Source: Desulfopila aestuarii DSM 18488 (GTDB lineage Bacteria > Desulfobacterota > Desulfobulbia > Desulfobulbales > Desulfocapsaceae). From it: a stretch of 64,000 nucleotides of DNA. This document shows positions 1 through 64,000 of this stretch, piece by piece. Both the position numbers and the translations under genes were made by a program. The notes under the pieces are model-generated. The model saw nothing but the letters and a program-made list of their open reading frames with translations, had not been told where the DNA came from and searched no databases. Each line of letters begins with the position of its first letter. The stretch's first letter is position 1. The DNA lies in NCBI GenBank assembly GCA_945863875.1, contig CAMBBS010000009.1, forward strand, positions 2,501 to 66,500, read 5' to 3'.

Positions 1-2502
1 CAAATCTTCCAGGTGTCTCTGAATTGCCCTTTTTAAGGGGCGCGCACCATAGGAAGCATTGTAACCGGTATCAACGAGAAATTCCTTGGCGCTTTTTCGA
101 ACGTGCAGAGTGATGTTTTTAGCCTCAAGACGGCTGGTGAGTTTTTTCAGTTGGATGTCAACTATGGCCAGCAGATCTTCACGCTGCAGGCTGTCAAAAA
201 TTATTATTTCATCAATTCTATTGAGAAACTCCGGCTTGAACTGGGCGTGCAGCAGTTCATCGATCTGCTGCTGGACAATTTTCTTCTCCACCCCGTCTGT
301 CGCCATGCGCATGATCAGCTGACTGCCGAGGTTGGAGGTCATTATTAATATGGTATTCTTGAAGTCTACCGTTCGTCCTTTACCATCGGTCATTCTGCCA
401 TCGTCCAAAAGTTGCAGGAGCACGTTAAAAACATCCGGATGGGCTTTTTCTATCTCATCGAGCAGGATGACCGAATACGGGCGGCGCCGGACGGTCTCGG
501 TCAGATACCCGCCCTCTTCATAACCGACATAGCCTGGGGGGGCACCGATGAGCCGGGCGACGGAGTGTTTTTCCATATATTCCGACATATCGATACGAAC
601 CATTGCCTGCTCGTCATCGAAGAGAAAGTCGGCGAGCGATCGGGCAAGTTCGGTTTTGCCCACACCCGTCGGCCCGAGAAAGATGAACGAGCCAAGGGGG
701 CGATCGGGATCCTGCAGACCAGCCCGGGCCCTTCTGACGGCATTGGCCACCGCATGTATCGCCTGCTTCTGGCCGATGACTTTTGCGGCGAGAATTTCTT
801 CGGCGTGAACGAGTTTATTTTTTTCCCCTTCGAGTAATTTGACTACGGGGATTCCGGTCCATTTGGCCACAACAGAGGCAATGTCTTCCGCATCGACCTC
901 TTCTTTCAGCATCATCTGGTGCGCTTGTATTTCCTGAAGCTTTATGTTTGCCGCCTGCAGATCTTTCTCGAGCTGTACCTTCTGGCCGTATCTGATTTCC
1001 GCAACACGGCGCAGGTCGCCGGCTCTTTCCGCTTTCTGCTCTTCGATCTGCACCTGATCGATGCGTTCTTTGATGTTTTGGATGTCACGGATGGTATCAC
1101 GCTCTCTTGACCAATGCGCCTTCATTGAGGTGAGACTATCGTTGAGGTCAGCGAGTTTTTTCTTCAACTCCTCGAGCCGTTCTTTTGAGACACTGTCCTT
1201 TTCTTTTTTCAGCGCCTCCTGCTCTATCTCAAGTTTAATCTTTTGTCGTTCGAGTTCGTCTATTTCCACGGGCATTGAATCTATTTCAATGCGTAATTGC
1301 GATGCGGCTTCATCAATGAGATCGATAGCCTTGTCCGGCAGAAATCGGTCGGTTATATACCGGGCCGAGAGGATAACCGCGGCTACCGTGGCATTGTCCT
1401 GAATGCGCACCCCATGGTGGATTTCATATTTTTCCTTGATCCCGCGCAGGATGGCGATGGTGTCATCTTCCGAGGGTTCCTGGACGAGTACCGGCTGAAA
1501 ACGTCTCTCCAGGGCACTGTCCTTTTCAATGTATTTTCGATATTCATCAAGAGTTGTCGCGCCGACACAGTGTAACTCGCCCCGGGCCAGGGCGGGTTTG
1601 AGCATATTGGAGGCATCCATCGAGCCCTCTGCCGCACCGGCGCCGACCAGGGTATGGATTTCGTCTATAAATAAAACAATCTCACCGGCTTTTTCTTCGA
1701 CTTCTTTCAAGACCGCTTTCAGTCGATCCTCGAATTCTCCACGGTACTTGGCACCGGCGACAAGGGAGCCGAGATCAAGCGTTATGACCTGCTTGTTTTT
1801 CAGAGTTGCCGGTATATCTCCATTGACTATGCGCTGGGCCAGTCCTTCGACAATGGCGGTCTTGCCGACGCCGGGTTCGCCAATGAGAATGGGGTTGTTT
1901 TTCGTTCTCCGCGACAGGACTTGAATAATACGTCGAATCTCTTCGTCGCGGCCGATAACCGGATCAATTTTGCCAAGTTTTGCCAGTTGGGTGAGATTGC
2001 GGCCATATTTCTCAAGGGCCTGATATTTTTCTTCCGGGTATTGGTCGGTTACCCGGTGGCTCCCGCGTAAAACCGACAGTGCCTGAAGAAAGCCGGTTTC
2101 TTCTATGCCGCGAATCTTCAGAGCCCTGCAGAGCTCACTGTCGGAACTTTTCAGAATTGCCAGGAAAATATGTTCCTGGCTGACATATTCATCCTGCATC
2201 TGCTTGGCAACAGCAAAGGCATTATCCAGTATCTGCTGCAATTCGCGGGACACGTAGCTTTGTCCGGCGCCCTGGCCGGAAACCCGCGGTATTTTTTCCA
2301 GAAGCTGGTTGATGTCCATCAATATCAGCGAAGGATCTGCGCCCATTTTCTGCAGAACCGGGACAACGATACCTTCAGGCTGGGTTAGGATGGCTTTTGC
2401 CAGGTGCGCAGTATGGATCTCCTGGTGGTTGCTGTCCTGGGCAAGCTGTTGAGCGGTCTGAATGGCTTTCTGTGATTTCAGGGTAAATTTGTCAAATTGC
2501 AT
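1..2502 (-). CDS. clpB: ClpB disaggregase (AAA+ chaperone), 3' end cut by window edge
   Basis: ATP-dependent chaperone that, with the DnaK system, extracts and refolds proteins from aggregates in the cytoplasm. The 834 codons visible hold the N-terminal Clp repeat domain, a first AAA+ module with Walker A GEPGVGKT near residue 205, the long coiled-coil middle domain near 400-530 rich in E, K and Q, and a second AAA+ module with GPTGVGKT near residue 607 followed by [12 protein letters not shown]. The frame is open to base 1, so roughly the last 25-30 residues lie outside the window. The ATG at 2502 follows the strong ribosome site AGAGGAG seven bases upstream. The middle domain separates it from ClpA and ClpC. 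Confidence 0.97.
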
Positions 2503-2651
2503 TATTTCTCCTCTTGGCACTCTTTTTCAGTGCATCTCTTTCATGCAGATCTGTCCCAGGCCAATGGCATCCCTTCAGGGGGTATGGTAATGAATCCTGG
2601 CTTATTTCCGGTTGACCCGGGCTAGCAGTATAGTTTGAGAGTTACGCAAAG

Positions 2652-2680
2652 AGAATAAGAATGGCAGTTTGTCGCGTCAA
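2652..2680 (-). promoter_or_regulatory. candidate sigma70-type promoter for clpB
   Basis: On the minus strand TTGACG (2675-2680) is followed after 17 bases by TATTCT (2652-2657), about 150 bases upstream of the clpB start. The spacing is ideal for a housekeeping promoter. The same stretch (CTTGAC) only weakly resembles a heat-shock sigma32 -35 element, and no CIRCE inverted repeat was seen, so heat-shock control cannot be read from this sequence. Confidence 0.4.
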
Positions 2681-2703
2681 GTTTTTGACAGAGAGCGGCG
2701 GGT

Positions 2704-2740
2704 AAAAAAAAGGCCGACTCCTGGTGGAGTTGGCCTTTTT
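2704..2740. terminator. bidirectional intrinsic terminator between the hesB-like gene and clpB
   Basis: The arms AAGGCCGACTCC and GGAGTTGGCCTT pair around a TGGT loop with one G-T wobble, with an A run on the left and a T run on the right. The hairpin lies between the 3' end of the HesB-like gene and the clpB promoter, so on the minus strand it would end HesB-like transcription. Apart from this and the clpB promoter, the 322 bases 2503-2824 show no gene. Confidence 0.75.
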
Positions 2741-2824
2741 AATTTTTATCAACATTATCTTTTGCTTCAATCTGCATCGAAGCAAGTGAAACTTGACAGG
2801 AAATATAAGCGATAGTCTACTGCC

Positions 2825-3166
2825 TCAACCGCAACTTCCAGAACTGCAGGAACCTGAACTGCATCCGCCACCGGAGCTGATCGGGTTAACCGATGTAATA
2901 CCGAAACCGGAGCGTGGACCCGCGTCAACATAATCGACGGTGATGCCACCACAGGTGACCATCAGGCTATCTTCAACCAGAAACTTGAGTGTATCGTTTT
3001 CGAAAACTTTGTCGCTGTCTTTAGGCTCATCCAGAGCCAATCCCAATGAGGGACCTGCTCAGCCGCCCTGCATCAAAGCAACACGCAACGCGGATTCAAT
3101 ATTGTTTGCCTGCATGTATTCTTTTAGTTTTGCAACAGCCAAGTCTGTTACATTTAAATCGGACAT
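2825..3166 (-). CDS. HesB/IscA-like selenoprotein (in-frame UGA read as Sec36)
   Basis: Small iron-sulfur-assembly-type protein. Reading from ATG 3166, which follows AAGGAGGAG, gives 113 residues if the TGA at 3059-3061 is read as selenocysteine. The context is MQGG-Sec-AGPSLGLALDEP, and the Sec aligns with the first conserved Cys of HesB/IscA proteins. A family of HesB-like proteins with Sec or Cys at this place is known (TIGR01911). Other cysteines are C72 (in TCGGI) and C102, C107 and C112 in a Gly/Ser-rich tail. A hairpin 20 bases after the UGA fits a bacterial SECIS. Without recoding the gene would be cut at residue 35, yet homology continues in the same frame. It stands alone, with no isc or suf gene beside it. 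Its exact role is unknown. Confidence 0.85.
3024..3038 (-). promoter_or_regulatory. candidate bacterial SECIS hairpin after the UGA codon
   Basis: In the mRNA, GGCUC-UGGAU-GAGCC forms a five-pair stem with a five-base loop carrying GG. The stem begins 20 bases and the loop 25 bases after the UGA at 3059-3061. Bacterial SECIS elements lie inside the coding region, with a G-containing apical loop about 16-37 bases downstream of the UGA, so position and loop both fit. Only the upper stem was found by eye. Confidence 0.5.
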
Positions 3167-3638
3167 GGAACTCCTCCTTGAAATTTGATTCTTACATATC
3201 TTCTCCTGGTGCGACCTGTTTGCTTGCTGGAGAAGCCTTTACTCGTAGTTTACACCTTAAGGTGAGATGATTAATAGTCAATCATCCTTGATGGCTAAAA
3301 TAGTTGTTGTGGCCAAGTGTGCAAGCATTTTCTTAAGTGTCTGCCGCATATAAAGTAGATTCTTAGCGAAATGCCAGGTGAACAGTGGCGATTTATTTTG
3401 AATAATCATGCAGTAAGAAGGCCTTTGGGTTAAAGTGAAATTCTCGTTATATTCTATTGGATAATAATTTGTTTTTTTGTTTATAGTTGAGCAATGGAAA
3501 AAGCGCAGTGGTGATCCGCCATTCTTGTCAGGTAGAGTGAACTTGACGGCGCACATGAATTTTTTACTGAGCCATCTGAAAAATTAGGTTTTTGCGACTT
3601 TGTCAAGGTTTGAAAAATACGAAAAGGAAAATTCAGCT
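3167..3638. other. AT-rich divergent intergenic region (hesB-like / pfk)
   Basis: These 472 bases separate the start codons of the HesB-like gene and phosphofructokinase, so both promoters should lie here. A minus-strand frame at 3278-3556 is open for 92 codons, but it has no ribosome site, an unusual amino acid mix and no recognisable motif, so it is not called. One perfect palindrome is listed separately. No RNA gene was recognised. Confidence 0.5.
3253..3264. promoter_or_regulatory. perfect 12-bp palindrome upstream of the HesB-like gene
   Basis: CACCTTAAGGTG is a perfect inverted repeat 87-98 bases upstream of the HesB-like start. It could be an operator half-site pair, but it does not match the known IscR type sites, and no regulator gene adjoins it. 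Confidence 0.2.
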
Positions 3639-4748
3639 ATGAAAAAGATTGTCATTTCGACAGGAGGCGGGGATGCACCCGGTCTGAATGCCGTTATATA
3701 TGCCGTAGTTCACAGTTGTTATCGCAAGGGATGGGAAGTTTACGGCAGCAGAAACGGTTACGGCGGTTTTCTCGATATCGACGATATGATCCGTCTTTTC
3801 CCGCGCGATGTGGAGGGGATATATTCAACCGGCGGCACTATTCTGGGATCGACAAATAAGGGCAATCCCTTTTCAAGACCCGTGAAAAATCTTGCCGGAG
3901 AAATTCAAGTTATTGACGTCTCTGATAAAATACTCAGTAACTTTAAAAGAATGGGTTTTGACTGTCATATTGCTATCGGCGGTGACGGCAGCCTGGATAT
4001 TGCCCACAGGTTTGCCTTGAAGGGTATGCCGGTTATCGGGGTGCCGAAGACCATTGACAACGATCTGGAACAAACCAACAGGACCTTCGGTTTTGATACC
4101 GCCGTATCCACGGCAACAGAGGCGCTTGATAAATTGCATTCAACGGCAAAATCACATAACCGGGTCATGGTTGTGGAGGTCATGGGACGTGATTCCGGCT
4201 GGATAGCGCTCTATTCAGGAATATCCGGCGGCGCCGATGTGATTTTAATACCTGAAATTCCGTTTGATATCGAAGAAGTCTGTGACAAGATCTCCGACAA
4301 TGAGCTGCACGATAAACTCTACTCTATAGTGGTAGCCGCTGAAGGGGCGATCACAAGAGATGGCCGGCGATTCAACAAGGGCAAAGGGGAACTGGGCCGG
4401 GATGAGATGATTTTAGGTGGAGTGGGGGAATGGGTTGCGTCGGAAATTAGAACGCGAACGGAAAAAGATACCCGGTCTCTCGTTCTTGGTCATCTGCAGC
4501 GCGGCGGTTCCCCAACGACATTTGACAGACTGCTCGCTTTGCGGTTTGGTGCGGCCGCCGTCCGTCTGGCGGAGGAGAAAGTGTTTGACCATATGGTGGC
4601 GTTAAAAGATTCGCAGATGGTGGCGGTACCAATTGCTGAAGCGATAAAAATGCGCAAAAAAGTAGACCTCAATAGCGATAAGGTTCTCACCGCAAGAGAT
4701 ATTGGTATCTGTTTCGGGGATAAAGAGAGCCGCAGTGAGCTGAAATAA
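3639..4748 (+). CDS. pfkA: 6-phosphofructokinase (PfkA family)
   Basis: Phosphorylates fructose 6-phosphate to fructose 1,6-bisphosphate in glycolysis. Residues 8-20 hold the nucleotide-binding GGGDAPGLNAVI, 65-75 GGTILGSTNKG, 114-118 GGDGS and 136-142 PKTIDND with the catalytic Asp. The Gly in GGDGS (104 in E. coli numbering) is typical of ATP-dependent enzymes, while the Lys in PKTIDND (124) is typical of pyrophosphate enzymes. The Gly/Lys combination occurs in some long ATP-dependent PFKs, so ATP is the more likely donor. The length is 369 aa, longer than the roughly 320 aa of the classic bacterial type. ATG 3639 is preferred over a TTG 39 bases upstream because AAAAGGAAA precedes it. The next gene starts directly after its stop. 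Confidence 0.93.
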   Translation: MKKIVISTGGGDAPGLNAVIYAVVHSCYRKGWEVYGSRNGYGGFLDIDDMIRLFPRDVEGIYSTGGTILGSTNKGNPFSRPVKNLAGEIQVIDVSDKILSNFKRMGFDCHIAIGGDGSLDIAHRFALKGMPVIGVPKTIDNDLEQTNRTFGFDTAVSTATEALDKLHSTAKSHNRVMVVEVMGRDSGWIALYSGISGGADVILIPEIPFDIEEVCDKISDNELHDKLYSIVVAAEGAITRDGRRFNKGKGELGRDEMILGGVGEWVASEIRTRTEKDTRSLVLGHLQRGGSPTTFDRLLALRFGAAAVRLAEEKVFDHMVALKDSQMVAVPIAEAIKMRKKVDLNSDKVLTARDIGICFGDKESRSELK

Positions 4749-5414
4749 ATGACAGGATCAGCCGGCTTGAAAACAAACAACTACAGCGAGGCCTATCGTT
4801 TATTATACGACCATTTTGGACCACAGAACTGGTGGCCGGGCGACACCCCTTTTGAAATAATGGTCGGCGCCATTTTGACCCAGAATACCAACTGGTCAAA
4901 CGTGCAAAAAGCCATTGACAACCTCAAGACGGAAAACCTGCTCACCTATCATACCCTCTCCTGTTTGACGGCGGATGAAATATCACAAATGATTCGGCCG
5001 GCGGGATATTATAATCTCAAAGCCCAGCGCTTGAGAAATTTATTCGATATGGTCGCGACCATCTATGATGGGGATTTGGCGTTATTTCTCGGCGATGAGC
5101 TGGTGTCGGCCCGGGAAAACCTGCTCGCGGTAAAAGGTGTCGGGCCGGAAACGGCTGATTCCATTCTCCTCTATGCGTGCGGCCACCCTGTCTTTGTCGT
5201 CGATATGTATACGCACAGGGTCTTCAGTCGGCATAACATGGTCGAAGAGGAGACCGATTACCAGACAATACAGCAGGTTTTTACCGCTCATTTACCGAAG
5301 GACATGCAGCTGTACAATGAGTTTCACGCCCTGATTGTTCGTGTTGCCGTGACGTTTTGTAAAAAAGCCAAACCCCTGTGCGAAAAATGTCCGTTGCAGG
5401 GGTTGAATCTATAA
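4749..5414 (+). CDS. endonuclease III-related DNA glycosylase (COG2231 / MagIII-like)
   Basis: Base-excision-repair-type helix-hairpin-helix protein of 221 aa. It shows GAILTQNTNW near residue 40, the HhH segment VKGVGPETADSILLYA at 128-143 and the catalytic Asp152 in VVDMYTH. The lysine that makes endonuclease III bifunctional is replaced by Glu134, so a monofunctional glycosylase like MagIII (3-methyladenine glycosylase) is more likely than an AP lyase. Three cysteines at 204, 211 and 214 have endonuclease III spacing (C-x6-C-x2-C), but the chain ends before the fourth, so an ordinary 4Fe-4S cluster is doubtful. The ATG abuts the pfkA stop, so the two genes are probably cotranscribed. The substrate cannot be read from the sequence. 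Confidence 0.85.
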   Translation: MTGSAGLKTNNYSEAYRLLYDHFGPQNWWPGDTPFEIMVGAILTQNTNWSNVQKAIDNLKTENLLTYHTLSCLTADEISQMIRPAGYYNLKAQRLRNLFDMVATIYDGDLALFLGDELVSARENLLAVKGVGPETADSILLYACGHPVFVVDMYTHRVFSRHNMVEEETDYQTIQQVFTAHLPKDMQLYNEFHALIVRVAVTFCKKAKPLCEKCPLQGLNL

Positions 5415-5425
5415 TTTTTTACCAT

Positions 5426-5779
5426 CTATGAGGTTAGTTGCAAAAGCATTCCAGTCATTTCATTGACGTTTTCAATAGTTTTCAGGTTGGCCCTATACAG
5501 AGTGCTGTTCAGGTTCATGTCGACTAATTCTGTGGCCAGGTCTACATTTGACAGTTCGACCAGGTCCATTCCGGCGGCGGTTTCCTGAAAGACACTTGGG
5601 CCCGGGCTGGAGACTTGACTGACCTCGGCTGTTACGCCATGTGGAGCAACTGCGCTGTTGGTGACCTGGTTCTTTTTGAAACTGTCGGTCTGGGCGTTGG
5701 CAATATTGTTGCTATTGGCCTGTATTTTGGTGCCGAATGCCCTGAGTCCGCTCAGGGCGCTTTGGTATGCTGTTATCAT
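5426..5779 (-). CDS. short flagellar rod/hook-type protein (FlgC/FlgG-like), orphan
   Basis: Axial flagellar protein of 117 aa. The N-terminal segment SALSGLRAFGTKIQANSNNI followed by ANAQTDSFKK is the conserved flagellar rod motif. The C-terminal VDLATELVDMNLNSTLYRAN, followed by a coiled-coil-prone end (TIENVNEMTGMLLQL), is the rod C-terminal domain. The variable middle is very short, so this is near the minimal rod-protein size. ATG 5779 is preceded by AAGGAGCACTCA, which decides against a start 48 bases upstream that would overlap the candidate sigma54 site. No other flagellar gene is nearby. It may be FlgB/FlgC-like or an accessory axial protein. Confidence 0.8.
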   Translation of the reverse strand: MITAYQSALSGLRAFGTKIQANSNNIANAQTDSFKKNQVTNSAVAPHGVTAEVSQVSSPGPSVFQETAAGMDLVELSNVDLATELVDMNLNSTLYRANLKTIENVNEMTGMLLQLTS

Positions 5780-5823
5780 TGAGTGCTCCTTGTAGGTGGG
5801 AAGAAAATCTCTCTCATTCACCT

Positions 5824-5838
5824 GCAAGTCTTGCTCCA
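5824..5838 (-). promoter_or_regulatory. candidate sigma54 promoter of the flagellar-type gene
   Basis: On the minus strand TGGAGC-AAGAC-TTGC keeps the -24 GG and -12 GC of sigma54 promoters at the correct ten-base spacing, though AGC replaces the usual CAC. It lies 45-60 bases upstream of ATG 5779, giving a leader of about 30 bases. Many flagellar genes use sigma54, which makes the match more plausible. Confidence 0.4.
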
Positions 5839-5990
5839 GGCAAGAGCAGTTTGCCGTCTTTCTGTATTAATATCTTGATATCAGTGTGTTGTCTTTATTT
5901 GCAAAGAGAATAATGCACAATCAATCGTAGCAATACTTTCTGTACGTGACAAAATTTGTCTTTCGAATTACAGCGTTCGTACATGTCTAC

Positions 5991-6693
5991 TTAAGACGCT
6001 CCGGCCGCCCTGATAATTTCGTCGGTGAAAGAATCGGCTTCTTCCGGGCTGCTTTCAGGCCAGCGTTCCAGCTGGATTTTCGCCTGGGGAAGGCGCTGAC
6101 CTTTTGCTGTGATCAGTAAGCCTAGGAATTCCCGCTGGAAAGGGGTGAGGTTTTTGGGCTGCAAGAGAACTTTCCCCGAAATGCTCATGTCAAAACCATC
6201 CATGAGCTTCAGTTGTAACGGAAGGATCGGCCGGCCATCGTCTGGAAAACTGACATGCGGACGGCTCTGCGCCAGACTCTGCACAAAATCTTTTTCAATA
6301 TCCCGTTGCCCTGCGCTGGTGAGCAGGGCGGTCATCATCGCCGGTCAGGTCAAACGGACCGACACCGCCTTCGGTTGAGATAGTTGTCAGTTGCGGCGAG
6401 GAGAATTCATCCAGATTGGTACGAAGATTCATGAGCAGAGAGGAGAGCAGCATCACCGGATCCGAGTCTTCGGGGCCTATCTGCTACCAGTTGTGGGTAT
6501 GGGCCATTGCGGCAAGAAATTGATACGCAAGAGTTGTCCTGCCCTGGCCGGCCTGCGCCTCAATAATAATGGCCTTTTTGTTGTGGTTGTGACCGGGGAA
6601 TTTGGTTTGCAGCAGGCTGGCTCGAAAGAGAGATTGCGGTTGATCGATATGCGGTGGATAGAACTTGTTGGAAGGCAAGACGGGTTTGGCCAA
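5991..6693 (-). pseudogene. decayed STAND-ATPase / winged-helix regulator gene
   Basis: Two minus-strand pieces form one broken gene. The upstream piece (to 6484) holds a Walker A-like EAQAGQGRTTLAYQFL and ends in HNW at a TAG (6484-6486). In the same frame beyond the stop the text runs on as QIGPEDSDPVMLLSSLL, typical of these regulators after a W-Y pair, so TAG probably replaced a Tyr codon. Between about 6300 and 6350 the frame shifts into 5991-6338. That piece carries LTPFQREFLGLLITAKGQRL and ERWPESSPEEADSF, the start of an OmpR/SARP-like winged helix, and then stops before the domain is complete. No normal start was found. The original protein was probably far longer. A sequencing error could explain one lesion but hardly all three. 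Confidence 0.7.
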
Positions 6694-6725
6694 ATGGTCA
6701 TGCTGTTTCCTAGGTCTCGGTCATT

Positions 6726-7469
6726 CTAGGCCTTTGGGTTTTTCTGCTGCAACAGAAATTTCTTGCTGACACCTCTGATAATATTTGCGTCTTTTGACGT
6801 AAGCCGCATCCTGCTGAAAAAATTTCGGATATTGCTCATCCAATAGGTATGGCTTACTTTTCCCATAAAATCAATAGCAAAGAGAGATTTCTCTAGCAGA
6901 GAGTACATGCTTTCGAGTTCAAAGGAGCTGGCCAGCTGCGGCACCGGCGTCATGTCTTTTGACGCATGAATGATGCCATGATGCAGTTCATAGCAGTGAA
7001 TCGCCACCGCCTGGGCGAGATTGAGCGAGGAGAAATCGGCGGTGGGAATGGCCGAGGTCATCTGGCAGTATTTAAGGTCGTCATTGGTCAGGCCGGTGTC
7101 TTCGGGGCCAAAGAGCAGTGCTGCCTGGTTATTGGCCAGCTGGGGGAGCAGTGCCTCGACCATTTGCCGGGGTGTTTGGGCGACAAATCTCTGGCGGCCT
7201 CTTCGGGCGGTTGTTCCGATCACCACCGTGAAATTGGTCAATGCCTCCGGTAAACTGGGGTATATCTCAAGGTTGTCAATGAGGTGTGCGGCCTTATGGG
7301 TGGCCATTCTGGCCATCGGTTCCCGTTCGGGTAAGCTGTCTCTGACGAGTATGAGGCGATCGATCCCCATATTCCAGGCGATACGGGCCGCGGCGCCGAT
7401 GTTTTCAGGAATTTTGGGACGAACCAGTATAAGGGCAATCCTGGAGAGAAGGGTGATGTCGTTAACCAT
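6726..7469 (-). CDS. trmJ: tRNA 2'-O-methyltransferase, TrmJ/SpoU family
   Basis: SAM-dependent RNA methyltransferase of the knotted SPOUT fold, 247 aa. TrmJ enzymes methylate the 2'-O of nucleotide 32 in tRNA. The motifs are LVRPKIPENIGAAARIAWNM near residue 15, LLFGPEDTGLTNDDL near 118-132 and ADFSSLNLAQAVAIHCYEL near 143-161, the three SpoU motifs with the knot at the end. The C-terminal helical extension is typical of TrmJ rather than TrmH. ATG 7469 lies six bases after the RNase R stop, so rnr and trmJ form one operon of RNA-processing genes. Confidence 0.9.
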   Translation of the reverse strand: MVNDITLLSRIALILVRPKIPENIGAAARIAWNMGIDRLILVRDSLPEREPMARMATHKAAHLIDNLEIYPSLPEALTNFTVVIGTTARRGRQRFVAQTPRQMVEALLPQLANNQAALLFGPEDTGLTNDDLKYCQMTSAIPTADFSSLNLAQAVAIHCYELHHGIIHASKDMTPVPQLASSFELESMYSLLEKSLFAIDFMGKVSHTYWMSNIRNFFSRMRLTSKDANIIRGVSKKFLLQQKNPKA

Positions 7470-7475
7470 TGGCGA

Positions 7476-9686
7476 TTATTTTACCCTCTCCAGGGTAAAC
7501 TGGATTTTTTTGCTGAGGATATCCACATCAACAACCGTTACCCGAACAAGATCTCCGATCTGATAGGTTTTGGCGGTATTCTCTCCAAATAAACGGTAGT
7601 TTTTCTTGTCAAAAAAGTAATGGTCATCGCTGAGCGACCCTAGCTGGATGGCACCGCTGATGCACAGGTCTTGAATTTCGACATAGAGCGCGTTCTCCGT
7701 CACCCCGGAAATTATCGCCTCAAATGACTCACCAACTCTGTTTTTCATGTAGCCGATTTTGAGACGGTCGTTCATGTCTCTTTCCGCCGTAACTGCTGTT
7801 CTTTCACGGGCGGAAAGGAATTCTCCTGCCTGGGCGAGGCGTGCCTGCCGGCGGTCTGGTTGCTTTTGTGCCGCATTGCCCGGAAGGAGTTTCAGCAGTT
7901 CACGGTGGACAATTAAATCAGGATACCGCCTGATCGGCGATGTGAAATGCGTATAGTCACTGGCCGCGAGACCGAAATGGCCGACATTTTTCGCCGAATA
8001 TTGCGCCTGCTGCATCGTTCGCAGCAGGAGATTGTTAATGATGTACGCATATTTTGTGTCCTTGCATTTTTCCAAGGCGGCGGCGAACCAGGCTGGAGTT
8101 TTCTCAAAAGGCGTCAGGGCGAGGCCGAGGGTTTTGGCGAAATGAAAAAACTCTTCCGCTTTTATTGATTCGGGTGGTTCGTGTACCCGGTACATTGCCG
8201 AAGTTGTCTGCCGGCTGAACAATTCAGCGACAGCCTCGTTGGCGGCAAGCATGAATTCTTCGATAATCTGGTGGGCAAAGTTTCTTTCTGCCGGTTTGAT
8301 GGATTCGATTTCGCCGGTGACCGTCAGGGTGAATTCCGGCTCTATAAGATTAAAGTCAATCGATCCGCGGGTTTTACGTTTTTTCTGCAGGGCCGTTGCC
8401 AGTTCTCCGGCCCATTTCAGTCCGGTAAGAAAGTCCTTGTGTTCTTTTCGAGTGGCCGGGTCTTTGTCGATAAGTATCTTCCGTACGGTTGTATAGGTGA
8501 AGCGGTGCCGGCTGCGGATTATTGATCTGCAGAAATGTTTGCCGAGCAGTGTCCCGGAGCGGTCAAAATCGAGAATCGCCGAGAAGGTGAATCTGTCTTC
8601 TTGCGGCACGAGGCTGCAGAGGTTGTTGGACAGTTTTTCCGGCAGCATGGGTATGACTCTGCCGGGAAAATAAATAGAAGTTCCCCGGGTGTAGGCTTCC
8701 CGGTCAATTGCCGAATCCGGCGTGACAAAATGACTGACATCGGCGATCGAGACATAAAGACGAAAGCCTTTCCGTGTTTTGGTAACGCAGACGGCATCAT
8801 CGAAATCTTTTGCACTCTCCCCGTCTATGGTGACGTGGGCGATTGGCCGTAAATCCTCTCTGTTCTGCACGTCGGTGAACGTTTCATGGAGCTTTTCCGT
8901 TTCCTGCATTACTTCGTCACTGAATTGATAGGGCAGGTTGAATTGTTCTATCACTAGTCTCATTTGGGTGTCGACCGCATCGGCCGGCCCGAGAATTTCA
9001 ATGATTTTTCCTTGGCGAAACTGCGCTGGGCCGCAGTCCCTGTCGAATTCGGCTATCACCGCATCACCATGTTGCGGCTGCAGGCCGCCCCTGCCGGTAA
9101 TTCTGATGGTGAACGGAAATCTCCGATCATCGGGGTAGACCAGTTGGTCACGGCCTTTTTTGCTGTAAATGCCACCGATTCTATTCCTTCCCTGGGAAAG
9201 TATTGTTACCACACTGCCCTCGGGACGATCATCGTTACGGATACGAAAAACGCGAATTAACACCGTGTCGCCGTGATGGGCATCCGCCATTTCACCGGGG
9301 GATATAAAAGGGTCCCTTTTCAGCAGGGCACTGTTTTTGGAATTTTGGCTTACGTTGACAAAACCGAAACCCTTTGCATGCTGGGTAAGGCTGCCTTCAA
9401 AGAGCAGGGCTTTTTTATGGATTCTATAATTGTTCTTCCCATCTTTATGGACAAATCCCAGATTGATAAGGGACTCAAGGGCCGTTTTGATACTATTCTG
9501 GTCGTGTTTTTTGGTCGGTAAACGATCAAGCAATTCGGCAAGTGAAAGTGAGGAGGCGGCAGCGTAGAGGGTAGCAAGCACCATGTTGTCTTTGGCGCTG
9601 ATTTTACCGTCTCTTTTTTTTGCTCGGGAAGGCTGCTTTTGGTCAAATTGCGTGGATTCTTGGCAAGATTTTCTTTTTTTAGGCAT
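7476..9686 (-). CDS. rnr: ribonuclease R (RNB/VacB exoribonuclease)
   Basis: Processive 3'-5' exoribonuclease that degrades structured RNA and takes part in rRNA and mRNA turnover. About 736 aa: a basic N-terminus with a winged-helix-like segment, cold-shock OB domains (HAKGFGFVNV near residue 115), the RNB catalytic domain with the Asp cluster DGESAKDFDDAV, then ADVSHFVTPDSAIDREAYTRGTS, and a C-terminal S1 domain (VGESFEAIISGVTENALYVEI). ATG 9686 (MPKKRK) was chosen because the open frame upstream runs toward the divergent rel gene and has no family sequence. The nearest ribosome-site-like GGAG is about 20 bases away, so the exact start is uncertain. Confidence 0.93.
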   Translation of the reverse strand: MPKKRKSCQESTQFDQKQPSRAKKRDGKISAKDNMVLATLYAAASSLSLAELLDRLPTKKHDQNSIKTALESLINLGFVHKDGKNNYRIHKKALLFEGSLTQHAKGFGFVNVSQNSKNSALLKRDPFISPGEMADAHHGDTVLIRVFRIRNDDRPEGSVVTILSQGRNRIGGIYSKKGRDQLVYPDDRRFPFTIRITGRGGLQPQHGDAVIAEFDRDCGPAQFRQGKIIEILGPADAVDTQMRLVIEQFNLPYQFSDEVMQETEKLHETFTDVQNREDLRPIAHVTIDGESAKDFDDAVCVTKTRKGFRLYVSIADVSHFVTPDSAIDREAYTRGTSIYFPGRVIPMLPEKLSNNLCSLVPQEDRFTFSAILDFDRSGTLLGKHFCRSIIRSRHRFTYTTVRKILIDKDPATRKEHKDFLTGLKWAGELATALQKKRKTRGSIDFNLIEPEFTLTVTGEIESIKPAERNFAHQIIEEFMLAANEAVAELFSRQTTSAMYRVHEPPESIKAEEFFHFAKTLGLALTPFEKTPAWFAAALEKCKDTKYAYIINNLLLRTMQQAQYSAKNVGHFGLAASDYTHFTSPIRRYPDLIVHRELLKLLPGNAAQKQPDRRQARLAQAGEFLSARERTAVTAERDMNDRLKIGYMKNRVGESFEAIISGVTENALYVEIQDLCISGAIQLGSLSDDHYFFDKKNYRLFGENTAKTYQIGDLVRVTVVDVDILSKKIQFTLERVK

Positions 9687-9865
9687 TATCTGGATTTTTG
9701 ATTTCTCCGACAGGAGAATTTTGTTAAGCTGAATAAGATATTGCCTTTTATGGCTGGTCAGATGAGACACAGGGAAATGGTCGGCAATAGTAGAGAACTT
9801 GTAAGTTAAGACACGTATGGTTTCTGTCCACAGACGGGCGTTGTTTTTACCAGAATTAGGAGAGT

Positions 9866-11971
9866 ATGCGGCGTATTTCATTTGATCTGGAACTTTATCG
9901 CAATCAGATGCAGACCTTGATTGGCGATAAGCCGGGAGTGGAAACCTTCTGGGAAGCCCTCGATTTTTCAGTTGATGCCCATAATGATCAATGGCGCCGG
10001 TCCGGCGATGCATATATTCTTCATCCCTGTGCCGTGGCAAAGATTCTTGCCGAGGAAATGGATATTACCCATCCGGAAATCCTTGCCGCAGCACTCCTGC
10101 ATGACACCGTCGAAGACGTAGAGGAAGTTACCGCCGAGCTGGTCGGCCAGAAGTTCGGCAGTTATGTGCAGGCCATTGTCGAAGGGTGCACCAAGGTTAC
10201 CCACGTCTCCGGGGATAAACAGAAAGACAGCCGCAACACCCACAAGAAAATTTTTACCGGGGCGGCATTGCGGCCGGAGGTTATGCTCGTGAAACTGGCT
10301 GACCGTCTGCATAATCTTCGTACCTTGCGGGCGATGCCGAAGGCCAAACGGCAGCGAATAGCCGACGAGACAATTGATATTTATGCCCCGCTGGCCACGG
10401 TATTCGGCCTGTTTAATCTTAAGCGGGAAATGTATAACCTGGCTCTTTTGTATAAGTATCCGAAACAGGGCGCCAGAATAAACAGCCATATACGCCAGCT
10501 GCAGCAGTCATCTTTTGGCCGGACGATTGTTGAAAGCGTGCAAAAAAATGCCGAACTAAATAATCTCTCCTGCAGGGTAACCGTCCGGACAAAAAAATTA
10601 TGGGCCTACTACGATGTCGCCAATCGAATTCTGGTGCAGCGCATCGATACGCCTCTGGAGATCCTCATTGTCGTCGATGATGTGCAGTCCTGTTACAGGG
10701 CGTTAGGGATCGCCAACCAGACCTTTGTCCCTATCCCTAGAACCATCCGTGATTTTATTGCCAATCCCAAACCGACGGGGTACCAGGGGCTGCACGCCAG
10801 GGCGATTATTGAAGGGCAGAAATTTCTCTTTAAGATTCGCACCGATGAGATGGAGCGAAAGGCGCAGAGGGGCCTGTTTAGAAACTGGAGCTCAAAGGGC
10901 GGAAAACAAGTTACGTTCATTCGAGAAATTCAGGAAATGTTTGACGTTATCAGTTCCGATGATTCTCTGTCCTACCGTGATGTTATTGCCGCCAGCGGTA
11001 TTAAGGAGATCTATACCTATACCCCCCAGGGTGACCTGATCTGTCTTCCCGTGACGTCCACCGTGCTCGACTTTGCCTTCAGGGTGCATACGGAAATTGG
11101 CCAGACCTGTCTTGGGGCCATGATCAGAAATAAACGGGTCGGTCCCTCCTATGTATTGAAAGATGGTGATATGGTTCGAATCGTCCGCGCTGACCAGCCT
11201 ATTCGCTTTGAGCAGCATATGCTGAGCCTATGCAAGACACCGCGGGCACGGGGGGAACTGACCAAAAACTTTAAGGCCAGATGCAAAAAAGTGACCCGGG
11301 AAGTGGGCATTTCCATGCTGCGCCAGGAGATGTTGCGTTATGGAATTCCCTTTGATGTCATGGAAGGAAAAGATGTGCCCGACCTTCTCGCCCATGAATC
11401 GATTCCCTCGCTGGATGAATTGTATGTGCGCATCGGTGAGGGACGGCTGCATCTGAAAGAGGTCATGGAAGATATCAAAAATATTCTCTTTGGCGGCGTT
11501 TCACCGCTGGTGACGCCAACCGGTGCCTTTAATAAGATTGAGCTGACGACCCTCGATCCGGTTTCCGTCAAGCTCTCTTCCTGTTGCAAACCCAATCCGA
11601 CGGCCAAGGACAACTGCGCTCTGCTCACTCCCAAGGGGCTCTCCGTGCACCATAAAAACTGCGAACGGTTTCGACAGCTTAATTTTCAGCGGGAAGATGC
11701 CGTCGATATTTCCTGGAATACCAGGAAGACATACGTCCGCAAGAAGCAAATTCTCCATGTCCTCCGGGCAACGAGAAAAAACATTATGCAGATTATCGGT
11801 TCCGCCCCCCCGGAGCTGGAAATGCAGAGCCTTGAGATTCTCTCCAGCTATTCATCACTTTATCCTGCCTGGGAGCTCACCTTTAAGGTGACTAACCTCT
11901 ATGCATTGCAAAAAGTCCTGAAACACTTTGACAAGTCTGATCTTCCGTATGAATTCGATCTCGACTGTTAA
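9866..11971 (+). CDS. Rel/SpoT family protein, hydrolase domain intact, synthetase apparently inactive
   Basis: RelA/SpoT homologue of 701 aa, with domains in the order HD hydrolase, synthetase, TGS, helical and a C-terminal Cys-containing/ACT-like region. The hydrolase motifs are intact: RSGDAYILHP at 45-54, HDTVED at 79-84 and KLADRLHNLRTL. The synthetase fold is recognisable (IRDFIANPKPTGYQGLHA), but the E-x-Q-I-R-T segment carrying the catalytic Glu reads LFKIRT near residue 321. The catalytic Asp segment Y-D-x-x-A-x-R reads IDTPLEILIV near 258-267, with the Arg lost and the Asp lost or displaced. TGS reads YTPQGDLICLPVTSTVLDFAF. It is probably a (p)ppGpp hydrolase, with a full Rel expected elsewhere. 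ATG 9866 follows AGGAGAG. Confidence 0.88.
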   Translation: MRRISFDLELYRNQMQTLIGDKPGVETFWEALDFSVDAHNDQWRRSGDAYILHPCAVAKILAEEMDITHPEILAAALLHDTVEDVEEVTAELVGQKFGSYVQAIVEGCTKVTHVSGDKQKDSRNTHKKIFTGAALRPEVMLVKLADRLHNLRTLRAMPKAKRQRIADETIDIYAPLATVFGLFNLKREMYNLALLYKYPKQGARINSHIRQLQQSSFGRTIVESVQKNAELNNLSCRVTVRTKKLWAYYDVANRILVQRIDTPLEILIVVDDVQSCYRALGIANQTFVPIPRTIRDFIANPKPTGYQGLHARAIIEGQKFLFKIRTDEMERKAQRGLFRNWSSKGGKQVTFIREIQEMFDVISSDDSLSYRDVIAASGIKEIYTYTPQGDLICLPVTSTVLDFAFRVHTEIGQTCLGAMIRNKRVGPSYVLKDGDMVRIVRADQPIRFEQHMLSLCKTPRARGELTKNFKARCKKVTREVGISMLRQEMLRYGIPFDVMEGKDVPDLLAHESIPSLDELYVRIGEGRLHLKEVMEDIKNILFGGVSPLVTPTGAFNKIELTTLDPVSVKLSSCCKPNPTAKDNCALLTPKGLSVHHKNCERFRQLNFQREDAVDISWNTRKTYVRKKQILHVLRATRKNIMQIIGSAPPELEMQSLEILSSYSSLYPAWELTFKVTNLYALQKVLKHFDKSDLPYEFDLDC

Positions 11972-11992
11972 GGAAAATTGACAGGCCTTTTT

Positions 11993-12568
11993 TCAGGGGA
12001 CGACTGTTTCGTCATCAGTGGCCTTTTGCTCCTTTGGTGTTGCCGGCTTTTCAATGTAATTAGCCAGTATTTTGCCGAGCATGTCCGGCAAGTCGTTTGG
12101 CTGCCTTGAGCTTCTTTTGAGCTGGGTCAGTGTTTTTTCCAGGGTGAGCCTTTCGCCCATGAAGATATGGCGCAGGGTGAGAGAAATAAGTCTGGTGATG
12201 GTGGTGAGGTTGGAAATACGCGACTGGAGATGCTGGTCTCTGTCGAAAGCCGTCGAGGCAAAGATTTCCACCGGGTTGCCGTCAAGCTCACTGATGGAGA
12301 CATACCAGGTGTTGCGTTCCCTGTCTGTTGTCCTGTACCGGACACCATCAAGAACGTCGGGAAGTTCCTGCTCTACATGTTTCGATTGCAGGCAGGCCAT
12401 GATTGGCACTCCGGCTCGCTGGACGAGCCGCTGGAGAACATCAGGTTTGTTCTTTAACAGTTCAACTATGCTTGTGCAGGTCGGACAGAGACCGTCTTCT
12501 TCGCTTGCTGCGCGGTCGCTTTTTCCGGCACAGACGCTACATGTTTCATTTGCCTTTGTTGCTTTCAT
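11993..12568 (-). CDS. stand-alone TSCPD-domain protein with zinc ribbon
   Basis: 191 aa, not an enzyme by itself as far as can be seen. The N-terminus has two CxxC pairs (C10, C13, C28, C31), probably a zinc ribbon. Residues 68-160 (ELPDVLDGVRYRTTDRERNT, then WYVSISELDGNPVEIFASTA) match the TSCPD domain otherwise found at the C-terminus of coenzyme B12-dependent ribonucleotide reductases. The rest is helical and hydrophilic. It starts inside the end of aat (23-base overlap), so translation is probably coupled. It could be a separately encoded C-terminal part or regulator of ribonucleotide reductase, but no nrd gene is in the window. Confidence 0.75.
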   Translation of the reverse strand: MKATKANETCSVCAGKSDRAASEEDGLCPTCTSIVELLKNKPDVLQRLVQRAGVPIMACLQSKHVEQELPDVLDGVRYRTTDRERNTWYVSISELDGNPVEIFASTAFDRDQHLQSRISNLTTITRLISLTLRHIFMGERLTLEKTLTQLKRSSRQPNDLPDMLGKILANYIEKPATPKEQKATDDETVVP

Positions 12569-13244
12569 TTTTCCAGTTGGTAGAGGGGATGATATTTTTA
12601 ATATGTTCTTTGAGGCGTGCCTGAAATTCCCGGCTGCTTATTTCCCTTGCACCAAAACGTAATAAGTGTTCGGTCGTCATCTGGCAATCAATCAGTTGAA
12701 AATTTTTGCTTTTTACATACTCAACCAGAGCGATCAGGGCAAACTGAGAAGCACATTTTATCCTGGAAAACATCGATTCACCAAAAAACACCTGGTCGAG
12801 AGCGACGCCGTAGAGGCCACCGATCAGATTATTGTTCTGCCAGCATTCAATTGAATGGGCAAAGCCGAGCTGGTGCAGGGCTGTGTAGGCCTGTTGCATT
12901 TCCGGGGAGATCCAGGTTCCTCCGCCCTGTTCCGTCCGTATCTTGGCGCACTCGCTGACGACCCGTGAAAAAGCCCTGTCACGGGTTATAGCAACGGAGG
13001 CTGTTTTCGCATAGCGCACCAGCCTCCGGGGGATTTTGAATTCTTCGGGGAAAAGAACCAGGCGGGGGCTGGTAAACCACCAGAGGATCGGCTCGCCTTG
13101 TGAATACCAGGGGAATATCCCCTGGCTATATGCCATCAACAGCCTTTCCGGGCGCAGGTCTCCGCCTATGGCGAGAAGACCGTTGTCTTCGGCATACTCG
13201 GGAGGAGGGAATTGGATTTTTTCGTTCAGCTGGAATATCGGCAT
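12546..13244 (-). CDS. aat: leucyl/phenylalanyl-tRNA--protein transferase
   Basis: Adds Leu or Phe from its tRNA to N-terminal Arg or Lys of proteins, marking them for ClpAP through the N-end rule. About 232 aa, the usual length. Motifs are YAEDNGLLAIGGDL near residue 16, AYSQGIFPWYSQGEPILWW, and GGLYGVALDQVFFGESMFSR near 145-164, all conserved in the family. ATG 13244 (MPIFQLNEKIQFPPPE) is the family start; the longer open frame upstream is not conserved. The ribosome site is weak. It is cotranscribed with the TSCPD gene that overlaps its 3' end. Confidence 0.93.
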   Translation of the reverse strand: MPIFQLNEKIQFPPPEYAEDNGLLAIGGDLRPERLLMAYSQGIFPWYSQGEPILWWFTSPRLVLFPEEFKIPRRLVRYAKTASVAITRDRAFSRVVSECAKIRTEQGGGTWISPEMQQAYTALHQLGFAHSIECWQNNNLIGGLYGVALDQVFFGESMFSRIKCASQFALIALVEYVKSKNFQLIDCQMTTEHLLRFGAREISSREFQARLKEHIKNIIPSTNWKNESNKGK

Positions 13245-13547
13245 AGTTGTCTGCTGGTCTTTGTGTTTTCGATGCGATAGTTCAGCCGTAACCGTACACC
13301 GGAAAACCGAAATGATTGCCTGTTCTCCGAGTTGTAAACGTTTACCCGCAAAGATGCAAGCAAGCGGCTGCTCTACCATTGAAATCACCAGAAGAAAAGA
13401 GCCAGGGCACGGCACCAATGGGGGATCTTTGGCCAATGCAGTTGGCCAGCCGAATAGTCTATTTATTTATTTCAAGAGTGTAGTATTATTGTCCCGTTCA
13501 TTGTGCAGCACCTCCATACAACTGATTACAACCGATTCCACATTATA
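13245..13547. other. divergent intergenic region with a 12-bp palindrome
   Basis: About 300 bases between the starts of aat and the ExeA-like gene. It holds the perfect palindrome GTAAACGTTTAC at 13334-13345, which resembles LacI/PurR-family operators with a central CG. The minus strand near 13365-13385 reads TCAATGGTAGAGCAGC, like a tRNA D-arm, but no matching acceptor or T-arm follows, so no tRNA is called. No clear -35/-10 pair was identified. Confidence 0.4.
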
Positions 13548-15266
13548 ATGAAAGACATCCGCAGCGATTCAGAGAATATCGGCGTATCGCCTTTTCAGGA
13601 AGAAGCCGTTCTTGAAAATTATTTCGATGGGGCCAACCGGGGTGAGGTTTTCGCTCAAGTGCAAGGGGCGATTAAAAACGGAGAAGAAGCCGTTTTTATG
13701 GTCCTCACCGGCGATGAGGGGAGTGGCAAAACGATGCTGTGTCGTCTCCTGGAGCAGGAGGCCTTGCCATTCGGACTTGGCAAAACCGTTTTTTTCCCCC
13801 GGACCGTTGATTCTTTTGACGACGTTGTGCGCGGTATCACGAGGGAACTGGGACTGGATGCGGCAAGCGGCATCGGCTACGGAAATGCAGGTCAGGCCGT
13901 GGACCGGATAGTCGCTTTTCTGCTCAGTGAATCTGTGGAGCTGCTGGTCATCTTTGACGAGGCTGAAAATATGTTCCTCGCCACCCTGGAGAGGATCCGT
14001 AAAATGTTCGATCGGATAAACGAATCCGGCGCACGAATGCATATCCTCTTTTGTGGCCAGAAAACATTTCTGGAAAATTGTGACCAGCTCTCGCTCTGTG
14101 ATTTTGAGAAGGCGGATGAACTGCACTTTACTCTCGCACCGCTTTCTGAGACCGAAACTGCCGACTATCTGGAAAACTGTGCTGCTCGCCTGACGGATAC
14201 CGATGCAACAAAGGTGTTCACCGATGAGGTTGTCGGTAACATCTATAGCCTTGCCCAGGGCAATTTCAGAATGACCAACATGCTTGGTGAGGAGTCAGTG
14301 AAAATCCATGGCGATGACACTTCCTTTATGGTGCTTCTGGAAGGTGTCAAAGACGGGGTCAAGAGCACAAAGAAGCGGTCGGAGGGGGGGAAATATTCTC
14401 ACCCCATGGCCAATGTTGCTGCATATCTGCCCTGGATCGGTGGTGTTGCGGGATGTTTTTTGTTGCTCTTTTACCTGTTCCGTCCGGGGGACGGGGCAAA
14501 TGATGTTGGCCCCGTCATTGACAAAAGCGCAAAAACCGTGCAGCTGGACATACCGGCAGTGGTGCCGGAAGCGACGTCGAATATCGAAATTCCCGGGGAA
14601 CAAAAGCCGGCGGTGGTAGAAACGGCAATGGAGATGCCGCCGGAAAATCTGCCGGCAGACCAGGTCGAGAGTGCGCCTGCAGAAGAGGAAGCTGAAAAAG
14701 AGATTGGGGAAGCCGAAGAAATGAAAGCTCCGCAACAAATGGCTGCAGAGGAAAAAGAAGACATTGCTCACCTGCAACCTGCTGGAGACGTAGAGCAAAA
14801 TCCAGAATTACCGCCGGCCTTAGCGCCGGCCTCACCACCGGCCTTAGCGCCGGTCTCACCACCGCAGGTAATTAAAAGAGAGCCCCGGTCAAGGAAACGT
14901 CACGTCACTCCCGCCATTACCCATTTTCCTGCCGCTAAACTATACGACGAACGAGTGTCGGCGGGTTCTGCCTGGGGGAAGAAGGACAAGCAAGACCTGT
15001 ATACGGTGCAGCTCATGCTTCTGGCATCTACAAGCGCTGAAGAAAACCTCAAAAAGATGTTGGCTCAGGACAACTACCGGCAAGAGGCCGGCAACTTCTA
15101 TATTTTTAAGAAAACAGCCGCACCCGAAAATATATTTGTCTTTTACGGGGAATATCCGACTATGGAGAGGGCCCGTCTGGTGAAAAACAGTCTGCCTGAA
15201 TTCCTCCTTAAGGATAAACCCTACGCTCTTTCCATAAAAGGAGCAATGGCCAAGGTCAGAAAGTAG
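13548..15266 (+). CDS. ExeA/DamX-like membrane ATPase with SPOR-like C-terminus
   Basis: 572 aa. The N-terminal AAA ATPase of the ExeA/GspA type has Walker A GDEGSGKT near residue 55 and Walker B-like LLVIFDEAEN near 127. One membrane segment lies near 292-312 (LPWIGGVAGCFLLLFYLF). A long Pro/Glu/Ala-rich stretch follows (about 325-465), including two copies of PALAPxSP. The last 80 residues (LYTVQLMLLASTSAEENLKK) look like a SPOR domain that would bind denuded peptidoglycan. The order ATPase, membrane, linker and SPOR suggests a bridge between cytoplasm and cell wall, perhaps helping the secretin cross peptidoglycan. ATG 13548 is the better start in context, but no ribosome site is visible; a GTG 45 bases upstream is possible. 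It converges with gspB. Confidence 0.8.
   Translation: MKDIRSDSENIGVSPFQEEAVLENYFDGANRGEVFAQVQGAIKNGEEAVFMVLTGDEGSGKTMLCRLLEQEALPFGLGKTVFFPRTVDSFDDVVRGITRELGLDAASGIGYGNAGQAVDRIVAFLLSESVELLVIFDEAENMFLATLERIRKMFDRINESGARMHILFCGQKTFLENCDQLSLCDFEKADELHFTLAPLSETETADYLENCAARLTDTDATKVFTDEVVGNIYSLAQGNFRMTNMLGEESVKIHGDDTSFMVLLEGVKDGVKSTKKRSEGGKYSHPMANVAAYLPWIGGVAGCFLLLFYLFRPGDGANDVGPVIDKSAKTVQLDIPAVVPEATSNIEIPGEQKPAVVETAMEMPPENLPADQVESAPAEEEAEKEIGEAEEMKAPQQMAAEEKEDIAHLQPAGDVEQNPELPPALAPASPPALAPVSPPQVIKREPRSRKRHVTPAITHFPAAKLYDERVSAGSAWGKKDKQDLYTVQLMLLASTSAEENLKKMLAQDNYRQEAGNFYIFKKTAAPENIFVFYGEYPTMERARLVKNSLPEFLLKDKPYALSIKGAMAKVRK
14814..14861. repeat. two tandem 24-bp units in the proline-rich linker
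   Basis: Two adjacent units beginning CCGGCCTTAGCGCCGG differ by one base (C or T) and encode PALAPASP and PALAPVSP. The copy number could vary by slippage between strains. Confidence 0.85.
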
Positions 15267-15365
15267 TTCGAGTATGTATCGTTATGTACCGTTCGCCAGG
15301 TTGAAAATATCCTCCGTCCATCTTCGCCCATGGTACTCGCTCGCAGTTCAGGAGTTGCGTCGTCT

Positions 15366-16049
15366 TCAATTGGTTTTCACCCGAAAACGAATATTGTTGC
15401 TTTCGATGGCCACTCCTTCCCAGGTAATTTCCTTTAAAAATATTCGGGGTGCGATCACATCCCCTTCGCGCAGTATCTTGCCGTTGATAATGATTATGCG
15501 CTGGGATGGTTTTGCAGCATAGGTATGCCCGGCAAATTTGAGGGGAGGGATTCCCGCCTGTACATTTTGGGGCAGTTCCTCTAAAAGAGGGAGGGGTGGA
15601 ACAGACGACGGCACGGATTCCGGTGGAATACCTGCTGATGGTCCAGAGCTACTCTCGTCTTTGGTCATGGAGGGCTCGACTTCGCCTTTTTCTATGACGG
15701 AGGCTTGCGGCGAGGATGTGCCGTTTTTTTCGGCGTCCTGGTTTGCCACTTGTGCCGGGGGTACCGTCGTCGGTGTTTGTGGTGTAGCGGAAAGAGGAGC
15801 GGCATCCGGGGTTTTGGTCGACGCCGTTTCGGAGAAGAACAGGTGCTGCTGGAAAAAGAATATGCCAAGGGCTATGCAGAAGAACACAACTCCGCCCAAA
15901 ACCAGCTGGAATTTCTGGCGTTGCTTAAAGATGGCGGAAGAATTTCTACGCCGCCCCATGATAGGACCATGGGTCGAATGAAGGTTCGGGGAGGCGCCCT
16001 GTTGCCGTTCCTGGTCGGATTTTTTCAGTGCATCGAGGATATAGGACAT
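15366..16049 (-). CDS. gspB: GspB, type II secretion accessory protein
   Basis: 227 aa. The start MSYILDALKKSDQER is the conserved signature of GspB/ExeB-type proteins. One membrane segment lies at about 47-66, then a Pro/Ser/Thr-rich periplasmic linker, then a C-terminal domain (PPLKFAGHTYAAKPSQRIII followed by INGKILREGDVIAP) typical of GspB. GspA and GspB are known to bind peptidoglycan together and help place the secretin. ATG 16049 is chosen because the signature starts there. The gspA stop lies four bases upstream, so the two form one operon transcribed away from the gspF-E block. Confidence 0.88.
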   Translation of the reverse strand: MSYILDALKKSDQERQQGASPNLHSTHGPIMGRRRNSSAIFKQRQKFQLVLGGVVFFCIALGIFFFQQHLFFSETASTKTPDAAPLSATPQTPTTVPPAQVANQDAEKNGTSSPQASVIEKGEVEPSMTKDESSSGPSAGIPPESVPSSVPPLPLLEELPQNVQAGIPPLKFAGHTYAAKPSQRIIIINGKILREGDVIAPRIFLKEITWEGVAIESNNIRFRVKTN

Positions 16050-16053
16050 GGCG

Positions 16054-17067
16054 TTAATCCTTGTTTGCTGGAAGCTGCTGCACGTTTCCCTTTGCAAGAA
16101 AAGTTTTTTTCAGCAAGACAATATTGTTTTTCAGCAGGCTGAGGTTATCCCGCCTGTCGAGAAAATTAAGACCAAATAAAATCCCAATTACCGGCAGCAG
16201 CAGGGCCAGCGTCACGACGAGAAGCTTTTTTGTCGGATAGCGTCTGCCATTGTTTTTCGCCGCCAGTTCTTCGGCCGCTTTTTTCATGATCTTCAGGCTG
16301 ACGTGATCACTGTTATTTGCGTAGGCGCCGAGGAGCGCATGATCACAGAGAGTATTTATCACGCGAGGTATCCCCCTGGAAATTTTTGCTACATACTCTA
16401 TTGCCTTTTTTGAAAAAAGAACGTTTCTGCTGTTCCCCCCGGCAATGGCAATTCTGTGTTCTATATAGGTGCTGACATCGGCGGCCTGCAGTGGTTTCAG
16501 GTGGTATCTGGTGGTGATGCGCTGGTTGATCTGGGAGAGCTTTGGGTCATTGAGAATGTTGCGCAGTTCCGGTTGGCCTATCAGGATGATCTGCAGCAGT
16601 TTGTTGGTGTTGGTCTCCAGGTTGGTAAGCAGGCGCAGTTGTTCGATAATTTCAATATCGAGGTTTTGCGCCTCGTCGACAATAAGAGCGGTATTCCTTC
16701 CTGCCGCGTGGGCGCGAAGCAGGTATGCATTTAACTGGTCGATATACTCTTTTATTGAAGGGCTGGCCGCCGGGATAGGAATTTTGAGTTCTTCGCCGAT
16801 GGTTTTAAGAAGATCATTGATGGTCAATTTTGGGTTTAAAATCATTGCGATATCAGTTTTGGCAGGCAGCTGATCTATCAGACAACGACAAACTGTTGTT
16901 TTTCCCGTGCCCACGTCACCTGTCAGGAGTATAATACAACCTTCGCTGCTGATACCATACATCAGATGGGCCAGGGCCTCCCGATGCAATTCACTCATAA
17001 AGAGATATCGGGGGTTGGGCGCGATGGCAAAGGGTTTCTCAGTCAGGCCGAAATAGCGTGTATACAT
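16054..17067 (-). CDS. gspA: GspA/ExeA ATPase of type II secretion
   Basis: 337 aa. It begins MYTRYFGLTEKPFAIAPNPR, the standard ExeA start. AAA ATPase motifs are Walker A GDVGTGKT at 50-57, Walker B ALIVDEAQN near 125 and sensor IGQPEL near 163. A membrane segment lies near 282-305, with only a short periplasmic tail after it. Canonical ExeA has a C-terminal peptidoglycan-binding domain that is missing here; the SPOR-like end of the ATPase at 13548 could replace it. With GspB it would use ATP to assemble the secretin through the cell wall. It is divergent from gspF. Confidence 0.9.
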   Translation of the reverse strand: MYTRYFGLTEKPFAIAPNPRYLFMSELHREALAHLMYGISSEGCIILLTGDVGTGKTTVCRCLIDQLPAKTDIAMILNPKLTINDLLKTIGEELKIPIPAASPSIKEYIDQLNAYLLRAHAAGRNTALIVDEAQNLDIEIIEQLRLLTNLETNTNKLLQIILIGQPELRNILNDPKLSQINQRITTRYHLKPLQAADVSTYIEHRIAIAGGNSRNVLFSKKAIEYVAKISRGIPRVINTLCDHALLGAYANNSDHVSLKIMKKAAEELAAKNNGRRYPTKKLLVVTLALLLPVIGILFGLNFLDRRDNLSLLKNNIVLLKKTFLAKGNVQQLPANKD

Positions 17068-17306
17068 AAGTTTGCATCAACGATAAAATACACCGGAAGA
17101 AATAAAATGCGCCGGGGGTAAAATTTTACGAAGCCAATACCAGCGAATATACGGCGGATTCGCCTTATTTGCCATTTTTCTTTGTTCCGTGTTGTATTTC
17201 ACCTGGAAAATCCTAGTATGTACAGAAGGTTGTTGGAGCATTTCTCTGAAAGAAGCCGGCCTCTTGGCCTTAGCACAGGAATATGACATTATGACCATGA
17301 CTTTCC

Positions 17307-18533
17307 ATGCCAGTATTTGAATACCGCGCTCTTGATGCCAAGGGGAAGAATATCAAGGGTATAGTCGACGCGGACAGCGAATCGCAGGCGCGGACGAAAC
17401 TGCGCTCCCAGGGCCGATATCCTGTGTCTATTGCTGTAAGCAGGAGCAGACAGAGCAAGACCGGGAGCAGGGGCGGTCTGGCTTTCGGCCTGTTCGAGCG
17501 CGTCAAATCCGAGGAGATCAGTATCATGACCCGTCAGCTGGCGACGTTGATGGGCGCAGGGATTCCCCTGGTCCAGGCTCTTGACTCCCTCGTCGAACAG
17601 ACTCGAAATGCAGTGTTGAAAAAGGTCATTGCCCAGATAAAAGGAGCGGTGAACGAAGGTAATACTCTGACCAATGCCCTGGCGGAACACCCAAAGTTAT
17701 TTTCATCTATTTTTATTAACATGGTGCGTGCCGGGGAGGCGTCAGGGGCCTTGGATATAGTCCTGGAACGGCTGGCTGATTTTGGTGAAAAACAGGAGGC
17801 TTTGAAAGGGCGATTGCGGGCGGCGCTTGTCTACCCTATCTTCATGGCCGTTATCGGCTCGGCGATTTTATTTATTCTCATTACCTATATCGTTCCCAAC
17901 ATCACCCAGGTTTTCAACGAGATGGACAAGGTTCTCCCATTGCCGACGCTTTTTCTCATCGGCCTCAGTGATTTCCTGAAAATGTACTGGTGGGCCTGCC
18001 TGTTGCTTTTGGGGCTTGTTTTCACCGGTCTGCGCTATTTCATTCTCCGACCGACCGGCCGCTCCTGGTGGGATTTCCTCAAACTGAAGATGTTTATTGT
18101 CGGACCCGTTGTGCAGAAAGTCATTCTTGCCCGGTTTTCATCGACCTTGGGCAGTTTACTGGAAAGCGGCGTCGGACTGATGACCTCAATGCAGATCGTT
18201 CGAACCCTGGTCAACAATGTCCATGTCGCCCGGGTGATCGATGATGCCATGGAACAGATACAGAAAGGGCAGACGATGACCAGTGCCCTCTCCGATTCAC
18301 AGTGGTTTCCACCCATGTTTGTGCAGATGATTGCTGTGGGTGAACAGAGCGGCAGTCTCGAGACTATGCTGGACAAGGTGGCCAGAGCCTATGAGCGAGA
18401 AGTTGAAACAGCGATAATGGGCATGACGTCACTGATTGAGCCGCTCATGATAGCCGTCATGGGACTGGCGGTCGGCTTTATCGTTCTGTCAATTTTGTTG
18501 CCGATCTTTGAGATGAATCAGATGATAGGATAA
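17307..18533 (+). CDS. gspF: GspF, inner-membrane platform protein of type II secretion
   Basis: 408 aa polytopic protein. It starts MPVFEYRALDAKGKNIKGIV, the usual GspF start, and has two T2SSF domains. The first contains LATLMGAGIPLVQALDSL near residue 77, the second ARFSSTLGSLLESGVGLM near 275, with three membrane spans (near 170, 220 and 380). GspF couples the GspE ATPase to pseudopilus assembly. It is the first gene of a block that runs F-G-H-I-J-K-L-M-N-C-D-E on the plus strand. The 239 bases between gspA and gspF must hold the divergent promoters. Confidence 0.95.
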   Translation: MPVFEYRALDAKGKNIKGIVDADSESQARTKLRSQGRYPVSIAVSRSRQSKTGSRGGLAFGLFERVKSEEISIMTRQLATLMGAGIPLVQALDSLVEQTRNAVLKKVIAQIKGAVNEGNTLTNALAEHPKLFSSIFINMVRAGEASGALDIVLERLADFGEKQEALKGRLRAALVYPIFMAVIGSAILFILITYIVPNITQVFNEMDKVLPLPTLFLIGLSDFLKMYWWACLLLLGLVFTGLRYFILRPTGRSWWDFLKLKMFIVGPVVQKVILARFSSTLGSLLESGVGLMTSMQIVRTLVNNVHVARVIDDAMEQIQKGQTMTSALSDSQWFPPMFVQMIAVGEQSGSLETMLDKVARAYEREVETAIMGMTSLIEPLMIAVMGLAVGFIVLSILLPIFEMNQMIG

Positions 18534-18747
18534 CAAAAGACTTTGAACAAAGGACTTGCCGTATTGGATTCCAGGTGGAAGTTGTGTATATTTTGTCGTG
18601 GCAGGTGAAAATATCCTGCCGTTTGTCGTGGGCGGGTGTGCTATGTTACGCAGACATTGCCAGCCATGCCACTTCTCCCTGTCGACCTCGAAGGCGCGCT
18701 CGGCAGAAAAGTTTTCAAATATTTTTCAAATTACAGGTTATCACAGT

Positions 18748-19218
18748 ATGAAGATTGCATATAAACCGTTGTCTCAATGCCGTAAAAACAACAATGAAGC
18801 GGGTTTCACCCTCATTGAGCTTCTCGTTGTCCTGGTCATAATCGGTATTCTCGCCGGATATATAGGCCCGAAGATCATGGGCCATCCGGAAGAGGCGAAA
18901 CGGACCAAGGCGACCCTGCAGATTCAGGGAATGGATACGGCACTTAAGATGTATAAACTTGATAACGGCATGTATCCGTCAACGGAACAGGGGCTGCAGG
19001 CTTTGGTCGAACCTCCTGTTATAGGCAAGCTGCCGGCCAAGTGGCGTGAAGGGGGCTATTTGGAAAAAGGGAAGGTGCCGCTCGATCCCTGGGGGAATAA
19101 TTTTGTCTACCTCAGTCCGGGCTTGAATGGGGATTTTGATCTCAGTTCCTACGCCGCCGACGGCGAGGCCGGGGGCGAAGGGGACGGAAAGGATATAAAT
19201 AATTGGGAAGTCGAATAA
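18748..19218 (+). CDS. gspG: GspG, major pseudopilin
   Basis: 156 aa. The prepilin motif EAGFTLIELLVVLVIIGILA is cleaved after Gly by GspO, which is not in the window, and the mature Phe would be methylated. The GspG signature GMYPSTEQGLQALVEPP and the C-terminal LDPWGNNFVYLSPG with acidic calcium-loop residues are present. ATG 18748 gives a 22-residue leader, long for GspG but still basic. The open frame upstream continues without family sequence. A gap of 214 bases separates it from gspF, with a weak hairpin at 18600-18620. Confidence 0.93.
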   Translation: MKIAYKPLSQCRKNNNEAGFTLIELLVVLVIIGILAGYIGPKIMGHPEEAKRTKATLQIQGMDTALKMYKLDNGMYPSTEQGLQALVEPPVIGKLPAKWREGGYLEKGKVPLDPWGNNFVYLSPGLNGDFDLSSYAADGEAGGEGDGKDINNWEVE

Positions 19219-19226
19219 TTCCCGCC

Positions 19227-19772
19227 ATGTTGCCGGCGTTGCGCATGATGTTCCGGAACGATTGGAAAAGAGTTGACGATGAAAGAGGTTTCACCCTTAT
19301 TGAACTGATAGTGGTGACGACGCTGATAGGCATCATGCTCGCACTCACTGTTCCGACACTGCGTGATACTGTATTCACCGATCCCCTGAAGACCACGACC
19401 AGAAAACTCCTTGGACTGGTGACAGGGGTCAGGGAAGTGGCTGTTCGTTCTCAACAACCGTATCTGCTGCATATCAGCCGGCTGGAAAACCGTATTTGGT
19501 TTGAGCCGGAGAGTGTCAAAAGTGGAAGTGAAGAAAGTGTCACAGAAAAAAAAGGTGAGTTGATATTTCCTGAATCAGTAAGAATTTCAGGAATATTGCT
19601 GGAAGACGATGAGGATTTGGCACAGGACCAGATAGTTGTCTGGGTGAGCAAACAGGGCTATATGATCGACATCCTTCTTCAGATTGAAGACGAAGACGGC
19701 AAGCATCTGAATGTGCAATTTTATCCGTTTCTCGAACCGGCTCTTGTGTCCGATGAAGCAACCCCCTTTTAA
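19227..19772 (+). CDS. gspH: GspH, minor pseudopilin
   Basis: About 181 aa. The prepilin motif ERGFTLIELIVVTTLIGIML lies near residue 20 and is followed by a short globular domain, as in GspH. It overlaps or abuts the end of gspG and runs into gspI. Three starts are possible: TTG 19203, ATG 19227 and ATG 19245; 19227 is used as the first ATG. Assignment as GspH rests on order (after G, before I) and on the prepilin motif, because the globular domain is poorly conserved. Confidence 0.82.
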   Translation: MLPALRMMFRNDWKRVDDERGFTLIELIVVTTLIGIMLALTVPTLRDTVFTDPLKTTTRKLLGLVTGVREVAVRSQQPYLLHISRLENRIWFEPESVKSGSEESVTEKKGELIFPESVRISGILLEDDEDLAQDQIVVWVSKQGYMIDILLQIEDEDGKHLNVQFYPFLEPALVSDEATPF

Positions 19773-19788
19773 AAGAGACGAATTGTCC

Positions 19789-20208
19789 ATGGCCCAGTCG
19801 AGATTCACCGGTTGTTTATTGCTTGTTAATAAGCGGGCCTTTACTCTTTTGGAGGTGATGATTGCCGTCTCGATCATGGCTATTGCCCTTGTTGCTCTGT
19901 TTGGGTCTCAGTCGAGGAGTCTGTCGCATGCAACAGAGGCGCACTTTAATATGGTTGCCCCGATGCTGGCTGCCGGGAAACTGGCGGAAATCAACAGCGG
20001 CAATGCTGCCATGGCCAATGATGATGGCGATTTTGGTGAAGAATTTCCAGGATACAGCTGGAAGATTGAAACTGAAAATGCATCTTTCGACAGTCCCGAG
20101 GCCTTGACGAAGCTGGTAAAACCGCTGCAAAAGATTGAGCTGACCGTGTTGTGGAACGAGACCCCCTACAGCTATACGCTGACGTACTATGGCCGCGAAC
20201 AGGAATAA
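19789..20208 (+). CDS. gspI: GspI, minor pseudopilin
   Basis: About 139 aa. The prepilin motif KRAFTLLEVMIAVSIMAIAL has Ala before the cleaved Phe, where Gly is usual at -1, so processing efficiency deserves checking. The family features LLEVMIA and AAGKLAEI near residue 65 identify GspI. ATG 19789 follows AGAGACG; an earlier ATG at 19753 would overlap gspH by 20 bases. In known systems GspI nucleates the pseudopilus tip with GspJ and GspK. Its end overlaps gspJ by 20 bases. Confidence 0.85.
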   Translation: MAQSRFTGCLLLVNKRAFTLLEVMIAVSIMAIALVALFGSQSRSLSHATEAHFNMVAPMLAAGKLAEINSGNAAMANDDGDFGEEFPGYSWKIETENASFDSPEALTKLVKPLQKIELTVLWNETPYSYTLTYYGREQE

Positions 20209-20890
20209 GGTGCACGGTAATTCCTCCTTAAGGCAAGAACGGGGCTTTACCCTTATTGAGCTGCTTATGGCCATATTTATTTTTGCCATAGTTGTCTCGT
20301 CGGTATACGGCTCCTATCGTGCGACATTTCATGTAATCCATGGTTCAGAGTCGCGGCTGCAGATCGCCAATGCCGCCCGGGTTGTTTTTGAGATATTAGC
20401 AGAGGATCTTGGTTCTCTCGTCACTGGGCCCAGCGGTGTTTTCCGCGGAGAAACGAAGGATTATTCCGGAAACCGTGGTGACAGTCTCTCTTTTGTCTCG
20501 GCGGCGCATCTTCTGTTACGAAAAGCCGATACCCCTGCCGGACCTGTGCTGATTCGCTACGAGGTTGAACCTGATGCAAAAACCGGTCTGCTCAATCTTT
20601 ATCGGCTGCAGAGTGTTCTCCTGCCCGGCGTTGAGCCGGACGAGGAAGAAGCGGAACGACATCTTGTCTGTCGTGGTCTACAGGAATTTCGATTTACCTA
20701 TCTTGACCAGGATGGTAATGAGACAGAAGAATGGCAGGTTGAAGAGGTCAAAGAGATAGAAGCCTCCGGCGATGGTGCAGCTCAGGAGGAGTCGCCGTTC
20801 CCTGGTCTGGTCACCGTTGAGCTGAGATTTGCCGAGTCGGTGGACAGTGCCGATAGTACTCTTTTTAAGACCGCTGTAGCCCTGCAATGA
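20189..20890 (+). CDS. gspJ: GspJ, minor pseudopilin
   Basis: 233 aa. The prepilin motif is ERGFTLIELLMAIFIFAIVV, with a downstream domain typical of GspJ (ARVVFEILAEDLGSLV near residue 64, GLQEFRFTYLDQDGN near 163). A strongly acidic insert near 185-205 is unusual. It starts within the end of gspI and its stop shares bases with the gspK start (ATGA), which points to translational coupling through the pseudopilin genes. Confidence 0.88.
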   Translation: MAANRNKVHGNSSLRQERGFTLIELLMAIFIFAIVVSSVYGSYRATFHVIHGSESRLQIANAARVVFEILAEDLGSLVTGPSGVFRGETKDYSGNRGDSLSFVSAAHLLLRKADTPAGPVLIRYEVEPDAKTGLLNLYRLQSVLLPGVEPDEEEAERHLVCRGLQEFRFTYLDQDGNETEEWQVEEVKEIEASGDGAAQEESPFPGLVTVELRFAESVDSADSTLFKTAVALQ

Positions 20891-21930
20891 CGGTGAGAAC
20901 GGCTGGGATGAGGGAAAAACAGACCCTTCTGCAAAACGAACAAGGCATGGCCCTGCTGATCACCGTCATGACGGTGAGTTTGCTCGTGGCGGTCACGCTG
21001 CAGTATCACAAGGCCACCTGGCAACAATTTCTTGTCTCGCATAATTATCGGGTGGGGAATCAACTGGGGGCAATCGCCGATTCGGGAGTAAATATTGCCC
21101 TGGCCCTGCTCGAACATGATGGCGAGGAGAATGAATTCGATTCCTTCTTCGACAGTTGGGCAACCTTTGACCAGGAGAGCTTTAGCGGATTGTTTCCATC
21201 CGGTTCCCTGCGCTTGCAGGTTGTCGACCTGTCGGGACGGTTACAGATAAACAGCCTGGTCCGGGGAAGTTCAGCGATGCCCGGTACCGGTGGTGACAAC
21301 ACTGAAAATGAGATTCGAGAGATATTGCTGCGCCTGCTGTTGTCCGGCGACTTTGTCGTTGAAGATGAGACGGAGGCACGTACTATTATCGATGCCCTGG
21401 TCGACTGGATCGATGCAGATGACCAGGAGCTGGATCTCGGCGCGGAGAGCAGTTTCTACCAGTCACTTGAAAAATCGTATAGCTGCAGAAATGGACCTGT
21501 ACGGTATATGGAAGAGTTATTACTGGTAAAAGGTATAAGCCCGGCACTGCTTTATGGGTCGGAAGGAAAAAAAGGATTGGCTAATTACCTGACAGTGCAC
21601 GGTGATGACGGCAAAGTGAATCTCGGCACGGCACCGCTTCTGCTTATAAAAAGTATGGACACGCTTATCAATGATGACCTTCTGAAAAAGCTGGATGAAT
21701 ACAGAAGGGCAAAGGAAAATGAAGAAAGCCTTGCCGGATCAACCTGGTACAAAGGGATTGACGGATGGCCTGGAGATATAGTGATAAATGAAACATTGTT
21801 GACCAGCACGAGCAGCTATTTTCAGATAATCGCCACGGGTGCACTCGATGGCCTGTCACGCCGCGTGGTGGCCATTGCTGAACGACCGAGCGGCGGCGAG
21901 GTCAATCTGCTTGGGAAAAAAATGGAGTAG
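20887..21930 (+). CDS. gspK: GspK, pseudopilus tip protein
   Basis: 347 aa, much longer than the other pseudopilins, as expected for GspK, which caps the pseudopilus. The N-terminal segment EQGMALLITVMTVSLLVAVT replaces the usual F-T-L-x-E, and Glu at +5 is absent, a known property of GspK. The helical insert with LVDWIDADDQ near 174 and RNGPVRYMEELLLVKGIS near 198 is characteristic. The start codon overlaps the gspJ stop. Confidence 0.92.
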   Translation: MTVRTAGMREKQTLLQNEQGMALLITVMTVSLLVAVTLQYHKATWQQFLVSHNYRVGNQLGAIADSGVNIALALLEHDGEENEFDSFFDSWATFDQESFSGLFPSGSLRLQVVDLSGRLQINSLVRGSSAMPGTGGDNTENEIREILLRLLLSGDFVVEDETEARTIIDALVDWIDADDQELDLGAESSFYQSLEKSYSCRNGPVRYMEELLLVKGISPALLYGSEGKKGLANYLTVHGDDGKVNLGTAPLLLIKSMDTLINDDLLKKLDEYRRAKENEESLAGSTWYKGIDGWPGDIVINETLLTSTSSYFQIIATGALDGLSRRVVAIAERPSGGEVNLLGKKME

Positions 21931-21933
21931 TTT

Positions 21934-23376
21934 ATGACGGATGCTTTGTTTTGCCTGGATATACACAAAGATACCGTTGCCGCAGTGGTCGTGGACGGAA
22001 GCCCGAAAATAACCAGGGTAACAGGCTGCGGCAGTGCTGACACCATCAGCCGGTCCTTTGAAGATGCAATCGAAGAGGTCAAGGAGCAGGCCGGATTTTC
22101 CGGCGGTGCATGTCTGGTTACCTTTGGTGCTGAGTTCTTTTCGTTTAGAAATGTCTCCCTGCCGTTTGCCGATCGAAATAAAATTGCCCAGGCACTCCCC
22201 TTCGAACTGGTCGATCATTCCCCGGTTGATATAAATAGTCTGCTCATTGATTTCATTGTGGCAAAAACCGGAGGAGAGAAAACGGATATTGTTGCCGCGA
22301 TGATCAGTCGTGAAGAGCTGGCAACATATCTTTCTTTATTGAATGCGGCCGGAATTAATCCACGGAGCATCGGCATCAGCGGCCTTGCGAGCGCTTTGCT
22401 CATCGCCGAGGGACCGGCCGAAAATTTTCTTCTTATTGATATCGGTACTCGCTGGGCCAGTTTGTTTATCGTTCGCAACAGACAGATCGCCCTTGTCCGT
22501 TCTCTGGGAATCCTTCCGGAAGTTGCCGGCCGGACGGTGATTGACGGTGTCTTTGTCCAAAATGTAAAACAGACGGTGCACGGCTCGCAACTTCTGGATA
22601 CGGAGGATGCCGATTTCAAAGTTTATCTGACCGGGTCCGAGTCACTGATGCAGAGTGCATCGGCGGTGTTGTCACCGGCCCTGGACGGTGTGGCCATAGT
22701 TGTTTTTCGACCGAGTGCACAACCTCTTACCAAGATCGATCCGGAGATACAAAGCCTGTATCAGCCGGAGCTGATGGACAGAATTCTTGCCCATGTTGTT
22801 AAAGATGGTAAAAAAGGCGGAGGGTTCAATTTTCGCAAAGATGATTTCAGAAAAAAGAAATCCATGCGGGAATATCGTAATTTATTTCTGAAATTCGCCC
22901 TTCCTCTGTCTCTCCTTATCGTTTCTGCCATAGCGTATACGGCATATACATATTCAACATTAAGCGCAGAGCAGGAAAGATTACGGCAGCAGATCACCGA
23001 AGTATTCCAGGAGACCCTGCCTGAAGTGACACGCATAGTCAACCCTGTCCAGCAATTGCAGGTTAAAAACAACGAAATAAAGGCCACATACCGGCCCGGC
23101 GGTGCCGGCGGAGCCGGGAACACCGTCGTGGAACTCCTGGCCGAGCTCTCGGCGCGCATTCCTGCAAAGTATGCAGTAAAAGTTGTTCGCCTGGTGGCCG
23201 ATATGGATACAATCAGACTGAAGGCTGTCACCGGTGATTTTAATACGGTCGATAATGTACAGAAAGATCTTGCCGAATCGCCATATTTTTCCGAAGTGGC
23301 TATCAGCTCAGCGAATCAGTCGACTCAAGGGGATGAGGTGAACTTCGAACTTAAACTGGAACTTGCCGGGAAATAA
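21934..23376 (+). CDS. gspL: GspL, inner-membrane assembly protein
   Basis: 480 aa. The N-terminal actin-like cytoplasmic domain (MTDALFCLDIHKDTVAAVVV, and LLIDIGTRWASLFIV near residue 167) resembles PilM/GspL. A membrane helix lies near 320-337 (FALPLSLLIVSAIAYTAYTY), then a coiled coil and a small periplasmic ferredoxin-like domain with a Gly-rich linker (RPGGAGGAGN near 387). It would recruit GspE to the membrane and pair with GspM, whose gene starts two bases after its stop. Confidence 0.85.
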   Translation: MTDALFCLDIHKDTVAAVVVDGSPKITRVTGCGSADTISRSFEDAIEEVKEQAGFSGGACLVTFGAEFFSFRNVSLPFADRNKIAQALPFELVDHSPVDINSLLIDFIVAKTGGEKTDIVAAMISREELATYLSLLNAAGINPRSIGISGLASALLIAEGPAENFLLIDIGTRWASLFIVRNRQIALVRSLGILPEVAGRTVIDGVFVQNVKQTVHGSQLLDTEDADFKVYLTGSESLMQSASAVLSPALDGVAIVVFRPSAQPLTKIDPEIQSLYQPELMDRILAHVVKDGKKGGGFNFRKDDFRKKKSMREYRNLFLKFALPLSLLIVSAIAYTAYTYSTLSAEQERLRQQITEVFQETLPEVTRIVNPVQQLQVKNNEIKATYRPGGAGGAGNTVVELLAELSARIPAKYAVKVVRLVADMDTIRLKAVTGDFNTVDNVQKDLAESPYFSEVAISSANQSTQGDEVNFELKLELAGK

Positions 23377-23378
23377 TT

Positions 23379-23957
23379 ATGCTCTCACGGTTCAACATTA
23401 ACCGCCTGGCAGGTCTCTGGCAGAAATCAGGCATAGAAAAACTGAATAGCCGCGAAAGGTGGGTTCTCTTTGGGGGAATTGCTTTTGTTGTTTGCTTTCT
23501 GGTCTTGCAGCTGGTGATTATTCCTGTCTTTGACGCCCGCAATAATCTGGAGAAATCGATTGCCAGAAAAAACCAGGAAGTAGTCGAAATCAAGTTGCTT
23601 CAGCAGGAATATTATACCTTGAAAAGTGAGGAGGGAACCATACAGACCAGAATAAACCAGCGTCCGGCCGGTTTCACTCTTTTCACTTTTTTAGATCAGA
23701 AGGCCACTGAAGCAAAGGTGAAAAAACAGATCATGTATATGAAACCGTCGACCGTCACCGGAGATGAGCTGAATGAGGCGATGGTGGAGATGAAGTTGCA
23801 GCAGATTACCCTTGCCGATCTCGTCGGTTTTCTTCGCATGGTGGAGTCCGATGAAAATGTTGTCTTCATACGAAGATTTTCCATTCAGGAAAGCGGTGAT
23901 AAACAGGGATATTTTGATTCAATCCTGCAGATTGTCACCTTTGAGAAAAAGGGGTAG
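23379..23957 (+). CDS. gspM: GspM, inner-membrane assembly protein
   Basis: 192 aa. A short cytoplasmic N-terminus is followed by one membrane helix near 28-48 (LFGGIAFVVCFLVLQLVIIP), a coiled coil (ARNNLEKSIARKNQEVVEIK) and a small periplasmic ferredoxin-like domain. The length and layout fit GspM, and its place between gspL and gspN supports the call since sequence conservation is low. GspM partners with GspL in the platform. Confidence 0.82.
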   Translation: MLSRFNINRLAGLWQKSGIEKLNSRERWVLFGGIAFVVCFLVLQLVIIPVFDARNNLEKSIARKNQEVVEIKLLQQEYYTLKSEEGTIQTRINQRPAGFTLFTFLDQKATEAKVKKQIMYMKPSTVTGDELNEAMVEMKLQQITLADLVGFLRMVESDENVVFIRRFSIQESGDKQGYFDSILQIVTFEKKG

Positions 23958-23959
23958 AA

Positions 23960-24844
23960 ATGGTTCACTCTGTCTTCTCATTACGATCTCTGCTGTATGT
24001 GGCGTATGCAGTTATGCTGACGGTGGTGTTGTTGTATGTGCGCTTTCCCGGAGAAAAATTTAAAGATTATTGTGAAAAACGCATTGAACGATTGGTGCCC
24101 GGCAGTACATGCACTATTGAAGAGATAGCCTATCGTTTTCCATCGTCTGCCGCCTTCGCCAATATACACGTAACACGGACCATCGATGAGCAGGACAGCG
24201 ACATGGTTGTCCTGCGCTTGTCGGTTACGCCCGAACCCCTGCAATTCTGGCGAGCCTTTACGCTGCACGGCGAGATGTACTCCGGTCTGTTTACCGCGGG
24301 CCTTGATGTGGATTCCAAGACACAACAATTTCATCTGACGGCCATTCATGTCGAAGGTCTTGAGGTGGGAAAACTGGCCGAAGGTATTGGCCTTGCTGAC
24401 AGAAAAATATCCGGGGTTTTTGCTTTCAAAGGAGATTATCAGGCAGCAAGCAACCACCCGAATGACGGCGTCGGCACGGGAGAAGTCGAGGTGGTTAACG
24501 GCAGCATCGGCCTCCTGCAGCCGATACTGGCTCTTTCGACAATTGAATTCGAAAAGCTTACGGTGGGCGTGAGCCGGCAAAATGGTGTTATTCGATTGGT
24601 CGATGGAAAGCTTGTGGGGCAGGAACTTTCCGCTGACTTCGCCGGGGAAATGCGGTTGACCTCGCCTCTGTTGCAGAGCAGCGTCCTCCTCAGTGGCTAT
24701 TTGGCACCCGATGAAGTTTTTTTAAGGGACCACCCCAGGGAACAGCAGTTTGTTCAGCGCTTATTGCAACGCTACAAGGTGACGGTTCTGCCCTTTAAAG
24801 TGGGTGGTACCGTGCAAAGACCGTTATTCAGATTCAGTACGTGA
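23960..24844 (+). CDS. gspN: GspN, type II secretion protein N
   Basis: 294 aa. One N-terminal membrane helix (YVAYAVMLTVVLLYVRFP) is followed by a periplasmic beta-rich domain related to AsmA-like proteins, with LLSGYLAPDEVFLRDHP near 253. GspN is present in only part of type II systems and its role is not settled. It sits next to gspC, as in many Desulfobacterota loci. Confidence 0.8.
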   Translation: MVHSVFSLRSLLYVAYAVMLTVVLLYVRFPGEKFKDYCEKRIERLVPGSTCTIEEIAYRFPSSAAFANIHVTRTIDEQDSDMVVLRLSVTPEPLQFWRAFTLHGEMYSGLFTAGLDVDSKTQQFHLTAIHVEGLEVGKLAEGIGLADRKISGVFAFKGDYQAASNHPNDGVGTGEVEVVNGSIGLLQPILALSTIEFEKLTVGVSRQNGVIRLVDGKLVGQELSADFAGEMRLTSPLLQSSVLLSGYLAPDEVFLRDHPREQQFVQRLLQRYKVTVLPFKVGGTVQRPLFRFST

Positions 24845-24850
24845 TATCTT

Positions 24851-25513
24851 ATGGCAGCTCGGATTACTGACATATTTCCTTTTCTCCTTATTACCTTGTT
24901 GTGCGTTGGTGTTGTTGAAGGAGGATATCAGGCACTTGAATATTTTGTTTTGCGACCTCCTGTCGAAGGGGTGGCGGTACCTGCTGTTGTTGCAGAAAAA
25001 AACCTGGTGGAGAAAGATGCTCAGCCCCAGAAGCTCGACCATCGGGTTATTTTGCAAAGAAACCTGTTTGGACCGCCTCCCGGAGAAGGTGAGCCCGCTT
25101 CGACTGCTGCCCAGGATGCGGCCGAGGATATCCAATTGACAAGTTTGAAAATTGTCTTGATGGGCACAGTCGCCGGCGGAGATGGCGCCGATCGGGCCAT
25201 TATTTTGGATCAAACCAACAAAAAACAAGAATTGTATGACCAGGGCGATGTCATCCAGGGTGCGATGATCAAAGAAATTCTTCGGGGAAAAGTTATTCTT
25301 TTTTATAATGGCAAGGATGAGATGCTTGATATGAGCGATGCGGCAAACCTCCGGCCAGCTTATGCGGCCCCCGCTGTACAACCCGGTACGGCTCCCGGAG
25401 CGATGGAGAATGGGCCGGTGTTCCAGCCGGCAGTGTCTCCTGGAGGGACACCCAGGAGAGTTATCAACAGACCAAGAACTATTCGGCCGTCCCGAAATTT
25501 ACAAACGGAATGA
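24851..25513 (+). CDS. gspC: GspC, secretin-to-platform connector
   Basis: 220 aa. A membrane helix lies at 9-27, a Pro/Val-rich linker follows, and the homology region contains ILQRNLFGPPPGEG near 67 and LKIVLMGTVAGGDGADRAII near 99 (the GspC/PulC core). The C-terminal PDZ or coiled-coil of classic GspC is replaced by a short Pro/Arg-rich tail. In known systems this protein contacts the N0 domain of the secretin. Its end overlaps the upstream alternative start of gspD. Confidence 0.85.
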   Translation: MAARITDIFPFLLITLLCVGVVEGGYQALEYFVLRPPVEGVAVPAVVAEKNLVEKDAQPQKLDHRVILQRNLFGPPPGEGEPASTAAQDAAEDIQLTSLKIVLMGTVAGGDGADRAIILDQTNKKQELYDQGDVIQGAMIKEILRGKVILFYNGKDEMLDMSDAANLRPAYAAPAVQPGTAPGAMENGPVFQPAVSPGGTPRRVINRPRTIRPSRNLQTE

Positions 25514-25554
25514 GCAAGAGAGATGACAAACATGAAAATCAAGGTGAATTTTAT

Positions 25555-27801
25555 ATGAACTCATTGAAGCGCTCGCTCCTTGGCGGGATTATTTTCTGTA
25601 TGTGCTTGGTACTCAACTGCAGCCTCGAGGCGGCAGAGTCGCCCCCATCCGTTGCCGCGGCAGCAGACGCAGGTGGTCAGCGATTCATTACCATTGACTT
25701 TGACAATGTCGACATTCAACTGTTTATAAAATACATCAGTGAACTCAGCGGCAAAAACTTTGTCGTCGACAAAGCCGTCCAGGGAAATGTGACTATTCTT
25801 TCTCCCTCGAAAATTTCCGAAGAAGAAGCCTACAAAGTTTTTGAGTCGGTACTTGAGGTGCACGGCTATACGACCGTTGAGGCCGGCTCGGTTATAAAAA
25901 TATTGCCTTCAGCCCGCGCCCGGTCGCAAAACCTCGAGATGCATAGTATGGCGTCACCGGGTACTCCTGCAGACAAGGTGGTAACACAACTCGTACCATT
26001 GAAATACAGCTCTCCGGATGAAATGAAAAAGGTGCTTGCGCCACTTGTTTCGCAAACTTCGGTGCTTATTTCCCATGCGCCGTCCGGCATGTTGATCATT
26101 ACCGAGACCAGGTCCAATATCCAAAAACTACTGGGTATCATCAAAGTACTTGATGTTGAGTCAAAAGAGTATGAGGTGGCATTTATTCCCCTGGTGAATG
26201 CTTCAGCCGACGCAGTTGCCAAGATTTTAACCACCGTCTACCAAAAAAGCTCGGCAGTGCAAAGGGCGGGAGCCCCAAAAGTATCCGAAGATTTCATAAC
26301 GGTAGTACCGTATGACCGGGTAAATGCACTGATTGTTCTCGCCAACGGCAGCGATATCGGCCGGGTCAAAAGTCTCATCAAGGTACTGGATACGGAGGTG
26401 CAGCGAGCCGAAGGCAATATCCACGTCTATTATTTACAGAATGCAACCGCGGTGGAACTGGCTAAAGTACTCAATGACCTGCCGGAAACACAGCCCCAGG
26501 AGGGGGTGGCTATAGGGAAGACAGCGGCAATTTCCAAAGACGTCAGGGTCATGGCCGATGAGGAAACGAATGCGCTTATCATTCGGGCCACCAAGGATGA
26601 ATACGCCGTGCTGGAGGATGTGATCAAACAACTGGATATTCCAAGAAGGATGGTTTACCTGGAAGCCCTTATCATGGAAGTGGATGCGGATAGAACCTTT
26701 GATGTCGGGGTCCAGTGGGCCGCTGCTGGAACATTTGATGACGGCACCGGAAAGTTGGTTTCCGGGTTCAGCGGGTCGGAGGGTTTTAACCTGCTAAACG
26801 GCATCGACAGTGATGAACCGGCCCTGTCACCGGGATTTTCCCTGGGAATACTCAAACAAGGGCTCAGGATAGGCGGTGTGACCTTTGCAGATATTGGTGC
26901 GGTGGTAAGAGCATATAAATCCGACTCCGATGTTAATGTAATATCCACTCCCCAGATTCTCACGATGGACAATAACAAAGCTGAAATTTCCGTCGGCGAG
27001 AATGTCCCTTTTATTACCAGTCGGAATACTTCTACCACCGAACAGGATTATACCCAGTACGAATACAGGGATGTGGCGACGAAGCTGTCAATTACCCCCC
27101 ACATCAACAGAGCCGATGCCCTGCGTCTTGAGATTGAAACGGAAGTGGTGCGGTTAAAAAATGCCACGGACACACCGACCACATTTAAACGGACGGCGTC
27201 AACAACAGTTATCCTCGATGACAAAAGTACTATCGTCATAGGAGGGATAATCGGCCATGATGCGACGGAGGATGATTGGAAGGTACCGATTCTCGGCGAT
27301 ATTCCGCTTCTTGGGTGGTTTTTTAAAACCCATACAACCACCAGTAGAAAAACGAATATGTTTATTTTCATTACGCCTCGTATTGTCCGTAATCCTGCGG
27401 AAATTGCCGCCGTTACCCTGAAGAAAGAAGACGAAATGAGCATGGTTTTACCGGAAGTACAGCAGGAGCTGCACAAGGAAGAAAACCTTGAACACGCGAT
27501 GACCCTTACCAGAACTGGATATGAAAAACTGCGGGCTGAAGAAGTCGAGGCGGCCAAGGAATATTTCCGTGAAGCCCTGGTCATTGATCCGGCAAATCCG
27601 TATGCCCTGATGAATATGGGAGTAATTTATGAGAAAGAGGGACAGCCTAAGCAGGCTGTAGCGATGTATCGGGCAGTGGCTGCCGGCCCTTCTGAAGCTG
27701 TTGTCGAGAGTTCCGGGGATTCGCAGAAAGCGGGCGTGCCTCTGAAGACCATAGCCCAGGAAAATATCGAGAGAATTCTTAAAGCGACTGGAAAAAAATA
27801 A
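25555..27801 (+). CDS. gspD: GspD secretin with C-terminal TPR extension
   Basis: 748 aa outer-membrane channel. The signal peptide at 1-30 includes LLGGIIFCMCLVLNC. The N0 domain (FDNVDIQLFIKYISELSGKN) and N1-N3 repeats follow, then the secretin core with VYLEALIMEVDADR near 369, VNVISTPQILTMDNNKAEIS near 460 and VPILGDIPLLGWFFK near 578. After the barrel, residues 640-748 form at least one TPR-like unit (AKEYFREALVIDPANPYALM, NMGVIYEKEG), where a pilotin-binding S-domain would be expected. ATG 25555 after AAGGTG starts the signal peptide; the ATG at 25510 overlaps the gspC stop and would add 15 charged residues before it. Confidence 0.94.
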   Translation: MNSLKRSLLGGIIFCMCLVLNCSLEAAESPPSVAAAADAGGQRFITIDFDNVDIQLFIKYISELSGKNFVVDKAVQGNVTILSPSKISEEEAYKVFESVLEVHGYTTVEAGSVIKILPSARARSQNLEMHSMASPGTPADKVVTQLVPLKYSSPDEMKKVLAPLVSQTSVLISHAPSGMLIITETRSNIQKLLGIIKVLDVESKEYEVAFIPLVNASADAVAKILTTVYQKSSAVQRAGAPKVSEDFITVVPYDRVNALIVLANGSDIGRVKSLIKVLDTEVQRAEGNIHVYYLQNATAVELAKVLNDLPETQPQEGVAIGKTAAISKDVRVMADEETNALIIRATKDEYAVLEDVIKQLDIPRRMVYLEALIMEVDADRTFDVGVQWAAAGTFDDGTGKLVSGFSGSEGFNLLNGIDSDEPALSPGFSLGILKQGLRIGGVTFADIGAVVRAYKSDSDVNVISTPQILTMDNNKAEISVGENVPFITSRNTSTTEQDYTQYEYRDVATKLSITPHINRADALRLEIETEVVRLKNATDTPTTFKRTASTTVILDDKSTIVIGGIIGHDATEDDWKVPILGDIPLLGWFFKTHTTTSRKTNMFIFITPRIVRNPAEIAAVTLKKEDEMSMVLPEVQQELHKEENLEHAMTLTRTGYEKLRAEEVEAAKEYFREALVIDPANPYALMNMGVIYEKEGQPKQAVAMYRAVAAGPSEAVVESSGDSQKAGVPLKTIAQENIERILKATGKK

Positions 27802-27828
27802 GCAATAAAATTATTACTTGAAACAGGC

Positions 27829-29514
27829 ATGAAGAAATTTGGTGAAATATTAATTGAGGAATTTGGTCTGGCCTCAAAGGCTCTTGAAGATGCCCTTCAA
27901 TCGCAAAAAGAGGGCGGCGACCTTATTGGAGAGATACTCGTTAAAAATGGCGAGCTCGACGAATTTACCGTTCTGCAGGTACTCGGCATGATGTTTGACA
28001 TGGAGGTTCGCAAATCCTTACCTGCCGATTTTAAAACCGATTTCACCGACCGAGTTTCCATCAGTTTTCTCAAACTGCACAAAATCGTGCCGATCGTCAC
28101 TGCCGAAGAATCATTTTTTGCAACGAATAATCCTAATGGTTTTCAAGCCCTCGACGACTTGCGGAGAATTCTTGGCAACGACAGTTATAAAACCGTCCTG
28201 GCTCCTTCCCATAATATTCTCAATGCCATCAATTTTGCCTACGACATGACCCAGACCTCGGCGGATGAGGTGATGCAGGACATTGATGATGAAGATCCGG
28301 AGAGGCTGTTTTCCGAGATCGAGGAGATTGGCGATCTGCTCGATGATACCAGCGATTCCCCGGTGATTCGCCTGGTCAATTTGATGTTTTCCCAGGCGGT
28401 GCGCGATAATGCCTCGGATATCCATATCGAGCCCTATCAGAACAGCCTGAAGATACGGCAACGGCTCGACGGCATTCTGCACGATATGTTGAGTCCTCCG
28501 AAACATGTGCAGTCGGCGCTGATTTCCAGGGTAAAGATCATGGCCAAACTCAATATTGCCGAGAAGAGATTGCCGCAGGATGGCAGGATCGAACTGAAAA
28601 TCGCCAACAAAGAGATTGACATACGTGTCTCCACCCTGCCGACCGCTTTCGGCGAACGAGTCGTCCTGCGGCTGCTGCGTAAATCGACGGTGATGATTTC
28701 TCTGACGGATCTCGGCATGCCCGGGGACAGGTTCATTCCCTTTGAACAACAGATCAGGGCGCCTAATGGCATTGTCCTGGTCACCGGTCCCACCGGATCC
28801 GGCAAAACCACCACCCTTTATGCCGCCCTTTCGTCGATTAACAGCACGGATATCAACATTATCACCATTGAGGATCCAATCGAATACCGCATCAATGGCA
28901 TTGGCCAGGTGCAGGTCAACCCCAAGATCGATCTTACCTTTGCTTCCGGCCTCAGGTCCATCGTCCGGCAAGACCCGGATGTCATCCTGGTCGGGGAGAT
29001 ACGTGATACGGAGACAGCGCAGATTGCCATCCAGTCGGCATTGACCGGACATCTGGTTTTTTCGACGCTGCATACCAATGACTCGGCCGGGGCGATTACC
29101 CGGCTGCGGGATATGGGCATAGAACAGTTTCTCATCGCTTCCTCGGTAAATGCTATCCTGGCCCAGCGGCTGGTGCGTATCATCTGCCCCCACTGTAAAG
29201 AAGCGTACACCCCCACGCCGGAAATGCTGCAGAGGATTGGAATTGCCGAGCAAGAAAGCCATGAGCAAACAGCATACCGGGGCAAAGGCTGTGCAAAATG
29301 TTATCACACAGGGTATAAAGGCCGCTGCGGAATTTTTGAACTGCTCCTGATGACCCAGGATATGAAAGCCCTGGTATTGAAGACATCCGATGCGAACGAG
29401 ATAAAAAGGCGGGCCATTGAAAATGGCATGATCTCCCTGCAGAAAGACGGGGCAATGAAAGTTCTGCAGGGAATCACAACCATTGAAGAGGTGTACCGGG
29501 TCTGCCAGTCTTAG
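27829..29514 (+). CDS. gspE: GspE, assembly ATPase of type II secretion
   Basis: 561 aa cytoplasmic hexameric ATPase that powers pseudopilus growth. The N1 domain (GEILIEEFGLASKALEDALQ) is MshEN/GspE-like. The catalytic domain has Walker A GPTGSGKTTT near residue 320, an Asp box (TIEDPIEYRINGIGQ), Walker B DPDVILVGEIRD and a His box (GHLVFSTLHTNDS). The zinc site has two CxxC pairs, near 452 (CPHC) and 487 (CAKC), characteristic of GspE. It is the last gene of the gsp block, 27 bases after gspD. Confidence 0.96.
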   Translation: MKKFGEILIEEFGLASKALEDALQSQKEGGDLIGEILVKNGELDEFTVLQVLGMMFDMEVRKSLPADFKTDFTDRVSISFLKLHKIVPIVTAEESFFATNNPNGFQALDDLRRILGNDSYKTVLAPSHNILNAINFAYDMTQTSADEVMQDIDDEDPERLFSEIEEIGDLLDDTSDSPVIRLVNLMFSQAVRDNASDIHIEPYQNSLKIRQRLDGILHDMLSPPKHVQSALISRVKIMAKLNIAEKRLPQDGRIELKIANKEIDIRVSTLPTAFGERVVLRLLRKSTVMISLTDLGMPGDRFIPFEQQIRAPNGIVLVTGPTGSGKTTTLYAALSSINSTDINIITIEDPIEYRINGIGQVQVNPKIDLTFASGLRSIVRQDPDVILVGEIRDTETAQIAIQSALTGHLVFSTLHTNDSAGAITRLRDMGIEQFLIASSVNAILAQRLVRIICPHCKEAYTPTPEMLQRIGIAEQESHEQTAYRGKGCAKCYHTGYKGRCGIFELLLMTQDMKALVLKTSDANEIKRRAIENGMISLQKDGAMKVLQGITTIEEVYRVCQS

Positions 29515-29701
29515 CCCGGGGGAGTGACTGCGGAGGTCTGGATTTCTTTCACACGCGGTTTGTAAGAGCATACATGGGCGGTGTCTGGCGGCTCTTGTCT
29601 CTCTGGTCGGCTGGGGAAGCAGAAGGGCTGTCAAAAACCTGAGGCATCGGAAATTTTTTAAATAGCATGCTCAATGAGTTGGTGATAGTTCTGTGTGGTC
29701 A

Positions 29702-31753
29702 ATGATACAAACGCATATTATGCGGCATCTCGCAATAGCAAAAAACATCAGCAGAAATCCAAAATTCTGGGTTATCTGGGCGACGGATATTGTTTTGCTC
29801 ATGTTGGCGCTTTATTTTTCCTACCGCCTTCGTTTCGAAGGAAACCTGTTAGAGACCGAGCAGATCGCACTATATACTATTACTTTGCCGATTATTTTTT
29901 TGGTTAAAATACCCGTATTTTATGTTTTTGGCCTCTATCGGGGCATGTGGCGCTACACCAGCACGAGGGACCTGGCAAATATTATAAAGGCCACCCTGGT
30001 CTCAAGCGTTCTGATCGTTGCAATTCTTTTATATATAAATCGCTTTGAGGGCTTATCTCGTTCTGTTTTTATTCTTGATGCGATTTTTACATTTCTTTTT
30101 ATCAGTGGTCATCGGGTCGCGATTCGATATTTTTATACAGGATCAAATGGGCCCAGGCGGTTTTCTTTTATGCCGTCGCATTCCCTGAAAAAAAGACTTC
30201 TTTTAATCGGTGCGGGAGATGCTGCTGAAAAGATACTGCGTGAATTACAGACCAATCCGAATCTTCCCTACTTGCCGATTGGCCTGGTAGACGATGATCC
30301 TCAAAAAACAGGTTTGAAAATTCATGGCGTGCCGGTTGTTGGTTTAGTTGAAGATCTGGCGGATCATATTGAGCGTACCAGTGCCGGGGAAGTCCTCATC
30401 TCAATCGCTTCGGCCAGCAGTACCCAAATGAAGCGTTTTGTCGATTTGTGTCAATCGACAAAGATACCGTTTAAGGTTATCCCTGGCTTTGGAGAAATTA
30501 TTGACGGTAAGGTGTCGATCAAAGCAAGCCGGGAAATTTCCTATAAAGATCTTTTGGGCAGAGATGAGGTTGTGCTCGATCAGAATAAGATAGACAGCTA
30601 TATTACCGGTAAAACCATACTCGTAACTGGTGCCGGCGGCTCTATCGGCTCCGAGTTGTGCCGACAGATCCTGCGCTTTTCTCCCGGCAGACTCATCCTC
30701 TTTGACAGCAGTGAAGAAAACCTCTACGCTATCCAGATGCAGCTGATCCATGAGTTGGGGACCCTTGATGCCGTTGCTGTGCTCGGCAAGGTACAGGATG
30801 TGCGGTTGCTTGACCTGGTTTTTCGCAATCACCGTCCTGAAGTAGTGTTTCATGCTGCAGCGTACAAGCATGTGCCGCTGGTAGAGCGTAACCCCTGGCA
30901 GGCGGTAAACAACAATATATTTGCCGCTCAGTTGGTGATAGAGGCAGCTATTCTCTATCGGGTAGAGCGCTTTGTCCTTGTCTCAACCGATAAGGCAGTC
31001 AGGCCGACCAATGTCATGGGTGCTTCGAAACGGCTGACCGAGCTGCTTCTACAGGCCTATGATAAAAGCAACTGGGATAGGAAATTCAGTAATGCGTGGC
31101 AGAAAGTCCAGCTTCAGCGAGAACAGTCCTCTTTCTTTACCGATCAGTTCCCAACCCACAGCACCAGATTTATGGCGGTTCGTTTTGGCAATGTCATTGG
31201 CTCGTCAGGCTCTGTTATTCCCCTTTTTAAAAGGCAGATTGAACGAGGCGGGCCTGTCACGGTAACTCATCCTGAAATCACGCGTTATTTTATGTCGATA
31301 GATGAGGCGGCCCAGCTGATTCTCCAGGCCGGTTCGATGGGAGAAGGGGCGGAGATCTTCATCCTCAAGATGGGCCAACCCATCAAGATTGATCATATGG
31401 CCAGGGAGTTAATCCGACTTGCCGGAAAAGATCCGGACAACGAGATTGAAATAAAATACACCGGCCTGCGCGAGGGTGAAAAACTCTTTGAAGAGCTCAT
31501 CACCGATGGTGAGGGCATCGTTGATACCTACCATGAGAAAATCATGGTTCTGCGTGGAGACAGCTGTATTTCCTGCACCACATTCCATGGATATTTAGAA
31601 AAATTGGCGGAGGGTGCAAGAGCACATAATGGCCGAGCGATTAAAGAAACCTTAAAAGAAATAATTCCAGAGTACCATCCTGACAATGACAGCCGCTCTG
31701 TCGGCAATAACGAGGCCTTTGAGTCAGAGCGTATTTCACAGCGTCTCGCCTGA
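29702..31753 (+). CDS. membrane nucleotide-sugar dehydratase, WbpM/CapD-like
   Basis: About 684 aa. Four N-terminal membrane helices (to about residue 120), a CoA-binding-like Rossmann segment (LLLIGAGDAAEKILREL near 165) and a C-terminal SDR domain with NAD site VTGAGGSIGSELC near 310 form the layout of WbpM. Such enzymes turn UDP-GlcNAc into the 4-keto-6-deoxy sugar used for O-antigen or capsule. The catalytic region reads STDKAVRPTNVMGASK, in which Met and Lys follow the WbpM/FlaA1 active-site pattern. The ATG at 29702 is the first in frame; a GTG nine bases upstream is possible and the ribosome site is weak. The next gene is a phospho-sugar transferase, so both probably serve surface polysaccharide. 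Confidence 0.9.
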   Translation: MIQTHIMRHLAIAKNISRNPKFWVIWATDIVLLMLALYFSYRLRFEGNLLETEQIALYTITLPIIFLVKIPVFYVFGLYRGMWRYTSTRDLANIIKATLVSSVLIVAILLYINRFEGLSRSVFILDAIFTFLFISGHRVAIRYFYTGSNGPRRFSFMPSHSLKKRLLLIGAGDAAEKILRELQTNPNLPYLPIGLVDDDPQKTGLKIHGVPVVGLVEDLADHIERTSAGEVLISIASASSTQMKRFVDLCQSTKIPFKVIPGFGEIIDGKVSIKASREISYKDLLGRDEVVLDQNKIDSYITGKTILVTGAGGSIGSELCRQILRFSPGRLILFDSSEENLYAIQMQLIHELGTLDAVAVLGKVQDVRLLDLVFRNHRPEVVFHAAAYKHVPLVERNPWQAVNNNIFAAQLVIEAAILYRVERFVLVSTDKAVRPTNVMGASKRLTELLLQAYDKSNWDRKFSNAWQKVQLQREQSSFFTDQFPTHSTRFMAVRFGNVIGSSGSVIPLFKRQIERGGPVTVTHPEITRYFMSIDEAAQLILQAGSMGEGAEIFILKMGQPIKIDHMARELIRLAGKDPDNEIEIKYTGLREGEKLFEELITDGEGIVDTYHEKIMVLRGDSCISCTTFHGYLEKLAEGARAHNGRAIKETLKEIIPEYHPDNDSRSVGNNEAFESERISQRLA

Positions 31754-31830
31754 CTCGAAGGGAAATATGCATTGGAGTGGCCGGCTGTGGCTGTATTGGC
31801 TAAAACAATGATGGAAGATGGCAGCAGATA

Positions 31831-32883
31831 GTGGACATTTTGTTTTTCCTTCACCATATGGTATTTGCGATTGTCATTGTCGGTATTTCGGCGTTGACGA
31901 CCAAGCTGGTGCTGCGTCATCTGACTATCTATGATGTCCCGAATGAACGTTCTTCTCATACGCAGATAACGCCCAAGGGAGGCGGGATTGCCATTGTCGT
32001 CGCTTTTCTGGCAGGAATTTTACTCATTCATCTACTTGGTGATAAGACGACGATTTACGCACCGTACTTCCTCGGTTTTTTTGCCGGTTCTTTTGTCATT
32101 GCCGTCTTCTCATTCTATGATGATCTCAGGCCTGTTTCCTTTAAAATCAGACTGGGCGGCCATGTTCTGGCAATACTGGTGGCGATGTGGGCTGGAATCG
32201 TCATTGATGTGACATATTTGCCATTCTTTGGTGAGGTGCGCTGGGGCTGGGGGGCATATCCCTTGACACTGCTGTGGATTTTGGGACTGACGAATGCGTA
32301 CAATTTTATGGATGGCCTGGATGGACTCGCCACCAGCGCGGCGGTTGTTGCGGCCTTCTTCCTGGCAATAATCTCATATCAGCAGGGGAGTCATTTTATC
32401 TATCTTGCCTCTCTGGTGCTTGCTGCTGCCTCGCTGGGATTCCTGGTTTTTAACTGGTCACCCGCCAAAATTTTCATGGGTGATATAGGCAGTACGTTTC
32501 TTGGTTTTGCTTTTGCGACGATGGCCATTATTGCTGCGCGTTACGATCATTCGCACACCTCCTTGTTCGTTGTGCCGCTCCTGTTCTTCCATTTTATTTT
32601 CGACACCCTGTTCACCTTCTTTCGGCGTCTGCTGGCGGGTGAACATGTGTTCATGGCACACCGGTCCCATCTGTATCAATTGCTGAACCGCTTGGGCTAT
32701 TCGCATCAGGAAGTGGTGATATTGTATTCGGTCATGGCCATCAGCCAGGGATTGGTTGCAGTGTGGATGACCAATAATTTAGGACCGGACCGAATAATTA
32801 TCTATCTGCCGTTTCTGGTCTGTTATCTGGTCTATGCGGCCTGGGTGTTACACAAGGCAAGAAAGCAGGGGCTCGTTGTCTGA
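31831..32883 (+). CDS. undecaprenyl-phosphate GlcNAc/FucNAc phosphotransferase, WecA/WbpL family
   Basis: 350 aa with about ten membrane helices, in the MraY/WecA superfamily. It transfers a sugar phosphate from a UDP-sugar to undecaprenyl phosphate, starting O-antigen or similar polymer synthesis. Motifs are DVPNERSSHTQITPKGGGIA near 35, FYDDLRPVSFKIRL near 92, NAYNFMDGLDGLA near 155 (Asp-rich active site) and FMGDIGSTFLG near 216. The basic loop HRSHLYQLLNRLG near 273 is typical. Translation starts at GTG 31831, with a weak ribosome site. The sugar specificity cannot be read. Confidence 0.9.
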   Translation: MDILFFLHHMVFAIVIVGISALTTKLVLRHLTIYDVPNERSSHTQITPKGGGIAIVVAFLAGILLIHLLGDKTTIYAPYFLGFFAGSFVIAVFSFYDDLRPVSFKIRLGGHVLAILVAMWAGIVIDVTYLPFFGEVRWGWGAYPLTLLWILGLTNAYNFMDGLDGLATSAAVVAAFFLAIISYQQGSHFIYLASLVLAAASLGFLVFNWSPAKIFMGDIGSTFLGFAFATMAIIAARYDHSHTSLFVVPLLFFHFIFDTLFTFFRRLLAGEHVFMAHRSHLYQLLNRLGYSHQEVVILYSVMAISQGLVAVWMTNNLGPDRIIIYLPFLVCYLVYAAWVLHKARKQGLVV

Positions 32884-32921
32884 ATAATGCCGTTTCACCA
32901 TTGATTTTTGCAGAGGCACCA

Positions 32922-33818
32922 TCACGACTGCAAAAGTCTCGTCACCAGTTCCTGGTAATGATTAGGCAAGGTTCTCCTCGCCGGAGTAACGATATAGAAA
33001 TTTCTTTTCATCGTCAAACCAGGGATATGAATCTCTCTGATTTTTCCACTCAACAGCTCGTCCTGGATGGCGTAACGGGAGATCACCGAAACCCCGAGGT
33101 TGGCTTTTATGGCTTCTTTTACCGCCGCACTGGAGCCAAGGGTGGCACAGATATTTAGTTGGTTGAGGGTCTTGTTTTGCTGGGCCAGGAGGGATTCGGT
33201 GCTTTTCCTGGTTCCTGAGCCGCGTTCCCGGACGATGAAGGGGAGCCGGCCGAGCTCTTCCATGGTGATTTCGCCGGCGACGGGATTGCTGCTTGCCGCA
33301 GCGAGGATCAGTTCATCTTCGGCAAACGGCTGGAAGTGCAGTTTGGCCCTGGCTATTTTAGCCCCCACCACGCCGAGCAGCAATTCGTTGCCGGCGACCG
33401 CCTCGATGATCTTCGCCGAATCGTTGATGCGTATTTCAAAAGAAATTCCCGGGAATTCGTTTTTAAAAGAGGCGGCGAGTACCGGCAGAATATAGGCCCC
33501 GGGAATCGTGCTGGCGCCGATAATCAGTTGCCCGGAAATGCTCTCCCGGGCTGCGGAAATTTCTTCTTCGAGCCTTTGCAGATCCTCTAGAATAGCCATA
33601 GCCCTTGGGTAGAGAATTTCTGCCTCCGGAGTAGGCAGAATCGATCTGCCCAGGCGGTCGAACAGCTTGCAGTTGAGCCGGGCCTCCAGATTCTGCATAT
33701 GCTCACTCACCGTCGGCTGGCTGGTATAGAGCTCTTCCGCGGCCTTGGTGAAACTCCGTGTTTTATAGACGGTGACGAATATTTTAAGATGTCGAGTTTC
33801 GATGGTTGGTTTCCCCAC
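32922..33818 (-). CDS. LysR-family regulator of the selenium-metabolism-associated type
   Basis: 298 aa. An N-terminal winged helix at about 7-65 (FTKAAEELYTSQPTVSEHMQ) is followed by a substrate-binding-like effector domain with IIGASTIPGAYILP near 98, RERGSGTRKSTESLL near 195 and LGSSAAVKEAIKANLGVSVI near 220. The segments IIGASTIPGAYILP, RERGSGTR and the ending NFYIVTPARRTL resemble the LysR group annotated as associated with selenium metabolism, and this genome probably makes selenoproteins. The gene also lies downstream of cysK on the same strand, so a sulfur role is possible. The gap to cysK carries a strong hairpin. Confidence 0.82.
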   Translation of the reverse strand: MGKPTIETRHLKIFVTVYKTRSFTKAAEELYTSQPTVSEHMQNLEARLNCKLFDRLGRSILPTPEAEILYPRAMAILEDLQRLEEEISAARESISGQLIIGASTIPGAYILPVLAASFKNEFPGISFEIRINDSAKIIEAVAGNELLLGVVGAKIARAKLHFQPFAEDELILAAASSNPVAGEITMEELGRLPFIVRERGSGTRKSTESLLAQQNKTLNQLNICATLGSSAAVKEAIKANLGVSVISRYAIQDELLSGKIREIHIPGLTMKRNFYIVTPARRTLPNHYQELVTRLLQS

Positions 33819-33891
33819 TGGTATGGTTTGCTTAAAACTATTGCGTGCGGCCCGGAAAGTATTTCGGATTTTGTGGGATTATAGTGAGGCT

Positions 33892-33931
33892 GTCTGCGAT
33901 TTACCACAAAAAAAAATGGTAGATCGCAGAC
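33892..33931. promoter_or_regulatory. long hairpin with poly-A/T loop between cysK and the LysR gene
   Basis: GTCTGCGAT pairs with ATCGCAGAC and, inside a small internal mismatch, ACCA pairs with TGGT, closing a loop of C and nine A (T on the minus strand). It lies after the cysK stop and before the LysR start on the minus strand. The T run sits in the loop rather than after the stem, so it is not a standard terminator; it could act as attenuator, mRNA end stabiliser or operator. Confidence 0.5.
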
Positions 33932-33959
33932 TGAAAAAGAAGTGAAAGAAAGTCTTGAG

Positions 33960-34874
33960 TTAGAGCAGCAATGGAGTACTTAAATACCTCTCCCCGGTAT
34001 CGGGCAGGATAACCACAATAGTCTTGCCCTTATTTTCAGGACGCCTGGCGACTAAACGAGCGGCATAAGCTGCGGCACCGCACGATATTCCGCAGAGAAT
34101 TCCCTCGCTGGTCGCTAATTCTCTTGCCGTTGCAAAGGCATCGTCATTGCTGACGGTGATGATCTCGTCAATAATGTCCCGGTTTAAAACAGCAGGAACA
34201 AAACCCGCGCCAATACCCTGGATCTTATGAGGTCCCGGCTTGCCGCCGGAGAGGACCGGGCTATCCTCAGGCTCTACGGCAATCGACTTCATCGCCGGGT
34301 TTCTCTGTTTGAGCACTTCCGATACGCCGGTTATGGTGCCGCCCGTTCCAACTCCTGCAACAAAAATATCGATCTTCCCGCCGGTGTCGGTCCAGATTTC
34401 CTGGGCAGTTGTTGTTCGATGGATAGCCGGATTGGCGGGGTTGCTGAACTGGTCAGGAATAAAGCTGTTAGGTGTCTGAGCATGGATCTCATGTGATTTG
34501 GCAATCGCTCCTTTCATTCCTTCGGCAGCTGGAGTCAGAACCAGCTCCGCCCCCATGTGAGTCAGGAGTTTTCTTCGTTCGATGGACATGCTCTCCGGCA
34601 TGGTGAGGAGCAGGCGCAGTTTTTTGTGGGCGCAGACAAAGGCCAGGCCGAGGCCGGTATTGCCGCTGGTCGGTTCAATGATGGTGGTATCCTTATTGAT
34701 AAGACCGTCTTTTTCTGCAGCCTCGACCATTGACACGGCGATGCGGCATTTTACGCTGCCCATGGGGTTGCGCGATTCCTGTTTGCCAAGGAGTACTGCG
34801 CCGGAGCCGGCCGAAAAATTGCCAAGGGTCAGCAGGGGGGTGTTGCCGATGCTTTCAAGTATAGTCTGGGCCAT
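33960..34874 (-). CDS. cysK: cysteine synthase (O-acetylserine sulfhydrylase)
   Basis: 304 aa PLP enzyme that makes cysteine from O-acetylserine and sulfide. The PLP lysine is K42 in [12 protein letters not shown]. The substrate loop [14 protein letters not shown] lies near 67, the phosphate-binding loop [12 protein letters not shown] near 175, and the C-terminal Ser loop [13 protein letters not shown] near 260. Its neighbour upstream is serine acetyltransferase, giving the two last steps of cysteine synthesis side by side. ATG 34874 follows AGAGGTTATC, a modest ribosome site. Confidence 0.95.
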
Positions 34875-34917
34875 AATGATAACCTCTTATAAAGTCGATT
34901 TTTGACAACGCCCTGAA

Positions 34918-35895
34918 TTAGTGGGAGTTGGAATAGATAAGCTCCGGCCGTTTCAGCAGCACCTTGGTGCCGGTGGCCACGCTTGCCGTGAGCCAGATAT
35001 TGCCGCCGATAATTGAGCCTTCGCCGATAATCGTCTCCCCGCCGAGAATGGTGGTGTTGGCGTAGATAATAACGTTGTCCTCTATGGTCGGATGGCGCTT
35101 TTTATTGCGCATCTCTTCTCCGGCATTGCGGGGCAGGGACAGGGCGCCAAGGGTAACTCCCTGATAAATTCGTACATTGTCGCCGATGATGGTCGTCTCA
35201 CCGATGACCACCCCGGTGCCATGGTCGATAAAAAAGCTCGAACCGATGGTTGCACCCGGATGGATGTCGATGCCGGTCAGGCTGTGGGCATACTCGGCCA
35301 TGATGCGGGGAATGATCGGAACCTGGAGCAGGTATAGTTCGTGGGCCAACCGAAAGATGAATGTCGCCCGAAGCCCCGGATAACAGAAGATGACCTCGTC
35401 CGGACTTTTCGTTGCCGGGTCTCCCCGCAGTGCCGCGCGAATATCGGTTGCCAGAATCGCGGCAACCCTCGGCAGCGATTCAATAAACGCCAAAGCTGTT
35501 TTATGACTCTGCGCCTCGCAGTTGGTACAGAGCCGATCATTTCTCCGGCAGTCATGGCGGATGGCCATGACGATCTGCTCGGCCACCTTGTCATAGAGGT
35601 CGGTAGTCTTTTTGCCGATATAGTATTCCAGGTTCGAGGCATGCAGTTTGGTATGGGAGAAGTAGCCGGGAAAGAGGATGCGTCGCGCCTGCTCGACGAT
35701 TTCGATAATTTTTTCCTGGGAGGGAATCGAAACCGGGCTGATATGTTCATAGCACTCCTTGGTGCTCCACGAAGACAGCAGCTCGGTAACGACCTTGGGC
35801 ACCTTCTCATGCTGACTGCAGCTGGTGATCTGGATGTGGTCGCACAGTTCGGGGATCGATGCAACATTACTCAAGGAACAGATTTTCTCTGACAT
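34918..35895 (-). CDS. cysE: serine O-acetyltransferase (EpsC/CysE type)
   Basis: 325 aa. It acetylates serine with acetyl-CoA to give O-acetylserine for CysK. The long helical N-terminal half is typical of the EpsC subfamily. From about residue 205 come left-handed hexapeptide repeats: AHSLTGIDIHPGATIGSSFF, then DHGTGVVIGETTIIGDNVRI, with the catalytic His and Asp. A DCRRNDRLCTNC segment near 114-125 is an added cysteine-containing stretch. The C-terminus KVLLKRPELIYSNSH is the part that in CysE forms the complex with cysteine synthase; the usual final Ile is absent. Confidence 0.92.
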   Translation of the reverse strand: MSEKICSLSNVASIPELCDHIQITSCSQHEKVPKVVTELLSSWSTKECYEHISPVSIPSQEKIIEIVEQARRILFPGYFSHTKLHASNLEYYIGKKTTDLYDKVAEQIVMAIRHDCRRNDRLCTNCEAQSHKTALAFIESLPRVAAILATDIRAALRGDPATKSPDEVIFCYPGLRATFIFRLAHELYLLQVPIIPRIMAEYAHSLTGIDIHPGATIGSSFFIDHGTGVVIGETTIIGDNVRIYQGVTLGALSLPRNAGEEMRNKKRHPTIEDNVIIYANTTILGGETIIGEGSIIGGNIWLTASVATGTKVLLKRPELIYSNSH

Positions 35896-35916
35896 GGCTC
35901 ATTGCTAAGTTAAGTG

Positions 35917-36549
35917 TTATTTCCTGATTTTTTCTATAATATAAATACCGTATGTCGCCCGGAGATCGCGAAAATAACGAATAACAGAGCCTTCACTGTT
36001 GGCCGGGTTGGTGCGGATGGTAATTTCTTTCAGGATATTATAACCAACATCGCGGGAAAATTTCCTGAAATCCTTTAAAGTGATCACCCGAATATTCGGC
36101 GAGTCGTACCATGAATAGGGCAGCTGATCGTTTTTCGGGGCAACCCCTTTGTATAAAAGCTGCAGTCGAATAGTATAGTGACTGAAATTCGGGAAGCTGA
36201 CAATGACCTTCCTGCCGATTCTGGCCAGGGAGCAGAGCAGCCGCGCCGGTTCGAACACCTGCTGCAGCGTCTGGCTGAGAATGACATAGTCGAAACTGCA
36301 GTCGGGATAGTCTTCGACCTCTTCGTTGAGGTCACCCTGCAGGACGCTGAGGCCGCGGCTGATGCAGTGCGCCGCCTTTTGCTTGTCCCGTTCGATGCCG
36401 GTGCCGATAACATTTCTCGTCGCGGCCAGCCAGGCCAGCAGGTCCCCGCTGCCGCAGCCGAGATCCAGCACCCGGCTGCCGGGCTCGATCATCGAGGCAA
36501 TGATGCGCAGGTCAAAACGGATGTTCTCTGCCGTTTCAGGAGATACCAT
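35917..36549 (-). CDS. metW: MetW, methionine biosynthesis methyltransferase-like protein
   Basis: 210 aa class I SAM-dependent methyltransferase fold with motif I VLDLGCGSGDLLAWL near 32 and the MetW features LNEEVEDYPDCSFDYVILSQ and FPNFSHYTIRLQLLYKG. MetW proteins are needed for activity of MetX in several bacteria, though their precise reaction is not fixed. ATG 36549 follows GGGGGA at good spacing and overlaps metX by 14 bases, so translation is coupled. A TTG 15 bases upstream is less likely. Confidence 0.93.
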   Translation of the reverse strand: MVSPETAENIRFDLRIIASMIEPGSRVLDLGCGSGDLLAWLAATRNVIGTGIERDKQKAAHCISRGLSVLQGDLNEEVEDYPDCSFDYVILSQTLQQVFEPARLLCSLARIGRKVIVSFPNFSHYTIRLQLLYKGVAPKNDQLPYSWYDSPNIRVITLKDFRKFSRDVGYNILKEITIRTNPANSEGSVIRYFRDLRATYGIYIIEKIRK

Positions 36550-37693
36550 CGAGAAATCCCCCAATCAGCCTGGTGAACCGTTGGTCCGGGATGAGAAAAG
36601 CATCATGGCCGCAGTCCGCTTCAATTTCACAAAAACTGACATTTTGTCCGCAGCGTTTCAGGCTCTGCACCAGTTCTTTCGCCTGGTAGGTCGGGTAGAG
36701 CCAGTCGGAACTATAGGAGACGACAAGATATTTAATCTTGCTCGCCTCGGTCCCCTTGATAAGGCCGGGCGTGCAGATCTGCTCGACCACATCGAAATAG
36801 TCCGAAGCCTTGGTGATGTAGAGTACGGAGTTGGCGTCAAACCGGTTGACGAACTTGGAACCCTGATGATGCAGATAGCTCTCCACCTGAAAGTCACCGT
36901 CGAAACCAAAGGAAAAATTGGCCTTGTCCTGCAGCCTTCTGCCGAATTTTCGACGCATGGCCTGGTCCGAGAGGTAGGTGACATGGCCAACCATCCGGGC
37001 TACCGCCAGGCCCATATCGGGCTTGGGTCCGCCGTAATAATTACCCTTTTTCCAGTTGGGGTCGGCCATGATCGACTGCCTGGCTATTTCGTTAAAGGCA
37101 ATGGCCAGGGCCGAATGCCGCATGGTGGTGGCAACAGGCACCGCCGCCCGGACCATTTCCGGAAAACGGACGCACCATTGAAGCACCTGCATGCCGCCGA
37201 CGGAACCGCCGATGACGGCGAGCAGGCGAGAGATGCCGAGGTGGTCGATCAGGGCCTTCTGGGCGACCACCATGTCGCCGATGGTCATCATCGGGAAATC
37301 GAGGCCATAGGGGGTCAGGGTTTCCGGGTTGAGGGAACTCGGCCCGGTTGAGCCCATGCAGCTGCCGAGGATGTTCGAACAGACGACAAAATACCGGTCG
37401 GTGTCAATGCCCTTGCCGGGACCGACAAGAAAATCCCACCAGCCCGGCTTGTCGTCCGCGCTGTCGCTTGCATGATAGCCTGCGGCGTGGGCGTCACCGG
37501 AAAAAGCATGGGTCAGCAGAATACAGTTGTCCTGCTGCGCATTGAGTCTGCCGTAGGTCTCGAAGGCGATGGTCACCGGTCCGAGCCTGGCCCCGCTCTC
37601 GAGAAGGAGTTTGTCGGGTGCATCGGCAAAGGTAAAATACTTCTTTTCAACGATCCCGACAGAAGTATCCCGGCTGGTTGTCGTCTCAATCAT
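36536..37693 (-). CDS. metX: homoserine O-acetyltransferase
   Basis: 385 aa alpha/beta hydrolase that acetylates homoserine from acetyl-CoA (some relatives use succinyl-CoA). The catalytic triad is Ser near 162 (VIGGSVGGMQ), Asp in SSDWLYP near 320 and His in GHDAFLIP near 365. The segment SILGSCMGSTGPSS appears here as SNILGSCMGSTGPSSLNP near 107. It is followed by metW in coupled order and preceded by metY, so the unit makes homocysteine by direct sulfhydrylation. Confidence 0.94.
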   Translation of the reverse strand: MIETTTSRDTSVGIVEKKYFTFADAPDKLLLESGARLGPVTIAFETYGRLNAQQDNCILLTHAFSGDAHAAGYHASDSADDKPGWWDFLVGPGKGIDTDRYFVVCSNILGSCMGSTGPSSLNPETLTPYGLDFPMMTIGDMVVAQKALIDHLGISRLLAVIGGSVGGMQVLQWCVRFPEMVRAAVPVATTMRHSALAIAFNEIARQSIMADPNWKKGNYYGGPKPDMGLAVARMVGHVTYLSDQAMRRKFGRRLQDKANFSFGFDGDFQVESYLHHQGSKFVNRFDANSVLYITKASDYFDVVEQICTPGLIKGTEASKIKYLVVSYSSDWLYPTYQAKELVQSLKRCGQNVSFCEIEADCGHDAFLIPDQRFTRLIGGFLDGIS

Positions 37694-37726
37694 CTCGCAA
37701 GGTTTCGCCGGTATCCCGACTGCCTC

Positions 37727-39007
37727 CTAAACTGCTGCACAGGCCAGTGCCTGGGCTATATCCGCCTTAATATCATCGATATGCTCGATGCCGACGGAGA
37801 GCCGGATCTGCCCCTCGCCGATATGGCACTCTTGCAGCTGCTGCGGTGACAGCTGTGAATGGGTGGTTGATGCCGGATGGATGGCCAGCGACTTGGCATC
37901 CCCGACGTTTGCCAGGTGGGAGATGAGCTGCAGGCTGTCGATAAATTTCCTGCCAGCCTGCAGGCCGCCCTTGACGCTGAAACCGACCATGCCGCCAAAG
38001 CCGTTGCGCAGATATTTATTCGCGAGGTCGCTCCCGGGCGAGCCGGGCAGTCCGGGGTAGTGCACCCAGTCGACGTCCGGGTGCCCATTAAGGTACTCTG
38101 CTATCTGCCGACTATTTTCGCAGTGGCGTTCCATCCTCAGACTGAGTGTCTCGATGCCCTGCAAGAAAGACCAGCAACTGTCCGGGCTGATGCTCGCGCC
38201 AAGGTTTCGCAGAGGCACCAGCCGCATACGCAGGGCGAAGGCAACGGGGTTGAGATCGCCGAGATCATAAGCATAGCGCAGGCCGTGGTAGGAGGCATCG
38301 GGCTCGTTGAAAAGCGTAAATTTCGGGTCCCGCCAGTTGAATGTGCCGGCATCGATGACAATACCGCCGATGGCGGTGCCGTGGCCGCCGATCCATTTGG
38401 TTAAGGAATGGATAACAATATCGGCGCCATGGTCTATCGGACGCAGGATACAGGGCGGTGTAAACGTCGAGTCGACAATGAGCGGCAGGTTATGGTCCCG
38501 GGCGATTTTTGCCAGGGCCTCGAGATCGGTCATGTTCAGGGACGGATTGCCGAGGGTTTCACAATAAATTGCCCTGGTCTTGCCGTTTATCTTCGCGGTA
38601 AAATTATTCGGGTCGGCAGGGTCGACCATCCGTACGGTGATGCCGAGCTGCGGCAGGATGGTGTTAAATTGCACATAAGTGCCGCCGTACAGGTTGTTGG
38701 CCGAAACAACTTCGTCTCCCTGGCCGCAGATATTGATGATGGTGTAAAAAACAGCCGATGTCCCGGATGCCAGGGCCAGTGCCGCCGCGCCGCCTTCCAG
38801 CTGCGCCATGCGCTGCTCGAGCACGTCCTGGGTCGGATTGCCGATCCGGGTGTAGATATTGCCTAATTCTTTCAGGGCAAAGAGATTGGCCGCATGTTCG
38901 GTATTTTTAAACATATAGGCGGCGGTCCGGTAAATGGGCACGGCCCTGGACAGGGTATCCTGGTCGATGCGCTGGCCTGCGTGCAAAGCGAGAGTTTCAA
39001 ATTTCAT
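37727..39007 (-). CDS. metY: O-acetylhomoserine sulfhydrylase
   Basis: 426 aa PLP enzyme of the Cys/Met metabolism family. It makes homocysteine from O-acetylhomoserine and sulfide. The PLP lysine lies in IHSLTKWIGGHGTAIGG near 205. Other family blocks are IYTRIGNPTQDVLEQRM near 50, YGGTYVQFNTILP and CETLGNPSLNMTDL. The length exceeds that of cystathionine gamma-synthase, which fits MetY. In a sulfide-producing cell this route fits well. It lies 38 bases after the TPR protein gene. Confidence 0.95.
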   Translation of the reverse strand: MKFETLALHAGQRIDQDTLSRAVPIYRTAAYMFKNTEHAANLFALKELGNIYTRIGNPTQDVLEQRMAQLEGGAAALALASGTSAVFYTIINICGQGDEVVSANNLYGGTYVQFNTILPQLGITVRMVDPADPNNFTAKINGKTRAIYCETLGNPSLNMTDLEALAKIARDHNLPLIVDSTFTPPCILRPIDHGADIVIHSLTKWIGGHGTAIGGIVIDAGTFNWRDPKFTLFNEPDASYHGLRYAYDLGDLNPVAFALRMRLVPLRNLGASISPDSCWSFLQGIETLSLRMERHCENSRQIAEYLNGHPDVDWVHYPGLPGSPGSDLANKYLRNGFGGMVGFSVKGGLQAGRKFIDSLQLISHLANVGDAKSLAIHPASTTHSQLSPQQLQECHIGEGQIRLSVGIEHIDDIKADIAQALACAAV

Positions 39008-39045
39008 AAAGGTTTCTCCTCTTATCCCGGCTGGTTTCCGGTTCT

Positions 39046-39690
39046 TCAGGGTGCGTTCGTTTTGCTCAGGTCCGCTTTCACTTGATCGACAAATTCACGG
39101 ATTGGTTGTCCATTTGCCGTTTTCGCCTGGGGATTGATACGCAACAGCTCTTCCCAGGCGGCAATGGCTCCGGCCGCATCGTTGAGGTCATGCAGCAGGA
39201 CAATACCTTTATTGAACCTGGACGGCTGATGGCCAGGATCTTGTTGAATTGCCTGATTAAAAAGCTCCATGGCTTTTTCCGGTTGTTTGGTTCTGCGGTA
39301 CATCACCCCCAGGTCGGTGAGCAGGTTGGCGTCCCCGGCATGAAATTCCAGGGATTTCGTATACGCCGCAATTGCTTTTTCCGGTTGATTGCTGTCATAA
39401 TAGAGGTGGCCGAGGCGAATCCAGCTCTGGAAATTTTCGGGATTGGCGGTGACCTCGGCCTCCAGATGAATAATGGCCTGACGGGTTTCATCGTTTTGCG
39501 CAGTCGGTTGTCCCCCGGTAATGGCTGCCGGCGGCGCCCCAGGCGATCCGCCTTTATAGACGGTAAAAGCTACCCCGGTGAGAAAGCCGCAGACAAAAAT
39601 AATAACATAGGGAATCAGGTGGCCCTGTCGGTTTTTGCTGTCATTCTGACGGCTTTTATCCGGATCGGTTGTGTAGTTCTTGCGTGCCAT
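39046..39690 (-). CDS. membrane-anchored TPR protein
   Basis: 214 aa. One membrane helix near 26-46 (LIPYVIIFVCGFLTGVAFTV) follows a polar start. From about 85 there are three or four TPR units (WIRLGHLYYDSNQPEKAIAA; LTDLGVMYRRTKQPEKAMEL; FNKGIVLLHDLNDAAGAI). The layout resembles NrfG/CcmI-like TPR proteins, but no cytochrome gene is near. It appears to lead the metY-metX-metW unit on the minus strand. Its function is unknown; a scaffold role at the membrane is a guess. Confidence 0.85.
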   Translation of the reverse strand: MARKNYTTDPDKSRQNDSKNRQGHLIPYVIIFVCGFLTGVAFTVYKGGSPGAPPAAITGGQPTAQNDETRQAIIHLEAEVTANPENFQSWIRLGHLYYDSNQPEKAIAAYTKSLEFHAGDANLLTDLGVMYRRTKQPEKAMELFNQAIQQDPGHQPSRFNKGIVLLHDLNDAAGAIAAWEELLRINPQAKTANGQPIREFVDQVKADLSKTNAP

Positions 39691-40285
39691 AAAGCTTCAG
39701 TTTTAACCTCGGTTTCTTTCTGTTGATATTGCCGGGAAAAATTGTAACATGTGTCGTCACGTGTCCCTGCGGCTTCACACTCTTCCCGACATGTGTTCAT
39801 TGCTTGCCACAATATACTACCTGGTGGTAGAAGGTCCAGTGGAAATTGCAGAAGAGTGCCGGTAAAACGTTGTCAAAAAATAACATGGCCGGAAGAATGC
39901 TCGGAACGCCATAAGGATCCGTAACGAAATGGATATAAATGGCCGGGTTATTTCGTAACGGCTCCTCAGAAGAGCTGCTGGGAGAAAAACAGTGAAATAC
40001 CAGGCGATGATATGGTCAATTTTCTTATGAGCCTTATAATGCATGCAACTACGTATTCTCGGACAAACTCCTCGTATCTTCGGACAGGTTCCTTCGTGAT
40101 TATAAACCACCTCGACTTCTTTTCCGTGTATCGGAATAGAACAATAGATATATCCGTTCCGGGTATTTGTCCAGTGTTCGGCACAAATCTCCGCAACCGG
40201 AAATGACGACATAAATTTACTGCGGATCGACCGGCAGCTGTCGGTCTGTTACGTGCTGTGCGCACTATCCTCTGGAGGATTTCAT
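39691..40285. other. intergenic region upstream of glycogen phosphorylase
   Basis: 595 bases between divergent genes. A minus-strand frame at 39817-40212 opens for 131 codons. Its first half is rich in Cys (GTCPKIRGVCPRIRSC) and encoded by two imperfect 19-base direct repeats near 40053-40092, but the second half has noncoding character and no ribosome site precedes the ATG. It may be a gene remnant. No promoter pair, RNA gene or riboswitch was recognised. Confidence 0.35.
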
Positions 40286-42787
40286 ATGATGAAGGTGATG
40301 GAAAAAATTGAGAGTCAGGTCAATCAGGGCGAAGACATCTGGCCGGCCGTGGCGTTCCCCTCAACCGTCAACGCCATAAAAGAGAACATCATCCACCATC
40401 TGATGAGTTTTCAGGGGCGGGATCCTGAACGTTCGGGGGCACGTGATGTCTACAAGGCCCTCGCCTATACCTTGCGTGATCTGATGGTGCAGAAATGGAT
40501 TTCCACGCAAAAAACCTTTTATGCCCAGGAAAAGAAGCGGGTCTATTACCTGTCGCTTGAATTTCTTATCGGCCGATCGCTCGGCAACAGCATGACGAAT
40601 CTGGGCATCCTCGAGGATGCCAAACAGGCCGTGGAAGAACTGGGTTTTGATATGGATGAGATACGCGACCAGGAGGAAGACGCCGCTCTCGGCAACGGTG
40701 GGCTGGGCCGGCTTGCCGCGTGTTTTATGGACTCCATCGCCACGCTGAAAATTCCTGCCTACGGCTACGGTATCCGTTATGAATATGGTCTTTTTTTCCA
40801 GAAGCTGGTCGACGGTTATCAGGTGGAAGGACCTGATAACTGGCTGCTGAACGGCACTCCCTGGGAGTTTGAGCGCCAGCTGCCGGTTTTTCGGGTGCAG
40901 TTTTTCGGCAATGTCACCAGTTATCTTGATGAAAATGGCCGGTATCGCACCAAATGGATAAATTCCAAGGATGTCATGGCCAAGGCCAGTGATATCATGG
41001 TACCCGGCTATAAAAACGATCATGTCATCAACATGCGGCTCTGGTCGGCCTTTTCTTCACGGGAGCTGGATCTCACCGATTTCAGCAGGGGGGACTATAT
41101 CAAGGCTGTCGAATCAAAGGTGAGTTCCGAGACCATTTCCAAGGTCCTCTATCCGCCGGATCACAACTATGCCGGGCAGGAATTGCGTCTCAAGCAGCAG
41201 TATTTTTTTGTTGCTGCGACCTTTCAGGATATCATGCGGCGGTTTAAGAAGAAGCATTCCGGCTTCGACAGATTTACCTCTCTTATTGCCGTGCAGCTCA
41301 ATGACACCCACCCCTCCATCGCCATTCCGGAACTGATGCGACTGCTCCTTGACATAGAGGGGCTGGGCTGGGAAGAGGCCTGGAATATCACCGTCAACAC
41401 CTTCGCTTTTACCAATCATACCCTGATGCCGGAGGCGCTCGAGCGGTGGTCGGTGGACATGATGGGGCGGGTGTTGCCGCGTCATCTGGAGATAATTTTT
41501 GAAATCAACCGAAGGTTTCTCAACGAGGTGGCGCAAAGATATCCGGGGAATGAGAGAAAGCTGCGCGAGTTCTCTATTATTGAGGAAGGCCCGGTGCAAA
41601 TGGTCCGCATGGCTCATCTGGCCATTATCGGCAGTCATAGTGTCAATGGCGTGGCCGAGCTGCATTCGCAGTTGCTGAAAGAACGAATTTTTCCAGGGTT
41701 CCATGAATTTTTTCCCGGCAGGTTTAATTCGAAAACCAACGGCATCACGCCACGCCGGTGGCTGCTCGATATCAATCCTCATCTGGCCCATCTGATCTCA
41801 ACGAAGATAGGACCCGGGTGGATCACCGATCTCGACCAGTTGCGCGGGCTCGAGTCCTCGGTCGAGGATACCAAGTTTCGCGCTGAATGGCGGGACATCA
41901 AATTAAATAATAAATCTCGCCTGGCGGACTACATCAAAAAGAAGTGCAAGGTCACCGTTAATCCGCTGTCCATGTTCGATATCCAGGTGAAGAGGATTCA
42001 TGAATATAAACGGCAGCTGCTCAATGCCCTGCATCTTGTCCATCTCTACCAGCGGATAATCCATGGGGAGGCGGAGAACATCGCCCCGCGCGTTGCCGTT
42101 TTTGCCGGAAAAGCCGCGCCTTCCTACTGGCGGGCGAAACTGATTATCAAGCTGATCACCTCCATCGGCGATGTCGTGAATAAGGATCCCCGGGTAAAGG
42201 ATCGACTGAAGGTGGTTTTTCTGCCCAACTACAACGTTTCCCAGGCGGAAATTATCATGCCGGCGGCGGATCTTTCGGAACAGATCTCCACTGCCGGCAC
42301 GGAAGCGTCGGGTACCGGGAATATGAAGTTCTCCCTGAACGGCGCGCTGACCATCGGCACGCTCGACGGGGCCAATATTGAGATCCGCGAAGAGGTCGGC
42401 GAGGAGAATATTTTCATCTTTGGTATGACAGCCGAGGAAGCTGAGTTTGAGCGGAAAAATGTCAGTCGTACGCCCTGGCAGGTCTGTCAACGCAATGAAG
42501 GTATAAAAAATGTCATTGATTCCATTGCCGACGGTTCTTTTAGCAACGGTGACAAGGACCTGTTCAGGCCCCTCGTCGACAGCCTGATGGACAAGTACGA
42601 TCCCTACCTGCTCCTCCTCGATTTTGAATCGTATATCGAGTGCCAGAACCGGGTCAATGATGCCTTTCTTGATACCGATACCTGGACGCGAACCGCCATT
42701 CTCAATGTCGCGAGAATGGGGAAGTTCTCAACGGATCGCACCATCAAGCAGTATTCCGAGGAGATCTGGTCTATTCCGGTGAAATAG
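40286..42787 (+). CDS. glgP: glycogen/starch phosphorylase
   Basis: 833 aa PLP enzyme that releases glucose 1-phosphate from glycogen by phosphorolysis. The PLP lysine lies in EASGTGNMKFSLNGALTIGT near 680. Other motifs are YYLSLEFLIGRSLGNSM near 90, DAALGNGGLGRLAACFMDSI near 132 and NPLSMFDIQVKRIHEYKRQL near 560. ATG 40286 follows GGAGG at ideal spacing. It stands alone; no other glycogen gene is in the window, but phosphofructokinase is 36 kb away. A T-poor hairpin 130 bases downstream may end its transcript. Confidence 0.95.
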   Translation: MMKVMEKIESQVNQGEDIWPAVAFPSTVNAIKENIIHHLMSFQGRDPERSGARDVYKALAYTLRDLMVQKWISTQKTFYAQEKKRVYYLSLEFLIGRSLGNSMTNLGILEDAKQAVEELGFDMDEIRDQEEDAALGNGGLGRLAACFMDSIATLKIPAYGYGIRYEYGLFFQKLVDGYQVEGPDNWLLNGTPWEFERQLPVFRVQFFGNVTSYLDENGRYRTKWINSKDVMAKASDIMVPGYKNDHVINMRLWSAFSSRELDLTDFSRGDYIKAVESKVSSETISKVLYPPDHNYAGQELRLKQQYFFVAATFQDIMRRFKKKHSGFDRFTSLIAVQLNDTHPSIAIPELMRLLLDIEGLGWEEAWNITVNTFAFTNHTLMPEALERWSVDMMGRVLPRHLEIIFEINRRFLNEVAQRYPGNERKLREFSIIEEGPVQMVRMAHLAIIGSHSVNGVAELHSQLLKERIFPGFHEFFPGRFNSKTNGITPRRWLLDINPHLAHLISTKIGPGWITDLDQLRGLESSVEDTKFRAEWRDIKLNNKSRLADYIKKKCKVTVNPLSMFDIQVKRIHEYKRQLLNALHLVHLYQRIIHGEAENIAPRVAVFAGKAAPSYWRAKLIIKLITSIGDVVNKDPRVKDRLKVVFLPNYNVSQAEIIMPAADLSEQISTAGTEASGTGNMKFSLNGALTIGTLDGANIEIREEVGEENIFIFGMTAEEAEFERKNVSRTPWQVCQRNEGIKNVIDSIADGSFSNGDKDLFRPLVDSLMDKYDPYLLLLDFESYIECQNRVNDAFLDTDTWTRTAILNVARMGKFSTDRTIKQYSEEIWSIPVK

Positions 42788-42916
42788 CGAGATGTGCCGC
42801 TGGCGCTTGACCATCCGGCTTGACCTCGAAGGGAATATCGAGTATCTACAGGCGGCAACACAAGGCAGCGGGGCTGGAAGGCTGGAAAATACACCGGGCC
42901 GGTAGCGGAAATGAAA

Positions 42917-42953
42917 AAAGGGATGACAGAGTGGTATAATCTGTCATCCCTTT
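42917..42953 (-). terminator. intrinsic terminator of the tRNA-Cys gene
   Basis: AAAGGGATGACAGA pairs perfectly with TCTGTCATCCCTTT around a nine-base loop. On the minus strand the stem is followed by six T, so it ends the tRNA-Cys transcript nine bases after its CCA. On the plus strand only three T follow, so it is a weaker terminator for glgP. Confidence 0.8.
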
Positions 42954-42961
42954 GAAATTGC

Positions 42962-43037
42962 TGGAGGCGGCGATCGGAGTCGAACCGATGAATAATGGTT
43001 TTGCAGACCACTGCCTTGGCCACTTGGCTACGCCGCC
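42962..43037 (-). tRNA. tRNA-Cys (GCA)
   Basis: 76 bases with an encoded CCA end. The acceptor GGCGGCG pairs with CGCCGCC. The anticodon loop is CTGCAAA with anticodon GCA, and the T-arm holds GGTTCGACTCC. The discriminator base before CCA is T (U73), the identity base of tRNA-Cys. D-arm GTAGCCAAGTGGCCAAGGC is normal. It lies between glgP and rnc, on the opposite strand to both. Confidence 0.96.
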
Positions 43038-43056
43038 CCTCCGTTTAAAGGACATC

Positions 43057-43084
43057 TTTATACCATAGCAGAATTTTTTAACAA
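43057..43084 (-). promoter_or_regulatory. promoter of tRNA-Cys
   Basis: On the minus strand TTGTTA (43079-43084) and TATAAA (43057-43062) are 16 bases apart, with TGG just before the -10. The expected start near 43050 lies about 13 bases before the mature tRNA. The -35 overlaps the rnc ribosome site on the other strand. Confidence 0.6.
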
Positions 43085-43097
43085 GGAAAATGTTTAC

Positions 43098-43829
43098 ATG
43101 GGTATGGATATTGATTCGCTGGTGCGTATCAACAAGGAACAGCTGAGTACATTGGAGAAAACACTCGGCTATCGTTTTACCGATCTTCGCCTGCTGCAGA
43201 AGGCGCTTGTCCACTCCTCCTATGCCTTTGAACAGGCGCAGGGCGGAAATGATAACGAGAATCTCGAGTTTATCGGCGATGCCGTTCTCGATCTGGTTGT
43301 CGGCCATATTCTCTTTCACCGGTATCGCAACATGCGTGAGGGGGAACTGACCAGGCTGCGCTCTTCTCTCGTCAATGAACAGCATCTGGCCAAGATGGCA
43401 CGGTCCATAGGGCTGGGCAGTTATCTGGCACTTGGCAAAGGAGAAGACGCCTCCCATGGACGAACAAAGCCGTCGATTCTGTCCTGTGCCTATGAGGCGG
43501 TTGTTGGCGCTATCTTCGAGGATGCCGGTTATCAGACCGTCTGTGCCTTCATCGAGCGTTTTTTCCTGCCGGAGATCGAGGGGAAAAAGGAAGAGCTGCT
43601 GCTCGCTGACGCCAAAAGCCGTCTACAGGAAGCCTTGCAGGAAAAATACAATGAGGCGCCCAGTTATCGGGTCGATGCCGAGGAGGGACCCTCGCACCAG
43701 AAGCTGTTCACCATTGCCGTCTGTTTCCGGGAGCAGGTTCTCGGCACCGGGCAGGCCGGATCGAAAAAAGAAGCGGAACAGCGGGCGGCCACCGCCGCCC
43801 TGGCCGGTCTTGAGAGCATAAACGGTTGA
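43098..43829 (+). CDS. rnc: ribonuclease III
   Basis: 243 aa endonuclease for double-stranded RNA, needed for rRNA processing and mRNA control. The catalytic signature ENLEFIGDAVLDLVVGHILF starts near residue 54, with the second acidic cluster CAYEAVVGAIFEDAG near 133-147. The dsRNA-binding domain is at about 165-238 (DAKSRLQEALQEKYNEAPSY and GTGQAGSKKEAEQRAA). ATG 43098 follows AAGGAAA. It is the first gene of a run of three on the plus strand with the radical SAM protein and the ABC-F protein. Confidence 0.96.
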   Translation: MGMDIDSLVRINKEQLSTLEKTLGYRFTDLRLLQKALVHSSYAFEQAQGGNDNENLEFIGDAVLDLVVGHILFHRYRNMREGELTRLRSSLVNEQHLAKMARSIGLGSYLALGKGEDASHGRTKPSILSCAYEAVVGAIFEDAGYQTVCAFIERFFLPEIEGKKEELLLADAKSRLQEALQEKYNEAPSYRVDAEEGPSHQKLFTIAVCFREQVLGTGQAGSKKEAEQRAATAALAGLESING

Positions 43830-43836
43830 CGGCCTG

Positions 43837-44835
43837 ATGCTGGTTATTCCGATTTTTATTCCCCACCGCGGCTGTCCGCACGATTGTCTGTTTTGTAATC
43901 AACAGAAGATTTCCGGTTATGACCGGGAGGATGCCCGGCCGCCGGTCGCCCAGACCATTGATGTCTGGCTGGACCGGAAAAAAGATCGTCACCAGGTCCA
44001 GGTCGCCTTTTTCGGCGGCTCGTTTACCTGTCTGCCGCACAGCGAGCAGGTGGCAATGTTATCGGCGGTCCAGCCGTATATAGCGGCGGGCAAAGTGGAC
44101 ACTCTTCGTCTTTCCACCCGCCCGGACTGCCTTGATCCTGGTGTTTGTGCGCTATTGAAAGAGTATAACGTTGGCGTGGTCGAACTCGGGGCGCAATCGC
44201 TGAGTGATGCGGTGCTGCAAAATTCGCTGCGCGGCCATACCGCCGAGGAAACTCGCCATGCTGTCCGCCTGCTCAAAGCAGCGGGGATACAAGTCGGGCT
44301 CCAGCTCATGCCCGGCTTGCCGGGGGAAACCAGCGCATCGTTTCTGCGGGGCATTGATGAGGTCATTGCCCTGCAGCCGTCTTTCGTTCGCCTCTATCCG
44401 GTCCTGGTGGTCAAAGAGTCCGGTCTCGAAAAACTGTACCATGCCGGCCGGTATCGACCGCTTTCCCTCAAAAAGGCCATCGCCCTCACCGCACGATGTT
44501 ACCAAAAGTTGACGGAGGCGGGAATCCGCGTGGTGCGGATGGGCCTGCAGCCTTCGGCGCTGCTCGAACAAAACGTCGTTGCCGGACCCTACCATCCAGC
44601 CTTTGGCGAACTGGTGCAATCCAGGCTCTGGCTGAAGAAGATACGGGCCGGACTGGCCGCGCTTGGTCCGGAGCAGAAACTGCTCATTCATATCTCGGAG
44701 AAGGATATGTCAGCGGTGACAGGGATGAAGAAACAGAACACCAAGAGACTGGAAGCACTCGGTTTTTCCGGTCGTTTTATAATTTTACCGAACAAGACTA
44801 TGGCACGGGGAAGTATACAATATGTTGTCTGTTAA
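43837..44835 (+). CDS. radical SAM protein, Elp3-like without acetyltransferase domain
   Basis: 332 aa. The radical SAM cluster motif CPHDCLFC (C13, C17, C20) near the N-terminus binds 4Fe-4S. The rest follows the Elp3/HemN-like fold, with FFGGSFTCLPHSEQ near 49 and VELGAQSLSDAVLQNSLRGH near 112. Elp3 also has a GNAT acetyltransferase domain, which is absent here. Bacterial proteins of this kind are common near rnc, but their reaction is not known to me. The ATG lies seven bases after the rnc stop, and its end overlaps the ABC-F start by 14 bases. Confidence 0.85.
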   Translation: MLVIPIFIPHRGCPHDCLFCNQQKISGYDREDARPPVAQTIDVWLDRKKDRHQVQVAFFGGSFTCLPHSEQVAMLSAVQPYIAAGKVDTLRLSTRPDCLDPGVCALLKEYNVGVVELGAQSLSDAVLQNSLRGHTAEETRHAVRLLKAAGIQVGLQLMPGLPGETSASFLRGIDEVIALQPSFVRLYPVLVVKESGLEKLYHAGRYRPLSLKKAIALTARCYQKLTEAGIRVVRMGLQPSALLEQNVVAGPYHPAFGELVQSRLWLKKIRAGLAALGPEQKLLIHISEKDMSAVTGMKKQNTKRLEALGFSGRFIILPNKTMARGSIQYVVC

Positions 44836-46807
44836 TCATTTGGATATTCGATATGGCGAGAAGCATCTGTTTAAAGATGTGTCGATCCAGGTCCACGGAG
44901 GAAATCGTATCGGTCTGGTCGGCGTGAATGGAGCGGGGAAGTCCACCCTGCTGAAAATCATGGCCGGCATATCCGAGACCGACGACGGGGTGGTCACGAG
45001 GGCGAAACATTTCACCATCGGTTATCTGCCCCAGGAATCCTCGGAATTGTTTTCCGAGCGATCCCTCTACAAAGAAGCGGAGACGGCCTTTGCCCCTCTG
45101 CTGGCCCTGCAGGCTGAAGCGGCACAACTCCATGAGCAGATGCGGAAAATGGATGCGCACAGCGGGGAATTTCAGACTATTCTGCTGCGTCAGGGCGAAA
45201 TCCAGCACCAGCTCGACGCCAGTGACATCTATACCATTGGCGGCAAGATCGAAAAAATCCTCCTCGGTCTCGGCTTTCGCCGGGAAGATATGGAAAAACC
45301 GGTCAACGCCTTTTCCGGCGGCTGGCAGATGCGCCTGAAGCTTGCCAAGATGCTGCTTGAGGCGCCGTCGCTGTTGCTGCTGGATGAACCGACCAACCAT
45401 CTGGATCTTGACTCGCTGACCTGGGTGGAACAGTTCCTGAAAAATTACAATGGGTCGATGGTCATTATCTCCCATGACCGTACCTTTCTCGACAAGGTTA
45501 CCGAGACGACCTGGGAGCTGAGTTTTGGCCGAATCGATATCTACAAGGGGAATTATAGTTACTTCATCAAAGAAAGGGCGGAGCGGCGGGCCATCGAGAA
45601 GGGTGCCTACGATAATCAGCAGGCGAAGATCAAGCAGACCATGCGTTTTGTCGATAAATTCCGGGCAAAAGCGACCAAGGCCAGGCAGGTACAGAGCCGG
45701 GTGAAGCAACTGGATAAACTGGAACGCATTGAACTGTCTGAAGAAGAAAGTCAGATCAGATTTACCTTTCCTCCGGCCCCGCCATCGGGCCGGGATGTGC
45801 TGACGGGGGATAGTGTCAGCAAAAGTTATAACGGAACCAAGGTGTTCAGTGACGTAGATCTGCTCTTGCATCGGGGTGACAAGGTAGCAATGGTCGGGGT
45901 CAATGGCGCCGGAAAGTCGACCTTGCTAAAGATCCTCGCCGGACAGATTGCCCCTGACTCCGGAGAGGTCCGTCTCGGGTCGAATGTCCGGCTTTCCTAC
46001 TTTGGCCAGCATCAGGCCCAGGAGCTTTCGCCGCAATTGACGGTGCTGGACACCATGGCGCTTTCCGGCGAGGAGATGACCGTCACCAGAACCCGTTCGT
46101 TGCTCGGGGCCTTTCTCTTTCGCGGCGAGGACGTCGACAAAAAAGTCTCGGTCCTCTCGGGCGGGGAAAAAAGCCGCCTGGCACTGGCGAAAATGATCGC
46201 CAGGCCGGCAAACTGCATGCTGCTCGATGAGCCGACCAACCATCTGGATATGAGTTCGCAGGACGTCCTGCAGGAGGCGATGGCCCAGTACGATGGCACC
46301 ATCGTCGTCGTCTCGCATAACCGCTATTTTCTTGAAGGCTTTGTCAACAAGGTTCTCGAGGTCAAAGACGGTCATATTACCCTGTACGAAGGCAGTGTTG
46401 CCGAATATCAGGCGAAACAGGAACTCCTGCGCGAACAGGAAAAGGAGCAGACGGCGGAGGCGAAACAGGCTGGGGACGATTCAGCCGGCAAAGCGTCCGA
46501 ATCGCTGGAAAGCCGGAAGGAGCAAAAACGGCTGGAGGCCCAGCAGCGACAGGAACGGAGCCGGCGGGCCGGTCCCTGGCTGAAACAGCTCACCGAGGCG
46601 GAAAAACAGGTGGAGTTCTATGAACAGCAGAAAGAGGACCTTGAGGCCCTGATGGCCGATCCCGAGCTCTATTCGGACGAACGAGGCTGGCAGAAGACGA
46701 GCAAGGAGTACGAAGACTGCAAACGCCGCCTTGCCCGCTGGTACGAATCCTGGGAAACCGCCCAGGAGAAAATCGATCGCATCGATGCGGAACTGCAACT
46801 TGGTTAA
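44822..46807 (+). CDS. ABC-F family ATPase (ribosome-associated, Uup/YheS-like)
   Basis: 661 aa soluble protein with two ABC domains and no membrane part. The Walker A motifs are GVNGAGKSTLLKIMAG near 38 and GVNGAGKSTLLKILAG near 358, the signatures FSGGWQMRL near 163 and LSGGEKSRL near 450, each followed by LLLDEPTNHLD or MLLDEPTNHLD. The linker between domains is charged (FVDKFRAKATKARQVQSRVK), and a C-terminal coiled coil (540-661) completes the Uup-like layout. ABC-F proteins act on the ribosome E-site. It is translationally coupled to the radical SAM gene. Confidence 0.93.
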   Translation: MLSVNHLDIRYGEKHLFKDVSIQVHGGNRIGLVGVNGAGKSTLLKIMAGISETDDGVVTRAKHFTIGYLPQESSELFSERSLYKEAETAFAPLLALQAEAAQLHEQMRKMDAHSGEFQTILLRQGEIQHQLDASDIYTIGGKIEKILLGLGFRREDMEKPVNAFSGGWQMRLKLAKMLLEAPSLLLLDEPTNHLDLDSLTWVEQFLKNYNGSMVIISHDRTFLDKVTETTWELSFGRIDIYKGNYSYFIKERAERRAIEKGAYDNQQAKIKQTMRFVDKFRAKATKARQVQSRVKQLDKLERIELSEEESQIRFTFPPAPPSGRDVLTGDSVSKSYNGTKVFSDVDLLLHRGDKVAMVGVNGAGKSTLLKILAGQIAPDSGEVRLGSNVRLSYFGQHQAQELSPQLTVLDTMALSGEEMTVTRTRSLLGAFLFRGEDVDKKVSVLSGGEKSRLALAKMIARPANCMLLDEPTNHLDMSSQDVLQEAMAQYDGTIVVVSHNRYFLEGFVNKVLEVKDGHITLYEGSVAEYQAKQELLREQEKEQTAEAKQAGDDSAGKASESLESRKEQKRLEAQQRQERSRRAGPWLKQLTEAEKQVEFYEQQKEDLEALMADPELYSDERGWQKTSKEYEDCKRRLARWYESWETAQEKIDRIDAELQLG

Positions 46808-46933
46808 ATAAAAAAAAGGATATCCGTACTCGTTTGTCGGACTATTTGTCGGCCGCCGCTTGAATAGTTCGCCTGTTCTTTGCTACAATCCCAGAGAAGG
46901 TTGATGCACCTTTTCGATTGACTGCAATGGGAT

Positions 46934-49900
46934 ATGAGAAAGGCGAAGAGCATGACGGAGAATCCAACCCTCCATGTGAGAGGAACGACCAAGAACAGGT
47001 GGTCGCTTTGTCGATATCGACTGACGGTCGTTGCAGCATTACTGTGCTTGTTCACCCCCGCATTCCTCTTTGCCGACACGCCTGCTTCGACCGGGAAAGC
47101 CAAAAAAATACTGGTGCTGCACAGTTATCATAAGGGCTTATCCTGGACCGACAGTTTGGCCCGGGGGATCGATGAGGGGTTCGCCGGCTCAGGTATTTTC
47201 GTCGATGTCTCCCATGAATTCATGGATGCCAAAAGACTTTTCACGGAAGAGTATCTTCAACAACTTGCCGCCCTGTATCAGCTGAAGTTCAAAAACAGCA
47301 ATTTTGATGTCGTTCTGTCAACGGACGACCATGCCTTTACCTTTCTACGCAAACACCACCAGCATATTTTCCCGGGAAAAGCGGTTGTTTTCGCCGGGGT
47401 GAATACGTTCAAGGCGGCGATGCTTGACGATCATCCGACCTTCACCGGGGTCCTCGAAGCCTTTGATATTACCACAACCCTCAATACTGCTTTATCGCTG
47501 CATCCGGCGGCCACTCGTTTTGTGGTGATCAGTGACCAGACCCTTACCGGCATCTCGAATAAGCAACTTTTCCTGGAAGCGATAGCAAATATCACCAGAC
47601 CCATGGACCTGCTCATCCTGGATAATCATACCATGGCCGAGGTGCAGGAACAGGTCGGCCTGCTTGGTGAGAAAGATATTGCATTGTGGCTGTCTTTTAC
47701 CGCTGACAGTGCAGGACACTATTTTTCTTTCAGACAAAGTGCCGGTCTTATCTCCGCAGCGAGCAAGGCCCCGCTTTATTCTTTCTGGGATTTTCATCTG
47801 GGATACGGTATTGTCGGCGGAAAACTGGCCAGCGGATATTCCCAGGGAAGAAAAGCCGCGGAACTTGCGCTGCAGATTCTCCAAGGAACGCCGGTAGCAG
47901 ATATTCCCGTGGTGGCCGACAGTCCCAACCGCCATATGTACGACTATCTCCAGCTGGTACGATTCAAGATTAATGAGAAGCTGCTGCCGCCGGAGAGTAT
48001 TGTCATTAACAAGCCGCAGACCTTCTATTCGCAATATAAAAATATTGTCTGGGGCATTGCTGCCGGTTTTATGGGCCTGTCGATGATCATAATGCTCCTG
48101 CTGGCCAATATCTCCAGCCGCAGAGCGGCAAATAAGGAAATCATCATAACCAAGGACCGTTTCCAGAGAATTTTCGATGATGCCGCCGTGGTCCTGTTTG
48201 AGGCGGAATTCACCAGCTTTTATGCGGAAATCGAGCAACTGAAAACCAGAGGCATCGACACGCTGCAGGCTTTTTTAACGGCGCGGCCGGAAGGGTTGCA
48301 TCAACTGGCGGGTCTTGTGCGCATGCTCGATTGTAACGAGGCGGCTGTCACTCTTTATGGGGCGACCGGTAAAGGAGAACTGCTTGCTGCCATGGAAAAT
48401 GGCCTGCAGGTGATCTCTGTCGACGGGTGCGGTAAGATTGTCAATGCCTGGCATGCCGGGGGGGATCGGCTGGAGTGGGAAGCAGTCAATACCAGGCTCG
48501 ACGGCAGGCAGATGCATGTTCTTGTCAGCATGAAGCCGCCTTGTACCGCTTTTGGCGATGTACGAAGAATAATTGTCAGTGTCGTCGATATAACCGAGCG
48601 TAAGCGTTTTATCAAGGAACTGCAGATGAGTGAGGGCCGTTTTCGGACGCTCTTTGACAGTGCCGCCAGCGGTATCGCCCTTCTTGATATTGACGGTAAA
48701 TTTCTGCGGGTCAATGCCGGATGTTGCCGCATGTTTGGCTATTCGGTGCAGGAAATGGAACAGAAAAACTGGCGGGATATTACCCATCCCGAGGATATGG
48801 TTTCGACCGCCTCGCTGCTTGGCGATGTGCTTGAAGGGAAGTCGCTTCTTTCCCTGGAGAAAAGGTATATCCATAAAGAGGGGCGGGTTATCTGGGCTCT
48901 GCTCAACGTCGGCCTGCATACCGATCTCGACGGCAGGCCACTCAATTATGTGTCGCAGATGCAGGATATCACCCAGCGCAAGGATGAGCAGGCAAAAATG
49001 CGCCTGAAAGAAGCCCGATATCGCCAGCTCTTCGAGGCCGATCTCAGCGGTTTTTACATTGCCAACCCGAGCGGCAAGGTACTTTTGTGTAACAAGGTTT
49101 TTGCCGAGATTCTCGGCCTTGCGACTGTCGACGATGTCGTTGGGCGGAGTGTTTCGCCCTATTATCGTCATGCCCATATCTGGACCAGGTTGATCGGCGA
49201 TCTTTGGCAAAGAAAAAAAATCGAGAACACCGAAGTCGAGTTACGGGGCAGCGACGGCAGGATCTTGACTGTTTTATTCAATGCCATTGGCCGCTTTGAC
49301 GACCAGGGGCAGCTGCTGGAAATCCAGGGACATATGATGGATATCTCCCGGCAGAAAAAGCTGGAAACGCAGCTCGTCAGGGCGCAGAAAATGGAGGCGA
49401 TGGGGCTCATGGCCGGAGGAGTCGCCCACGACCTGAACAATATTCTCTCCGGTATTACCGGCTATCCCGAGTTGATGCTGGCTACGCTGGCCACCGACAG
49501 TGCGCTGCGAAAACCCCTCCAGTCAATCAGGGATTCCGGGCAAAGGGCCGCTGCGGTGGTCGCCGACCTGTTGACGGTGGCGCGCAGTGCGGCCAATGTC
49601 AGAGCGGTCCATAATATGTATATCCTGGCGAAAGAATACCTCGGTTCCCCGGAGTGTGAGCAGTTTCGTGCCCTCTACCCGGACATTTCTGTTCGACTGG
49701 AAGGGGAGGCTGAAAATGCGACAATCCTCTGTTCGCCGATCCATATCAAAAAATGTCTGATGAATCTGGTCACTAATGGGCTGGAGGCGATTGAATCAAA
49801 CGGTCGGGTAGTCGTGGCCGTATCAACGCAAACCGTCGTTGAGGGCCGGAAAGGGGGACATGTTGCCGCCGACTATGTGGTCTTGAGCGTGCATGACAGC

Positions 49901-50503
49901 GGAAGGGGTATTTCCGAGGAAGATCGCAGCCACATCTTTGAACCATTTTATACCAAAAAGGTGATGGGCAAGAGCGGTACCGGGCTCGGCCTGGCGGTCG
50001 TCTGGAATACGGTTCAGGATCATGGCGGCACAATCAAGGTCGACAGCAACGGCCAGGGCACGACCTTTTCCCTCTGTTTTCCGCAGCAGGTGCAGGTGGC
50101 TTTAGAATCGAAAAAAGAGGATGAGGCCGTGTCGTTTACCGGCAATGGTGAGCACATCCTTGTCGTCGACGATGAACCGGTATTGCGCGATCTTGCCGGA
50201 CAGATTCTGACAAATCTCGGCTATCATGTCGATGCGGTCGAGAGCGGCGAGGCCGCCCTTTTCTTCCTGCAGGGACAGAAGGTGGATCTGGTTTTGCTGG
50301 ATATGTTTATGGAACCGGGCATCAACGGCTGTCAGACGTATGAAAAGATCATTGTCCACCATCCCGGTCAAAAGGCGATCATCGCCAGCGGTTTTTCTAA
50401 AAGCGATGACGTCAAAAAGGCCATGCGTCTCGGGGTAGGGAATTTTATCGAAAAGCCCTATTCCATGGGACAGCTTGGGCGGGCGGTTAAGGAGCTGCTT
50501 TAA
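46934..50503 (+). CDS. hybrid sensor histidine kinase with periplasmic ABC-substrate-binding-like sensor
   Basis: 1189 aa. A signal anchor lies near 28-47, then a periplasmic binding-protein-like domain (ILVLHSYHKGLSWTDSLARG to about residue 340) and a membrane helix near 373-393. PAS domains follow (about 400-560, 565-680 and 685-805). The kinase core has the phospho-His in MAGGVAHDLNNILSGITGYP near 831, and GTGLGLAVVWN in the ATPase domain. A C-terminal receiver has the phospho-Asp in VLLDMFMEPG near 1121. No separate response regulator is adjacent. ATG 46934 and ATG 46952 are both possible. The ligand is unknown. Its 3' end overlaps the convergent gene by 17 bases. Confidence 0.9.
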   Translation: MRKAKSMTENPTLHVRGTTKNRWSLCRYRLTVVAALLCLFTPAFLFADTPASTGKAKKILVLHSYHKGLSWTDSLARGIDEGFAGSGIFVDVSHEFMDAKRLFTEEYLQQLAALYQLKFKNSNFDVVLSTDDHAFTFLRKHHQHIFPGKAVVFAGVNTFKAAMLDDHPTFTGVLEAFDITTTLNTALSLHPAATRFVVISDQTLTGISNKQLFLEAIANITRPMDLLILDNHTMAEVQEQVGLLGEKDIALWLSFTADSAGHYFSFRQSAGLISAASKAPLYSFWDFHLGYGIVGGKLASGYSQGRKAAELALQILQGTPVADIPVVADSPNRHMYDYLQLVRFKINEKLLPPESIVINKPQTFYSQYKNIVWGIAAGFMGLSMIIMLLLANISSRRAANKEIIITKDRFQRIFDDAAVVLFEAEFTSFYAEIEQLKTRGIDTLQAFLTARPEGLHQLAGLVRMLDCNEAAVTLYGATGKGELLAAMENGLQVISVDGCGKIVNAWHAGGDRLEWEAVNTRLDGRQMHVLVSMKPPCTAFGDVRRIIVSVVDITERKRFIKELQMSEGRFRTLFDSAASGIALLDIDGKFLRVNAGCCRMFGYSVQEMEQKNWRDITHPEDMVSTASLLGDVLEGKSLLSLEKRYIHKEGRVIWALLNVGLHTDLDGRPLNYVSQMQDITQRKDEQAKMRLKEARYRQLFEADLSGFYIANPSGKVLLCNKVFAEILGLATVDDVVGRSVSPYYRHAHIWTRLIGDLWQRKKIENTEVELRGSDGRILTVLFNAIGRFDDQGQLLEIQGHMMDISRQKKLETQLVRAQKMEAMGLMAGGVAHDLNNILSGITGYPELMLATLATDSALRKPLQSIRDSGQRAAAVVADLLTVARSAANVRAVHNMYILAKEYLGSPECEQFRALYPDISVRLEGEAENATILCSPIHIKKCLMNLVTNGLEAIESNGRVVVAVSTQTVVEGRKGGHVAADYVVLSVHDSGRGISEEDRSHIFEPFYTKKVMGKSGTGLGLAVVWNTVQDHGGTIKVDSNGQGTTFSLCFPQQVQVALESKKEDEAVSFTGNGEHILVVDDEPVLRDLAGQILTNLGYHVDAVESGEAALFFLQGQKVDLVLLDMFMEPGINGCQTYEKIIVHHPGQKAIIASGFSKSDDVKKAMRLGVGNFIEKPYSMGQLGRAVKELL

Positions 50504-51647
50504 CTGCGGTATGCTCTGCCGCCAGCACCTTCGCTTCGACGCCAACGACGCCGCTGTCGACCTGTCCGTGGTTAAAAAGCAGGATAAAAAGCAGCCACCC
50601 ATAGCAAACGATTGCCAGCACAGCCGCGATGGGAAAAAAATAGCCCAATGGACAGAGAAAGAGCACGGTCAGCCAGTGGAGCAGAATGACTTTTTGCGAA
50701 TGCAGCTGAATGGGAAAGTCACCGTGTCGGCTGATCACCGCCAGTCCACTGAGGTTCCAGCCGTAGAGGGCGGTAAAGGCGTGCATTCTGAGCAGGGGTA
50801 AGCTCTCCGCCCGGTTGTACGCGTCGGAGAAGGCGAGAAATATATACAATATCCCGGTGATGGAGGTGATCAGTAAAAAGAGAATGCCGGAGGTGAGAAA
50901 GGCCTTCTGCTGCAGGCGGATACCCTGGTACAGGTAGAGGTAGAGGATCAGGGAAACCGCCAGGAACAGGACAGAGGCAATAATCACCTGGGGGATGAAC
51001 CAGTTCGCCAGGATGAAAAGAAAGAAGACAATGACCCCCAGATTGATCACCCAGAATGACAGCTCTTTGAGAAGGCGATTCGGCGGGGTGCTGTGATTTT
51101 TCATGAGCGCAAAAATGACCGACATGCTGATCAGTGAGATCGGGAAGGAAAAACCCAGGAAAAAAGTGTCCAGTGTTAGCTTTTCCAGGGTCAGCCAGTG
51201 GCCATATTGATTGTTCAGGATAGCCAGGCTGGAGGTGACCAAGGCCAGAGAAAGGCAGAGCAGCGCGGCCTGATGAAATTTTCTCGATGTGCTTTCCCTG
51301 CCGGAAAAAAGAGCCTTGGGGATGCACCTGCCGAAATGATCCACCCGGACTTTTTCGATAATCGTTGCCAGCAGCAGGGGGATTATCAAGGTCGGTGCAT
51401 ACCATTCCATAAAGGCGCACAGAGCAAAGGTAAGCGAGAGCCACAAAAAGGTCAGCGCCCTTCTGCTCAGCCTGTGGCGATCTTCGGTGAAATAGACCAG
51501 CAGGGTGCCGCCGCTGCACAGATTAAAGAAAAAAATATGCAACCGTTCGAAATTTAAGATTTCCGGGGCGATGAGATGATGGAGAAACCCGCAGGTCATC
51601 GCCGTGGTCATTATTATCCAGAGGGTTATTTTAAAGCGCTGATTCAA
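50487..51647 (-). CDS. polytopic membrane protein of unknown function
   Basis: 386 aa, about ten to twelve membrane helices covering most of the chain, with a short soluble C-terminus (VDSGVVGVEAKVLAAEH). Histidines in or next to helices (TCGFLHHLIAP near 19, LLRMHAFTALYGWNLSGL near 293, VILLHWLTVLF near 325) recall heme- or copper-binding membrane proteins such as NnrS, but the likeness is too weak to name it. It lies just downstream of nothing obvious on its strand and upstream of the SRPBCC-SDR gene, 33 bases apart. Confidence 0.7.
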   Translation of the reverse strand: MNQRFKITLWIIMTTAMTCGFLHHLIAPEILNFERLHIFFFNLCSGGTLLVYFTEDRHRLSRRALTFLWLSLTFALCAFMEWYAPTLIIPLLLATIIEKVRVDHFGRCIPKALFSGRESTSRKFHQAALLCLSLALVTSSLAILNNQYGHWLTLEKLTLDTFFLGFSFPISLISMSVIFALMKNHSTPPNRLLKELSFWVINLGVIVFFLFILANWFIPQVIIASVLFLAVSLILYLYLYQGIRLQQKAFLTSGILFLLITSITGILYIFLAFSDAYNRAESLPLLRMHAFTALYGWNLSGLAVISRHGDFPIQLHSQKVILLHWLTVLFLCPLGYFFPIAAVLAIVCYGWLLFILLFNHGQVDSGVVGVEAKVLAAEHTAVKAAP

Positions 51648-51680
51648 TGTGGCTACACCGTTCCGTTATTCTGCCTGATC

Positions 51681-53090
51681 CTACCCGATGGTCTCTTGTG
51701 CCGGCTCCTTGCCGAGCAGACTGCGCAGCGCCGTCTCCAGGGTCGGATGGCGGAATATGAAGCCGGAATCCTGCAGCTTTTGTGAAGAGACACGACAGCC
51801 TGACAGTAATATTTCCGAGGCCATCTGTCCATAGATCATCTTTAAAAACCAGCCCGGCAGGGGGAAAAGCAGCGGACGGCGCATGACGCGGGCGATGGTC
51901 CGCATCAATTCGGCATTGGTCACCGGTTCCGGCGCAGTGATATTGACCGGGCCATCCAGCAAAGGGCAAGTGAGGCAGTGCAGCATTGCCGCGACCATAT
52001 CATCTCTGCTGATCCAGCTGATATATTGCCCGCCGCTGCCGAAGCGGCGGATGCACCCCAGGTGAGAATTGGCGAGTATGCGCTGCAGGGCTCCTCCCCG
52101 GGGCGTCAGCCCTACGCCAAGGCGCATGAAAACCGTGCGAATACCGGCGTCCCTGGCCGGTTCTGTGCCCTTTTCCCAGAGCCGGCAGACCTCTGAAATA
52201 AAATCGTTCCCCGGCGGCTGGTGTTCATCGATGAGCGTATCTTTGCCGTCACCGTAATAGCCAACGGCCGAAGCGCAGAGGAACACCTGCGGGGGCCTGC
52301 TCCGGGTGGCAAGGGTTTTGGCCAGGAGTCTGGTGCCTTGTATGCGGCTGTCGATGACCCGGCGTTTTTTTTCTTCCGACCACCGTTCCAGGCCGATATA
52401 TTCCCCGGCCAGGTGGATAACTCCATCGATGTCCGGCAGCTCGCTTTCCTGCAGTATCCCTTTGGCCGGATCCCAGAATATCTCGTCTTTTGCCGGGTCG
52501 GGCCGCCGGCGCACCAGGGTAAAGACCTGATGCCCGCCGGTGGTTAACAGCGGCAGCAGGTCGCGGCCGATGACCCCGCTTGCACCGGTGACGAGGATTT
52601 TCATAGGAGTGGTGCTGCTGCGCCGGTGCAGGTTGATATCTTCGCGGAGCACTGTCTGCCGGTGGCGAAAAAGCTGCTGTAAACTCCTTTCGACATGGCC
52701 CTTGATAAAACCGGGCAGCAAACGATGTACGGGCAGAACGTATTCCAGCTGATCCTGTAGCAAGGCGCCCTGGGCTGAGTCGCTGAAATAGTGCGTGTGC
52801 GACCAGCTGCTGAAAGGGCCTTTCTCCTGGATGTCCCGGAACATTTTCCCGGCCACATTATCCACATGCCGGGCGCGAAACAGATAGGGCAAGGGGCCGG
52901 CATGCATTTCCAGCTCGACCATGCCCCCCGGTTCAATGCCGCCGTGCCGGGCAATGACCGAAATTCTTTCCCATGGCGGCAGAAGTCGCTCCAGGGCGCC
53001 TTTCCTGCCGTGCCAGGTGTACAGCTCGTTGGCCGAGCATGGATATTCCGAGCGGAATTCAACAAGCGTTGACCCTGAGTTTTTGTGCAT
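51681..53090 (-). CDS. SRPBCC-SDR fusion protein (TIGR01777 epimerase family)
   Basis: 469 aa fusion. The N-terminal 160 residues (STLVEFRSEYPCSANELYTW to QTVLREDINLH) are an SRPBCC lipid- or ligand-binding fold. The remainder (from MKILVTGASGVIGRDLLPLL near 163) is an NAD(P)-binding SDR of the TIGR01777/YfcH family, with HLAGEYIGLERWSEEKKRRV near 228, SAVGYYGD near 275 and the C-terminal DUF1731-like end. YfcH-like proteins have unknown substrate; the fused SRPBCC domain could hold it. It lies in a minus-strand run with the membrane protein. Confidence 0.88.
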   Translation of the reverse strand: MHKNSGSTLVEFRSEYPCSANELYTWHGRKGALERLLPPWERISVIARHGGIEPGGMVELEMHAGPLPYLFRARHVDNVAGKMFRDIQEKGPFSSWSHTHYFSDSAQGALLQDQLEYVLPVHRLLPGFIKGHVERSLQQLFRHRQTVLREDINLHRRSSTTPMKILVTGASGVIGRDLLPLLTTGGHQVFTLVRRRPDPAKDEIFWDPAKGILQESELPDIDGVIHLAGEYIGLERWSEEKKRRVIDSRIQGTRLLAKTLATRSRPPQVFLCASAVGYYGDGKDTLIDEHQPPGNDFISEVCRLWEKGTEPARDAGIRTVFMRLGVGLTPRGGALQRILANSHLGCIRRFGSGGQYISWISRDDMVAAMLHCLTCPLLDGPVNITAPEPVTNAELMRTIARVMRRPLLFPLPGWFLKMIYGQMASEILLSGCRVSSQKLQDSGFIFRHPTLETALRSLLGKEPAQETIG

Positions 53091-53104
53091 TCCCGGGCAG
53101 CCTC

Positions 53105-53809
53105 CTAGACGCCTAAATACCGGGATCGCAATTGCGGTCTGCGGCGCAGTTGGTCGGTTCCGCCGTGCCAGGCAATGGTCCCTTTTTCCATAATGTAGTG
53201 GTGATCGGCAATGGCCATGAGCGCATCAATGTTTTTATCGACGAGAAGAATGGCGAGTCCTTTTGCCTTCAGTATCTTCAGCCCGCGCCAGATCTCCTGG
53301 CGGATAAGCGGCGCCAGCCCTTCGGTGGCCTCGTCGAGAATCAGCAGCTTTGGATTGATCATCAGTGCCCTGCCGATCGCCAGCATCTGCTGTTCCCCCC
53401 CGGAAAGCTGGTTGCCGTAGTTGTTCAGCCTGTCACCCAGTCGCGGGAAAATAGTCAGGATATCATCAATGCCGTACGGCTGCGGCGAGCGTCTGAAATT
53501 GGCCGCCGTGGCGATGATGTTTTCCCGAACGGTAAGATTGGGAAAGATTTGTCGTCCTTCGGGGACGAGGCCGAGGCCGAGCCGGGCAATTTTATAGCTT
53601 GGAAGGTGCTGTGTTTTTATGCCGGAGAAGTGGATGGTGCCGGAATGTACCGGGGTGAGCCCCATGATCGAGCGTATGGTGGTGCTTTTACCCATGCCGT
53701 TACGGCCGAGCAGGGTGACGACCGCCGACTCGTCAATCCGCAGCGAGACGCCGAAAAGTGCCTGACTTGCCCCGTAGAAGGTCGATATGTTGTCCACCGT
53801 GAGCATCAA
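53105..53809 (-). CDS. livF: LivF, ATPase of branched-chain amino acid-type ABC transporter
   Basis: 234 aa ATPase. It has Walker A LGRNGMGKSTTIRS near 34, signature LSGGEQQMLAIGRAL near 135 and Walker B LLILDEATEGLAP near 155. The TIGR03410-like short form with IRQEIWRGLKILKAKG is typical of LivF. It overlaps livG by four bases (ATGA). It pairs with LivG as the cytoplasmic motor. Confidence 0.94.
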   Translation of the reverse strand: MMLTVDNISTFYGASQALFGVSLRIDESAVVTLLGRNGMGKSTTIRSIMGLTPVHSGTIHFSGIKTQHLPSYKIARLGLGLVPEGRQIFPNLTVRENIIATAANFRRSPQPYGIDDILTIFPRLGDRLNNYGNQLSGGEQQMLAIGRALMINPKLLILDEATEGLAPLIRQEIWRGLKILKAKGLAILLVDKNIDALMAIADHHYIMEKGTIAWHGGTDQLRRRPQLRSRYLGV

Positions 53810-54555
53810 CTCTCCTCACCGAGGTAGGCCGCCCGGACTTTTGTGTTGCGGCGTATCTCGTCAGGCGTACCGGTGGCCATATTTTCCCCGTACACCAGGA
53901 CCGTCACCCGATCGGCCAGGGAGAAAACCACATCCATATCGTGTTCGATGAGGAGAATGGTCAGTGTGCCTTTGAGCCGGCGGATGAGTTTGCTCAGTTC
54001 CGCAGTGCCTCCGGGGCCCATGCCGGCCATGGGTTCATCGAGAATCAAGAGCTCCGGGTTGCCGACCATGGCCATACCCACTTCCAGCTGTCGTTTTTCG
54101 CCGTGGGAGAGATGCGATGCCGGTAGCTCGGCTCGGGGAAGAAGGTCAACCCGGGCCAGGGCCTTGGCCAGCTCTCTTAACACCGGCGGCGACCTTCGAA
54201 AGTGTTGCAGGAATCTGAAATTGTGGCCGGAGTGGGCGCAGATGGCCAGGCTCATGTTCTCGGCGACGGTCAGGTTTTCGAAAATATGGGTGATCTGGAA
54301 GGATCTGCCGATACCCAGTCGGGCGCGCTGATAGGCTTTTTTCCGGCTAATGTTTACGCCGTTAAAGAGGATCGTCCCCGAATCGGGCAGCATGTCGCCG
54401 CTCAGCTGGTTGACAACCGTCGTCTTGCCGGCGCCATTGGGGCCGATGAGGGCGTGGATATCATTTCTGCGTACCGTGAAGGAGAGATCATTAGTCGCCT
54501 GGACGGCGCCAAACGACTTGCAGAGCGTTGTCACGGTCAGTATTGCGTCAGTCAT
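53806..54555 (-). CDS. livG: LivG, ATPase of branched-chain amino acid-type ABC transporter
   Basis: 249 aa ATPase. It has Walker A LIGPNGAGKTTVVNQLSG at 37-54, signature LSHGEKRQLEVGMAM near 148 and Walker B LLILDEPMAGMGPGG near 169. ATG 54555 follows GGAGGAAACAGCAGAG and starts the conserved domain. A longer open frame upstream overlaps livM in another frame and is rejected. It overlaps livM by eight bases. Confidence 0.94.
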   Translation of the reverse strand: MTDAILTVTTLCKSFGAVQATNDLSFTVRRNDIHALIGPNGAGKTTVVNQLSGDMLPDSGTILFNGVNISRKKAYQRARLGIGRSFQITHIFENLTVAENMSLAICAHSGHNFRFLQHFRRSPPVLRELAKALARVDLLPRAELPASHLSHGEKRQLEVGMAMVGNPELLILDEPMAGMGPGGTAELSKLIRRLKGTLTILLIEHDMDVVFSLADRVTVLVYGENMATGTPDEIRRNTKVRAAYLGEES

Positions 54556-55540
54556 CTCTGCTGTTTCCTCCGGCGAGCAGACCGAAAAGGCCGCGTTTGG
54601 CAAAAACAACCGCCAGGATGAGCACCGGGCCCATGTAGACCATCCAGTGTTCCGTGTACATGGCCAGCCCCTCCTCGAGCAGAAGAAAGGCGGCGGCGCC
54701 AAGTACCGGGCCAAAGAGTGTTCCGAGGCCGCCGAGGAGGACCATGACCATCAGCTCACCGGAAAGTGTCCAGTGCATCAGGCCGGGGCTGACATATTCC
54801 GTTTGATTGGCCAGGAGGGCGCCGGCCAGTCCCGCGCCGCCCCCGGCGATGACAAAGGTGACCAGCTTGTAGCTGGTGGACCGGATGCCCAGGCCCTTGA
54901 GCCTGCGGTCATTGTTGCCGGCCCCCCGGATGATGAGGCCAAAGCGCGAGGTGACCAGCCGGCAGGTAAAGAGGAGAAAGAGGCCAAGGGCGGTTAGACA
55001 CAGATAGTAGAAGTGTCGATCATCGCTGAGGTCAATTCCTGGAAAACTATTTCTTGCATACAGAGACAGCCCATCGTCACCGCCATATTTTTCCAGCGAG
55101 ATAAAAAAGTAGTAGAGCATCTGGGCAAAGGCCAGGGTGATCATGATGAAATGCATCCCTGTGGTGCGCAGGCACAGCGCCCCGATGATCAGCGCGGCAA
55201 AGGCGGCGACAAGGATGGCCAGCGGCAGGACAAACAGGCCGTTTTCACTGCCGGATAAAAGAAAAGGGGCGGACAGAAAGGGAGTCGCCTCATAGCTATG
55301 AAACTGAGAAATGCCCACCACATAGGCGCCGATGCCGACAAAAGCGGCATGGCCGAGACTGATCATGCCGCTGTAGCCGAGGAGCAGGTCGAGGCTTACC
55401 GCGGCGAGGGCGTAGATGAGAATTCTGCTGCCCAGCGAGAGCAGGTACGGCTGGCCGGTGAGCTTGGCGACGAGCGGCAGGAAAAAAAGCAGGAGTGCCC
55501 CACCGCCGATTACTATGGTTTTTCGTGAGAGGAGAGACAT
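54548..55540 (-). CDS. livM: LivM, permease of branched-chain amino acid-type ABC transporter
   Basis: 330 aa with eight to ten membrane helices. Family motifs are GYSGMISLGHAAFVGIGAYV near 55 and IIRGAGNNDRRLKGLGIRST near 205, with GLAGALLANQTEYVSP near 235. It pairs with LivH to form the channel. Its start overlaps the livH stop by one base. Confidence 0.94.
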   Translation of the reverse strand: MSLLSRKTIVIGGGALLLFFLPLVAKLTGQPYLLSLGSRILIYALAAVSLDLLLGYSGMISLGHAAFVGIGAYVVGISQFHSYEATPFLSAPFLLSGSENGLFVLPLAILVAAFAALIIGALCLRTTGMHFIMITLAFAQMLYYFFISLEKYGGDDGLSLYARNSFPGIDLSDDRHFYYLCLTALGLFLLFTCRLVTSRFGLIIRGAGNNDRRLKGLGIRSTSYKLVTFVIAGGGAGLAGALLANQTEYVSPGLMHWTLSGELMVMVLLGGLGTLFGPVLGAAAFLLLEEGLAMYTEHWMVYMGPVLILAVVFAKRGLFGLLAGGNSRDD

Positions 55541-56454
55541 CAGGCATGCGCCGGAAAGAGGCCGCGGGGTTTCCAGACGAGAATGGCGGCCATGAGAATA
55601 TAGATTGCCATCGAGGCAAGAGACGCGGCAAGGCTGTCTGCGGCCGATGATTCGAGGACAAGCCGGAGCAGGACGGGCAGAAAGGCCCGGCCAAGGGTGT
55701 CAACCAGGCCGACCAGCAGGGCGCCGGCCACCGCTCCCCTGATTGAGCCAATGCCGCCGATAACGATAACGACAAAGGTCAGGATAAGGATGCTCTCGCC
55801 CATCCCCGACTGGACGGCGAGGACAGGGCCGGCCATCACCCCGGCAAGACCGGCTAAAAGTGCGCCAAGGCTGAAGACCAGCGTATACAGTAGGTTGATG
55901 TTGACCCCCAGTGCGCCGATCATGTCTCTGTTGGAGGCGCCGGCCCTGATTTTCATTCCCGCCCTGGTTTTGGCAAAAAGCAGCCACAGGGCCAGGGCGA
56001 CGAAAAGGCCGACGCCGATCACCGCCAGGCGATAGACGGGGTAGGGCAGGCCGGGCAGGATTTCGATGCTTTGGGCCAACGGGCCGGGCACATCCATAAA
56101 CAGCGGCTGCCGCCCCCAGATCATCAGCGTCAATTCATTGAAAAACATGATCAGGCCGAAGGTGGCCAGCACCTGATCGAGGTGTTCTCTCTTGTACAGG
56201 TGGCGGAGGATGACTATTTCGACAACCGCCCCAACCAGTGCCGCGGCACCCAGGGCTGCCGGAATAGCCAGCAGGAACGAGCCGGTCTTCGCCGCGACCG
56301 TCGCGCCGACATAGGCCCCGATCATGTAAAAGGAACCATGAGCGAGGTTAATGACCTGCATGATACCGAAGACCAGGGTCAGACCGGCGGACATCAAAAA
56401 AAGAGTGATGCCGAGCTGCAGACCGTTGAGTAACTGTTCAATAACGAGAAGCAT
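55540..56454 (-). CDS. livH: LivH, permease of branched-chain amino acid-type ABC transporter
   Basis: 304 aa with about eight helices. It has the family start LLNGLQLGITLFLMSAGLTL, then VINLAHGSFYMIGAYVGATV near 34 and GAVVEIVILRHLYKREHLDQ near 76. The C-terminal IGGIGSIRGAVAGALLVGLV is the LivH signature. It follows livK after a hairpin terminator. Confidence 0.94.
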   Translation of the reverse strand: MLLVIEQLLNGLQLGITLFLMSAGLTLVFGIMQVINLAHGSFYMIGAYVGATVAAKTGSFLLAIPAALGAAALVGAVVEIVILRHLYKREHLDQVLATFGLIMFFNELTLMIWGRQPLFMDVPGPLAQSIEILPGLPYPVYRLAVIGVGLFVALALWLLFAKTRAGMKIRAGASNRDMIGALGVNINLLYTLVFSLGALLAGLAGVMAGPVLAVQSGMGESILILTFVVIVIGGIGSIRGAVAGALLVGLVDTLGRAFLPVLLRLVLESSAADSLAASLASMAIYILMAAILVWKPRGLFPAHA

Positions 56455-56463
56455 AATAAAAAA

Positions 56464-56481
56464 GGGTCCCTCGCGGGACCC
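56464..56481 (-). terminator. hairpin between livK and livH, attenuator-like terminator
   Basis: GGGTCCC and GGGACCC pair around TCGC. On the minus strand the stem is followed by six T and then the livH start. It would allow the binding protein gene to be transcribed more than the downstream membrane genes, a common arrangement in ABC transporters. Confidence 0.7.
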
Positions 56482-56490
56482 GGAAAAGAA

Positions 56491-57651
56491 CTACATCTTA
56501 CAGTCCTGCGCGTAGGCGTCGACGTGGTTGGTGAAGACTTTCTTGATGGTTTTGTTGGTGAAGCCGTCTGCCGTCTGGATGACTTCGCGGATATAAATAT
56601 CCTGCACCGGGTGCTGGTTGTTGCCAAAGGAAAAATTACCGCGGACCGAGGCAAAGTCGGCTTTTTTCAGGGCAGCCCGCACAGCGGCCAGATCATCCGT
56701 GCCCCCGGTGGCCTTTAAGGCTGAAGCTATTAACCGGGCCGTGTCATAGCCCTGACTGGCATAGAGGGTCGGTGTTCTGCCATAGGCTTTCTTATAGGCG
56801 GCGACAAACTGCTGATTGGCCGGGTTGTCGAGGTCGTGGGTCCATTGGGAACCATTTTTCACGCCGAGGGCGGCGGCACCGACTGCGCCGAGCAGCCGTT
56901 CATCAAAGGAAAAAGCCGGGCCGTAGATCGGAATGGTCTGGTTCAGACCGGCCTGGGCATATTGTTTGACAAAATTAATGCCCATACCGCCGGGGAGAAA
57001 GAAGAAGACCGCTTCCGGCGCAGCGGCGCGCAGGGCGGCCAGTTCCGCGGCATAATCCGATTGGTCGAGTTTGGTGTAGACTTCACCGGCGATGGTGCCT
57101 TTGTAGTAGCGTTTAAAGCCGGCCAGGTGATCTTTTCCGGCCGGATAGTTCGGCGCGATCAGGTAGACACTCTTGTGGCCTGCTTCGGTGACGTACTGGC
57201 CAACCACTTCGTCAAGGCTGTCATTTTGATAGGAGACACTGAAATAATTTGCGTTGCATCCGTCTCCGGCCAGCTTCGACGGTGCAGCATTGGCACTGAG
57301 GTAGAGCACGTCATCCTGCACAACCTTTGGCACCACCGCCATGGCCACGTTGGAGAAAACAATGCCGGTCATGATCTTGATATTGTCTTTTTTTATGAAC
57401 CGTTCGGCAATCTGCTTGCCTTTTTCCGGCTTGGCCCCGTCGTCTTCCACCAGGAGCTCAACGGGTACCCCGCCCAATTTGCCGGCTTCCTGATCAATGG
57501 CCAGTTTGAAGCCATCCCGGATCTCTTCGCCAAGATACCCGGCCTTGGTGGATAACGTGGTAATCATGCCGATTTTTACCGGTTCTGCTGCAGAACAGAG
57601 TGTCGACAGCATGATGCCCACACCACAAAGCCCCATCGCAAGTTTTTTCAT
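56491..57651 (-). CDS. livK: periplasmic binding protein of branched-chain amino acid-type ABC transporter
   Basis: 386 aa. A signal peptide at 1-22 (MKKLAMGLCGVGIMLSTLCS) ends before AAEPVKIGMITTLS. The receptor domain is type I (Leu/Ile/Val-type) with GYLGEEIRDGFKLAIDQEAG and YDTARLIASALKATGG. Subtype sequences such as these can bind aromatic acids or other solutes, so the ligand is open. The single terminator after it points to higher expression than the rest of the operon. Confidence 0.88.
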   Translation of the reverse strand: MKKLAMGLCGVGIMLSTLCSAAEPVKIGMITTLSTKAGYLGEEIRDGFKLAIDQEAGKLGGVPVELLVEDDGAKPEKGKQIAERFIKKDNIKIMTGIVFSNVAMAVVPKVVQDDVLYLSANAAPSKLAGDGCNANYFSVSYQNDSLDEVVGQYVTEAGHKSVYLIAPNYPAGKDHLAGFKRYYKGTIAGEVYTKLDQSDYAAELAALRAAAPEAVFFFLPGGMGINFVKQYAQAGLNQTIPIYGPAFSFDERLLGAVGAAALGVKNGSQWTHDLDNPANQQFVAAYKKAYGRTPTLYASQGYDTARLIASALKATGGTDDLAAVRAALKKADFASVRGNFSFGNNQHPVQDIYIREVIQTADGFTNKTIKKVFTNHVDAYAQDCKM

Positions 57652-57909
57652 AGTCGCTCCCCTCGTCGCTTATTGTGGAAAGTTAAAAATATGGCTGGTA
57701 CAGCTGAAAAATTTAAATACAAGATCGTGTCACCGGCGGTATTTTATCCAGCCGAGAAGACTACAAAGAAACGAGTGCAGAATGCAAGGAAAAATGTTGC
57801 GTGTATATTTGCTGCTGTGGGGCGGCGAGCGGTTTTATCTTAATCGTTGGCCGCTCAAAGGAGAGACTTGCCGTATACGTTATCCTTTGAGCCGGTGGCC
57901 GTTATATGC

Positions 57910-60114
57910 TTATTTTTTCTGGGTATAGCTGCTGGGTATTTTCTTTTTGCTTCTCTTTTTCGCCAGGGCCAGGCGGCCTGCTGCTGCTCGTTTTTCCGCT
58001 TTCGCTATCAGTTGCTGGTGGATGCAGAGAGCATTTTTTTCGTTGTCCGCATGGCGCTGGACATAGGAACCATCGCTCTGCATTTCCCATACGTTCCTGC
58101 TATTCGTCAGTTGCAGGTCAAGTAATTCCCTCAGGAGAGCCTGGTGCTGCGGGCTGGTAATGGGGGTACACACTTCAACTCGGCTCTCGAGGTTGCGTTT
58201 CATGAGGTCGGCGGAGCCGATGTAATACTCTTCGTCGCCGTTGTTTTTAAAATAAAAGATTCGGGTATGTTCGAGAAATCTGCCGACCAGGGAAATTATC
58301 CTGATATTGTCCGATAACCCTTTGATGGAGGGCCGCAGGCGACAGGAATCCCGGACAATCAGATCCGCATGGACTCCGGCCTGGGAGGCGCGGTACAAAG
58401 CCTCGACGATGTCTTGGTCGACCAGGGCATTTGTTTTGAACTGAATGAGGCCATTTTTCCCTTGTTTCTGGTGGCCTATTTCTCGGTCTATTTTGTTGAG
58501 CAGGGCTTTTTTTAGCAGTTTGGGGGACGGCAGCAGCTTGGTATAATGCCGCATCGGCGTATACCCGCTGGTCAGATAATTAAAGAGCTCGGTCAGATCG
58601 GCGCCAATTAGCGGATCACAGGTGATGAGACCCAGGTCGACATAGCTTCTGGCTGTGCCGGCGTGATAATTTCCCGTGCCTATGTGGGCATATCGGCGCA
58701 GGCCATCGTAATCTTTTCGGATGACAAAAATAAGTTTTGAGTGGGTTTTCAGGCCGATGACGCCATAGGTGACATGGATGCCGGCCTCTTCGAGAAAGCC
58801 GGCCCATCTGATATTCGCCGATTCGTCAAAGCGGGCCATAAGCTCGACCACTACCGCGACCTGCTTGCCATTCTGCGCCGCATCTATCAGGTATTGGATA
58901 ATGCGGGAATCCTTGGCCGTCCGGTAAAGGGTCATCTTGATGGCCATGACCTTTGGGTCCTGACTTGCTTCCCGCAAAAATCGCTCGACGGAGGTATCGA
59001 AAGATTCGTAAGGGTGTTGCAGGAAGACATCGCCATGCTCCCGGATGGTATGGAAAATATTAGGGTCGTCACCAAGAAGCTCGGGGTTATCGACCGGATG
59101 ATGCTGGGGAAAGTGTAAATCCGGTCGATCGATAGCGGCAATCTGGAACAGGTCTCGCAGGCCCAGGATGCCATCCACTTCATAAACATCGTTGGTTTCA
59201 TCGACTTGCAGCTCTGCGGCGAGTTTGCCTTTGTGCTGGTCGAGGATACCGCTGCCCACTTCCAGCCGGACGATTTCGGCAAATTTTCTGTCGCGTAAGG
59301 CCGATTCGATGACCACGAGCAGGTCGTTGGCCTGTTCTTCGTGTCTTTCCGTAATGGCGTTGCGAGTCACCCGGAACGTCTCGCAGGATTCAACTTCCAT
59401 GCCGGGCAGAAGGAGTTCCAGGTTGTTGCCGACCAGATCTTCAAGAAGAATATAGACATGATCCTTGCCGACTTTAATAAATCGCGGCAGATCGGTACTG
59501 GTCGGAATCTTGATGCGATTGAGGTAGCTGTGATCGCTGCCGGGGAAGCGCACACTGGCCAGCAGGTTGATGGATAAATTGGAAATGAAAGGAAAGGGGT
59601 GGGCGGGATCCATGCCCTGGGGCGTGAGCAGCGGATAAATTTCATTGCGGAAATAATGGTCTATGGCTTCTTTGTCCTCCGCGGTGAGGTCCTTGTATTT
59701 TTTAATTTTAATACCTTTTCGAGCCAGCAATTTCTGGAGGTCATCTTCAAGAAGCAACTGCTGGTCGAGTATTTCACGAACAACGATATGGCAGAGATCG
59801 ATCTGTTCCTGAGGCAGACGGCCATCGATGGATGGGGTCCGGACACCGGCCCCGACCATCTGTTTCAGACCGCCGATCCGTTTCATGAAAAATTCATCGA
59901 GATTTGAACCAACCACGGCCAGGAAAAAGACCCTTTCCAAAAGAGGGTTGCGCGGATCCTGACCTTCATGCAATACCCGTTTGTTGAACTCCAGCCAGCT
60001 CAATTCCCTGTTCAAATACCACTCGGACGACTGCAGGTTAAAGGTCGGCTGTTTGTCCCGAGGCTCGGCGCTTGGTTCCGCTGTTTTATTATTTTCTGGA
60101 GTCTGTGTAGTCAT
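57910..60114 (-). CDS. ppk1: polyphosphate kinase 1
   Basis: 734 aa enzyme that polymerises ATP gamma-phosphate into polyphosphate through a phosphohistidine. The catalytic His is in the THSKLIFVIRK segment near residue 455, followed by YAHIGTGNYHAGTARSYVDL. Other motifs are YLNRELSWLEFNKRVLHEGQ near 33, MTLYRTAKDSRIIQYLIDAA near 395 and DSCRLRPSIKGLSDNIRIIS near 587. The C-terminus is lysine-rich. It stands with its start facing the CHAD gene 336 bases away, so the two probably share an intergenic control region. Confidence 0.96.
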   Translation of the reverse strand: MTTQTPENNKTAEPSAEPRDKQPTFNLQSSEWYLNRELSWLEFNKRVLHEGQDPRNPLLERVFFLAVVGSNLDEFFMKRIGGLKQMVGAGVRTPSIDGRLPQEQIDLCHIVVREILDQQLLLEDDLQKLLARKGIKIKKYKDLTAEDKEAIDHYFRNEIYPLLTPQGMDPAHPFPFISNLSINLLASVRFPGSDHSYLNRIKIPTSTDLPRFIKVGKDHVYILLEDLVGNNLELLLPGMEVESCETFRVTRNAITERHEEQANDLLVVIESALRDRKFAEIVRLEVGSGILDQHKGKLAAELQVDETNDVYEVDGILGLRDLFQIAAIDRPDLHFPQHHPVDNPELLGDDPNIFHTIREHGDVFLQHPYESFDTSVERFLREASQDPKVMAIKMTLYRTAKDSRIIQYLIDAAQNGKQVAVVVELMARFDESANIRWAGFLEEAGIHVTYGVIGLKTHSKLIFVIRKDYDGLRRYAHIGTGNYHAGTARSYVDLGLITCDPLIGADLTELFNYLTSGYTPMRHYTKLLPSPKLLKKALLNKIDREIGHQKQGKNGLIQFKTNALVDQDIVEALYRASQAGVHADLIVRDSCRLRPSIKGLSDNIRIISLVGRFLEHTRIFYFKNNGDEEYYIGSADLMKRNLESRVEVCTPITSPQHQALLRELLDLQLTNSRNVWEMQSDGSYVQRHADNEKNALCIHQQLIAKAEKRAAAGRLALAKKRSKKKIPSSYTQKK

Positions 60115-60450
60115 CGTCTATGGTTAATTTTGTCTAGGTTGTTGATGAAGGTATATTCTCCTCGGGTCCGGGCAGGTTCCTCGAAGAGAACATTATAAAA
60201 AATCCCCCTTATCAAGTATAACTATCGTAGCAGATCTTTTATGGAAAAGAAACAAGAGCCGCTTCGATGCTGCTCCTGCGAGTATACCGGTGTGGAAGAT
60301 AAATGTATTGTTAAGATTATGTTTTGTTTATGTGTTAAATTGCCATGAGGATAATCTTGTGCTACGTTGACACTTAAAAGTATCTTACTTTGCCTGGATC
60401 CAAAGGATACCGAAGGTATGCAACGAAATAAAAAAGAGAGTTGAACGGCC
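60115..60450. other. divergent intergenic region ppk1 / CHAD operon
   Basis: 336 bases between two divergent starts. It is AT-rich near 60290-60360. TTGACA at 60367-60372 is a perfect -35 box on the plus strand but no good -10 lies 16-18 bases on. No Pho box was recognised. It holds no gene. Confidence 0.4.
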
Positions 60451-62001
60451 ATGGACCCCTTTGTCTTTATTTTTCCCGAAGCAGCAAGCCATAAAAATTT
60501 CTTGAAAAAATTACCACATATTCGCGAGTATACGATCTCGTTAGCGAGGGGGGAAAAGTTGCCGGCCGTTCTCCTTGACACCTTTGATTTCGAGCTGCTG
60601 GAATCGGCGAAAATGCTCTTTCAGCTGGAAGAAAAGTTGCTCTGTTTTGATGTACGGGCAGGACGTATGGTTGAGCAGCTTGCGCCAAAAAAGTGGTCCT
60701 TTGCAGCTGACCTGCCCGAGGGGCCGGTGACGTCTCAGTTGACAGGGGGCTCGAACCTTCGGGCATTTCTGCCGGTCGCTGAAATAGAAATCTGCCTTCT
60801 GCATGGCCTTCTGCTTGACGATGAAGAAAAAACCCGTGCCCGATTGTCCACGCTGAGCATGCAGCGTGGTCAAAAAGCAGTAGGGGTGGGAAGTACCGTC
60901 TACCTCCGCGGCTACGGGCAGGCGCATACAGATCTCTGCCGCTGGCTGGAGAAACTGGGCGCGATTGCCTGTCCGGATGTCGGGCAGGTGTTTTCCTTGT
61001 TAGATATTAAGCGGGAGCTATACACGGCAAAACCGATTGTTCAGATTCATCCCGATGCCCCTGCCCGGGAAAGTGCCGTAATGATAATCAATGCCTTCAT
61101 GCAGACCGCGCGCCGTAACGAAAACGGTGTTGCTGCTGATTATGATACGGAGTTTCTCCACGACTACAGGGTCAGTTTGCGTAAGGTCAGGTCGGTATTG
61201 AGTCTTTTCAAAGGCGTGTTCGAGGTTTCGGCGACGGCTTGCCTGAAGGAGGATTTTGCCTCTCTTATGCAAAAAACCAACACCTTGCGCGATCTGGACG
61301 TCTATCTGCTCAACAAGGAACAGTATTTCAGCCTGGTCCCGGCAGAGACCCACGAAGGTCTGCATATCCTGTTTATGCATTTAGCCGGGGAACGAAAAAA
61401 AGAACACAAGAGCGTCAGTAAATTCATTCGGAGCAAAGTGTATCTTGAAGACATTGGCAGACTTGAAAAGCTCTTTGCCGATGGTTTGGCCCTTGCCGCC
61501 GGTCCAAAAGGGCAGGAGAAATCCTTGATATTTGCCTCGGGGCTTATTCTGAAACGCTACGCCAAGGTTTGCAAAATTGCCCGGAGCATAGACGAAAAAA
61601 CACCAGATGAAGTCGTTCATCAACTGCGGATAAATTGCAAGAAACTTCGCTATTTGATGGAATTTTTTGCGCCGCTTTTTCCCAAAGATGATTTGAAAGC
61701 GCTGGTCAAGGCGCTGAAATCCCTGCAGGACAATCTGGGGAATTTCAATGATTATTCGGTCCAGCAGATATTTCTCAGGCAGATATTGCGTGAGAAGATG
61801 AGTGGTTTCCGAGGGTCGGAATTAAAGGTTGCTGAAAGTGTCGGGGCGCTTACCGCGATGCTCAACAGGCTGCAAAACAACGAGCGGGGCCAGGTGATGG
61901 AAAACTTCATCCTCTTTGACAGCCCAGAAACCCGTACAATTTTCACAAAACTTTTTCATACCGAGGCAAGTGTTCATGAAAATAATAGCCTGTTACAGTA
62001 A
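60451..62001 (+). CDS. CYTH-like/CHAD-domain protein (polyphosphate-binding type)
   Basis: 516 aa. The first 200 residues include a CYTH-like segment (RAFLPVAEIEICLLHGLLLD and VYLRGYGQAHTDLCRWLEKL near 150). The rest is a CHAD domain made of two helical halves: HDYRVSLRKVRSVLSLFKGVF near 233 with NTLRDLDVYLL, and VVHQLRINCKKLRYLMEFFA near 387 with LKSLQDNLGNFND. CHAD domains bind polyphosphate and localise to polyphosphate granules in known bacteria and plants. The adjacent divergent ppk1 agrees. The ATG lacks a clear ribosome site (GAGAGTTGAACGGCC precedes). Its 3' end overlaps the ParA gene by 26 bases. Confidence 0.9.
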   Translation: MDPFVFIFPEAASHKNFLKKLPHIREYTISLARGEKLPAVLLDTFDFELLESAKMLFQLEEKLLCFDVRAGRMVEQLAPKKWSFAADLPEGPVTSQLTGGSNLRAFLPVAEIEICLLHGLLLDDEEKTRARLSTLSMQRGQKAVGVGSTVYLRGYGQAHTDLCRWLEKLGAIACPDVGQVFSLLDIKRELYTAKPIVQIHPDAPARESAVMIINAFMQTARRNENGVAADYDTEFLHDYRVSLRKVRSVLSLFKGVFEVSATACLKEDFASLMQKTNTLRDLDVYLLNKEQYFSLVPAETHEGLHILFMHLAGERKKEHKSVSKFIRSKVYLEDIGRLEKLFADGLALAAGPKGQEKSLIFASGLILKRYAKVCKIARSIDEKTPDEVVHQLRINCKKLRYLMEFFAPLFPKDDLKALVKALKSLQDNLGNFNDYSVQQIFLRQILREKMSGFRGSELKVAESVGALTAMLNRLQNNERGQVMENFILFDSPETRTIFTKLFHTEASVHENNSLLQ

Positions 62002-62728
62002 TAAAGGCGGCGTCGGCAAAACGGCGACTTCCGTGAATCTGGCCTATGCCAGTGCCATGGCAGGAAGATCGACCCTCTTGTGTGATCTTGACCCGCAGGG
62101 TGCGTCGGGCTTTTATTTTCGGGTGAAACCTTCGAAGAAACTGCGGAACAAGGCTTTTTTTAAGGACGTGCAGGGATTTTTAGATGCTATCAGGGCCAGT
62201 GATTTTGACAATCTTGATCTGTTGCCGGCCAATCTGACCTACCGCGACTTTGATATCTTTCTCTCAAGGATGAAAAACAGTCGGTCCCGCTTGAAAAAGG
62301 CCCTGATGGAGCTTGATAGTGATTACGACGTCATTATTCTCGACTGTCCGCCGAACATCTCGCTTCTTTCTGAAAATGTCTTTAAAACCGCCGACAAAAT
62401 TGTCGTTCCGGTCATTCCGACCACTTTGTCCGTGCGCACATTTGAGCAGCTCAATGATTTTTTCAAGGAGAACGAATATCAGCGCAAAAAATTACTGCCG
62501 TTTTTTTCCATGGTGCAAAAGAGTAAAAAACTGCATAAGGATACCATGCTCACATTACGAAAAAATTATAAAAGCCTCCTGAAAAATTATATCCCTTTTT
62601 CCTCTGAAATAGAGAAGATGGGTGTCTATAGGGCACCGGTAATGACATTTGCCGGCAAAAATTCCGCGGCGGACGCATACAGTAAAATATGGCATGAGAT
62701 CGAGGCACAGGTGAAAATCGGCAAATAA
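61976..62728 (+). CDS. ParA/MinD-type ATPase, soloist
   Basis: 250 aa. The deviant Walker A is YSNKGGVGKTATSVNLAYA near 8-26, with CDLDPQGASGFYF near 38 and IILDCPPNISLLS near 119. No N-terminal HTH is present, so this is the short type. There is no ParB, centromere-like repeat or replication gene near it, so chromosome or plasmid segregation is unlikely. ParA-type soloists position other cargo such as carboxysomes, chemotaxis clusters and storage granules. ATG 61976 follows CGAGGCAAG and overlaps the CHAD gene, so the two are translationally coupled and the cargo may be polyphosphate. Confidence 0.9.
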   Translation: MKIIACYSNKGGVGKTATSVNLAYASAMAGRSTLLCDLDPQGASGFYFRVKPSKKLRNKAFFKDVQGFLDAIRASDFDNLDLLPANLTYRDFDIFLSRMKNSRSRLKKALMELDSDYDVIILDCPPNISLLSENVFKTADKIVVPVIPTTLSVRTFEQLNDFFKENEYQRKKLLPFFSMVQKSKKLHKDTMLTLRKNYKSLLKNYIPFSSEIEKMGVYRAPVMTFAGKNSAADAYSKIWHEIEAQVKIGK

Positions 62729-62772
62729 GCCGAGTGGGTTTTCGGTTTTCCACTTGCTTCAGGAGGCCTGGC

Positions 62773-62859
62773 ATGGCTAAGAAAAAAAAGAAAAAGAAAT
62801 GTTGTGGAAAGTATAAAAAGAAGGAGGGGAAACGTTGTGCTAACTGCCCCAAGGCATAG
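62773..62859 (+). CDS. 28-residue lysine/cysteine-rich micro-protein
   Basis: ATG 62773 follows AGGAGG seven bases upstream, one of the best ribosome sites in the window, 44 bases after the ParA stop. The product begins MAKKKKKKKCCGKYKKK and ends RCANCPKA: thirteen or so basic residues and four cysteines (positions 10, 11, 22 and 25) in 28 residues. It is strongly basic and could bind polyphosphate or nucleic acid; the cysteines could bind zinc. Small KKKK-CC type proteins occur as unnamed hypotheticals in related bacteria as far as I recall. The function is unknown; an operon role in polyphosphate is an inference. Confidence 0.65.
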   Translation: MAKKKKKKKCCGKYKKKEGKRCANCPKA

Positions 62860-62871
62860 CGGCTATTATCG

Positions 62872-63288
62872 TTAGCGCTGAGTACATTCCGCGCCGATTC
62901 TTCGGCCTTTGATGGATCTGACTCTATAGCGTTTCTGGCTGAAGAGTTGCGAATTCCATGTACAGCGGAACTGGACTTCCTTGCCCACTGAAACTTTCCT
63001 TATATCTCTCATGGCAATATCGAAGCCGACGCCATTTTGAGAAATGTCGAAAAGATCGACCTCAAGGTACGTACCGTCGCTCAAGGACAGCAGCACTTTT
63101 CCTTTCTGCTGTTCTCGCTGGATCAAACGACGATTAAAGCTGGCCTGGGTAATCTCGCCGCATTTATGACAGCGGATGGACCTTCTCCGCACATCATTGG
63201 GGATGGCGACCATTCGTATACTCTGACATGCATGACATTTGAACCGTATCCGTCCACCGACCACCCGGAAGGTTTGTGTTTTGGCCAT
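62872..63288 (-). CDS. zinc-ribbon PilZ protein (c-di-GMP receptor type)
   Basis: 138 aa. Two CxxC pairs (C18, C21, C40, C43) form a zinc ribbon at the N-terminus. The PilZ domain has the RxxxR motif as RLIQR (54-58) and the D-x-S-x-x-G motif as DISQNG (81-86), the two c-di-GMP-binding elements. It would be a cytoplasmic c-di-GMP sensor. It is convergent with the CHAD-ParA unit, its stop 12 bases from the micro-protein stop, so it is not in the same operon. Confidence 0.88.
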   Translation of the reverse strand: MAKTQTFRVVGGRIRFKCHACQSIRMVAIPNDVRRRSIRCHKCGEITQASFNRRLIQREQQKGKVLLSLSDGTYLEVDLFDISQNGVGFDIAMRDIRKVSVGKEVQFRCTWNSQLFSQKRYRVRSIKGRRIGAECTQR

Positions 63289-63690
63289 TTATTCTTTCCT
63301 CTTTTCTCGAAACTGCTGTCTTGGCGATTTTCCGGTGCCCGCTGACATGCAATCAGCCTGACTTCTACGGCCTACACGTCGTCATAAGTAACGCATATGG
63401 AGGGATTTTTCAACAAATCGGTGAAAAACCTTTTATGTCCCTGTCTTCAACTATCAATGCTTGTAAAAGTAGAGATGTAAAAAAATGCCGTCAAGGTTTT
63501 TTTTTATCGATCTGTAAGTCATTTGCAACAGACTTTTTGTTCTCCTGCTGACAGCAGGAGAAGTTGCACTGCTTAAACAGGTTAGAGATGTTTTCCGGGC
63601 CGATAAGAAAAAAAACAATGTATCTGGTGGATACAAGAGTGGGCTTTGTCTCGTTTTTTTCAAACAAAAAACTGAACAGGGGGAGCGGAC
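63289..63690. other. AT-rich intergenic region with an inverted repeat
   Basis: About 400 bases upstream of the PilZ gene. An inverted repeat at 63542-63560 pairs CTCCTGC with GCAGGAG around TGACA, without a T run on either strand, so it is not a clear terminator. Otherwise AT-rich with no gene seen. Confidence 0.4.
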
Positions 63691-63765
63691 ATGTTCTATA
63701 ATTATCAGAAAGTCATTGTCTGCATGTTATTGTTACCCGTTGCACTCAACATTGTTCTGCCTTGA
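63691..63765 (+). CDS. possible 24-residue membrane micro-peptide
   Basis: ATG 63691 follows GGGGGAGC seven or so bases upstream. The 24 codons encode MFYNYQKVIVCMLLLPVALN plus IVLP, almost all hydrophobic after residue 7, so a single membrane helix. It ends at TGA 63763-63765. The same frame stays open after the TGA, but that stretch is opposite a better minus-strand coding frame, so read-through is not proposed. It may be chance. Confidence 0.35.
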   Translation: MFYNYQKVIVCMLLLPVALNIVLP

Positions 63766-63822
63766 GTGATGTTGGTCGTATGGCTTTTGAAACAGCTGGT
63801 GGCGGGAACAGATGCCGGTCAT

Positions 63823-64000
63823 CTATGGTATCCGGTACATTCGAAGCGCTCTGGCGAGATATTCTTTTTTAATGGGCGATGGTGGAGGGATGTCGATCTG
63901 CTGTGCTAACCATGCAAAATGCCGGGCGTCAATCCAGCAGAAGCGACTATCTGAATGCAGTTGACCGTTGCTCAGGACAACAGCCTTGTCACTGCCGAGA
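63823..64000 (-). pseudogene. C-terminal fragment of a winged-helix (SARP/BTAD-like) regulator, cut by window edge
   Basis: The minus-strand frame entering at the right edge reads LGSDKAVVLSNGQLHSDSRF, then CWIDARHFAWLAQQIDIPPP and ends ALRMYRIP at TAG 63823-63825. This matches the end of the OmpR-like winged helix and the beginning of a BTAD domain in large STAND-ATPase regulators (pattern: L-D-x-R-x-C-W-V-D-x-W-x-F). It stops where BTAD should begin. A different frame goes on (DRHLFPPPAVSKAI), so a frameshift is likely. The rest lies outside the window, so a naturally short protein remains possible. Confidence 0.55.

Follow-up and report, generated by a model that had tools for sequence, protein, structure and literature searches.

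A HesB-like gene of Desulfopila aestuarii with an in-frame UGA and a SECIS-like hairpin, in an assembly whose tRNA-Sec-like tRNA carries cysteine marks

How is an in-frame UGA decoded when it stands at the position of a conserved cysteine and when the only tRNA-Sec-like gene seen in the assembly has the marks of a cysteine tRNA? The question is raised by a HesB-like gene in a 64,000-nucleotide stretch of the Desulfopila aestuarii DSM 18488 genome (assembly GCA_945863875.1, contig CAMBBS010000009.1, positions 2,501–66,500), hereafter the window, to which all coordinates given without a contig or locus name refer. A first-pass annotation had proposed that this gene is hidden by the UGA, and the gene proves to be real: on the minus strand the frame from ATG 3166 to the terminal stop, likewise a TGA (2827–2825), has the TGA at 3061–3059 as its single interruption, and read through this codon, number 36, the coding sequence (2825–3166) gives 113 residues of the IscA_HesB_Se subfamily. 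The good ribosome site claimed for the gene is found as AGGAGG at 3178–3173 upstream of the ATG, and 3' of the gene a terminator-like hairpin followed by a T-run was recognized by eye (2704–2740, minus strand). It had also been foreseen that a gene finder would start inside the gene and lose the Sec codon; the shorter ORF, from TTG 3046 and of 73 aa, is present and is what a standard gene finder would call. When the window was scanned for pairs of frames separated by a single TGA, 12 rows were returned, and all but the HesB-like gene were judged by eye to be noise.

For the protein profile searches codon 36 was translated as Cys. The best assignment is to NF038090 (IscA_HesB_Se), with 133.4 bits against a cut-off of 85 over residues 4–104, and Pfam PF01521 is matched with 38.3 bits (cut-off 26.3); both matches span codon 36, so that homology to HesB/IscA does extend across the TGA. 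The first-pass annotation was right in placing the gene in a known selenoprotein family but named the wrong one, as TIGR01911 (HesB_rel_seleno) is ruled out by a score of 40.5 bits, under its curated cut-off of 66.35. The score for TIGR00049 is slightly under the cut-off (58.3 vs 58.8 bits), and the protein is under every cut-off for the IscA, SufA, and ErpA profiles. NF038090 has a conserved position occupied by Sec or Cys, and here this position is the TGA at codon 36. Five distinct sequences in the PDB match the protein, and in the alignments shown, those with the three entries 1nwb, 2apn, and 1s98, codon 36 lies opposite the Cys of the G-C-S-G loop, which agrees with the proposal that the UGA takes the place of a conserved Cys. 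In IscA this loop Cys is a cluster ligand. The window gene thus resembles the IscA/SufA/ErpA carriers in the common PF01521 domain and in the position of the UGA at their conserved loop Cys, but it has a Sec codon where they have Cys, and in place of their C-terminal CxC, which together with the loop Cys supplies the three ligand cysteines of an A-type carrier, the protein has the more widely spaced C-terminal cysteines Cys102, Cys107, and Cys112. With the HesB-like selenoproteins of NF038090 it has in common the profile match, the UGA codon and a SECIS-like hairpin just downstream; the gene itself shows no difference from them, whereas the tRNA set of the host does. HesB-like selenoproteins are already listed in the literature (excerpts of PMC1088965, 2005, and PMC1794560, 2006; also of PMC13188914), and the window gene adds one member to a known and widespread selenoprotein family.

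A bacterial SECIS is expected as a hairpin just past the UGA with a G in its small apical loop. The hairpin with a GG loop that had been pointed out in the first pass is found at 3024–3038 on the minus strand, spanning +21 to +35 relative to the UGA; its sequence is GGCTC-TGGAT-GAGCC, and the inner stem is formed by 3038–3034 and 3028–3024. It was compared among 51 UGA and 6 Cys homologues; this set contains 49 distinct UGA sequences, takes in 30 loci from the genomes of a 297-genome survey and omits L023, which is the same as the window, as well as L024, L156, and L158, which did not match the search motif. The 5-bp inner stem is possible in every one of the 49 distinct UGA sequences and in none of the 6 Cys homologues, so the comparison with Cys-containing relatives, which the first pass had advised, comes out in favor of the hairpin. 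When the sequences were recoded synonymously in 500 trials the stem was possible in a mean of 2.5 of the 49 and in 8 at most. Changes within the stem consist of a C-G pair that is T-A in 2 of the 49 and of one G-C pair that is G-T in 8, and the apical loop reads TGGAT in 44, TGGAC in 4, and TGGCT in 1. Among sequences with the commonest residue at each site the codons of the stem are nearly frozen (Ala GCT 49/49, Leu CTG 51/51, Glu GAG 49/51, Asp GAT 46/50), whereas upstream of it Gly, Pro, and Ser are each encoded by four or more synonyms. The next outer pair of the window hairpin is a T-T mismatch, found likewise in 3 of 49. When the first 48 nt are folded, the minimum-energy structure contains the stem in 37 of 51 UGA sequences, that of the window among them, but lacks it in 14, several of which favor a longer helix with bases beside the UGA; with the first 15 nt removed it forms in 49 of 51. 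The Cys sequences fold without the stem in all six cases, with or without these 15 nt. An Rfam scan of positions 2500–3500 gave 17 weak matches (E up to 5), none of which overlaps the hairpin. Taken from the sequence comparison, the prediction that the gene encodes a HesB-like selenoprotein, has a bacterial SECIS, and carries its UGA at the conserved IscA cysteine is well supported.

Relatives share the UGA. In the survey of 297 genomes of the phylum, NF038090 is matched in 165 and over the cut-off in 125, and the internal stops of these genes, among the matches listed, are TGA alone and never TAA or TAG. Among 23 related loci of named genomes, a motif search found the corresponding codon to be TGA in 21, the other 2 giving no motif match; the closest of the 23, with 97% identity, is from Desulfopila sp. 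IMCC35006. These loci place the host near Desulfopila and Desulforhopalus, both of which are sulfate reducers. In several genomes (G171, G117, G088, G014, G213, G277, and others) a TGA-form and a stop-free HesB gene lie a few hundred bases apart, and such pairs within one genome would permit mixed Sec/Cys oligomers.

It had been proposed to look for selA, selB, selC, and selD, a genome without selenocysteine machinery being named as grounds for rejecting a selenoprotein, and most of this set was found. The assembly (4.69 Mb, 93 contigs, 98.5% complete) has an intact selA on contig C52 (618 bits), a selB on C16 (353 bits), with no other selB reaching the cut-off, and a selD gene on each of C30 and C4 (loci L018 and L019), all over their cut-offs. 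Each of the two selD genes has one in-frame TGA. Three NF038090 matches are present: besides the window gene there is a Cys form on C30, with 128 bits, while the match on C10 is under the cut-off (74 bits). The missing element is selC. A canonical tRNA-Sec (UCA anticodon, G73) was not found in the assembly by Rfam model, sequence pattern or BLAST. The only tRNA-Sec match over the Rfam gathering score, among the 150 candidates scored out of 475 from the first look, has 54.8 bits and lies at C30:43537–43626 on the minus strand; order-wide, this score is exceeded in 54 of 58 genomes, and most of the best matches reach 67–79 bits. A loose tRNA-Sec pattern was uninformative, with 502 matches, and a tighter one gave 34 matches among which no tRNA-Sec was seen by eye. 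With the canonical tRNA-Sec of a relative as BLAST query, all 6 control genomes were matched at 88–98%; in the D. aestuarii genome the query gave chance matches of 14–19 bases alone. The selenoprotein interpretation of the first pass therefore stands for the gene, the SECIS and the position of the UGA, but neither for the TIGR01911 label nor, in this assembly, for selC.

It is quite possible that the canonical gene has been relocated or lies in an assembly gap, as it is found near glyQ in only 29 of the 45 relatives' loci (44 distinct, since L093 equals L161; in 10 of the 45 the flank is incomplete) and as its copy in G345 is cut by a contig end. The canonical copy of G357 likewise starts at a contig end. 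At the glyQ site the D. aestuarii contig parallels that of IMCC35006 through glyQ and diverges immediately ahead of the tRNA site; it is unbroken, contains no N and has no tRNA gene on it. Desulfopila sp. IMCC35006 and G348 have both a canonical tRNA-Sec and a tRNA-Sec-like tRNA with GCA anticodon. In another member of the family, G341 (L189, contig C6), a canonical tRNA-Sec was likewise not detected, and a U73 tRNA with UCA anticodon is present.

The tRNA on C30 (also L117:7538–7627) differs from a canonical tRNA-Sec in its identity marks. Its anticodon loop, CTGCAAA, gives a GCA (Cys) anticodon, and the T that follows the acceptor stem is U73. The D-stem has 6 bp, and the acceptor and T branch together have 12 bp. 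The selC* type of tRNA-Cys is also called tRNA-ReC; a literature search under tRNAReC yielded no paper. According to an excerpt of PMC7609411, selC* tRNA-Cys resembles tRNA-Sec in structure, has U73 and either a GCA or a UCA anticodon, and occurs in anaerobes including Proteobacteria; the C30 tRNA has this combination, being alike in the 6-bp D-stem, the GCA anticodon, U73, and the 12-bp acceptor and T branch. For the selC* type an 8/4 division between the acceptor and T branch with an A51a bulge is given; single-sequence folds of the C30 tRNA gave the 12 bp as 6+6, a result that does not decide on the 8/4 register. Set against selC* tRNA-Cys systems, no second selB was seen by eye within 4.5 kb of the C30 tRNA. 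The GCA tRNAs of D. aestuarii and IMCC35006 are alike at 85 of 91 positions, but the former ends in TCA and the latter in CCA, and the fold is weaker here (z of −1.5 vs −3.1). The tRNA lies beside a TGA-containing selD gene and yedF, and is 1.4 kb from the Cys-form NF038090 gene. Near it, a gene for an HmcF/TmcB/DsrK-like iron-sulfur protein (L117:7940–8937, under the cut-offs) is split over two frames; the same gene is whole in IMCC35006 (L190:6767–8101). The window itself contains an ordinary tRNA-Cys (GCA) at 42962–43037. A GCA tRNA that inserts Sec at UGC/UGU codons is described for Aeromonas salmonicida in the excerpted text of PMC11415595. This is a poor fit for the C30 tRNA, as U73 is a Cys mark and as the inner stem is lacking in 7 of the 8 Cys-form HesB genes in the vicinity of tRNAs of this kind.

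The proximity of tRNAs of this kind to Cys-form HesB genes extends to other genomes. Regions of 5.4–18 kb (that of G322 being shortened by its contig end) were scanned around 13 tRNA-Sec-like genes judged by eye to be U73, a call that in five of the 13 depends on the register G1:C72, U73, CCA. The count excludes the copy in G357:C274 (at a contig end; canonical), a weaker second copy in G314 (C62), tRNA-Ser-like matches (G314:C114 and others), and G088:C16:67746, which has G73. A Cys-form HesB gene lies 0.2–4.9 kb from the tRNA in 8 of the 13 loci (L117, L189, L190, L191, L193, L195, L196, and L197), all eight over the NF038090 cut-off, and within 1.5 kb in 4 of the 13; near canonical tRNA-Sec genes such a gene was found in 0 of 45 loci (44 distinct; about 1.5 kb searched per side, less in 10). 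By tRNA sequence and gene order the eight loci form about three related groups and are therefore not independent. No title among the literature matches listed reports this proximity, which may nevertheless have been described in the primary tRNA papers. The proximity hints that U73 tRNA and HesB protein belong to one selenium-sparing arrangement. The Cys-form gene with the inner stem is that of L197 (7042–7395, TGT codon), in which each of the five inner pairs is retained, possibly as a SECIS fossil. Pooling all Cys forms gives 13 genes (6 plus 8, with one gene in both sets), of which one can form the stem.

Which residue is then placed at codon 36? Since the sole tRNA-Sec-like gene over the Rfam score has GCA and U73, and since this class is reported to give Cys, the UGA may be read as Sec, as Cys or as both. 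From the family and the machinery Sec is the default, and it is the most likely residue because the genome has an intact selA, both tRNAs occur in a near relative, and assembly gaps are seen at the tRNA-Sec gene. We therefore regard it as probable that the gene encodes an A-type carrier-like protein of the IscA_HesB_Se subfamily that is made by SelB-dependent read-through, normally with Sec at codon 36, and that has a predicted role in cluster handling. SelB would bind the hairpin downstream of codon 36 and bring a SelB-type aminoacyl-tRNA to the UGA, by which termination would be avoided, and selenocysteine would normally be inserted at the position of the first ligand cysteine of IscA. A selenolate would in this way take the place of one thiolate as first ligand, and the product, with Sec36 and Cys102, Cys107, and Cys112, may carry iron-sulfur clusters or help to repair them in this anaerobe. 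Counted against this reading are the missing canonical tRNA-Sec together with the Cys marks of the C30 tRNA, the 14 of 51 homologues whose minimum-energy fold over 48 nt lacks the stem, and the spaced cysteines that replace the CxC of IscA.

It is conceivable, though we consider it rather doubtful, that the UGA has two readings: Sec when selenium is available, through a canonical tRNA-Sec missed by the assembly, and Cys when it is not, through the selC*-type tRNA-Cys and SelB, so that the protein would always be made. The occurrence of both tRNAs in IMCC35006 and G348 is in line with this, as is the report, in the excerpted text of PMC11415595, that such a tRNA-Cys puts Cys at a Sec UGA via SelB in Desulfotomaculum nigrificans. 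The TCA end and weaker fold of the C30 tRNA relative to its IMCC35006 counterpart speak against it, as does its location near the split iron-sulfur protein gene, and so does the Cys-form HesB paralogue that the genome already has. Still less likely is an outright loss of the canonical tRNA-Sec, after which the UGA would be read solely as Cys by SelB and the GCA/U73 tRNA, and the UGA/SECIS signals of the HesB gene and of both selD genes would now specify Cys; of these two, the selenium-dependent switch at the same UGA is the milder and the more likely form. That the canonical gene was recovered from all six control genomes but neither from D. aestuarii nor from G341, and that the contig at the glyQ site is unbroken, would agree with loss. 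The intact selA argues against it, as do the 93 contigs of the assembly, the adjacency of the canonical gene to glyQ in no more than 29 of 45 loci, by which it can lie elsewhere, and the contig ends met at this gene in G345 and G357. The reading of the UGA as an ordinary stop or as a pseudogene lesion, with the 73-residue ORF alone made, accords with the existence of that ORF but is dismissed as highly improbable given the same UGA and hairpin across 51 homologues with frames intact on both sides, and given the lack of TAA and TAG among the matches listed in the 297-genome survey.

The observation holds and is for the most part accounted for by a further member of a known selenoprotein family, and the tRNA is the part worth following. 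Standard annotation would again shorten such a gene to 73 residues. It is the decoding question that lifts the gene above routine, as the sole visible SelB-type tRNA in the assembly has Cys marks; if the loss of the canonical tRNA-Sec were true, a selenoproteome would have been turned to cysteine with its codons unchanged. Codon 36 should hold an iron-sulfur ligand, and at this position Sec and Cys would behave differently.
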